32,325 nt of DNA, taken from the NCBI GenBank assembly GCA_002011235.1, contig MTMO01000067.1, forward strand, positions 1 to 32,325, written 5' to 3'. The position numbers were made by a program, and so were the translations under genes. The stretch comes from Archaeoglobus sp. JdFR-27. Lineage in GTDB: Archaea > Halobacteriota > Archaeoglobi > Archaeoglobales > Archaeoglobaceae. Below are positions 1 through 32,325 of the stretch, one piece after another. Below the pieces are notes generated by a model, which saw nothing but the letters and a program-made list of their open reading frames with translations, did not search any database and had not been told where the DNA came from. Each line of letters starts with the position of its first letter. Position 1 is the first letter of the stretch.

Positions 1-107
1 GCAACATTATGGGCACTTCTTAGTTCTAGGGTTCTGATCATCCTTCTGAGTATGTCCTCAATAATTGCCCTTGATATACCTGTAAAAACCAAACATCTCA
101 TATCCAT
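1..107 (-). CDS. Partial protein running off the left edge, function unknown
   Basis: An open frame starts with ATG at 107-105 and stays open to base 1, so only about 35 N-terminal residues are visible (MDMRCLVFTGISRAI...). The start overlaps the stop of the PAC2 gene in a TGATG arrangement, typical of translationally coupled archaeal genes, so the two are probably co-transcribed. The visible residues look like a genuine N-terminus with a hydrophobic strand followed by a helix, but I do not recognise the family and assign no function. Confidence 0.5.
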   Translation of the reverse strand, partial: MDMRCLVFTGISRAIIEDILRRMIRTLELRSAHNV

Positions 108-832
108 CACCCATACATCGGGAATTCTTCTTTTCTGGGGACTTTTTCTTCATGCATCCTTGTTTGCTCTGCAAGCTTTTGCATCTGGGTTTCTATGAAC
201 TCTGCCTCCTTGATGAGCCTCTCAACACTTATTTCCCATCCTAAGAGGCTATTCAAAACCTCTATTATCTGGGCCGAGGCTCTTGGGTCTGGATTGAAAC
301 CTGAAGTTTCTCCCAAGAGAGCTAAGCCTGGAAATCCTCTATAAACACATTCGTTTAAGATGGATCCTGCAAGTCCGGAAATTGTGCCGGTTTTGAAAAT
401 CTCAACATAATCTTTTATCTCTTCAAGCAATTCCTTGTTTGTTGCAGCCCCAAATACCCTGTGCTTTCCCTCAAAGGTAGCAACTCCGGCAAGAGAGTAT
501 AATTTACTTGCATTTATTGATTTGGCCCATTGGACTATTTCTTGGCTTAATAATCCGGAGATTTCAATCCCAATTGGGATATCTGAGTGAATAAGGATTG
601 CGTTGTGATCTTGGGACTCGTAAATCCTTATTGGAGGGGCTATTACCCCATCTATGAGTGTGGCTATAGGTGGCAATACTTCTGAACTTATAACACCTTT
701 ATACTCGAGATCAAGTTCGGTTACGAAATGGGCTGTTGCGATCGTTCCTACGAGCCCAATTCCAGGAAAGCTCGTTAACATTACCGGCTCCTTCACGCTC
801 AATTCTTGGACGATAATCTCGGTTTTTACCAT
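107..832 (-). CDS. PAC2 family protein (proteasome-assembly-chaperone-like)
   Basis: This 241-residue protein has the PAC2-family N-terminus, with the SFPGIGLVG motif at residues 21-29 followed by the VLPPIATLIDG segment. Archaeal PAC2 proteins are homologues of eukaryotic proteasome assembly chaperones and are predicted cytoplasmic ATP-grasp-enzyme-like or proteasome-associated factors; the biochemical role in archaea is not settled. The last 30 residues are charged and probably helical (EFIETQMQKLAEQTRMHEE). The gene is divergent from the DUF5611-like gene and overlaps the partial gene downstream by TGATG. Family assignment is firm and the role is inferred from homology only. Confidence 0.85.
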   Translation of the reverse strand: MVKTEIIVQELSVKEPVMLTSFPGIGLVGTIATAHFVTELDLEYKGVISSEVLPPIATLIDGVIAPPIRIYESQDHNAILIHSDIPIGIEISGLLSQEIVQWAKSINASKLYSLAGVATFEGKHRVFGAATNKELLEEIKDYVEIFKTGTISGLAGSILNECVYRGFPGLALLGETSGFNPDPRASAQIIEVLNSLLGWEISVERLIKEAEFIETQMQKLAEQTRMHEEKVPRKEEFPMYG

Positions 833-903
833 GATTGATATAGTGGCTATTAAGTTAATTAATGTTTTTCTGGGTAAATGAATGGAAGTTTTGGAATGAT
901 GGG

Positions 904-932
904 TGAATTATGAGTGGATTATGAGTGAATTA
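904..932. repeat. 11-bp imperfect direct repeat in a divergent promoter region
   Basis: TGAATTATGAG (904-914), TGGATTATGAG (915-925) and a partial TGAATTA (926-932) lie between the divergent PAC2 and DUF5611-like genes. This could be slippage-generated DNA or a regulator site; nothing in the sequence decides between them. Confidence 0.6.
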
Positions 933-982
933 AAAAGAAACTGAAATATAGGAAAAGGATTTCCTGCTTATTGGGTGGTTCG

Positions 983-1285
983 ATGAGGAAGTACAAATTC
1001 AAGAGGGGCTTTAAACCCACAAAAGAAAGGCTTGAGGAGCAGATAAACCTTCATTTCGGAGATTTTGAGAAGGATGGAGATGTCTATGTTGTACGGTATG
1101 GGGCTATTGAGGAGCTGAGGTTATGGTTTGATGGCAAATTGCTCTGTGTTGAATCGAAAACTAACCCTAAAGTTGATCCAACTACAGCTGCCGAAACCCT
1201 CAGGATGTATAATAGATTTCTTGAAGAACTCACTGGCTATACGGCGAAAGAGAGACAGAAGATGCTGAAACAGGAAATTTCATAA
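983..1285 (+). CDS. DUF5611-like small archaeal protein
   Basis: The 100-residue protein begins MRKYKFKRGF. I chose ATG at 983 rather than an upstream TTG at 971 because a GGTGG ribosome-binding site lies at 973-977, correctly spaced for ATG 983. The sequence has alternating short strands (DVYVVRYGAIEELRLWFDGKL) and a C-terminal helical part, and resembles the archaeal DUF5611 family of unknown function. It has no signal peptide or membrane segment, so it is probably cytoplasmic. It stands alone, divergent from PAC2 and convergent with the MBL hydrolase. Family recall is moderate; no activity can be proposed. Confidence 0.75.
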   Translation: MRKYKFKRGFKPTKERLEEQINLHFGDFEKDGDVYVVRYGAIEELRLWFDGKLLCVESKTNPKVDPTTAAETLRMYNRFLEELTGYTAKERQKMLKQEIS

Positions 1286-1291
1286 GAAATA

Positions 1292-1320
1292 ACTTAGATC
1301 ATTACTTAGATTATTAGATT
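1292..1320. repeat. 12-bp tandem duplication just after a stop codon
   Basis: ACTTAGATCATT (1292-1303), ACTTAGATTATT (1304-1315) and a partial AGATT (1316-1320) begin six bases after the stop of the DUF5611-like gene, in the convergent intergenic gap. Confidence 0.7.
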
Positions 1321-1332
1321 TTGCTTTTTTCT

Positions 1333-2238
1333 TCAGATCTTATTTTGAAGTTTGGCTCTTGCATAATCGATCAATCCAGCAAGGGTTAGCTGGTGAAAGC
1401 CCGAGATAATCACCGAATCCTTGGTTACCTCATAGAGATCTTGATAATCCTCATCAGCTTTCATAAGCTCAGAATGTAATTCCGAGGTTTCACCACCTTT
1501 TTCTACAACTGCTAAAGCGATCTCAGACCATTTTATAAGTTTACTCCTTAGTTTTTCTAAGAGATCATGATTTTCAGCAAATCCGAAGTGTGTGTATGCG
1601 ATAAATTCGGGTTTGAGCTCTGTCATCCTGTCAAGGGAATGAATTGCATCCTCAAGTCTGAATGGTGGAGGAGTTGTAGGCACAACCTTTCCGAAACCGT
1701 AGACGCCGGCGGAATCTCCGGGGAATAGTATTTTGTCTTTTTCAAGGAAAAAAGATACGTGATGGGGAGCATGGCCGGGAGTTAGAACGGAAAGCATGGT
1801 ATCGTTTCCGAGATCGAATTTTTGTAGGTTGCTTGCTGGTACAATCAGCCCCTCATCAACCGGCTCAGGCTCACCGTAACCCTCTGCAACTCCGCCAAGA
1901 GCGCTTTTAGATGCTTCCCAGAGCTTTGCAGGGTTGATGAGGTGTTTAGTTGCTTTGGGGTGACATACAACCTTTGCATTTGGGAGGAATTTAGTTAGTT
2001 TTCCAACCCCTCCACTATGATCGAGGTGGATGTGGGTTATGAAAATGTATTTGACATCACCTCTATCGATTTCAAGGTCTTTGAGACTTTTTAAAATTCT
2101 ATCTGCAATAGTAGCTGGACCTGTCTCAACGATCGATGGTTTTTCAGTCTTAACGATATAGAAGGAAATCGATCCTCTTTCACCGAATATTTCCGAATCA
2201 AAACAGTGAACCTTCCCTTTAACTCCACATGGAGGCAT
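1333..2238 (-). CDS. MBL-fold metallo-hydrolase
   Basis: This is a 301-residue metallo-beta-lactamase-fold hydrolase. The di-metal ligands are all visible: HIHLDH at 69-74, His156 in PGHAPHH, Asp175 in FPGDSAG and His217 in YTHFG. It has no signal peptide, so it is probably cytoplasmic. Family members hydrolyse thioesters, lactones or phosphoesters, and the substrate cannot be read from the motifs. A C-terminal region after residue 220 is helical, as in glyoxalase-II-like members. Two cysteines near the N-terminus (Cys4, Cys12) are unusual but not obviously functional. It is divergent from the dehydrogenase gene, with 125 bases between. Confidence 0.9.
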   Translation of the reverse strand: MPPCGVKGKVHCFDSEIFGERGSISFYIVKTEKPSIVETGPATIADRILKSLKDLEIDRGDVKYIFITHIHLDHSGGVGKLTKFLPNAKVVCHPKATKHLINPAKLWEASKSALGGVAEGYGEPEPVDEGLIVPASNLQKFDLGNDTMLSVLTPGHAPHHVSFFLEKDKILFPGDSAGVYGFGKVVPTTPPPFRLEDAIHSLDRMTELKPEFIAYTHFGFAENHDLLEKLRSKLIKWSEIALAVVEKGGETSELHSELMKADEDYQDLYEVTKDSVIISGFHQLTLAGLIDYARAKLQNKI

Positions 2239-2363
2239 ATTCAGAGAAGATAGAATACCTTAAAAATAGTTTCCGAATTTAGGTTGCTCAAATCATTCTC
2301 AATTACGTTAATCGTAGTCACAAAATAATAACAAATTTAAAGCTAGGTGGATATTAGAGGATC

Positions 2364-3308
2364 ATGAAGGTAGCCATTATAGAACCGCTTCAACTTCCAA
2401 AGGATTTCGTGATGAAGAAGTTTCAAGCGCTAAATTGTGATGTGGAGCTTTTCGATTCCAAGCCCGTCTCCCAGCAAGAAGTTTTTGAGCGGTGCAAAGG
2501 GGCAGAAATAGTCGTTTTGGTAAACACTCCTCTTACCGCTGAGACCCTTGAAAAGCTGGATGACTTGAAAATGGTGGCTGTATCCTTCACTGGATACGAC
2601 CATGTCGACATTGAAAAATGCAAGGAGAAAGGGATAGTTGTCTCAAATGTGCCTGAGTATTCAACACATTCTGTTGCTGAACTTGTTTTTGGGATGATTA
2701 TCGCCGCTTTGCGAAGGCTTGTTGAGTGTGATAAGGCAGTAAGGACGTTGAAAGGTAACGAAGGGCTGATAGGAAATGAGCTCTTTGGAAAAACAATGGG
2801 TGTGATAGGAACTGGCAAGATAGGTCAGAGGGTTTGTGAACTTGCCTTGGCCTTTGGAATGGAGGTTCTGGCTTACTCAAGAACTGAAAAAGAGGAATTA
2901 ATAAAGAAAGGGATCAGATATGTTCCCTTGCAGGAACTTTTAAAGAGAAGTGATATTGTAAGCATACACGTACCATTGAATAAGGAAACCAAAGGTATGA
3001 TCGGCGAGAGGGAACTTGCTTTCTTGAAAGATGGGGCGATAATCGTGAATGCTGCGAGAGGAGCAATTATCGACATCGAAGCTTTGGTAAAAGAGCTTGA
3101 GAGAGGTAGGATATTTGCATGCCTCGATGTATTCGATGTTGAGCCCCCACTTCCTGAAGGTCATAGAATACTGAAGGTTGGAAATACAATTTTAACTCCA
3201 CATGTCGGCTACTATACTAAAGAAGCCCTTGAAAGAAGACTCGATGTGACAATTGAGAACATAAAAGCATTTTTAGAGGGCAAACCGAGAAATATCGTTA
3301 ATCTTTAA
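2364..3308 (+). CDS. D-isomer 2-hydroxyacid dehydrogenase, NAD(P)-dependent
   Basis: A 314-residue cytoplasmic oxidoreductase that would interconvert a D-2-hydroxyacid and a 2-oxoacid. The split catalytic domain surrounds a Rossmann fold with GTGKIG at 149-154. The catalytic triad is Arg232 (NAARGAIID), Glu260 (DVEPP) and His280 (LTPHVG). After the second Rossmann strand the sequence is YSRT rather than the usual acidic residue, which suggests preference for NADP(H). The substrate is not certain; glyoxylate/hydroxypyruvate reductase and D-lactate dehydrogenase are candidates. The start is supported by purine-rich GAGG at 2357-2360. It ends before a T-run at 3326-3332 that could terminate transcription. 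Confidence 0.88.
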   Translation: MKVAIIEPLQLPKDFVMKKFQALNCDVELFDSKPVSQQEVFERCKGAEIVVLVNTPLTAETLEKLDDLKMVAVSFTGYDHVDIEKCKEKGIVVSNVPEYSTHSVAELVFGMIIAALRRLVECDKAVRTLKGNEGLIGNELFGKTMGVIGTGKIGQRVCELALAFGMEVLAYSRTEKEELIKKGIRYVPLQELLKRSDIVSIHVPLNKETKGMIGERELAFLKDGAIIVNAARGAIIDIEALVKELERGRIFACLDVFDVEPPLPEGHRILKVGNTILTPHVGYYTKEALERRLDVTIENIKAFLEGKPRNIVNL

Positions 3309-3325
3309 CCTAAAAAGGTAAATAA

Positions 3326-3332
3326 TTTTTTT
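3326..3332 (+). terminator. Candidate T-tract terminator
   Basis: A run of seven T residues follows the dehydrogenase stop by about 18 bases and precedes the separate mptA promoter. Archaeal RNA polymerase terminates at such T-tracts; no hairpin is required. Confidence 0.4.
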
Positions 3333-3357
3333 CTAAATCTGCACAAAACAGCTACCC

Positions 3358-3365
3358 TTTTATAC
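3358..3365 (+). promoter_or_regulatory. TATA box for mptA
   Basis: TTTATACC lies 23-30 bases before the mptA ATG at 3388, the distance expected for an archaeal promoter that gives a leaderless or nearly leaderless mRNA. Confidence 0.5.
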
Positions 3366-3387
3366 CAAAACAGTCAATTCAAAAGGG

Positions 3388-4323
3388 ATGCTTCCTGATG
3401 TACAGCTACTCCAGCCTGAAGTTCCGATTGGATTGAGTAGGGTAGGGGCAACTGGAGTAAAAAAACTGGTTCAAGTTGAAAGGAAGGGAAAAAGGCCGAT
3501 AATTCTGATATCGAGTTTCGATGTTTTTGTCGACCTTCCCTCCACTCGCAAGGGAGTCAATCTCAGCAGGAACTTTGAGGCGGTTGATGAGGTTATTGAA
3601 AGTTTGACAGCCAAACCGGTTAAAACTGTTGAAGAGCTAACTGTGAAGATGGCAGAAACCGTCCTTGAAAGACATGAGTATGCTACGAAGGCAGAGGTTA
3701 AGATGGTCTCGGAGCTGATAATGAGGAAGAGAACCCCTGCAACCTCTCAGAAAACTCAAGAAGTTGTGAAAATATTCTGCGATGCTTTGAGATGGAAGGA
3801 TGGAAGGAAAAGGGTGATGATCGGGGTGGAGGTTACCGGGATAACAGCCTGTCCTTGCGCCCAGGAGCTTGTAAAATCCAAGGCAGCAACCGAGCTTGAG
3901 AAAGCAGGATTTAGCGGGGAAGCTATCTCTAAAGTCTTCGATATAGTGCCGGTCTCAACCCACAATCAGAGGGGAAAGGCGAGGGTTAAGATTGAAATAA
4001 GGGATGAGTTTGCTCCATCTTTGGATGAGCTTATAGAGATAGCAAAGAGCGCGATGAGCTACGATGTTTACGAAATTCTGAAAAGAGGGGATGAGCTTCT
4101 TGTTGTTGAGATGGCCCATAGAAATCCGAGATTCGTCGAGGACAGTGTTAGAATAATGGCTAAAAACGTGGTTGAAAGATTTAAAGATGCTCCTGACGAC
4201 GTTCTGGTTACCTTCAGACAGGAGAATGAAGAGAGTATCCATCAGCATAATGTTGTTGCCGAAAGGGTTTCCACAATTGGTGAGTTGAGGAAAGAACTGG
4301 AATCGAATGAGAGAATCGAATGA
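3388..4323 (+). CDS. mptA: GTP cyclohydrolase MptA (archaeal FolE2 family)
   Basis: This 311-residue protein begins [20 protein letters not shown], as in archaeal MptA. MptA is the Fe(II)-dependent GTP cyclohydrolase that makes 7,8-dihydroneopterin 2',3'-cyclic phosphate, the first step of tetrahydromethanopterin synthesis. The conserved GITACPCAQ segment (about residues 152-160) supplies the family's metal-ligand cysteine, and conserved histidines occur in VSTHNQRG and ESIHQHN. It has its own TATA box. The C-terminus is unusual: a 13-bp tandem duplication at 4300-4325 spans the stop. Without the second copy the frame would end ESNEK, whereas now it ends ESNERIE. The assignment is strong. Confidence 0.95.
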
Positions 4324-4325
4324 GA
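4300..4325. repeat. Perfect 13-bp tandem duplication across the mptA stop codon
   Basis: GAATCGAATGAGA occurs at 4300-4312 and again at 4313-4325. The unit is not a multiple of three, so the second copy is read in a shifted frame and supplies the TGA stop at 4321-4323. The ancestral stop was probably TAG at 4328-4330. Confidence 0.9.
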
Positions 4326-4350
4326 AATAGAAAATATGTCTAAGATCTAG

Positions 4351-5883
4351 ATGCCAAAGCGAGAATTACTGCTGGCCCTAATTTTTTACTTCTTTGTATT
4401 ATTTGCTGTATTGAGTGTCGTATCGTGTGTTCCATCCGTTTCCGCCGAAATTCTGGAAGCATGTCCCAATTGTGGAAATTATGAATATGTGAAGGTCAAG
4501 GTTACCTGTGATAACGCTATTTTATCAGACGGTGAAGGTAAGATCCCCCTTAACACCAAAAATGAAATTCTGGTGGTTGCGAAAAACGCAACAGAATTCT
4601 ACAAGAGATTCGGATTTTACCCAGACATAGAAGCACAGAAAATTGATAGAAGATTTGCCCTCTCCAATCAAGGAGAGGAAATATTCCTTTTATGTAGTGG
4701 AACTTTGGAAGATGAGCTGGCGTACGGAAAAAGTGGATCTGGACTCACATCTTTTCGGGATAGAGAAGTCGTTTACTTCAGAGATGACGGAAGCTGGGAT
4801 TTTAGATATGCGGACTGGACGAGTTTTGAGCCCATTTCAGATAAAGTTTCGGGGAAGATTATCGTGTTCCCAAATGAAATTGAAATAAATGCAGAGAAAA
4901 ACCTAGTGCTCGTTTCTTATACACTGTTAGAAGATTTAAATCTCAGAGAACTTGCAAAAAAGGGAATAAAAATTGATATATTCCTTGATTCCTCTCCCGT
5001 AGGGGGGATTCCACTTGAGGAGATCGAGATTCTTAAAGATCTGAAAGCTGAGGATGTTGAAGTTCACTTCCTTGATTCCAACTCCTACAAGAACTTCCAT
5101 TACAAGTTCGCGATCATAGATGGAAGAAAAGTGATAATAACAACTGAAAACTGGAAGACCTCCAATAGGGGTTATATGGTGGAGTTTGAGAGTGAAAAGA
5201 TCGCAAAAGGGTTGCTTGATGTGATTCACTCAGACAGCAGATATAACTCCTCTCCCGGTAAAATATCAGATTTGAAGGGTTTTAAGAAATCAGGAATATC
5301 GGGAAAGGAAATTGAATTTGAAGGAGAAGTTGAAGTGTTTGTTCTCCCAGATTCTAACCCCATCTTCGGTTTTATTTCATCCTCAAAGGAGGAACTGTTG
5401 ATAGAAGTACCATACATGGATCTCACTTGGTTTGGGACGGATAAGCTCTTGAATCTAATAGAAAATGCGTGCAAAAATGGTTCGAAGGTGAGAATACTTC
5501 TTGATTCGAGCTATTCAAAGGAAAGGAATGAGGAGCTAATAAGTTTTTTGAATGAACTATCACAGAGAAAAGGATATGATCTGAAAGCGAAGCTGATAGC
5601 TTTAAAGGGTTTCGAATCTCTGCATGGGAAGATGATCTATTCAGATGACAAGTGTCTGATCACCTCTGCAAATTTTAATGAATACGGGTTTAAGTTGAAT
5701 AGAGAAGTTGGGATTGTGATAAAGAACAAAAAAGCCTGCGAGCTTCTGAGAAATCAGTTTTATGAGGATTGGAAGGATAGATTCGAAGTTTTGGACTTCA
5801 CTAAGATCCCCTCTCCTTTCACGTATGCTGTCACCATATTTTCCCTATCAATTGCGTTTCTAATTCGAACCCTCCGATCCTGA
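4351..5883 (+). CDS. Exported phospholipase D-fold protein with lamin-tail-like N-domain
   Basis: A 510-residue protein with an N-terminal hydrophobic segment (about residues 5-32) that looks like a signal peptide, and a second hydrophobic segment at the C-terminus followed by Arg/Ser, a likely membrane anchor. Residues about 35-150 resemble a lamin-tail-like domain (ALSNQGEEIFLL ... ELAYG). Two HKD phosphodiesterase motifs are intact: HYKFAIID near 250 and HGKMIYSD near 424. Each is followed by the usual TxxNW/SANF asparagine motif. The family includes secreted nucleases and phospholipases; which one is not decided here. It starts 27 bases after mptA and is probably on the same transcript, but a functional link is not evident. 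It would act outside the membrane. Confidence 0.85.
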   Translation: MPKRELLLALIFYFFVLFAVLSVVSCVPSVSAEILEACPNCGNYEYVKVKVTCDNAILSDGEGKIPLNTKNEILVVAKNATEFYKRFGFYPDIEAQKIDRRFALSNQGEEIFLLCSGTLEDELAYGKSGSGLTSFRDREVVYFRDDGSWDFRYADWTSFEPISDKVSGKIIVFPNEIEINAEKNLVLVSYTLLEDLNLRELAKKGIKIDIFLDSSPVGGIPLEEIEILKDLKAEDVEVHFLDSNSYKNFHYKFAIIDGRKVIITTENWKTSNRGYMVEFESEKIAKGLLDVIHSDSRYNSSPGKISDLKGFKKSGISGKEIEFEGEVEVFVLPDSNPIFGFISSSKEELLIEVPYMDLTWFGTDKLLNLIENACKNGSKVRILLDSSYSKERNEELISFLNELSQRKGYDLKAKLIALKGFESLHGKMIYSDDKCLITSANFNEYGFKLNREVGIVIKNKKACELLRNQFYEDWKDRFEVLDFTKIPSPFTYAVTIFSLSIAFLIRTLRS

Positions 5884-5943
5884 GTTTTCGCTTTCTATCC
5901 AAAGAGCGATAACAATTTATGCCTTATAGCCACGGTTTTTTCA

Positions 5944-7257
5944 ATGCAATCTGGATTTGAGGATGTCAGGCAGAGAGGATTCTTGAGCAGGCATAAGGTT
6001 GAGGAGGTTATGCAGAAATTGGAAGAATTTAAGATCAATCTGCTAGAAGTTGAGGAAATAGATTTTCGTGAAAGCCTTAATCGAGTTTGTGCTGAAGACG
6101 TCGTATCGAAGAGAAACATACCTCCTTTCAATCGTTCTGCAGTTGATGGTTATGCGTTGAAGGCTGAAGAAACCTTTGGGGCAAGCATGAACAATCCCGT
6201 GATTTTCAGGGTTGTTGGAGAGGTTGAAATTGGTGAAGGAGGTTTGATAGAGGTACAAGAAGGAGAGGCAGTGAGAATATCCACAGGCGCTCCGATGCCG
6301 AAGAACGCGGATGCAGTTGTTATGATCGAGCATACTTCAAAAATCGAGGGAGATTACATCGAAGTTTACTCATCTCTACCGCCATGGAAGAACGTATCAA
6401 GGATCGGTGAGGACTTGAGGGAAGGAGAAGTCGTGATAAAAAAAGGAGAGATAATCCAACCCCATCATATCGCTTTGCTTGCCGCATCTGGCAATCTTAG
6501 GATTAAAGTTTTCAGAAAACCGATTGTTGGTGTTGTTTCCACAGGAAACGAGTTAGTTGATGCAGTTGAGGTTAATACGGTTGAAGCCAAGAAAGATCTT
6601 CAAGAGGGAAAGATTGTTGACACAAATAGATATATGTTAATGAACTTGGTGAGGCAGTATAATGCCAAGCCTATCGATTTTGGGATCGTCAAAGATGACC
6701 TGGAAACTCTTAGAAATATCTTAATCTCTGCTCTGAAGAAAACAGACATTCTTATTTTTAGTGGAGCAACCTCAGTTGGAACAAAGGATCTTCTGCCAGA
6801 GATTATCAACGAATTCAGGGAAGTTGGGGATCTATTTATCCATGGAATTGCGATAAAACCGGGGATGCCCACTGGTATAACCTCGATTCGGGGAAAGCCG
6901 GTTTTGCTCTTGCCTGGCTTCCCAGTAGCGTCATATATCGCTTTCAATCTTCTTTTTCCAAAGATCGTTTTCAGGATGTATGGGTTAGATTTTAAAGAAT
7001 TCTACCCTCCAGGAAGCATTCTAAAGGCCGTTGCCGGAATGAGGATTCCTTCAACTGCAGGAGTAAGGACCTTTACCAGGGCCATTCTGGAAAAGAAAGG
7101 GGATAGACTCTTTGCTTACCCCCTGAGAACATCCGGTTCAGGAATCCTATCTTCACTCTCAAAAGCCCACGGGATAATAGAGGTTTCCGAGGAAAAAGAG
7201 GGAATAGAAGAAGGAGAAGAAGTGGAGATAAGGCTGATCAATTACTTTTTCGGGTGA
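5944..7257 (+). CDS. moeA: Molybdopterin molybdenumtransferase MoeA, first paralogue
   Basis: A 437-residue MoeA-family protein, which inserts molybdate or tungstate into adenylylated molybdopterin. The family signatures are PPFNRSAVDGYA, GAPMPKNADAVVMIE and VVSTGNEL. Two normally conserved active-site segments deviate. SGATSVGTKD replaces SGGTSxGxxD. LPGFPVAS replaces the usual LPGNPxSA, losing the asparagine. The second MoeA, which starts four bases after this stop codon, keeps both consensus segments. Archaea often hold two MoeA proteins, proposed to divide molybdenum and tungsten handling, so this copy may be specialised. A TATA-like AATTTATG lies about 30 bases before the ATG. Confidence 0.93.
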   Translation: MQSGFEDVRQRGFLSRHKVEEVMQKLEEFKINLLEVEEIDFRESLNRVCAEDVVSKRNIPPFNRSAVDGYALKAEETFGASMNNPVIFRVVGEVEIGEGGLIEVQEGEAVRISTGAPMPKNADAVVMIEHTSKIEGDYIEVYSSLPPWKNVSRIGEDLREGEVVIKKGEIIQPHHIALLAASGNLRIKVFRKPIVGVVSTGNELVDAVEVNTVEAKKDLQEGKIVDTNRYMLMNLVRQYNAKPIDFGIVKDDLETLRNILISALKKTDILIFSGATSVGTKDLLPEIINEFREVGDLFIHGIAIKPGMPTGITSIRGKPVLLLPGFPVASYIAFNLLFPKIVFRMYGLDFKEFYPPGSILKAVAGMRIPSTAGVRTFTRAILEKKGDRLFAYPLRTSGSGILSSLSKAHGIIEVSEEKEGIEEGEEVEIRLINYFFG

Positions 7258-7261
7258 AAAG

Positions 7262-9226
7262 ATGGGAAAGCGTAAAAAAGTGTTTAGAGATCTGATTTCT
7301 GTTGAAGAGGCTATTTCCATTGTTGAAAGTTTTCAGATAAAACGCGAAACCGAGAAGGTAAGTCTTGAGAATGCTTTAGCCAGAGTTGTTGCTAAAGATT
7401 ATGAGGCTGAGATCGATGTACCGCCTTTTGACCGCTCCACGATGGATGGCTATGCTGTGGTGGCTGAAGATACGTTTGAGGCTGATGAAGACTCGCCTGT
7501 AAAGCTGAGGATCAAGGGACGGATTGGTGCTGGTGATTTTTCAGCATTGGAGGTTGAGAAGGGTGAAGCAATTGAGGTAGCAACTGGAGCTCCAATTCCA
7601 AAGGGGGCAAATGCCGTTGTGATGGAGGAGTACACTTCCGAGGATAACGGGTGGGTTAGCATTTACAAAGCCGTTGCACCAGGAGAGAACATCATGTTTG
7701 CTGGAGCCGATATCATGGCAGGAGAGATGATAGTGAGGGAGGGAACGATTCTCTCGCCGAGAGAAATAGGTGTGCTGAGCGCTGTGGGAATACCTGAGGT
7801 TGAAGTCTACAAAAGGCCAAGGATAGCTGTCTTTTCGACAGGCAATGAACTTGTTAAGCCTGGTGAAAAGCTTGAGAGCGGTAAAATCTACGATGTAAAT
7901 TCCTACACCCTTATCAACTCGATAAGAGAAGATGGAGGAGAAGCAGTATTCCTTGGGATCGCAGGGGATAACGCTGAGGAAATAAGGGAGATGATAAAGA
8001 AGGCTTTGGACTTCGACATAATCATCTGCTCCGGTGGAACTTCTGCAGGGGCGGGAGACATGATATATAGAATACTTGATGAATGGGAACAGGGAGTTCT
8101 TGCTCACGGCATATCAGTTCGCCCTGGAAAGCCAACGATAATAGCTTCGCTGGAAGGAAAGCCGGTTTTTGGACTCCCAGGAAATCCAACGTCTGCTTTG
8201 ATGGTCTACAAGATCTTTGTGAGTCCCTTTATAAGAAAACTCTCTGGTCTGGGGAGAGAGAAAAGTCTAGAGATCGAAGCAAGGTTGTCAACTAAGGTTT
8301 TCTCCTCACCCGGAAGAGCAGAATTCTTGCCGGTGAATCTTGTGAAAGGCAAGGAAGGTTTTTCAGCCTATCCGGTTGCCGGACATTACTCTGGAGCGAT
8401 AACGTCGCTTGCTGAAACGGATGGTCTCATTCAAATAGATTCGAATAAGGTGATAGCTGAAGAAGGGGAAAAAGTTACAGTTCAGCTTTTTAGCGAAGAA
8501 ATAAAGCCTGCAGATTTAATGGTAATCGGTAGTCACTGCATCGGGATAGATGTTATCTTCAGACTGATGAGAGATAAAAACCCGGAGCTAAGATTCAAGA
8601 TAATAAATGTAGGGTCTTCTGGAGGAATCTCTGCTGTAAAAAGAGGCGAGGCTGATATAGCAGGGATCCACCTGCTGGATGAGAGTGGAGAGTACAATGT
8701 TCCCTATTTAAAAAGGTATGGAGTCAGAAATGCTATCCTTGTGAAGGGGTATTTGAGGGAGCAGGGAATCATCGTGGCGAAGGGAAATCCGCTAAAGATT
8801 GAGAGCATAAAAGACATCGTTGAGAGGGGAGCAACAATTGTTAACAGAAACAGGGGCTCTGGAACAAGGATCCTCTTTGACATGTATCTTAAAGAAGTTG
8901 CTGAAGAAATTGGTCAGAGCTTCAAATCTTTAACTCAGGGTATAAAGGGCTACAATATAGAAGCCAAATCCCACACCTCTGTGGCGGTAGCGGTTCTTAT
9001 GGGGAAGGCTGATGCTGGAGTAGGTATAAGAACTGTAGCAGAGAGATATGGCTTGGACTTTATTCCATTAAAGGGAGAGGAGTACGATTTTCTGATACCA
9101 AAGGAAAGATTTGACATGGAAAAAATTAAGGAGTTTCTTGACGTTTTAACCTCGGAAACTTTCAGCAAAAGACTACCAGTAGGTTTAAAGACGTACGAAA
9201 GAACCGGGGAAATAATTGAGCTTTAA
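7262..9226 (+). CDS. moeA: MoeA fused to a periplasmic-binding-protein-like domain
   Basis: This 654-residue protein has two parts. Residues about 1-410 are a full MoeA with consensus motifs (PPFDRSTMDGYA, GAPIPKGANAVVMEE, SGGTSAGAGD, LPGNPTSA). Residues about 420-650 are a PBP-like domain of the type found at the C-terminus of archaeal MoeA proteins and in ModE/LysR-type proteins, with VGSSGGISAVKRGEADIAGIHL and NRNRGSGTR. That domain plausibly senses molybdate, tungstate or a cofactor precursor; this is inference. No signal peptide is present, so the domain is cytoplasmic. The gap from the first moeA is four bases and GGTGA at the upstream stop can act as ribosome-binding site, so the pair is translationally linked. 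Confidence 0.93.
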   Translation: MGKRKKVFRDLISVEEAISIVESFQIKRETEKVSLENALARVVAKDYEAEIDVPPFDRSTMDGYAVVAEDTFEADEDSPVKLRIKGRIGAGDFSALEVEKGEAIEVATGAPIPKGANAVVMEEYTSEDNGWVSIYKAVAPGENIMFAGADIMAGEMIVREGTILSPREIGVLSAVGIPEVEVYKRPRIAVFSTGNELVKPGEKLESGKIYDVNSYTLINSIREDGGEAVFLGIAGDNAEEIREMIKKALDFDIIICSGGTSAGAGDMIYRILDEWEQGVLAHGISVRPGKPTIIASLEGKPVFGLPGNPTSALMVYKIFVSPFIRKLSGLGREKSLEIEARLSTKVFSSPGRAEFLPVNLVKGKEGFSAYPVAGHYSGAITSLAETDGLIQIDSNKVIAEEGEKVTVQLFSEEIKPADLMVIGSHCIGIDVIFRLMRDKNPELRFKIINVGSSGGISAVKRGEADIAGIHLLDESGEYNVPYLKRYGVRNAILVKGYLREQGIIVAKGNPLKIESIKDIVERGATIVNRNRGSGTRILFDMYLKEVAEEIGQSFKSLTQGIKGYNIEAKSHTSVAVAVLMGKADAGVGIRTVAERYGLDFIPLKGEEYDFLIPKERFDMEKIKEFLDVLTSETFSKRLPVGLKTYERTGEIIEL

Positions 9227-9248
9227 ATGGTATTGGGCTTTAAATGGC
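9215..9248. repeat. 17-bp near-perfect tandem duplication across the moeA stop codon
   Basis: ATTGAGCTTTAAATGG (9215-9230) is repeated as ATTGGGCTTTAAATGG (9232-9247), 15 of 16 bases identical. The stop TAA at 9224-9226 lies in the first copy. Confidence 0.85.
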
Positions 9249-9337
9249 GTCAACCTATTTTAACTGACTACCCGGATTAATTGAATTGAGAATTTAAGAT
9301 TTAGGAATTAAGAGCAAGACCTCTAGATACTGTTTTT

Positions 9338-10698
9338 TTATTTGCCATAAACACTCTCAAACGCCAAACGCACAACATCAACGCTTAATGCAAAATCAAT
9401 TTCTTTTTCTCTTTGCCCGGGGATATGAGCTACGGCAAAACTTACCGAATCTTCAAAATTTAATCCGCCATGTGCCCCTTTATTCTCACCCCTCTGAAAT
9501 TCATAGCCCTTCTTTGCTGTAACAACAAAATCACCACATCTCTCGCTCTCCATCAATCCAGAAATTCTCTCCCTTGCAAATGGATATTCCTCGTTTGACA
9601 AGTACTCACCAATGTTTTTCACATTAATTGTCTCACCTTTATGGTGGACAAGAACCTCATTGCCATCTTTGAACACGATCAACTCGATACAATCCAAGTT
9701 CTTTAGAATTTCAAACACCTTCTCTTTCTCTGACAAAGCATAAACATGTGCCATTCTTGGACCGCTAACAGCTACAACAACTTGGCCATGCTCACCAAAT
9801 TCGTGCAAATCGATTTTTGAAAACGCATGTAATCCATTCCTCTCAAACTCCTCAACCAAATCAACGTGGTAGCTCTTGCCCTTCCTTAAACCACTCTGTC
9901 CATGGTCAGATATTACCAACAAAGCTGGCTCTTTACCGGTAATCCTTACTACACCATTGTACATCTTCTCAAGCTCCTCATCAATGTCCTTCAACGCATC
10001 TTCAAATGAATCGTAGAGTATGGGTTTTCCAACTTCACCCTCAAAACTATCGGGCCCAAAAATGTGTGAAGCTGCATCCGTTTCCATAAACCACGTAACG
10101 CCAAACCTACAACCAGCTTTAATGCCTTTTAACGTATTCATCACAGCAACCTCATTCTGAAATGCGTGAAATGGAATTAGCTTCAAGATAAGCTTTTTAA
10201 TCGGATTTTTACCTTTAACATTTTTGTATCCTGCAAATCTCCTCAAAAACATCAATTTTTTTGCTAAGCCAGTTAAATCTCTGTCTAACCCAGGCTTAAT
10301 GAAGCTGAACTTTATGTCTGCTCCTTTTCTAACCAAATCAACGCTAAACGACTTGATGTTGTAATCTTTAACAACTTCAAACCAAGTTTTTGCAATTAAA
10401 TGTTTATCACTCAAGTTTGTTGAAGCATCTATCCAGTTGTCTGGCATTGTAAGCTCAAAATCGTAGCCTATGTACTCCCCCACGCCTGTCCAACCAAGCC
10501 GTGATAGCCCGGATGTACGGCGGTGTTTATCGATGCATGTCCACAAATTGTTGCTGATGGAAAAACAGTACAACACTTATCAACAACAATTCCATTTTTT
10601 GAGATTTCCTCAATAAAAGGTAATTTACCCGATTTCATCAATCTTTTGTAAGATTTATGGTTAACTCCATCAACTATGGCGATTATAAAGCATCTCAT
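9338..10698 (-). pseudogene. Alkaline-phosphatase-superfamily phosphodiesterase, frameshifted
   Basis: Two overlapping frames together make one protein of about 450 residues. The 5' part (10698 to about 10480) begins MRCFIIAIVDGVNHK with metal ligand Asp10 and contains FPSATICGHASI, where Thr50 matches the nucleophile of type I phosphodiesterases/nucleotide pyrophosphatases, then HPGYHGLVGQAW. The 3' part continues GEYIGYDFELTMPD, with FMETDAASH and LLVISDHGQS as further metal-binding motifs. The frames join exactly if one base is added to the five-C run at 10477-10481 (plus strand). This is therefore a one-base deletion, either real or a sequencing error. All metal motifs survive on both sides. 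A TATA-like TATTTTTAAAAA lies upstream of ATG 10698. The substrate is unknown. Confidence 0.8.
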
Positions 10699-10821
10699 GA
10701 TCGACGTTTAATAGAGTTTTTAAAAATACTTTTCATTGTGCAAAAACATGGATTGTTTGTTTGGTTAGTTATTTAGGTTAGTTGGGCAAGTTTCCCACTG
10801 GAGCGAAGTTTTATTCCGAAG

Positions 10822-10849
10822 CTTCTAAGAAGTCACTTCCAAGAAGTCA
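10822..10849. promoter_or_regulatory. Tandem 14-bp repeats with palindromic core upstream of the LLM promoter
   Basis: CTTCTAAGAAGTCA (10822-10835) and CTTCCAAGAAGTCA (10836-10849) are adjacent. The first contains the palindrome CTTCTAAGAAG. They sit directly upstream of a TATA box TTTAAATA at 10863-10870, in the divergent region between the phosphodiesterase and LLM genes. Position and symmetry suggest a regulator site; duplication by slippage is the alternative. Confidence 0.45.
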
Positions 10850-10901
10850 GGAATCACTAAATTTTAAATATTTGATAAAAGTCCTTTTATTTGGTGGTAA
10901 A

Positions 10902-11951
10902 ATGGGAGAGGATTTGAAATTCAGCATGCTTTTACCATATCCTGCTCCAGAACCAATAGAAAGGCTATTCAAACTGGTTGAAAGGATGCAGAACTATCCT
11001 ATTGATTCGATCTGGTTGCCAGATCACTTGCTAATGTATCCAAAGGGCTACTGTCCGGATGTGTGGAGTGTTATCTCTGCTTTGGCTGTAAAAACCCCTT
11101 TAAGGCTTGGAACTGGAGTTACATGCCCACATAGAAGACACCCAGCTGTTTTTGCTCAGATGGCTGCGACGATCGATCATCTGTCTAAAGGAGGATTATC
11201 TGTAGGAATAGGGGCTGGAGAAGCGATGAACCTTGATCCTTTCGGCATAGAATGGAGGAGAAAACCGGTAAAGAAGATGGTGGAGTTCATTGAGGTTTGC
11301 AGACTTCTCTGGAGTGGTGAAAGAGTGAGCTATGAAGGTGAATTTTACAGTCTGAACAACGCTTATCTCCAGATAAAGCCAAATCGAAAAATTCCATTTT
11401 ATATAGGTGCAAACGGTAAAAGGACGAGATTTATTACTGGAATGATTGCTGAAGGATGGATTCCTATAGGGGAGAGCCCTAAAACCTATGCGAAAAACTT
11501 GGAAGATGTTAAAGAAGGAGCAAAAGAAGCAGGAAGAAACATTGAAGAAATCGATAAAACTTTGCAGATCTACACTGCTATAGCGGATAAAAAGGAAGAT
11601 CTCAACTTCGTAAGGATGTTTCCTGCTGTTATGCTGTTGGGAGGTCTGAAAAAGCTCAAGGAAGGAGGTTATAAGGTTGAAATCGAGGAGATAGGTGATG
11701 AATTCTACTTCAAAGAGCTCATTCCAGGCGAAGAGATGGAGAACAAGCTTTACGACCTAATTCCAAAGGTTCCTGTGAATTTGACCGATGAATTTTCAAT
11801 CATGGGGACCAGAGATGAATGCATTGAGAGAATAGAAGAGTTCGCCAAAGCAGGTGTAAATCATTTCATTCTGATTAATGTAGGTCCTAACCCCAAGGAG
11901 ACGCTGAGAATATATGGAGAGGAAATAATCCCATATTTCAAGGGTGATTGA
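10902..11951 (+). CDS. LLM-class (F420-dependent type) oxidoreductase
   Basis: I start this 349-residue protein at ATG 10902, because GGTGG at 10893-10897 is a well-placed ribosome-binding site; upstream in-frame codons look non-coding. It has the luciferase-like monooxygenase TIM-barrel pattern: SIWLPDHLLMYPKG, LRLGTGVTCPHRRHPAVFAQMAATID, VGIGAGEAMN and PFYIGANGKRT. In this lineage such proteins usually use F420 and include methylene-tetrahydromethanopterin reductase (Mer), glucose-6-phosphate dehydrogenase-like and secondary alcohol dehydrogenase-like enzymes. The GAGEAMN motif is like the alcohol and sugar-phosphate branch and unlike canonical Mer, so I do not call it mer. It is a cytoplasmic, single-gene unit. 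Confidence 0.85.
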   Translation: MGEDLKFSMLLPYPAPEPIERLFKLVERMQNYPIDSIWLPDHLLMYPKGYCPDVWSVISALAVKTPLRLGTGVTCPHRRHPAVFAQMAATIDHLSKGGLSVGIGAGEAMNLDPFGIEWRRKPVKKMVEFIEVCRLLWSGERVSYEGEFYSLNNAYLQIKPNRKIPFYIGANGKRTRFITGMIAEGWIPIGESPKTYAKNLEDVKEGAKEAGRNIEEIDKTLQIYTAIADKKEDLNFVRMFPAVMLLGGLKKLKEGGYKVEIEEIGDEFYFKELIPGEEMENKLYDLIPKVPVNLTDEFSIMGTRDECIERIEEFAKAGVNHFILINVGPNPKETLRIYGEEIIPYFKGD

Positions 11952-12076
11952 GAAGGATAGAGATAAATATTAGGGCTGTAAAATACTTGGATTTTTGGAT
12001 AGTTTCTGCTTCTCAGTCATTCTTTGTTGACATAAAATAAATCTTTTACATTTTTAAAGTCTAGCTTGTTAAAACA

Positions 12077-13270
12077 TCACCTGTATCTTCTCACAACATA
12101 CAGTACTGACAGAACACTTATAATGGCTAGTACAGCTTCAAAACCTGGAGTCTTCTTTTCTTCAGTGGTTGGTAAAATAGTTGGTGAAGCTGTTGGTGAA
12201 GCTAGCGGAGTTGGTGGGGCTTCGGTTTTAAATCCGTGGGCTTTAATAGCATAAGTTGCAGCCCACTCTTTGTTTTTATCAGTATGACAGTACAAACAGG
12301 CAAAATCGAGAGTTACATAATCCCCTACCACATATTTACCATCTTCGGTAAACATGGGTGCATTTGGGTTGGTGTTTATCTCGAATAGATGAGTTCTCAC
12401 ATCACCCTGAAATTCACCCTTTTTAACAGCCGATTTTGTTGCAAATGGCATGTGACAGTCAATACATTTAACACCAGCTTTAGCAAGATTACTTCCAGCA
12501 TACTCCTTGGCAGCATCTTCATGGCAATATTCGCATTTAGTTCTTATTGCATCATCGACCATCGGATTTCTAACGCTTTTATGTGGGTCATGACAGACGA
12601 CACAGTTAAATTTCTTGTGAGGAGATGCCCAAAACTCAGGATATTGTTCGTGATGCTTGATAAATCCTCCACTTGCTGGTATCTTGTTTGGGTCTCCTCT
12701 TACATGACATTTACCGCAGAGTTCACTGCCGGTGTCAATAACTGCGCTTACATTGGATGGATCTGCAGCATGCTCAGATGAGGGACCGTGACATGCTTCA
12801 CATTCAATACCAGGGAAAGCCCACGTGCCGACAATTCCCGGAAGACCAGTCTGATGTCCTTCTTTTTTGTAACCAGTTGTGTGACAATCACCACAGTTGT
12901 ATGGTTTAACCTTTCCAGGATTGTATGGCACCCATTCCCCAGTTTCAATGTTGTACTGCACTGCATCCCCAGTTATGATGTAGCCGGTTTTGTTCACGAA
13001 TCTAGTTTTCCACCAGATTCCACCGATAACGTATGATATGTCGTCCCAGGTGTACCCCTTGGGAAGCTCCGTGACTTTTCTGATACCAAACTCCTCATTT
13101 CCCTCTCTTGCCTCATCGACTGGACGGAGTTTGTATGGATGTCCTGTTTTCATAAAATCATTCCAGATATCTTTATGACAGGTTTTGCATGTGTTACTAC
13201 CTGCATACTCCGATGAAGAAACGGGTATAAGTAGGAGGATCAGAACCAAGATAAATATATATTTTAACAT
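12077..13270 (-). CDS. Exported octahaem c-type cytochrome with PGF-CTERM anchor
   Basis: A 397-residue protein with an N-terminal signal peptide (residues about 1-20). It has eight CXXCH haem-binding motifs, starting at residues 28, 126, 157, 185, 223, 246, 269 and 325, which resemble the cytochrome c554/multihaem family. After the haem region comes a Pro/Thr/Ser-rich linker (about 350-373), then PGF at 375-377, a transmembrane segment and a basic RRYR end. That is the PGF-CTERM signal processed by archaeosortase A, so the protein is probably lipid-anchored outside the membrane. It likely moves electrons to or from an external acceptor such as Fe(III), nitrogen oxides or sulfur species; which one is not shown. 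No redox partner is adjacent. The promoter and a possible operator are listed separately. Confidence 0.93.
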   Translation of the reverse strand: MLKYIFILVLILLLIPVSSSEYAGSNTCKTCHKDIWNDFMKTGHPYKLRPVDEAREGNEEFGIRKVTELPKGYTWDDISYVIGGIWWKTRFVNKTGYIITGDAVQYNIETGEWVPYNPGKVKPYNCGDCHTTGYKKEGHQTGLPGIVGTWAFPGIECEACHGPSSEHAADPSNVSAVIDTGSELCGKCHVRGDPNKIPASGGFIKHHEQYPEFWASPHKKFNCVVCHDPHKSVRNPMVDDAIRTKCEYCHEDAAKEYAGSNLAKAGVKCIDCHMPFATKSAVKKGEFQGDVRTHLFEINTNPNAPMFTEDGKYVVGDYVTLDFACLYCHTDKNKEWAATYAIKAHGFKTEAPPTPLASPTASPTILPTTEEKKTPGFEAVLAIISVLSVLYVVRRYR

Positions 13271-13283
13271 GAATAATCATGTT
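13266..13283. promoter_or_regulatory. Perfect 18-bp inverted repeat at the cytochrome start
   Basis: AACATGAATAATCATGTT has perfect 7-bp arms and a 4-base spacer. It overlaps the cytochrome ATG (13270-13268) and the predicted transcription start, just downstream of the TATA box at 13294-13301. This is the classic position for an archaeal repressor operator. Function is inferred from position and symmetry. Confidence 0.5.
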
Positions 13284-13293
13284 TTTTCAAACA

Positions 13294-13301
13294 TATTTAA
13301 A
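13294..13301 (-). promoter_or_regulatory. TATA box for the octahaem cytochrome
   Basis: TTTAAATA on the minus strand lies 24-31 bases before the ATG at 13270, predicting a leaderless or nearly leaderless mRNA. Confidence 0.55.
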
Positions 13302-13366
13302 CTTTTCTTCTGACCTCCTGTTTTATTGTATCTGCTCAACCAAAAAACCTCCTTAAACCGGAAGAC

Positions 13367-13746
13367 TTACAGCCAATTCCAGCCCACGCTTCTATGAGGT
13401 TTGATCTTGTTATACCATCTTACAACTTAGCATTCTCTTAACCTCGCCAAAGAACTCACTCAGCTCATCATTCGTTTGAGGACGTTTAATCCTTGTTAAA
13501 ATATGCTAAACTTCTTTCCCAGCAAAAATTGCTTATTTATGATTAGCTTTATCTCTACTTTTTTATCTACTGGTCTGATTTTCTTTCTCGTTTTCTGATG
13601 GCATTTTGGCGGTTTTCTTGGATTTCTATAATAGTATAATAGATTCTTTACCTTGTAACGAGGAATTTAGATATTTATCAGATTTTTCCTTTAAGTCATT
13701 GTTTGGTTATTCTCACTATGTCCTTGTTCGTTAGCTTTTCCACATA
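13367..13746 (-). pseudogene. Decayed integrase-core transposase (IS481-like)
   Basis: No intact gene lies in the 569 bases between the cytochrome and the bifunctional nuclease, but the minus strand keeps pieces of an rve-type transposase in different frames. Near 13746 an N-terminal piece reads YVEKLTNKDIVRITKQ. Further on, HILTRIKRPQTNDELSEFFG then GEVKRML (about 13495-13430) matches the family block RPQTNGKxERFF. A shifted frame then reads VRWYNKIKPHRSVGWNWL, matching WYN..RPHRSL, and stops at 13367. The remnant is about 380 bases, whereas a full transposase gene would be near 1 kb, so internal DNA has been lost and frames are broken. I found no clear terminal inverted repeats. Confidence 0.65.
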
Positions 13747-13839
13747 GCAGTTTTGTTCGAATGTAAGCTATTTTTTGGGAAAATACAATCAAAACTTCCC
13801 ACGAAAAACTATTAATATTTAACTTCCCTTAATTCAATA

Positions 13840-14286
13840 ATGGAAAAGGTAGCTGAAGTGTATGGTGTGTTTGCCGCTCCGAGTGTGATGGGTTTGTCGC
13901 CGGTAGTTGTGCTCAGAGCAGAAGACGGTAGGTTTTTGCCAATTTATATAGGAATTTCTGAAGCTATGTCCATTCATTCTGTTTTGAAGAATAAGATGAT
14001 GTCCAGGCCTATGACCCACGATTTGATGGCTGAGATTCTTAAGAAACTCAGGACGACAATAAACAGGATAGTGATCGATGATCTCATTGACAACACATTC
14101 TATGCAAGAATAATCCTCAAGCAAAACGATCATGAAATAGAATTAGATGCAAGGCCGAGCGATAGCATTGCGATGGCTGTAAGAATGGCGTGTCCGATCT
14201 ACATTGACGAAAAGGTACTGGATGAAGCTGGGCAAGAAGAGGAACTCTCTCCAGATTTCGTTGAGTTCGATCAGATAATGCAGTGA
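13840..14286 (+). CDS. Bifunctional nuclease family protein (DUF151/BFN)
   Basis: A 148-residue protein with the BFN/DUF151 pattern: VVLRAEDGRFLPIYIGISEA near the N-terminus and ELDARPSDSIAMAVRM in the second half. The plant and bacterial BFN proteins have both DNase and RNase activity, and the archaeal members are small stand-alone copies of this domain. It is predicted cytoplasmic with no signal peptide. A TATA-like TTAATATTTAAC lies just upstream of the ATG. The gene is monocistronic, followed by an AT-rich spacer with a 13-bp duplication. Family assignment is firm; the cellular role is unknown. Confidence 0.88.
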   Translation: MEKVAEVYGVFAAPSVMGLSPVVVLRAEDGRFLPIYIGISEAMSIHSVLKNKMMSRPMTHDLMAEILKKLRTTINRIVIDDLIDNTFYARIILKQNDHEIELDARPSDSIAMAVRMACPIYIDEKVLDEAGQEEELSPDFVEFDQIMQ

Positions 14287-14348
14287 AACGGATTTTTGGT
14301 GATTTAAGATATTTAAAGTATTGATTAGAATTAAAAGGACTTTAGAAT

Positions 14349-14374
14349 TATTAAATTTAAATATTAAATTTAAA
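14349..14374. repeat. Perfect 13-bp tandem duplication
   Basis: TATTAAATTTAAA occurs at 14349-14361 and again at 14362-14374, about 60 bases after the nuclease-family gene. Each copy is AT-rich and nearly palindromic (TTAAATTTAA). Confidence 0.85.
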
Positions 14375-14485
14375 CAGGAACTATCGATTATTTTCTGCCA
14401 AAATTCTGGATCAGATGTAATGAAATTCGTTTTTCATTAGTGGGGCACTGAGAAATTGTAAACCCCAACGAGACTCAACAAAAGT

Positions 14486-14494
14486 ATTATATGC
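14486..14494 (+). promoter_or_regulatory. TATA box for alaS
   Basis: ATTATATGC is centred about 27 bases before the alaS ATG at 14517, consistent with leaderless transcription; no ribosome-binding site is visible. Confidence 0.5.
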
Positions 14495-14516
14495 TTACAA
14501 CTCATCTCAAATCTCG

Positions 14517-17243
14517 ATGAGCCTCGATAGCGAGTATCTTGACATTAATTATCTTCCTGAGAACGGTTACATCAGGAAAAAATGTCCGAACTGTGATAAG
14601 TACTTCTGGACGGCAGATGAGAGCAGAGAGGTATGCGGTGATCCTCCATGTGGGAGTTACACCTTCATTGGCAACCCCGCTTTTCGTAAGGAGTTCGATC
14701 TTGCCGAGATGAGAGAATACTACCTCTCCTTTTTCGAGAAGAGAGATCATGAAAGGATAGATAGATATCCCGTTCTTGCGAGATGGAGGGATGACATCTA
14801 TCTCACAATCGCCTCGATAGCTGACTTTCAACCCTTTGTTACGTCAGGTGTTGTGCCACCTCCAGCCAACCCGCTCACGATATCCCAGCCTTGTATAAGG
14901 ATGGACGATCTGGATTCAGTAGGCAGAACCGGCAGACATCTCACGCTTTTTGAGATGATGGCGCACCATGCGTTCAACAATCCTGAGAGGGAGATTTACT
15001 GGAAGAGTGAAACCGTTGAATATTGCACCGAACTCCTTGAGGAGCTCGGTGTTAAGAAGGAAGAAATAGTTTACAAAGAGGAACCATGGGCAGGAGGAGG
15101 AAATGCTGGTCCTTGCTTAGAGGGCATCGTTGGTGGGCTAGAAGTAGCCACCCTTGTTTTCATGAATCTCGAGCTGCATCCCGATGGAGATATAGAGATA
15201 AAGGGTGAGAGATACAGAAAGATGCCAAATTACATCGTGGATACGGGTTACGGGCTTGAGAGATTTACCTGGGCAAGCAAAGGCACGCCAACGGTTTACG
15301 ATGCAATTTTTCCGGAAGTTTTAGAGAGTATAGTAGGCTATAGTAATGTCAGGCATTACACCGACAATGAAGAAGTTGCGAGGATCATCGGAGAGAGCTC
15401 AAAAATTGCGGGAGTTATGGGGTCGCTAAGAGGTGAAGCTTTAGCTGAGCTGAGAAAGAATGTTGCCAAAAAGCTCGGAATTGAAATTGAAAGGCTTGAA
15501 AGCATAGTTAATCCGCTGGAGAAGGTATACGCTTTGGCAGACCATACGAGGGCGATTCTTTTCATGCTTGGGGATGGGTTAGTACCATCTAATGCTGGAG
15601 CCGGTTATTTGGGTAGATTGATGATAAGGAGGAGTTTAAGGTTAGCTGAAGAGCTTGAACTTGAATTAAAGCTTTTCGATCTTGTCGAGCTTCACAGGAA
15701 GATTCTGAGTAATTTTGAATTTGTTATTCCCCTTGAAAAGATTCAGGAAGTGCTTGAGCTTGAGGAGTCTCGATATTCCGCGACGATAAAGAAAGGAATA
15801 GGTTTGGTTGAAAGAACGATCTCGAAGAAAAAGAAAATTGAAAAAGATGATCTGATCGACTTTTATGATTCCCACGGCATTCCGGCAGAGCTCGTGCTGA
15901 AAATAGCCAACCAAAAAGGTGTTGAAGTTGAGATGCCGGAGGAGTTCTACGCTGAACTTGCGAACAGGCATTCTAAGGCAGAAAGAAAAGAGAAAGAAGA
16001 ATTAGAAGTCACAGGCTATCCTGCAACGGAAAAACTATACTACAACTCGAAGCTGCTTGAATTCGAAGGAAAGGTTTTAGGAGTTGAGAATGGGTATGTT
16101 ATTCTGGACAGAACCGCCTTTTATCCTGAAAGTGGAGGTCAGGACAACGATACTGGCTATATGATATCGAATGGAGTGAGGGCTGAGGTTACAGATGTTC
16201 TCGAGTCAAATGGAATAGTTTTGCACAAGGTGAATGGAGGAGAAAACCTGAAGCCGGGAATGAAGGTCAGAGGCTACATCGACGCTGAAAGAAGGTTCAG
16301 GCATATGAGGCATCACTCTGCAACCCACCTCGTGTTGTATGCGGCGAAGAAGGTGCTTGGGGAGCAGGTATGGCAGGCGGGAGCAAGAAAGGAGTGGGAC
16401 AAGGCAAGACTCGACATAACCCATTACAAAAGGCCAAGCGAAGAAGAGATTCGGGAAATCGAAAGAATAGCTAATATAGAGGTTATGGCAAACAAGCCTG
16501 TGACTTGGGAAGTTATGGACAGGATTGAGGCTGAGAAGAAGTATGGCTTTGTTCTATATCAGGGTGGAGTCCCTCCGGGTAGGGAGATCAGAGTTGTGAG
16601 AGTTGGAGACGACGTTCAAGCGTGTGGCGGCACCCATTGTGAAAGTACAGGAGAAATAGGGCCGATAAAGATCATAAGAACAGAATCAATCCAGGATGGA
16701 GTTGTAAGACTCGAATATGCTGCTGGAGAAGCTGCTTTGGAATATATGGCAAAGGAGGAGGAGTCTCTGAGGGAGGCTGGGAAAATACTCAGGGTTGAAC
16801 CCTCGATGTTACCCAAAACCGTAAAGCGATTCTTCGAAGAGTGGAAAGAGCAGAGGAAAGAAATTGAAAGGCTGATGTCCGAGGTTTCATCTTTAAAGGC
16901 GAAGTTGTTGCTTGAAAATGCTGAAGAGTACGACTCCATACCTGTTGTTGCAGAGATCTATGATGACGCTGATCACCAGGAACTCGTTAAGCTCGGATTC
17001 GCCCTTGCCGACAGCGGTGCCGTAGGCTGTTTGATAACCACGAAGGACAGAGTTAAGGTGATAACCTTCAGCGGAAGAGAGTATGTGGACGCAAGAGAGC
17101 TCATTAGAGAGATTGGGAAACACATCAAAGGCAGTGGTGGAGGAAAGCCAAATCTTGCCCAGGGTGCTGGACAAAGAGCCCCATCAAAGGATGAACTCCT
17201 CGATTACATCTTTGGCTTCCTGAGCAGGGTTGTTAGGGAATAG
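14517..17243 (+). CDS. alaS: Alanyl-tRNA synthetase (archaeal type)
   Basis: A 908-residue enzyme that charges tRNA-Ala, at full length for archaeal AlaS. An N-terminal zinc-like region (CPNCDKYFWT ... CGDPPC) typical of the archaeal form precedes the class II catalytic core (FLxxFEKR DHERI, GGGNAGPCLEG, YIVDTGYGLERFTW). The editing domain has HHSATH near residue 600 and CGGTHCESTGEIG near 702, which supply the zinc ligands that clear mischarged Ser and Gly. The C-Ala region ends with a Gly-rich GSGGGKPNLAQGAG segment. No frameshift is seen. cofE follows after 28 bases and may be co-transcribed. Confidence 0.97.
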   Translation: MSLDSEYLDINYLPENGYIRKKCPNCDKYFWTADESREVCGDPPCGSYTFIGNPAFRKEFDLAEMREYYLSFFEKRDHERIDRYPVLARWRDDIYLTIASIADFQPFVTSGVVPPPANPLTISQPCIRMDDLDSVGRTGRHLTLFEMMAHHAFNNPEREIYWKSETVEYCTELLEELGVKKEEIVYKEEPWAGGGNAGPCLEGIVGGLEVATLVFMNLELHPDGDIEIKGERYRKMPNYIVDTGYGLERFTWASKGTPTVYDAIFPEVLESIVGYSNVRHYTDNEEVARIIGESSKIAGVMGSLRGEALAELRKNVAKKLGIEIERLESIVNPLEKVYALADHTRAILFMLGDGLVPSNAGAGYLGRLMIRRSLRLAEELELELKLFDLVELHRKILSNFEFVIPLEKIQEVLELEESRYSATIKKGIGLVERTISKKKKIEKDDLIDFYDSHGIPAELVLKIANQKGVEVEMPEEFYAELANRHSKAERKEKEELEVTGYPATEKLYYNSKLLEFEGKVLGVENGYVILDRTAFYPESGGQDNDTGYMISNGVRAEVTDVLESNGIVLHKVNGGENLKPGMKVRGYIDAERRFRHMRHHSATHLVLYAAKKVLGEQVWQAGARKEWDKARLDITHYKRPSEEEIREIERIANIEVMANKPVTWEVMDRIEAEKKYGFVLYQGGVPPGREIRVVRVGDDVQACGGTHCESTGEIGPIKIIRTESIQDGVVRLEYAAGEAALEYMAKEEESLREAGKILRVEPSMLPKTVKRFFEEWKEQRKEIERLMSEVSSLKAKLLLENAEEYDSIPVVAEIYDDADHQELVKLGFALADSGAVGCLITTKDRVKVITFSGREYVDARELIREIGKHIKGSGGGKPNLAQGAGQRAPSKDELLDYIFGFLSRVVRE

Positions 17244-17271
17244 GGGATAATTTGATAGTTTAAGGAAACGT

Positions 17272-18069
17272 ATGCGAGTAGAATTTGTTCCAATTGAAGG
17301 ATTACCACTAATAAAAGAGGGCGATGATATTGCCAAAATGATTTTGGAGAAGGCATCAACTCTTGTTGAAGATAGCGATGTGATTGTAATATGCTCGACC
17401 ATTGTCTCAAAGGCTGAGGGGAGGGTTAAAAAGCTCAATCATTACACACCCTCATCCGAGGCTTTAGAAATTGCATCAAAAATTGGAAAACCTCCTGAAT
17501 TTGTTCAGGCAGTGCTTGAAGAATCCCAGGAACTTCTTATTGAAGAGCCCTTTCTGTTGGTGAAGGCGAATTTTGGAAATGTATGCGTAAATGCTGGCAT
17601 TGATGCAAGCAACATCGAAAGTGGTTACATAATTCTCCCACCTTTAAATCCAGACGAGAGTGCCGACAGAATAAGAAGAAGAATAGAAGAATTATCGGGG
17701 AAAAAGGTAGCGATTATTATAACAGATACTAATGGTAGGTGCTTTAGGAAAGGAGTCCTTGGTGTAGCGATTGGAGTAAGCGGCCTAATTCCATTAAAAG
17801 ATTGGATAGGAGAGGAAGATCTTTACGGAAATCCCCTTGAAGTTACAGTTGAGGCTGTTGTAGATGAGATCGCTGGGATGGCAAATCTTTTAATGGGTGA
17901 GGGTGGAGATGGTATTCCCGCTGTTATCGTCAAGGGAATAAGTGACTTGTTTGGTGAGGGGAAAGCGAAAGAACTGTATAGGAGTGCGGGAGAAGACATC
18001 GTTCGAAGAAGTCTTAAAGAACTTAAAGAGCTTAAAAAACTAAGAAAATTAAAGGGAAGTAAAGAATAA
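17272..18069 (+). CDS. cofE: Coenzyme F420-0:L-glutamate ligase
   Basis: A 265-residue CofE, which adds gamma-linked glutamates to F420-0 using GTP. Family motifs are visible: VICSTIVSKAEGRV, FGNVCVNAGIDASNIE, IIITDTNGRCFRKGVLGVAIG and the GEGGDGIPAVI segment. The length is normal for the archaeal stand-alone enzyme, without the FbiB nitroreductase domain. The C-terminus is a lysine/leucine-rich tail made by 9-bp in-frame near-repeats at 18013-18057 (LKE LKE LKK LRK LKG). It starts 28 bases after alaS and precedes an ATP-grasp gene by 16 bases. The product would supply the cofactor for enzymes such as the LLM oxidoreductase in this window. Confidence 0.95.
   Translation: MRVEFVPIEGLPLIKEGDDIAKMILEKASTLVEDSDVIVICSTIVSKAEGRVKKLNHYTPSSEALEIASKIGKPPEFVQAVLEESQELLIEEPFLLVKANFGNVCVNAGIDASNIESGYIILPPLNPDESADRIRRRIEELSGKKVAIIITDTNGRCFRKGVLGVAIGVSGLIPLKDWIGEEDLYGNPLEVTVEAVVDEIAGMANLLMGEGGDGIPAVIVKGISDLFGEGKAKELYRSAGEDIVRRSLKELKELKKLRKLKGSKE
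18013..18057 (+). repeat. 9-bp in-frame repeats in the cofE 3' end
   Basis: CTTAAAGAA, CTTAAAGAG, CTTAAAAAA, CTAAGAAAA and TTAAAGGGA are successive 9-bp near-copies that encode a basic leucine/lysine tail. They keep the frame and end 12 bases before the stop codon. Confidence 0.7.
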
Positions 18070-18085
18070 CTTAGATGCATTCATC

Positions 18086-19171
18086 ATGAAAGAAAGAGTC
18101 CTTGTAGTTGGAAACAATGTTAGGAATGTCGTACAGTCAGCATTTAAGGCTGGCTACAAAGTTTATGCCCTTACAAAATTCGTAGATTCCGATCTGATTC
18201 TTTTTTCAGAAGAAGTTTACCCGATAAAAGATGACAGCCGTTCTTGGGTCAAAAAGAAGGTAGAAGATTTGAGTGAAAAGCTTAATGCAAAAGTTGTTTT
18301 ATCATCTGGCTACGAAGATCTTGAAGTTAAGGGAGAGATTCTAGGATGTGATCCAAGGGCAATAGAGAAAGTTCTCAACAAGCTGAAGTTCTACAAAACA
18401 CTTGAAAGGGCAGGACTCCCCTTTCCAGAGATTCTTGAAAAAAAGGAAGGAAAATGTATTCTTAAACCAATAAGAGGGGGTGGGGGGGAAGAGATAAAAG
18501 TTCTCGGAAACTCAGACTCAAAGGAAAAGAAAGAAGGCTATTTAATTCAACGGCTGATCGAGGGCATACCATGTTCTGCATCGTTGATAGTAGGTAAGGA
18601 AATCGAGGTTATAACTTTGAACGAGATTCTGGCTGGCTGGAGCGAAATGAATGCCCATGGTTTCAGGTACACTGGAAACATAACTCCATTTCTTGTAGAG
18701 GATGAAACAAGAAAAAAACTTGTAAACCTGGCAATGGAGGTATGTAGTCTTTTCGATCTAAAAGGCTCGGTTGGTGTTGATTTTATTATAGAAAATTCGT
18801 CTAAAGAGCCCTATATTCTTGAGATAAATCCCAGATTCCAAGGTTCTCTGGATTCCATGGAGTGGAGCACCGATTTAAATCTTTTTAGCCTCCATGTAAA
18901 AACTTTTGAAGATAAAAATATAAAAGACAAAATAGAAAAAGTGAAATTTAGAAGAATTGCCATCAGAGCCATTTATTTCTCGGATAAGAAAGTGGAAATC
19001 AAGAAAGATGTGGCTGGAAATCCTTTCTATGCAGATGTCCCTCTGAAAGGATCGATTTATAATAAAGATGATCCTGTTGTTTCGGTACTCTCTTCTGGAA
19101 AAACAAGAAAAGAGGTTACTGAAAAGGTTATTAAAAGAAAAAATCTTTTTTTAAAACTAATCTCAAGATAA
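18086..19171 (+). CDS. ATP-grasp carboxylate-amine ligase-like protein
   Basis: A 361-residue protein with a pre-ATP-grasp Rossmann-like N-domain (RVLVVGNNVRNVVQSAFKAG). The ATP-grasp core follows, with the Gly-rich loop ILKPIRGGGGEEI near residues 125-137, the YLIQRLIEGIPCSAS strand, and metal ligands in DFIIEN and YILEINPRFQGS near 235-256. It would join a carboxylate to an amine or thiol using ATP. It resembles the archaeal predicted ATP-dependent carboligases (COG2232-like), some of which occur with methanopterin, methanofuran or F420 genes. It sits 16 bases after cofE, so a role in cofactor synthesis is a reasonable inference, but it does not look like CofF or MfnD and the substrate is unknown. 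Confidence 0.75.
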   Translation: MKERVLVVGNNVRNVVQSAFKAGYKVYALTKFVDSDLILFSEEVYPIKDDSRSWVKKKVEDLSEKLNAKVVLSSGYEDLEVKGEILGCDPRAIEKVLNKLKFYKTLERAGLPFPEILEKKEGKCILKPIRGGGGEEIKVLGNSDSKEKKEGYLIQRLIEGIPCSASLIVGKEIEVITLNEILAGWSEMNAHGFRYTGNITPFLVEDETRKKLVNLAMEVCSLFDLKGSVGVDFIIENSSKEPYILEINPRFQGSLDSMEWSTDLNLFSLHVKTFEDKNIKDKIEKVKFRRIAIRAIYFSDKKVEIKKDVAGNPFYADVPLKGSIYNKDDPVVSVLSSGKTRKEVTEKVIKRKNLFLKLISR

Positions 19172-19217
19172 TTGAATTTTGTGCAAGCTTCCCATCTCTG
19201 CTCTATTTTTGGACTTC

Positions 19218-19247
19218 TGCCACGATGTAATTGCCACGATTTGTAAT
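19218..19247. repeat. Imperfect tandem duplication in the spacer after the ATP-grasp gene
   Basis: TGCCACGATGTAAT (19218-19231) is followed by TGCCACGATTTGTAAT (19232-19247). The surrounding 244-base gap holds no convincing gene. Confidence 0.6.
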
Positions 19248-19369
19248 ACTGTTTGCTAGTATCTGTTCTCTATACAAATTACCTCGACTTTTACATCCTT
19301 GAAAGGTATTTTCATGATATATCTAGTCTGTTTCAGACATAAAAGACGTCTTGAAATACGAATCAGCTT

Positions 19370-19426
19370 AGGAGGATAATCAGGAGGATAATCAGGAGGA
19401 TAATCAGGAGGATAATCAGGAGGATA
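19370..19426. repeat. 12-bp tandem repeat, 4.75 copies, across the thioredoxin stop codon
   Basis: AGGAGGATAATC repeats at 19370-19381, 19382-19393, 19394-19405 and 19406-19417, with a partial copy at 19418-19426. On the minus strand the unit reads TTA/CTA TCC TCC TGA, so the last three codons and stop of thioredoxin (LSS-stop) are repeated in frame downstream. On the plus strand every unit contains AGGAGG, a perfect Shine-Dalgarno core, but no start codon follows. Confidence 0.95.
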
Positions 19427-19745
19427 GAATGCTATCGATTATCTTTCTTATTGATTCTTTGTTTGCCACCCCCTCAATACCTCCTATTACCTCTCCGTCT
19501 TTGAAGAGAAAAATGGTGGGAAGGATCTGGATGTAGTATTCGTTCGCGACATCTTCATTCTCATCCACATTAAATTTGCATACCTTTACTTTGCCCTGAT
19601 ACTCTCTAGCTATGTTTTCGAGTACGGGTTCAAGTTTTACACATGGAGGGCACCAATCGGCATAGAAATCTACCAATACTATTCCTGAACTTACAATCTT
19701 TTTCCAGTTTTCTCTGCTCAAGTGGTAGATCTTTCCGTTGTTCAA
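19416..19745 (-). CDS. Thioredoxin, WCPPC active site
   Basis: A 109-residue single-domain thioredoxin with the usual order of elements: VLVDFYADWCPPCVKLEPVL with redox cysteines 32 and 35, the cis-proline at Pro76 (ILPTIFLF) and a glycine pair at GEVIGGIEG. It is a cytoplasmic dithiol/disulfide oxidoreductase. The active site is CPPC rather than the common CGPC, which in related oxidoreductases changes the redox potential. A third cysteine, Cys56, is present. The last codons and the stop are part of a 12-bp tandem repeat that continues past the gene. It has an AT-rich upstream region on the minus strand with TATA-like sequence. No reductase gene is adjacent. Confidence 0.92.
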   Translation of the reverse strand: MNNGKIYHLSRENWKKIVSSGIVLVDFYADWCPPCVKLEPVLENIAREYQGKVKVCKFNVDENEDVANEYYIQILPTIFLFKDGEVIGGIEGVANKESIRKIIDSILSS

Positions 19746-19808
19746 ACTCCCACCTAAATTATTTTTAATTATAGTTTAAATTTTAGTGCCAGTTGTTATT
19801 TTCTCCCA

Positions 19809-19818
19809 CTATATAAAT
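19809..19818 (+). promoter_or_regulatory. Candidate TATA box upstream of the ThiI-like gene leader
   Basis: CTATATAAAT is a strong TATA match. Transcription would start near 19839, about 120 bases before the ThiI-like ATG, unlike the leaderless pattern elsewhere in the window. The gene may also have a nearer weak TATA (TTTTTTAAT near 19934). Confidence 0.4.
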
Positions 19819-19838
19819 CTATCTTAACTGGGCAAATC

Positions 19839-19856
19839 ATGAAGTGTATGAGGTAA
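19839..19856 (+). other. Possible leader minigene (MKCMR)
   Basis: ATG at 19839 is followed by four sense codons and TAA, giving MKCMR. It lies 26-27 bases after the centre of the TATA box, where a leaderless archaeal mRNA would begin. It may be chance; five codons cannot be supported by sequence alone. Confidence 0.2.
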
Positions 19857-19861
19857 GATTA

Positions 19862-19927
19862 GGCAAGAATTTTGCCGGATTCATTTACAGATTCGCTGAT
19901 TGACTCTTCCAAAGTCTCTTAGCGAAT
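19862..19927 (+). ncRNA. Two successive hairpins in the leader of the ThiI-like gene
   Basis: Hairpin 1 is GGCAA/TTGCC with loop GAATT at 19862-19876. Hairpin 2 pairs ATTCGCTGA (19891-19899) with TTAGCGAAT (19919-19927), one G-U pair, and has an inner GACT/AGTC stem (19902-19905 with 19913-19916). They lie between the strong TATA box and the gene. They could be a regulatory leader or a small RNA; I recognise no known class. Confidence 0.3.
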
Positions 19928-19961
19928 GCTAGATTTTTTAATCCTTCGGTCAATTGATTTT

Positions 19962-20573
19962 ATGGAACTTCTTTCACTACTGTCTGGAGGGATCGATTCG
20001 CCCGTTGCTGCTTACCTCATGATCAAAAAAGGTATGAAAGTCGATTTTCTTCATTTTGTTCAAAATTCAACGGATAAAGTGAAAAGGATCGTTAAAAAGC
20101 TAGGTGAAAGCTCGTATTGGAAAAATAATTTTGAAAACAAACCGAGGCTTTTCTTGGTACCTCATTTAAAGGTTGTCGAACTGGTTCATGAAGTTTGCCC
20201 CAAGCCCAAGCTTACATGTGTTTACTGCAAGGTAATTATGTTGAAGACAGCTGAACAGCTCAGTAACGAGATTGCAGCAAAAGCGATAGTAACTGGCGAT
20301 AGCTTGGGCCAGGTAGCAAGCCAGACAATTCCTAATCTTTTTGTCGAAGATAGAGCTGTGAAAATCCCGGTTTTAAGGCCTCTCATAGGATTGGACAAAG
20401 TGGAAATCGTCAGAATAGCCAGGGAAGCTGATACATATGGACTCTCGATTTTGCCTTCAGAACCGTGTAGAGCAGTGCCAAAAAAGCCTGCTACTGCTGT
20501 CAAGCCTGAAGAGATTGACCTTACAATCGATGTCTCGGAAATTCTGGAAAATATCGAGGAAATTGAATATTAG
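19962..20573 (+). CDS. Stand-alone ThiI-like PP-loop sulfurtransferase lacking THUMP
   Basis: I start at ATG 19962, giving 203 residues beginning MELLSLLSGGIDSPVAAYLM; the upstream ATG at 19926 adds a non-conserved stretch. The PP-loop SGGIDS is at 8-13, CVYC at 86-89, TGDSLGQVASQT at 111-122 and SEPC with Cys169. This matches the C-terminal adenylation/sulfuration half of tRNA 4-thiouridine synthase ThiI. The N-terminal ferredoxin-like and THUMP RNA-binding domains are absent, and so is a rhodanese domain. In methanogen ThiI, the CxxC plus a later Cys hold an iron-sulfur cluster; the same three positions are present here. The substrate may still be tRNA or another sulfur acceptor. Convergent with apgM. 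Confidence 0.85.
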   Translation: MELLSLLSGGIDSPVAAYLMIKKGMKVDFLHFVQNSTDKVKRIVKKLGESSYWKNNFENKPRLFLVPHLKVVELVHEVCPKPKLTCVYCKVIMLKTAEQLSNEIAAKAIVTGDSLGQVASQTIPNLFVEDRAVKIPVLRPLIGLDKVEIVRIAREADTYGLSILPSEPCRAVPKKPATAVKPEEIDLTIDVSEILENIEEIEY

Positions 20574-20644
20574 AGGTGTGATTACGTGGGTTTTAGGAAT
20601 ATATTGCAAGTATACCATCAGGGCATGAAATCTAACATCTGGTC

Positions 20645-20665
20645 GCTTTTTAAAATTTTAAAAGC
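20645..20665. terminator. AT-rich near-palindrome between convergent genes
   Basis: A 21-base near-perfect palindrome (GCTTTTTAAAA then TTTTAAAAGC) lies between the convergent ThiI-like and apgM genes. It places T-runs at the end of either transcript and may act in both directions. Confidence 0.35.
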
Positions 20666-20670
20666 ACCAT

Positions 20671-20700
20671 CCTATCCTTATCCTATCCTTATCCTATCCT
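20671..20700. repeat. 11-bp tandem repeat, 2.7 copies, just after the apgM stop
   Basis: CCTATCCTTAT occurs at 20671-20681 and 20682-20692 with a partial copy at 20693-20700. It begins five bases downstream of the apgM stop (20706-20708 on the minus strand). Confidence 0.9.
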
Positions 20701-20705
20701 CTAGA

Positions 20706-21863
20706 CTAGCCCACTCCACGATAATACAGAAACAGCTTCATCAACTCCAAACCATCAACCCGCCCAAACTTCCCATTTCTACAGTTTTTCTCTGAAAATT
20801 TCGAAACGTCATCTTTTTTCCTACCATAGATCAGGAAAGGAACCTCCTCAGTTGAATGGGTTCTTATCTCTATCGGCGTAGAGTGGTCTGGGAGGAGTAG
20901 TATTCTTGTTTCTTCAAGATCCAATCGATCAAGTAAATAGCCTACGATCTTTTCATCATAGATGCTTATCGCCTCAACCTTCTTATCGACATCACCTTCA
21001 TGGCTTACCTCATCAATCCCTTCGGTATGGAGGAGAACAAAACCCGCATTTCTTAAACCTTTTAGTGTAGCTTTCACCAAACCTTTGTAGTTGGTATCGA
21101 TGTAACCTGTCATTCCCTCAACCTCGACCACATCCATCTTTAGCCCCTTTCCGATTCCCTGGAGAAGGTCAACCTCTGAAATCATGACACCTTTCTCGCC
21201 ATACATCTCCATAAAACTTGGAAACAAAGGTATTTTCCCGCCCCCCCATGGCCATATAAGGTTTGTTTTTGATTTAAGATCTTTTAAAATGTTTGCAGAC
21301 CAATCTATGAGCGATCTTAGGAGTGATGCAAGTTCTCCACCTTTCGGCAGGAACTCTTCAATCCCTCTCCCCTGAATATCGTGAGGGGGTGTTGTAATTG
21401 CGTTGTCTTCAAACCTTCTGTTGATAACCAAAAGATTTCTGTAGCTCCTGCCTGGGTAGAATCTGATAAAATCAATTTCTTTCATCTTGTTAAGGTAATT
21501 AATAATTTCTTTAGCTTCGGAGTCATCTATCCTTCTCCCACTATAATCCATCATGATTCCATTTTTTACATAAACGAGATTGCATCGGAAAACGTATTCT
21601 CCTTTTATACCCCTTGCCAACGCCTCTAAAGGCCCTCTGCCTGTGTAATATTTCTTCACGTCTAAGCCAAGGATTGTAAGATTTGCTATGTCGCTTCCAG
21701 GTTCATACCCCTCTGGAATCGTTTTTGCCATTCCAGTTGAACCTTCTCTGGCAAGAAAATCCATGTTTGGGGTATCTGCAACCTCTAAAGGGGTCTTCTT
21801 CCCAAGGGAATCGATTTCCCTGTCTGCCATTCCGTCGGGTATAAGCATGAGGTATTTAACCAT
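20706..21863 (-). CDS. apgM: 2,3-bisphosphoglycerate-independent phosphoglycerate mutase, archaeal type
   Basis: I start at ATG 21863, giving 385 residues beginning [14 protein letters not shown]; upstream in-frame residues do not look like this family. The enzyme interconverts 3- and 2-phosphoglycerate in glycolysis and gluconeogenesis. It is an alkaline-phosphatase-superfamily metalloenzyme: the metal ligand is in IPDGMAD, the phosphorylated serine is Ser57 in [13 protein letters not shown], and later metal sites are in [11 protein letters not shown] and LLPDHSTP. The length is slightly short of the roughly 400-410 residues typical of archaeal ApgM. The minus-strand TTATTTAA about 20-25 bases before ATG suggests a leaderless mRNA. 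It is divergent from the UbiD-family gene. Confidence 0.93.
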
Positions 21864-21905
21864 AGGCCGGAGATTGTTGGAGGTTAAATAACTTTTTCCA
21901 GATCT

Positions 21906-21969
21906 CCAGAAAATTGATCCGGTAGATTGATTCAGCAAATTGATCTATAAAATAAATCCAGAAAATTGA
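21906..21969. promoter_or_regulatory. Repeated ATTGA motifs in the apgM/UbiD divergent promoter region
   Basis: CCAGAAAATTGA occurs exactly at 21906-21917 and 21958-21969, with further ATTGA-containing near-copies between (TAGATTGATT, GCAAATTGAT). They flank a plus-strand TATA-like CTATAAAATA near 21944. These could be regulator binding sites shared by both genes, or degenerate tandem DNA. Confidence 0.35.
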
Positions 21970-21994
21970 AATACTAGCATGCGAACTCTATTCC

Positions 21995-23233
21995 ATGGAT
22001 TTGAGGAGTGCTATTCGAACTCTTGGCGATAAGGTTCAATATTTTGAAGATAATCTAGAACACGATGATCTCACGGAATTTGTCTTTAAAAATGATTTGA
22101 ATGACAAACCATTTATCGTTAGCGTAGAGGGAAAGAAGGTTGCTTCTAACTTTATTGCAACGAGAGAAATGTTATGCGATTATCTCGGAATTCATAAAGA
22201 AAATCTGGCAGAATTCCTTTCTGGAATATCGTATACAGGTAAACTGGAATTTTCTGATGAAAATCCATTCAAAAAAATGAATTGGGAACTTAGCGATTTG
22301 CCAATTCCGCAATACTTTCCGAAAGATGGTGGAAGGTATATAACAGCAGGGGTTGTAATCGCGAAGGATGATTCTGACAACTACAACGCATGTATTCATA
22401 GGCTGATGATTCTGGATTCGAGAAGAATGGCTGTAAGACTCGTTCCACCGAGACATACGTATCTACTTTGGAAAGATGCTGCTGAAAGAAGGGAAGATCT
22501 TCCTATTTTAATAGCCATTGGAACCCATCCACTCTTTCTTCTGGCTGCAAGCACAAGAGTGCCTAAAGGAAAGGAATTTGGTTATGCAGCATCACTTATG
22601 AATGGATTAAAACTCTACAAAGTTAATGGTCTACTTACACCTATGGCAGAGATAGTAATTTCTGCAAGAATTACACCTGAAAAAGCAAAAGAGGGGCCTT
22701 TTGTTGATATTACTGCTACCTACGATAAGGTAAGAGATGAACCGGTTGTTGAGGTTGATGCCATTTATGCTAGAGAAGATCCGATCTTCTACTCGATTCT
22801 TCCTGGGGGTTATGAACATCAGGTTTTAATGGGAATTCCGTATGAGCCGGCTATCTACAAAGCGGTTTCGAACGTCTGCAAGGTTAAGAACGTTGTGCTT
22901 ACTCCTGGAAGCAAACACTACTTCCATGCCATTGTTCAGATCGAGAAAAATACTGAAGGAGATGGAAAAAATGCCATCCTTGCAGCATTCTCAGCCCATC
23001 CCAGTCTTAAGCATGTGATTGTTGTTGATGAAGACATCGATGTTTACAACCACGAAGATGTGGAGTTTGCTATTGCCACCAGGTTTCAGGCTGATAGAGA
23101 TCTTGTCTTGATAAAAGGGGCGAGAGGAAGCAGTCTTGATCCATCTGCAAATGAGGATGGCACAACTACGAAATGGGGAGTTGATGCAACGGCTTATATT
23201 GGTAAGAAACACGATTTTGAAAGGGTATTCTGA
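21995..23233 (+). CDS. UbiD-family decarboxylase, probable anhydromevalonate phosphate decarboxylase
   Basis: A 412-residue UbiD-family protein, in the shorter size range of the archaeal enzyme that decarboxylates trans-anhydromevalonate 5-phosphate to isopentenyl phosphate in the modified mevalonate pathway first shown in Aeropyrum pernix. UbiD features include NACIHRLMILDSRRMAVR, the PILIAIGTHPLFLLAAS block, EFGYAASLMNG and VEFAIATRFQADRDLV, which carry residues that bind prenylated FMN and do acid-base chemistry. The nearby aconitase X large subunit, its partner enzyme, strongly supports this role over ubiquinone-type or aromatic decarboxylation. A prenyl-FMN synthase (UbiX) would be needed and is not in the window. 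Cytoplasmic. Confidence 0.88.
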   Translation: MDLRSAIRTLGDKVQYFEDNLEHDDLTEFVFKNDLNDKPFIVSVEGKKVASNFIATREMLCDYLGIHKENLAEFLSGISYTGKLEFSDENPFKKMNWELSDLPIPQYFPKDGGRYITAGVVIAKDDSDNYNACIHRLMILDSRRMAVRLVPPRHTYLLWKDAAERREDLPILIAIGTHPLFLLAASTRVPKGKEFGYAASLMNGLKLYKVNGLLTPMAEIVISARITPEKAKEGPFVDITATYDKVRDEPVVEVDAIYAREDPIFYSILPGGYEHQVLMGIPYEPAIYKAVSNVCKVKNVVLTPGSKHYFHAIVQIEKNTEGDGKNAILAAFSAHPSLKHVIVVDEDIDVYNHEDVEFAIATRFQADRDLVLIKGARGSSLDPSANEDGTTTKWGVDATAYIGKKHDFERVF

Positions 23234-23294
23234 GCTAATTCTTTTCTAACCAAAGCTAAGGCAACATGTATCAAAGTTTGGTGAGTTTCAATGC

Positions 23295-23666
23295 TCATCT
23301 TGCAGATTTCATCAATTCTTTAAAAAGTTCAACACATTCTTCAGATTTCGGGAAAAATCTGCCCTCACCAATCTCACAGTTCTCGGCCAAGATCTTGCGT
23401 CTTAGTTTGGTCAAAAGTTCTCCGTCGAGTTCAATGAGCTCCTCGATATCCACATAACCCAGCCTCATTCCATCCTTAATTATTTCTACCATCAGCTTTT
23501 CATCTGGGAGCAAAACAAAGAAGGAAGGTGTTGCTACCCTTATGGCTTTGACAATTACTTTATCCCCAATCTCAGCTTCGACAAACTTCACCTTCATCAA
23601 TCTTTCCCATGCATCAGTATTTCTCATGACAACTGAGAACTCATCTAGATCCATCTCGATTTTCAC
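23295..23666 (-). CDS. Conserved-looking hypothetical protein, 123 residues
   Basis: A 123-residue protein on the opposite strand, between the UbiD-family and aconitase X genes. I do not recognise the family. The first part is strand-rich (FVEAEIGDKVIVKAIRVATPSFFVLL) and the second is helical and charged (IEELIELDGELLTKLRRKIL ... ELFKELMKSAR). It has no signal peptide, membrane segment or metal-binding cluster. I tested it against the small subunit of aconitase X, expected for the pathway, and it lacks that family's GGVDPxTG and GSSS-type motifs. Codon pattern matches its neighbours, so it is probably a real gene. Confidence 0.75.
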   Translation of the reverse strand: MKIEMDLDEFSVVMRNTDAWERLMKVKFVEAEIGDKVIVKAIRVATPSFFVLLPDEKLMVEIIKDGMRLGYVDIEELIELDGELLTKLRRKILAENCEIGEGRFFPKSEECVELFKELMKSAR

Positions 23667-23776
23667 GTAGGGAATTTAGAAATAGCCTGATTTATTTTTT
23701 CTCCTTATGAGAAGCTCTCATGAGGTAATTTCTGATTATGACATGATTGTGATTGCTAATATCCAGCATCAAAATA

Positions 23777-23801
23777 ATGGGTAATGTATGGGGTAATGTA
23801 T
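23777..23801. repeat. Imperfect tandem duplication upstream of the aconitase X promoter
   Basis: ATGGGTAATGT (23777-23787) is followed by ATGGGGTAATGTAT (23788-23801), about 25 bases upstream of the TATA box. Regulatory meaning is uncertain. Confidence 0.5.
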
Positions 23802-23825
23802 AAAACCAGAAGTCAGAGAAAAATT

Positions 23826-23834
23826 ATATTTTAA
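23826..23834 (+). promoter_or_regulatory. TATA box for aconitase X large subunit
   Basis: TATTTTAAA lies 18-26 bases before the ATG at 23852, within an AT-rich block from 23823. This predicts a leaderless or nearly leaderless mRNA. Confidence 0.5.
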
Positions 23835-23851
23835 AAGCCCATTTTATATTC

Positions 23852-25003
23852 ATGCACCTCACAAAAGAAGAAGAAAAACTTCTTTGTTCGGAGAATCCAA
23901 CCATACGCAAGTCAATGGAGATTCTTGTTGCCCTTGGCGAGATATTCGATGCTGATAAACTTATCGGGGTAAACTCCGTTCAGATTTCTGGAATTTCATA
24001 TCAGAATATAGGAGATGCTGGATTGGAATGGTTCGAAGGTTTGAGCGGGAGATTTGTTGTTAGAGCTATGATAAACCCTGCAGGATTGGATCTTAAGAGA
24101 TGGAAGGAGATGGGAATCGATGAAGGATTTTACAGAAAGCAGATGAGGATCGTTAATGCATTGCTCAAACTTGGAGCTGAGCTGTCGCTTACGTGCACAC
24201 CCTATTATTTCGACCCGCCTTCGTTGGGCGATCACATTGCTTGGGCCGAATCGAATGCTGTTGTATATGCGAATTCAATCCTTGGGGCAAGAACCAACAG
24301 AGAAAGCGGAATCAGTGCACTTGCAGCTGGCATAATCGGAAAAACACCAAATTATGGTCTACACTTAGACGAAAATAGAAAACCATCGATTTTGGTGGAT
24401 GTGAAGGCTGAGATAGAGAACGAAGCCATGCTATCACTTTTAGGGTATAAAATTGGGGAAAAGATAACAAGTGAGGTTCCATATTTCAGATTCAGGAAAA
24501 AATTGCCTGAAGATTGGCTAAAGCTTCTAGGGGCCTCCCTGGCTGCAAAAGGAAACACAGCCCTATTCCATGTTGAAAATCAGACCCCAGAATGGGATGG
24601 ATTTTCGATTAATGGACTCGAAAAACTTGAAATTGATAAGGCTGAAATTGGGGTAGAGGGTCAATGTAACCCTGACCTCATAGCTTTGGGCTGTCCCCAT
24701 TTTTCAGAAAAAGAACTTGAATATCTATTGAAGTTGATCGAAGATAAAGGAAAGGTTAAAAAAGATTTTTGGGTATTCACTTCTAGAAAACTGGTTGAGA
24801 AAAGGCCGGATTTGGTGAGAAAGCTTGAAGAGCATAATATAAAGGTGTTCAGCGATACCTGCATGGTTGTCTCGCCAGCGACGGAAAACTATGAATGTGT
24901 TATGGTAAACTCAGGAAAAGCTTTGACTTATTTACCAAAGTTAAGAAAAGTTGATGTAAGGTTTGGGGGTATGAAGGAGTGTGTAGAGGTGGCATTTAGT
25001 TGA
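23852..25003 (+). CDS. Aconitase X catalytic (large) subunit, probable phosphomevalonate dehydratase large subunit
   Basis: A 383-residue AcnX-type protein. In archaea, AcnX large and small subunits dehydrate (R)-5-phosphomevalonate to trans-anhydromevalonate 5-phosphate, the step before the UbiD-family decarboxylase encoded 619 bases upstream. Motifs include LIGVNSVQISGISYQNIGDAG, the NPAGLD segment, SLTCTPYYFDPPSLGDHIAWAESNAVVYANSILGARTNRE broken over residues 112-151, and GCPHFS. Cys115, Cys281 and Cys337 are the likely iron-sulfur cluster ligands. The small swivelling-domain subunit is not encoded here. Bacterial AcnX homologues act on hydroxyproline derivatives; the neighbouring decarboxylase favours the mevalonate role. 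Confidence 0.9.
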   Translation: MHLTKEEEKLLCSENPTIRKSMEILVALGEIFDADKLIGVNSVQISGISYQNIGDAGLEWFEGLSGRFVVRAMINPAGLDLKRWKEMGIDEGFYRKQMRIVNALLKLGAELSLTCTPYYFDPPSLGDHIAWAESNAVVYANSILGARTNRESGISALAAGIIGKTPNYGLHLDENRKPSILVDVKAEIENEAMLSLLGYKIGEKITSEVPYFRFRKKLPEDWLKLLGASLAAKGNTALFHVENQTPEWDGFSINGLEKLEIDKAEIGVEGQCNPDLIALGCPHFSEKELEYLLKLIEDKGKVKKDFWVFTSRKLVEKRPDLVRKLEEHNIKVFSDTCMVVSPATENYECVMVNSGKALTYLPKLRKVDVRFGGMKECVEVAFS

Positions 25004-25047
25004 TTACCTTTTTATTAGTTTCATAGTTTAACAGGACCTAATTCCAA

Positions 25048-25716
25048 TTAAAATTCAGCATTCAAGAACTTCTGAACTATTGTTTCCGTATTCCTGTTCA
25101 ACTCCTTTATGTATTTGTCCGTTTCCTCAACGATTTTTTCCTTTTCCTTATCATCTAGACTCTTTTCATTTCGTAACCAGTTTCTCACGGTCTCCTTTTT
25201 AACCTCAAGATGAAACTGAAGGGCAAGAGTACTCTCGATAACAAAACCCTGATTCTTGACAATTTTACTCGTAAAGAGGAGTTTCGCCCTCTCAGGCAGA
25301 TCGAAGGTGTCCTGATGCCACTGGAAGACAATCAGCTTCTTTGGCATTGATTCAAAGCCTAGGTTCTTAACCTCATACCAGCCAACCTCCTTCTCAAAAG
25401 GATAAACTTGTGCACCAAAGGATGCCGCTATGAGCTGAGCACCCAAACATATTCCAAGAATTGGCTTTTTTAGGCTAGTAGCAGCTTGTATCAATTCCAT
25501 TTCCGTTCTCAGATATGGATACTTGTCTGCTTCGTAAACACCTTGTGGCCCTCCGAGAATTACTATGTGTGTATAATTCCTCAGCAAATCTTCGATGTCA
25601 TCTTTGTCAAGCTTTTTTGCCATAAGATAGTCAAATTCTAAATTTCGAGACTCAAAAATATCCTCGATGTATTCAAGTTTCTCATTTTTTGCGTTTTTTA
25701 TTGCAAGAATCCGCAT
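25048..25716 (-). CDS. Class I glutamine amidotransferase (GMP-synthase-like domain)
   Basis: A 222-residue stand-alone GATase-1 domain. It has IVILGGPQGVYEADKYPYL near 51-69, the nucleophile Cys90 in GICLGAQ, and the His169-x-Glu171 pair in LQFHLEV, so the catalytic triad is complete. It would hydrolyse glutamine, or a gamma-glutamyl compound, to release ammonia. The PLRTEME...GICLGAQLIAASFGA pattern is like the COG0518 group that is often separate from GMP synthetase proper. No synthetase partner is adjacent, so the acceptor is unknown. The C-terminal 45 residues are charged helix. Convergent with the aconitase X gene. Confidence 0.85.
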   Translation of the reverse strand: MRILAIKNAKNEKLEYIEDIFESRNLEFDYLMAKKLDKDDIEDLLRNYTHIVILGGPQGVYEADKYPYLRTEMELIQAATSLKKPILGICLGAQLIAASFGAQVYPFEKEVGWYEVKNLGFESMPKKLIVFQWHQDTFDLPERAKLLFTSKIVKNQGFVIESTLALQFHLEVKKETVRNWLRNEKSLDDKEKEKIVEETDKYIKELNRNTETIVQKFLNAEF

Positions 25717-25803
25717 AATTTGAAAATATCATGAGAGTATAAGAAAATATCTCCTAAAATCTTCAACCCAATCATGTAATTTCCTAAAATTTTAAATTTT
25801 ATA

Positions 25804-25878
25804 GAGGTTGCTCCTATCAGCTTTGTTAGGCAATAACTTTCGGTCATTGCTGCCCCTTGGGTCTGATTTTATAACCTC
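25804..25878 (+). ncRNA. Cloverleaf-like or nested-stem fold upstream of MBL gene, not a normal tRNA
   Basis: A 75-base stretch can fold with GAGGTTG (25804-25810) paired to TAACCTC (25872-25878), CCTA (25813-25816) to TAGG (25827-25830), and AATAA to TCATT with one mismatch around a 7-base loop CTTTCGG (25837-25843). The T-arm does not form. An alternative pairs ATCAG (25816-25820) with CTGAT (25863-25867). The invariant tRNA bases are missing and the stems are AT-rich, so I do not call a tRNA. It lies in a 299-base gap with no gene, and could be a decayed tRNA, a leader structure, or chance. Confidence 0.25.
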
Positions 25879-26015
25879 CACCTTTTGTATCTAAGTTAGT
25901 CGCATTACTCAAGTATTTCTCTAAAGTTCATAGATGTAATTTGATGTAAGCATGTCAAAACCCTCAACCAACCGAAATTGCAAAATTATTTCTTCAGGTA
26001 ATTGGTTCCTCAGAT

Positions 26016-26915
26016 ATGGATGCAAACATGGATGCGGAAATTATCCATTCTGGTATCGATGGCCTACTCATTTTAAAATCCAAAAGTGCGAAGTGGCCAG
26101 CATCCTCGAATACGTATATCTTAAGTTCGGGCAATAAATCTGTAATAATTGACCCGGGCTGTGGATTTAGTGAGAGGGCAAAACTTATAGAAAAGGTTCT
26201 GGAAAAGAAGAATTCGCATAGCTCGGTTGTTCTGTTAACTCATGCCCATCCGGATCACATGGGGGCAGCAAGATTTCTTAAAGCTGAAAGCTTTTTAGCC
26301 CATGAGATTGAAGTGAAATATGCAAGAAATCCTGAATTGCTTTCTGAATCTTTCAACATCCCATTTATCAAGAGTAGGTATGTTAGGTATGTAAAATTTG
26401 ATCTTCTGAAGTACTTTGGGAAGCTATGCCCGATTTATGAGGTAAATGCTTTACCATTTCCGGAAAAAATTAACTTTGGAGATTATAGCATTCAGCCTGT
26501 GTTGACTCCTGGACACTCTCCCGGCCATACCTCTTTTTACATTCCAGATGAGAATCTGGTCTTCTCCGGAGACCTGCTTGGAAAGTTTATGGCTTGGTAT
26601 TCACCAGCCTCGGGAGGGATTGAAGCTTATACTGAATCCTTAAAAAGGCTTGAAAAGCTTAAAGCAGAAAAGATTATGCCATCTCACGGCGATCCAACCA
26701 CTCCCAGTAGAATTGAAAAGGAAAAGGAGATTCTAGAACAGAGGGAAAGAAGAATACTCGAAGAAGTTGAGAAAGGAGTTAATAGCAGGGAAAAGCTATC
26801 AAAAACCCTCTTTGGAGACAAATGGAATTTCCTGACAAACCTGCTCATACTTGAAAGTCACCTGATAAAGCTTGAAAAAGAAGGAAAGATCCCTGAGTTC
26901 TCTGAAAAAGAATAG
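26016..26915 (+). CDS. MBL-fold metallo-hydrolase with C-terminal helical domain
   Basis: A 299-residue MBL-fold protein with a full di-metal site: HAHPDH at 76-81, His167 in PGHSPGH, Asp186 in FSGDLLG and His224 in PSHGD. Residues about 225-299 form a charged helical domain (ERRILEEVEKGVNSREKLSKTLF...) like the winged-helix-type tail of LACTB2-type hydrolases. The substrate could be a thioester, lactone or RNA; the motifs do not decide. A second in-frame ATG at residue 5 is also possible. It is not closely similar to the other MBL protein in this window, apart from the shared motifs. Its stop codon lies in an 8-bp tandem repeat. Confidence 0.88.
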   Translation: MDANMDAEIIHSGIDGLLILKSKSAKWPASSNTYILSSGNKSVIIDPGCGFSERAKLIEKVLEKKNSHSSVVLLTHAHPDHMGAARFLKAESFLAHEIEVKYARNPELLSESFNIPFIKSRYVRYVKFDLLKYFGKLCPIYEVNALPFPEKINFGDYSIQPVLTPGHSPGHTSFYIPDENLVFSGDLLGKFMAWYSPASGGIEAYTESLKRLEKLKAEKIMPSHGDPTTPSRIEKEKEILEQRERRILEEVEKGVNSREKLSKTLFGDKWNFLTNLLILESHLIKLEKEGKIPEFSEKE

Positions 26916-26932
26916 ATATATAGATATATAGA
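26913..26932. repeat. 8-bp tandem repeat starting at the MBL stop codon
   Basis: TAGATATA occurs at 26913-26920 and 26921-26928, then TAGA at 26929-26932. The first unit contains the TAG stop. Confidence 0.8.
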
Positions 26933-27029
26933 AATAATTAAAATAAGGGGGAAGGTTAGAGATAGTTAGAAATTTTCTGCAATTCACGCGATTTAAAAAA
27001 TCAGGACATCAGCCGACATCAGGTGCTTT

Positions 27030-27761
27030 TCATGCCCTCTGTTTTCTCAGTTCTAAGGCGATTTTAAGCTCCCTCAAAAATCTGTGCAACTCTCCTGTTT
27101 TTGCCTTCTTGTGGATTATAGTTGAACCGATTGTCCATAGAAATAGAAATGCTATCGGTATAAGGATAGCATCCACATGATATTCGTAAACAATCAGCAC
27201 CAAAAGTAGCATAACTATTGCTTGGAAGAAGATTGTGGTTCCATAAAGTGTTACCCGTCTCCAAGCAGTAGCTCTCAGGTAGCTTTTGTAATTCACCTTT
27301 ACACCGAACTCTAACGGTGAGTAGCGAAAGAAACCATCAAATTTTATACCAGAAAAAACCCCACCAAGCAATCGACCTGTTAAGAATCCAAAATATATTA
27401 CAGGCAACTCAGAAAGAAAAAGTAGGAGGTACAATGGAAGAGACGCTGAAAGGGTATGTGTGTGTTGGTTAATCCAGATAAAGATAATCATCGAGATCGC
27501 AAAACCTGTAGGGAACAAAATAGCTCCTATCGTGGTTGAAAGTATCACTCTCTTCTTAAACAGTCTTTCTCGGATTTCGGTTACTTCTTCAATGATTTTC
27601 TCGTTAGTTTCATTAATTTCATTGGTTTGAAATTCTCCTCTTTTTACTCTTCCAACGATCCTCCAGAATGCTTTCCTTACCTCTTTTGTATCTCCCTCTT
27701 CATCAAGCTTTTTCTTTATTTCCTCTATTTCTGATGTTTCTTTATGTAAATCTCCAGACAC
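27030..27761 (-). CDS. Multi-pass membrane protein of unknown function
   Basis: A 243-residue protein starting at GTG 27761. The first 70 residues are soluble, highly charged and probably coiled coil (SEIEEIKKKLDEEG ... EKIIEEVTEIRERLFKK). Four hydrophobic segments follow at about 74-97, 105-130, 171-191 and 193-215, then a basic tail. The family is not recognised. AGGAGG is positioned well before the GTG, one of the strongest ribosome-binding sites here, but GGAG (27762-27765 on the plus strand) and CTCC (27770-27773) make it part of a 4-bp stem with a 4-base loop. It lies between the MBL gene (convergent) and the fatty-acid operon (divergent). Confidence 0.75.
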   Translation of the reverse strand: MSGDLHKETSEIEEIKKKLDEEGDTKEVRKAFWRIVGRVKRGEFQTNEINETNEKIIEEVTEIRERLFKKRVILSTTIGAILFPTGFAISMIIFIWINQHTHTLSASLPLYLLLFLSELPVIYFGFLTGRLLGGVFSGIKFDGFFRYSPLEFGVKVNYKSYLRATAWRRVTLYGTTIFFQAIVMLLLVLIVYEYHVDAILIPIAFLFLWTIGSTIIHKKAKTGELHRFLRELKIALELRKQRA

Positions 27762-27876
27762 GGAGAAACCTCCTTTTCTTCTTTACTCGATATTGATCAT
27801 AAAGTCATTAAATAACTTCCTCGTTAAGGGTTCCACTTTACCGTAATTTTTTAAATTATAGAATCCACAATCAATC

Positions 27877-28641
27877 ATGATCGAAATCGAAAGAGATGGG
27901 GAAATCCGGTTGATAAGATTCGCGGACAAAATAAGTCTTTTAAGCATAAAAACTCTGAATGAGCTGAAAAAAACCGTCTTGCAAGCAGATGTAGATGAGA
28001 GCGTTTCAGCGATTGTGATATCAATGGCTACATTGGCTGGGGCAAATCTGAAAGAACTCCTCGAGACGAATACTGAAGAAGGAATCAGGTGGCTTGAAAC
28101 CTACTGGTCAACGTTAAGTACGCTGAGAGAGACGGGAAAGCTTGTCGTTGCGGCAATTAAAGGTGATTGCGTTGCCGGAGGAAACGAGCTTGTTATGATG
28201 TGCGATCTTGCTGTGGCTGGAAAATCTGCAAGGTTTGGGCAGCTCGAGATTATTGTAGGCTCCACAGCCATGGGTGGCGGCTTACAGATGCTTCCCCTGC
28301 TGGTAGGAGAGAAAAGAGCTAGAGAGCTAGCTTTCACAGCAAGACTTTTGAGTGCTGAAGAGGCGTGTAATTGGGGGTTGATCAACAGGGTCGTTGAGGA
28401 TGGAGAAGTTGAAGAAGAGGCGAAAAAGCTTGCTTTAGAGGTGGTTGAGAGATCAAGCTCTCAAGCGTTTAGGGTTATGAAATCATGCCTCAACTACTGG
28501 ACAAACCTTGCAATGCTGAACTGGCAGATCGCAAGAGACTTAACAGCCTTTGTTTGGAACTCGGAGGAATTCAAAGAGAGGGGAAAAGACTTTCTTGAGA
28601 AAAAGAAATTGAAGAAGGGGAGATTCTGGAGTTTGTATTGA
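27877..28641 (+). CDS. Enoyl-CoA hydratase/isomerase family protein, divergent
   Basis: A 254-residue crotonase-fold protein and first gene of a three-gene operon. The two glutamates that activate water in classical enoyl-CoA hydratase are present as Glu104 (AGGNELVMMCD) and Glu124 (GQLEIIVG). The first CoA-binding/oxyanion segment is unusual: SMATLAGANLKEL in place of FCAGADLxEM. The loop GSTAMGGGLQMLPLL replaces xPGAGGTQRLPRL. It may therefore act on a different acyl-CoA (isomerase, hydrolase or ring-type substrate) from the classical homologue two genes downstream. A TATA-like TTTTTTAAATT about 25-30 bases upstream indicates a leaderless start. Confidence 0.85.
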   Translation: MIEIERDGEIRLIRFADKISLLSIKTLNELKKTVLQADVDESVSAIVISMATLAGANLKELLETNTEEGIRWLETYWSTLSTLRETGKLVVAAIKGDCVAGGNELVMMCDLAVAGKSARFGQLEIIVGSTAMGGGLQMLPLLVGEKRARELAFTARLLSAEEACNWGLINRVVEDGEVEEEAKKLALEVVERSSSQAFRVMKSCLNYWTNLAMLNWQIARDLTAFVWNSEEFKERGKDFLEKKKLKKGRFWSLY

Positions 28642-28670
28642 ACTATAAGCGCGAACGCTAAGGTGATAGG

Positions 28671-29819
28671 ATGGATTTCAGATTAACGCATGAGCAGCTG
28701 GATATAAAGAGAGCTGCAAGAGAGTTTGCCGAAAAAGAATTCACTCCAGAATTGATGGAAGAGTGCGATAGGGAGGAGAAGTATCCTTTTGAGATTGTTA
28801 AAAAAGCGAGGGATCTCGGTTTTTCAACGATAAAAATTCCTGAAGAGTACGGAGGAATAGGTTTGACCTTGCTTGAAGAAGCTTTGGTGACTGAAGAGTT
28901 TTACAGAGTAAGTCCCGGTATAGGGAATGCATGCCTGAGTTCTACCTTTGGAACCGAGCTTTTGATTTTGTTCGGAAATAACGATCAGAAGGGGAGGTAT
29001 TTGAAATGGATCACGGAAAGACATGCAATTTCTGCGATGGCCACGACTGAGCCGGAAGCAGGAAGTGATGTTGCCAACGTAAAAACCAAGATCATTAAAG
29101 AGGGTGATGAGTGGGTGATAAATGGAACTAAAACCCTCATAACCAATGGGAGCATTTGCGATTTCGCCCTTGTTTTGGGAAGGACTTACGAAGAGGAAAA
29201 GAGACATCACGGACTTACTTTTGCTATAGTTGAGAGTAAAATGAAGGGTTTTAAGGCAACTAAAATTAGAAACAAGCTCGGTCTGAGAGCAAGCGACACG
29301 GCAGAGATCTCATTGAAGGATGTTAGAGTTCCGAATGAAAACATACTTGGCGAAGCTGGAAAGGGCTTTTACTACCTCATGGAGTTCTTCAACCATACTA
29401 GGCCGAGAGTTGCTGCTCAGGCTGTGGGCATAGCTCAGGGAGCTTTCGATATCGCTATGAAATATGTAAAGGAAAGAAAGCAGTTCGGAAAACCCATAGC
29501 TGCCTTCCAACATACTCAGTTTAAAATCGCTGAACTTGCAACAAGAATTCAAGCAGCGAGGCTTCTTGCATATCAAGCAGCGTGGCAGTGTAGCATTGGC
29601 GAAACCAAGCCAGAGCTTTCTTCTATGGCGAAGTGGTTTGCCGGAGAGACGGCTGTCTATGTGTCTGATTGGGCTGTACAGATGCATGGTGGCTACGGAT
29701 ACATAGGTGAATATCCGGTGGAGAGGTTTTATAGGGATGCGAAGCTGATGGAGCTTTATGAGGGTACAAAGGAGATTCAGAAGCTTGTAATAGCGAAGAG
29801 GTTGATTGGGAAAATTTAA
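28671..29819 (+). CDS. Acyl-CoA dehydrogenase
   Basis: A 382-residue FAD enzyme of normal family length that introduces the alpha-beta double bond in acyl-CoA. Signatures include ATTEPEAGSDVANVKTKI for FAD binding, QFGKPIAAFQHTQFKIAELA, the MHGGYGYIGEYPVERFYRDAK block and the catalytic base Glu364 in LYEGTKEIQ. The chain-length or substrate class cannot be read directly. It starts 29 bases after the first hydratase gene with GGTGATA as ribosome-binding site, and precedes the second hydratase by 51 bases, so the trio is probably one transcript for beta-oxidation or for an amino-acid or aromatic-derived acyl-CoA. Electron-transfer flavoprotein genes are not in the window. Confidence 0.93.
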   Translation: MDFRLTHEQLDIKRAAREFAEKEFTPELMEECDREEKYPFEIVKKARDLGFSTIKIPEEYGGIGLTLLEEALVTEEFYRVSPGIGNACLSSTFGTELLILFGNNDQKGRYLKWITERHAISAMATTEPEAGSDVANVKTKIIKEGDEWVINGTKTLITNGSICDFALVLGRTYEEEKRHHGLTFAIVESKMKGFKATKIRNKLGLRASDTAEISLKDVRVPNENILGEAGKGFYYLMEFFNHTRPRVAAQAVGIAQGAFDIAMKYVKERKQFGKPIAAFQHTQFKIAELATRIQAARLLAYQAAWQCSIGETKPELSSMAKWFAGETAVYVSDWAVQMHGGYGYIGEYPVERFYRDAKLMELYEGTKEIQKLVIAKRLIGKI

Positions 29820-29870
29820 TTTTTAGATAGTTTAATTTGAGTTCTCTATAAGTCTGATAAAGGTGGTAGA

Positions 29871-30650
29871 ATGGAGAAAATGAAGAAAATAATAATTGAG
29901 TATCCAAAAAAAGATGTTGTAATCATAATCTTCAACAGACCTGAAAAACTCAATGCTCTAAATCTGGAAACGAGAAAGGAGATCTCAGCCGCTATAGATG
30001 AGATTGAGGAGAAAGCAAGGTGTCTCATTTTTACAGGGAAAGGAAAGGCTTTCGCTGCAGGAGCAGACATAAACGAGCTATCAAAGAGAACATCTTTTGA
30101 CTATCTCCGGATTTCCAAATGGACAACTTGGCTCAACCATAAAATAGAAAATCTTGAGATACCTGTGATAGCCGCTATAAACGGCTACGCCCTGGGAGCA
30201 GGATGTGAGCTTGCAATGAGCTGTGATATTAGGATAGCAAGTGATAAAGCAAAATTCGGACTTCCAGAGCTAAATCTTGGAATTATGCCTGGAGCTGGTG
30301 GAACACAGAAGCTTCCAAGGCTTGTTGGAGTTGGGATGGCGAAGAAGCTCATCTTCACTGGGGAGCTAATCGATGCCAAGGAAGCTTTGAAAATCGGGCT
30401 TGTGGAAGAGGTTGTGGACCATCGAAGGCTTATGGATAGAGTGCTTGAAATTGCTGAAAAAATCTCAAAAAAACCACCTCTCGCAATAAAGCTCGCGAAA
30501 AAGGCGATAAATGCAACCAGATCAATGACCCTCGAGGAAGGGCTTAGATACGAGGTAGGCCTTGCAGCTCTTCTTTTTTCAACAGAGGATGCGAGAGAAG
30601 GGTTGAAAGCTTTTCTTGAAAAAAGAGAGCCAGAATTTAAAGGGAAATAG
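29871..30650 (+). CDS. Enoyl-CoA hydratase (classical)
   Basis: A 259-residue crotonase-family protein matching classical enoyl-CoA hydratase closely: NRPEKLNALN, FAAGADINEL, INGYALGAGCELAMSCDIRIA with Glu113, and PELNLGIMPGAGGTQKLPRLVG with Glu133. Both catalytic glutamates and the oxyanion-hole glycine are present, so syn-hydration of a trans-2-enoyl-CoA is expected. It follows the acyl-CoA dehydrogenase whose product is its expected substrate. GGTGG before ATG 29871 fixes the start; a second in-frame ATG at codon 4 is less well spaced. The 3-hydroxyacyl-CoA dehydrogenase and thiolase needed for a full cycle are not encoded here. Confidence 0.93.
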   Translation: MEKMKKIIIEYPKKDVVIIIFNRPEKLNALNLETRKEISAAIDEIEEKARCLIFTGKGKAFAAGADINELSKRTSFDYLRISKWTTWLNHKIENLEIPVIAAINGYALGAGCELAMSCDIRIASDKAKFGLPELNLGIMPGAGGTQKLPRLVGVGMAKKLIFTGELIDAKEALKIGLVEEVVDHRRLMDRVLEIAEKISKKPPLAIKLAKKAINATRSMTLEEGLRYEVGLAALLFSTEDAREGLKAFLEKREPEFKGK

Positions 30651-30763
30651 GGCAATTTCTTGTTAATTCGAAATTTAGAGAGCATTTCTGCTGATGAATT
30701 GGGAAGAAATAGATGAGTGGATGCCGTTAAAAACATTTATAACTATCAATCATAATCAAATAT

Positions 30764-31165
30764 GTGAGTAAATCGGAAGTACTATGGATAGCAATCACCG
30801 CATTTTCCATCGGTTTAGGTATGAGCCTGAGTATACCGAATTCTTACGAAGTACTGAATCACATCATACTGTTGTTGATAGATCAGATAATCGTACCTTA
30901 CTTTCTAATTTGGGTAATCGCTTCTTTGGCTTTCATTTTACTTTTCGGTTTGGCGTTTCTGTATTATGAAGAACAGATGGCAACATTCTATAGGGTATTC
31001 TGGATATGGGGACCTACTGGATCGTTTAGCTGGTTTGGTGGAATCATAATTCTTCATAATTTCTATGCGGGTATTCTTTTATGGTTTATAGGGGTGGTTC
31101 TAGGATTGAGTTTTAGATGGGCGGCACCACCACTTACAAAATTTCTTATTTGGAGGGAGGTCTAA
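30764..31165 (+). CDS. Small multi-pass membrane protein, unknown function
   Basis: A 133-residue hydrophobic protein that starts at GTG 30764. It has three or four predicted membrane segments (about 6-24, 32-66 as one or two, and 90-118) with aromatic-rich loops (YRVFWIWGPTGSFSWFGG). There are no recognisable catalytic motifs. A TATA-like stretch (AACATTTATAAC) lies about 25-30 bases upstream, so it may be transcribed separately from the hydratase operon and without a leader. The family is not recognised; the composition is like small archaeal membrane proteins found alone. A real gene is likely because the reading frame ends cleanly and hydrophobic segments are well formed. Confidence 0.65.
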   Translation: MSKSEVLWIAITAFSIGLGMSLSIPNSYEVLNHIILLLIDQIIVPYFLIWVIASLAFILLFGLAFLYYEEQMATFYRVFWIWGPTGSFSWFGGIIILHNFYAGILLWFIGVVLGLSFRWAAPPLTKFLIWREV

Positions 31166-31262
31166 AGTCTAAAGGTTATTGGACTTCAGAGAAGTAAGAT
31201 TTGACACAACATCACGTTGAGTAGTAGCCCGCCACCGGTTTTTAAGTTGTTAGTTCAGTTTA

Positions 31263-31465
31263 TCAGCCCCCCTCCCCATCATCCGCGATAATTATCCTTT
31301 CATATTCATGTATAATCTGCCAGAACCTCTTATCAGATACCAGAAGTGAACTCGATTCAAAGATTCAAATTTTACAGAAACCATAATACCCAATAGAATG
31401 CCATGTCACGAACTCTTTTTAATCCTTCTATTCTCATCAAGGTACTGGTGTTTGATAACCCTACC
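31263..31465 (-). pseudogene. Possible decayed PIN-domain protein
   Basis: The 365-base stretch between the membrane protein and the tRNA holds no intact gene. On the minus strand one frame reads VGLSNTSTLMRIEGLKRV (near 31465-31412), which resembles the N-terminal strand of PIN-domain/DUF3368 proteins (VSNTSPLI). Another frame reads FESSSLLVSDKRFWQIIHEYERI before a stop at 31263, split here only for description, and resembles their C-terminal end. The frames differ and stops interrupt them. Similarity is weak and from memory. Confidence 0.3.
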
Positions 31466-31530
31466 GTACATGAAAAACTTTAAGCTCAAGAATGTCCTGG
31501 AAGTATAGTATGGGAGGATTTATTCCGACC

Positions 31531-31602
31531 GCTCTGGTGGGGTAGAGGATATCCTGGGGGGCTGCGGACTCCCCGACCCGGGTTCAATTCCCGGCCAGAG
31601 CA
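31531..31602 (+). tRNA. tRNA-Arg (anticodon GCG)
   Basis: A complete cloverleaf without intron. The acceptor GCTCTGG pairs with CCAGAGC and is followed by discriminator A at 31602. T8 is present and the D-loop contains AGAGGATA. The anticodon stem GGGGG pairs with CTCCC around the loop CTGCGGA, giving anticodon GCG, which reads CGC and CGU. The T-stem CCGGG/CCCGG encloses TTCAATT. CCA is not encoded. The stems are GC-rich, as expected for a hyperthermophile. A TATA-like AACTTTAA near 31476 could be the promoter. Confidence 0.96.
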
Positions 31603-31616
31603 TCCATTTGGTTTGG

Positions 31617-31847
31617 TCAAAGCAGTATGTAGAATAGATTATTATCTAAATATCTCACACGTTGTTTAATTCGATTTACAACCAGATCTTTGCTTCTGTT
31701 GAAATAACGCCAGACTGTCGATTGGGTTATTTTTGAGCCTGATATTTCGCTTAATCGCTCTGCAATCTGATAATCCGAGAATTCTTGAACTTTTAGATCC
31801 TTAGCTTTCTCCTCTAACTTTAATTTGATAATTCGATTTATTGCTAT
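31617..31847 (-). CDS. Small HTH (homeodomain-like) protein, apparently with ATA start or mutated start
   Basis: An open frame of 76 codons ends at TGA 31617-31619. It reads AINRIIKLKLEEKAKDL..., then FSDYQIAERLSEISGSKITQSTVWRYFNR, a good helix-turn-helix like those of small DNA-binding and resolvase-type proteins. No ATG, GTG or TTG occurs before the HTH. The first codon after an upstream stop is ATA (31847-31845). A TATA box (CTTTTAAAG, 31871-31879 on the plus strand) is centred about 28 bases upstream, exactly where a leaderless ATG would be expected. So the start is either a rare ATA or an inactivated ATG. It ends 15 bases from tRNA-Arg. It could be a remnant of an integrated element. Confidence 0.5.
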   Translation of the reverse strand: MAINRIIKLKLEEKAKDLKVQEFSDYQIAERLSEISGSKITQSTVWRYFNRSKDLVVNRIKQRVRYLDNNLFYILL

Positions 31848-32064
31848 TTAATGCGATTAATGCGAATTGACTTTAAAAGCAAAATCAAAAAGATCATATA
31901 ATCTGTTTTTATAATCTATTTTTTAAAAGTAAAGTTGAATCAAAGTTATGTTGCTGAAATTAAAAGTGTTGAATGAAAAAATTAAGTGAAACAAACTCTA
32001 TCTACGAAGATTATCTCGTTTTTAAGAAGTGAAATGAGAAAAACTCATATAGGCTTCAGCTGCA

Positions 32065-32325
32065 TCAATATTCTGCTTTGAAGCTGAAAGTGTAAATGCA
32101 CTCTCGTCCTTCGACCTTCAGGCATCTTCCTAAGGATGGAGTCATTTCATATTCCAGACCTAAGGCTTTGAGCCAGCCGGTGACGCGTGCAAAGATGCCA
32201 CATTCATAATGTTCAGCGATGCCCGCACGCACGATGTTTTCGTTGGCAAAACAGCGCTTTACATGCACCTGATATGTATTGTCACTAACCTTTATCACGC
32301 GATAATCCAGTAGGTCGGGTCCAAA
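32065..32325 (-). CDS. Partial protein at right edge, cysteine-containing C-terminal domain
   Basis: The frame is open to base 32325, so the gene continues outside the window; a GTG at 32298 is internal. The visible 86 residues (FGPDLLDYRVIKVSDNTYQV ... and then CFANENIVRAGIAEHYECGIF) end with GRCLKVEGRECIYTFSF. The spacing of the late cysteines before a strand is reminiscent of V4R-like or DUF6125-like domains, but I am not sure. Its codons look richer in G and C than the neighbours. The 217 bases between its stop and the HTH frame are AT-rich and show nothing convincing. Confidence 0.6.
   Translation of the reverse strand, partial: FGPDLLDYRVIKVSDNTYQVHVKRCFANENIVRAGIAEHYECGIFARVTGWLKALGLEYEMTPSLGRCLKVEGRECIYTFSFKAEY

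Follow-up and report, generated by a model that had tools for sequence, protein, structure and literature searches.

The cytochrome gene and its locus

The window, by which we mean the whole stretch of 32,325 nucleotides analysed here (contig MTMO01000067.1 of Archaeoglobus sp. JdFR-27), contains at positions 12077-13270 one open reading frame of 397 residues, located on the minus strand, the plus strand being interrupted by 12 stops in the same interval. The sequence-only reading of this DNA had described an octahaem cytochrome here, naming no strand, and its count of eight CXXCH motifs proved correct: the motifs take up all 16 cysteines of the precursor, and 20,000 shuffles of its residues gave a mean of 0.026 motifs and a maximum of 2. 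The signal peptide, the Pro/Thr linker and the PGF-transmembrane-basic tail that it had also described are all present as judged by sequence and hydropathy (Table 1), with an N-terminal hydrophobic stretch reaching a Kyte-Doolittle value of 3.27 over 14 residues, and with the final 52 residues running from the Pro/Thr linker through TPGFE and a hydrophobic segment to RRYR. The GC content of the gene is 0.426, compared with 0.409 for the whole window. On the minus strand at window positions 13294-13301, about 27 bases upstream of the start codon, we noticed TTTAAATA, at a distance that would suit the TATA box of an archaeal gene transcribed without a leader.

Table 1. Features of the octahaem cytochrome gene and its product, in window coordinates
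Feature	Residues	Positions	Strand	Basis or remark
Octahaem cytochrome gene, 397-aa precursor		12077..13270	minus	residue 1 at 13270
Signal-peptide-like N-terminus, without lipobox Cys	1-20	13211..13270	minus	sequence and hydropathy
Haem 1, CKTCH	28-32	13175..13189	minus	
Haem 2, CGDCH, predicted open (five-coordinate)	126-130	12881..12895	minus	coordination predicted from OcwA (PMC6703420)
Haem 3, CEACH	157-161	12788..12802	minus	
Haem 4, CGKCH	185-189	12704..12718	minus	
HHEQYPE motif, candidate distal pocket of haem 2	206-212	12635..12655	minus	column conservation; OcwA spacing
Haem 5, CVVCH, counterpart of OcwA haem 6	223-227	12590..12604	minus	
Haem 6, CEYCH	246-250	12521..12535	minus	
Haem 7, CIDCH, followed by MP	269-273	12452..12466	minus	
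Haem 8, CLYCH	325-329	12284..12298	minus	
Pro/Thr-rich linker, mostly low model confidence	349-373	12152..12226	minus	
PGF-CTERM sorting signal: PGFE, hydrophobic helix, RRYR	374-397	12080..12151	minus	PF18204, 28.7 bits

The gene is flanked by luciferase-like (F420-type) and bifunctional-nuclease genes, and no partner oxidoreductase is adjacent, in agreement with the sequence-only reading. Five congeners have the neighbouring nuclease at 80-99% identity, which shows that the window contig is no stray. A full-length homologue of the cytochrome was found in none of the five same-genus genomes (0/5), and one at 72% identity occurs in genomes from two other genera within the family. The site itself (window 11952-13839; L139-L142) was compared in the congeners G001, G002, G003 and G005, the fifth, G004, lying outside this comparison; G001, G002 and G005 have both flanking genes side by side and lack the cytochrome gene. 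In G003, a molybdopterin oxidoreductase split into two frames occupies the cytochrome site. Given the patchy presence and the empty sites in congeners, the cytochrome is a single-gene accessory unit, mobile or often lost.

In the loci that we read (three from Archaeoglobales and nine others), no partner gene common to distant groups was found, and the neighbourhood was dropped as a clue to the substrate, as no conserved neighbour names one. By reading of the sequences, one family member (L090) has haem-maturation genes as neighbours, and two members from Nitrospirota (L009 and L013) both have a set of substrate-binding, histidine-kinase and regulator genes upstream. A stretch of about 10 kb on the first of these Nitrospirota contigs (L009:5716-16065) carries five octahaem genes, one of which belongs to the family of the window cytochrome.

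The cytochrome family, its tethers and the sorting pathway

Relatives of the cytochrome occur in Archaeoglobales, Methanoperedens, Methanosarcina and other members of the same phylum and, among bacteria, in Nitrospirota, Bacillota, Spirochaetota, Chloroflexota and others, with 36-71% identity to the window protein in the family alignment. That it might be unique to the window is ruled out by full-length matches in seven of the 149 relative genomes searched, its own included. At E 1e-20, 12 of 392 genomes of the phylum have a match, which in G362 is only part of very long reading frames. Each of these frames (L122 and L123) is about 1000 residues long; they have at least 16 and at least 13 haem motifs, the locus ends cutting them short, and contain a stretch that resembles the N-terminal part of the family.

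In the 33 aligned rows, a PGF- or PAF-like tail is present in 16/16 full-type archaeal sequences versus 0/16 bacterial ones, as counted by a simple pattern together with reading of the tails; the Pfam PGF-CTERM model itself detects 6/33 rows at E 0.05. The remaining row, L024 (Thermoproteota), with six motifs and shorter than the family, has no PGF tail and was excluded from the 16, and L022, also flagged by the pattern, was dropped because it ends in a membrane domain of several helices. The bacterial members have other additions: L004 carries a copper-amine-oxidase N-terminal domain (Cu_amine_oxidN1), L021 shows by eye a lipoprotein-like start and a collagen-like stretch, a Collagen match was obtained in one bacterial member by domain search, and L022 and L023 both have a membrane domain, again by eye. 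In another member, otherwise full (L011:7956-9035), the last haem motif is CLGACH (CX3CH) rather than CXXCH. Trees of the family, from which L024 was excluded in both cases and the long-branched L025 in the second, require two changes of domain label, and a single archaeal clade is not rejected by the AU test (p 0.462); we therefore claim neither a double gain of the tail nor a direction of transfer.

The tail of the window protein scores 28.7 bits with the Pfam PGF-CTERM model PF18204 (cut-off 18.8) and 21.1 with NCBIfam TIGR04126, under the cut-off of 24.5. Among the seven places in the genome above the PGF-CTERM cut-off, the cytochrome ranks second by score. The sequence-only reading had proposed to look for ArtA in the genome, and held that its absence would refute lipid anchoring; archaeosortase A is present (TIGR04125, 232.8 bits, cut-off 75), so that this objection falls away. 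The artA gene is adjoined by pssD and pssA, matching archaetidylserine/phosphatidylserine decarboxylase and synthase, respectively. In Haloferax, ArtA-dependent maturation requires both PssA and PssD, and in several Methanosarcina species artA, pssA and pssD are neighbours (PMC7157517). With these pathway genes in the genome and a tripartite tail on the protein, the cytochrome is a good candidate archaeosortase substrate. Lipid anchoring at the cell surface, as the sequence-only reading had suggested, is well supported by the tail and by the ArtA, PssD and PssA genes, cleavage and lipidation themselves being predictions.

Predicted fold, haem order and the candidate open haem

An AlphaFold2 model, haem-free and built from 33 sequences, reached a pLDDT of 84.5 and a pTM of 0.73. 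In VIA-align its best matches were OcwA (Z 17.1, 292 residues, 4.0 A), MccA (Z 14.5, 314 residues) and OmhA (Z 14.4, 271 residues), the next entry scoring 6.1, and Foldseek returned the same three. The structural comparison with octahaem reductases proposed by the sequence-only reading leads to OcwA, MccA and OmhA, as does a profile search (4.5e-30, 5.1e-20 and 3.9e-20, respectively). Haems 1-4 of the window protein align with haems 1-4 of OcwA, and haems 5-8 fit OcwA haems 6-9, the last part through weak segments and a CHMP motif. The window core fits, at the level of aligned sequence, the haem order of OcwA minus its haem 5. The OcwA authors suggested that MccA-type octahaem proteins possibly arose through loss of haem 5 (PMC6703420). 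Beyond haem 8, a single helix (334-344) precedes the linker and the tail helix in the model.

Two haems of OcwA, 2 and 5, are five-coordinate and lie below a His-His pair each, 281/282 and 380/381 (PMC6703420). In the numbering of the deposited chain, with an offset of 29, these pairs become 252/253 and 351/352, and HH is seen at both places in the aligned segments. The HHEQYPE motif of the window protein shares with the OcwA sequence HHLQYPEWLMTGH the spacing to the next His, with 7/13 positions identical; the segment bearing HHEQY scores 2.6 bits against OcwA, which is not significant alone, and the profile search favours another register there. Conservation was assessed on 29 full rows, after dropping L005, L008, L020 and L024 as partial or short. 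His206 is present in 27 of these and His207 in 25, the pair being absent from L022 and L023, and His44, His167, His230 and His294 are invariant (29/29). Column 218 is always His (16), Met (10) or Lys (3), a pattern as expected for an axial ligand. By likeness to OcwA haem 2, we infer that haem 2 is open, lying below the His pair of HHxQY. Among the conserved His and Met residues we count no more than six candidate ligands for the seven haems that would then be six-coordinate, which means that one ligand is unaccounted for, or that a second haem may be open.

Proposed function and comparison with known cytochromes

The host genome (99.74% complete, 3.89% contamination) contains dsrA with a downstream gene read as dsrB, and dsrJ with genes read as dsrMKOP, indicating that the host is a sulfate reducer, and it has three cytochrome-assembly (haem-maturation) matches over the cut-off. 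A second octahaem protein of the same genome, of HAO type (PF13447, 510 aa; L110:4871-8778, contig C41), is encoded in a cluster that also comprises NrfD, an iron-sulfur protein and a protein with four haems, and its nearest NCBIfam model is hydrazine dehydrogenase, far under the cut-off of that model. A further cluster (L097:5796-9153, contig C34) has NrfD, an iron-sulfur protein and three small multihaem cytochromes (4, 3 and 5 motifs) in a row. These two NrfD clusters are candidate electron donors to the cytochrome.

On balance, we judge it somewhat more likely than not that the protein acts as a lipid-anchored terminal oxidoreductase at the cell surface, in which one haem, haem 2, is probably open, and that it is fed from menaquinol by an NrfD-type module. 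This explanation builds on the gene, its tail, the ArtA-PssD-PssA genes, the family, the predicted fold and the pattern of conservation. The octahaem c-type cytochrome would be secreted, cut by archaeosortase A at PGF and passed to an archaeal lipid, and its Pro/Thr stalk would hold the haem domain outside the membrane, either beneath the S-layer or inside it. In the compact OcwA/MccA-type core, seven haems would form an electron chain, and haem 2, facing HHEQY, would be the open site reducing a soluble or surface-accessible acceptor, with electrons arriving from menaquinol via one of the genome's NrfD-type modules with multihaem subunits.

The sequence-only reading had seen in the protein a plausible outer electron conduit, a role that is possible, although fold and family point instead to the terminal reductases OcwA, OmhA and MccA. 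As the protein matches terminal reductases in both respects and one haem is probably open, a role as the enzyme that terminates the chain is likelier than that of a passive wire. A pure conduit, with eight six-coordinate haems that only take electrons from membrane cytochromes through the cell surface and pass them on to minerals, partner cells or other cytochromes, would suit a single-gene unit without conserved neighbours, and small PGF-CTERM cytochromes of ANME archaea were proposed as membrane electron carriers (PMC9012536). We consider it rather unlikely in view of the top structural matches, and of the near-invariant HHxQY which, like many invariant non-ligand residues (e.g. K88, G83, G84, W113 and W150), suggests more than haem packing.

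If haem 2 served instead to reduce a small molecule such as nitrite, hydroxylamine or a sulfur compound, the protein would be a detoxifying enzyme with no part in respiration on solids. Slow reduction of nitrite and a reaction with hydroxylamine, though none with sulfite, are described for OcwA (PMC6703420), and MccA is second in the structural ranking, but the hallmarks of MccA are missing, haem 8 having a CXXCH in place of the CX15CH motif and no cysteine lying beyond the haem motifs, so that we judge this function improbable. A tail acting as a plain C-terminal transmembrane anchor, unprocessed by archaeosortase, would account for the hydrophobic segment and for the TIGR04126 score below cut-off, yet it is improbable in the light of a Pfam PGF-CTERM score above cut-off, of PGFE kept in 4/4 Archaeoglobales members, of PGF- or PAF-like tails in all full-type archaeal rows and of a genome encoding ArtA, PssD and PssA.

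In our view the protein is a real candidate, and a good one, for an archaeal surface reductase with a lipid anchor. For the family as a whole we propose, tentatively, a portable octahaem reductase core shared by bacteria and archaea, whose tether may be fitted to the cell envelope. Archaea would use a lipid tail attached by archaeosortase, Clostridia an N-terminal domain of copper-amine-oxidase type, Chloroflexota a putative lipoprotein start and some Nitrospirota a membrane domain, with no tether in others. All but one branch would keep a single open haem under the His-His pair, and the archaeal members would be lipid-anchored counterparts of OcwA with an acceptor as yet undescribed. If these proposals are true, archaea without an outer membrane could place a terminal reductase outside the cell by means of one gene and an existing archaeosortase pathway, the Gram-positive surface reductases OcwA and OmhA would gain a link to archaea, methanogens and anaerobic methane oxidisers among them, and the HHxQY motif and haem 2 would be named as testable sites. 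The compact core may also be a handy model for the relation of octahaem to nonahaem enzymes.

Several known types of cytochrome were considered, and the HAO type and the archaeal nanowire were rejected. The HAO-type model PF13447 has no match to the window protein at E 1, against 1.6e-24 for the other octahaem protein of the genome. For an MtrC-type decahaem protein the results point both ways: the MtrC/OmcA model PF22113 has a match at residues 244-361, with a protein score of 48.8 bits, and no MtrC-type entry is present among the VIA-align matches listed. The archaeal cytochrome nanowire AvECN has four haems per subunit, three of them ligated from another subunit (PMC12203936), as opposed to eight haems in the window protein, for which no nanowire-named entry was found at E 0.01.

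MccA, the octahaem copper sulfite reductase (PDB 4RKM), shares with the window protein the eight haems in OcwA order minus haem 5, but has about 660 ordered residues, compared with about 340 in the window core. The active-site copper of MccA is ligated by Cys. The window protein has neither the CX15CH motif of MccA/SirA, its aligned haem 8 being CLYCH, nor extra cysteines free for copper, all 16 being in haem motifs, and identity with an MccA/SirA sulfite reductase was rejected on these grounds. OmhA of Carboxydothermus ferrireducens (PDB 6QVM), an S-layer Fe(III) reductase, has the surface-reductase role proposed for the window protein and differs in having 11 haems, and its residues 1-217 lie outside the best-scoring stretch.

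PGF-CTERM tails on small multihaem cytochromes, and a possible lipid link through them, are already in print for ANME archaea (PMC9012536, PMC5244752), and the broad idea is not new; the descriptions drawn on here treat such proteins as a class, without the window family, its bacterial relatives or its fold. No paper describing the family as such was found in the open-licence literature. The value added by our analysis is the placement in a family, the swapping of anchors and the prediction of an open haem. By both sequence and structure the closest known system is OcwA of Thermincola potens (PDB 6I5B), a nonahaem surface terminal reductase (PMC6703420) that resembles the window protein in the HHxQYPE motif and in the surface location predicted for the latter. 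The window protein has eight haems instead of nine, lacking OcwA haem 5 together with the His pair of that haem, and its model lacks the C-terminal three-helix bundle of OcwA, whereas an archaeal lipid-anchor tail is added.
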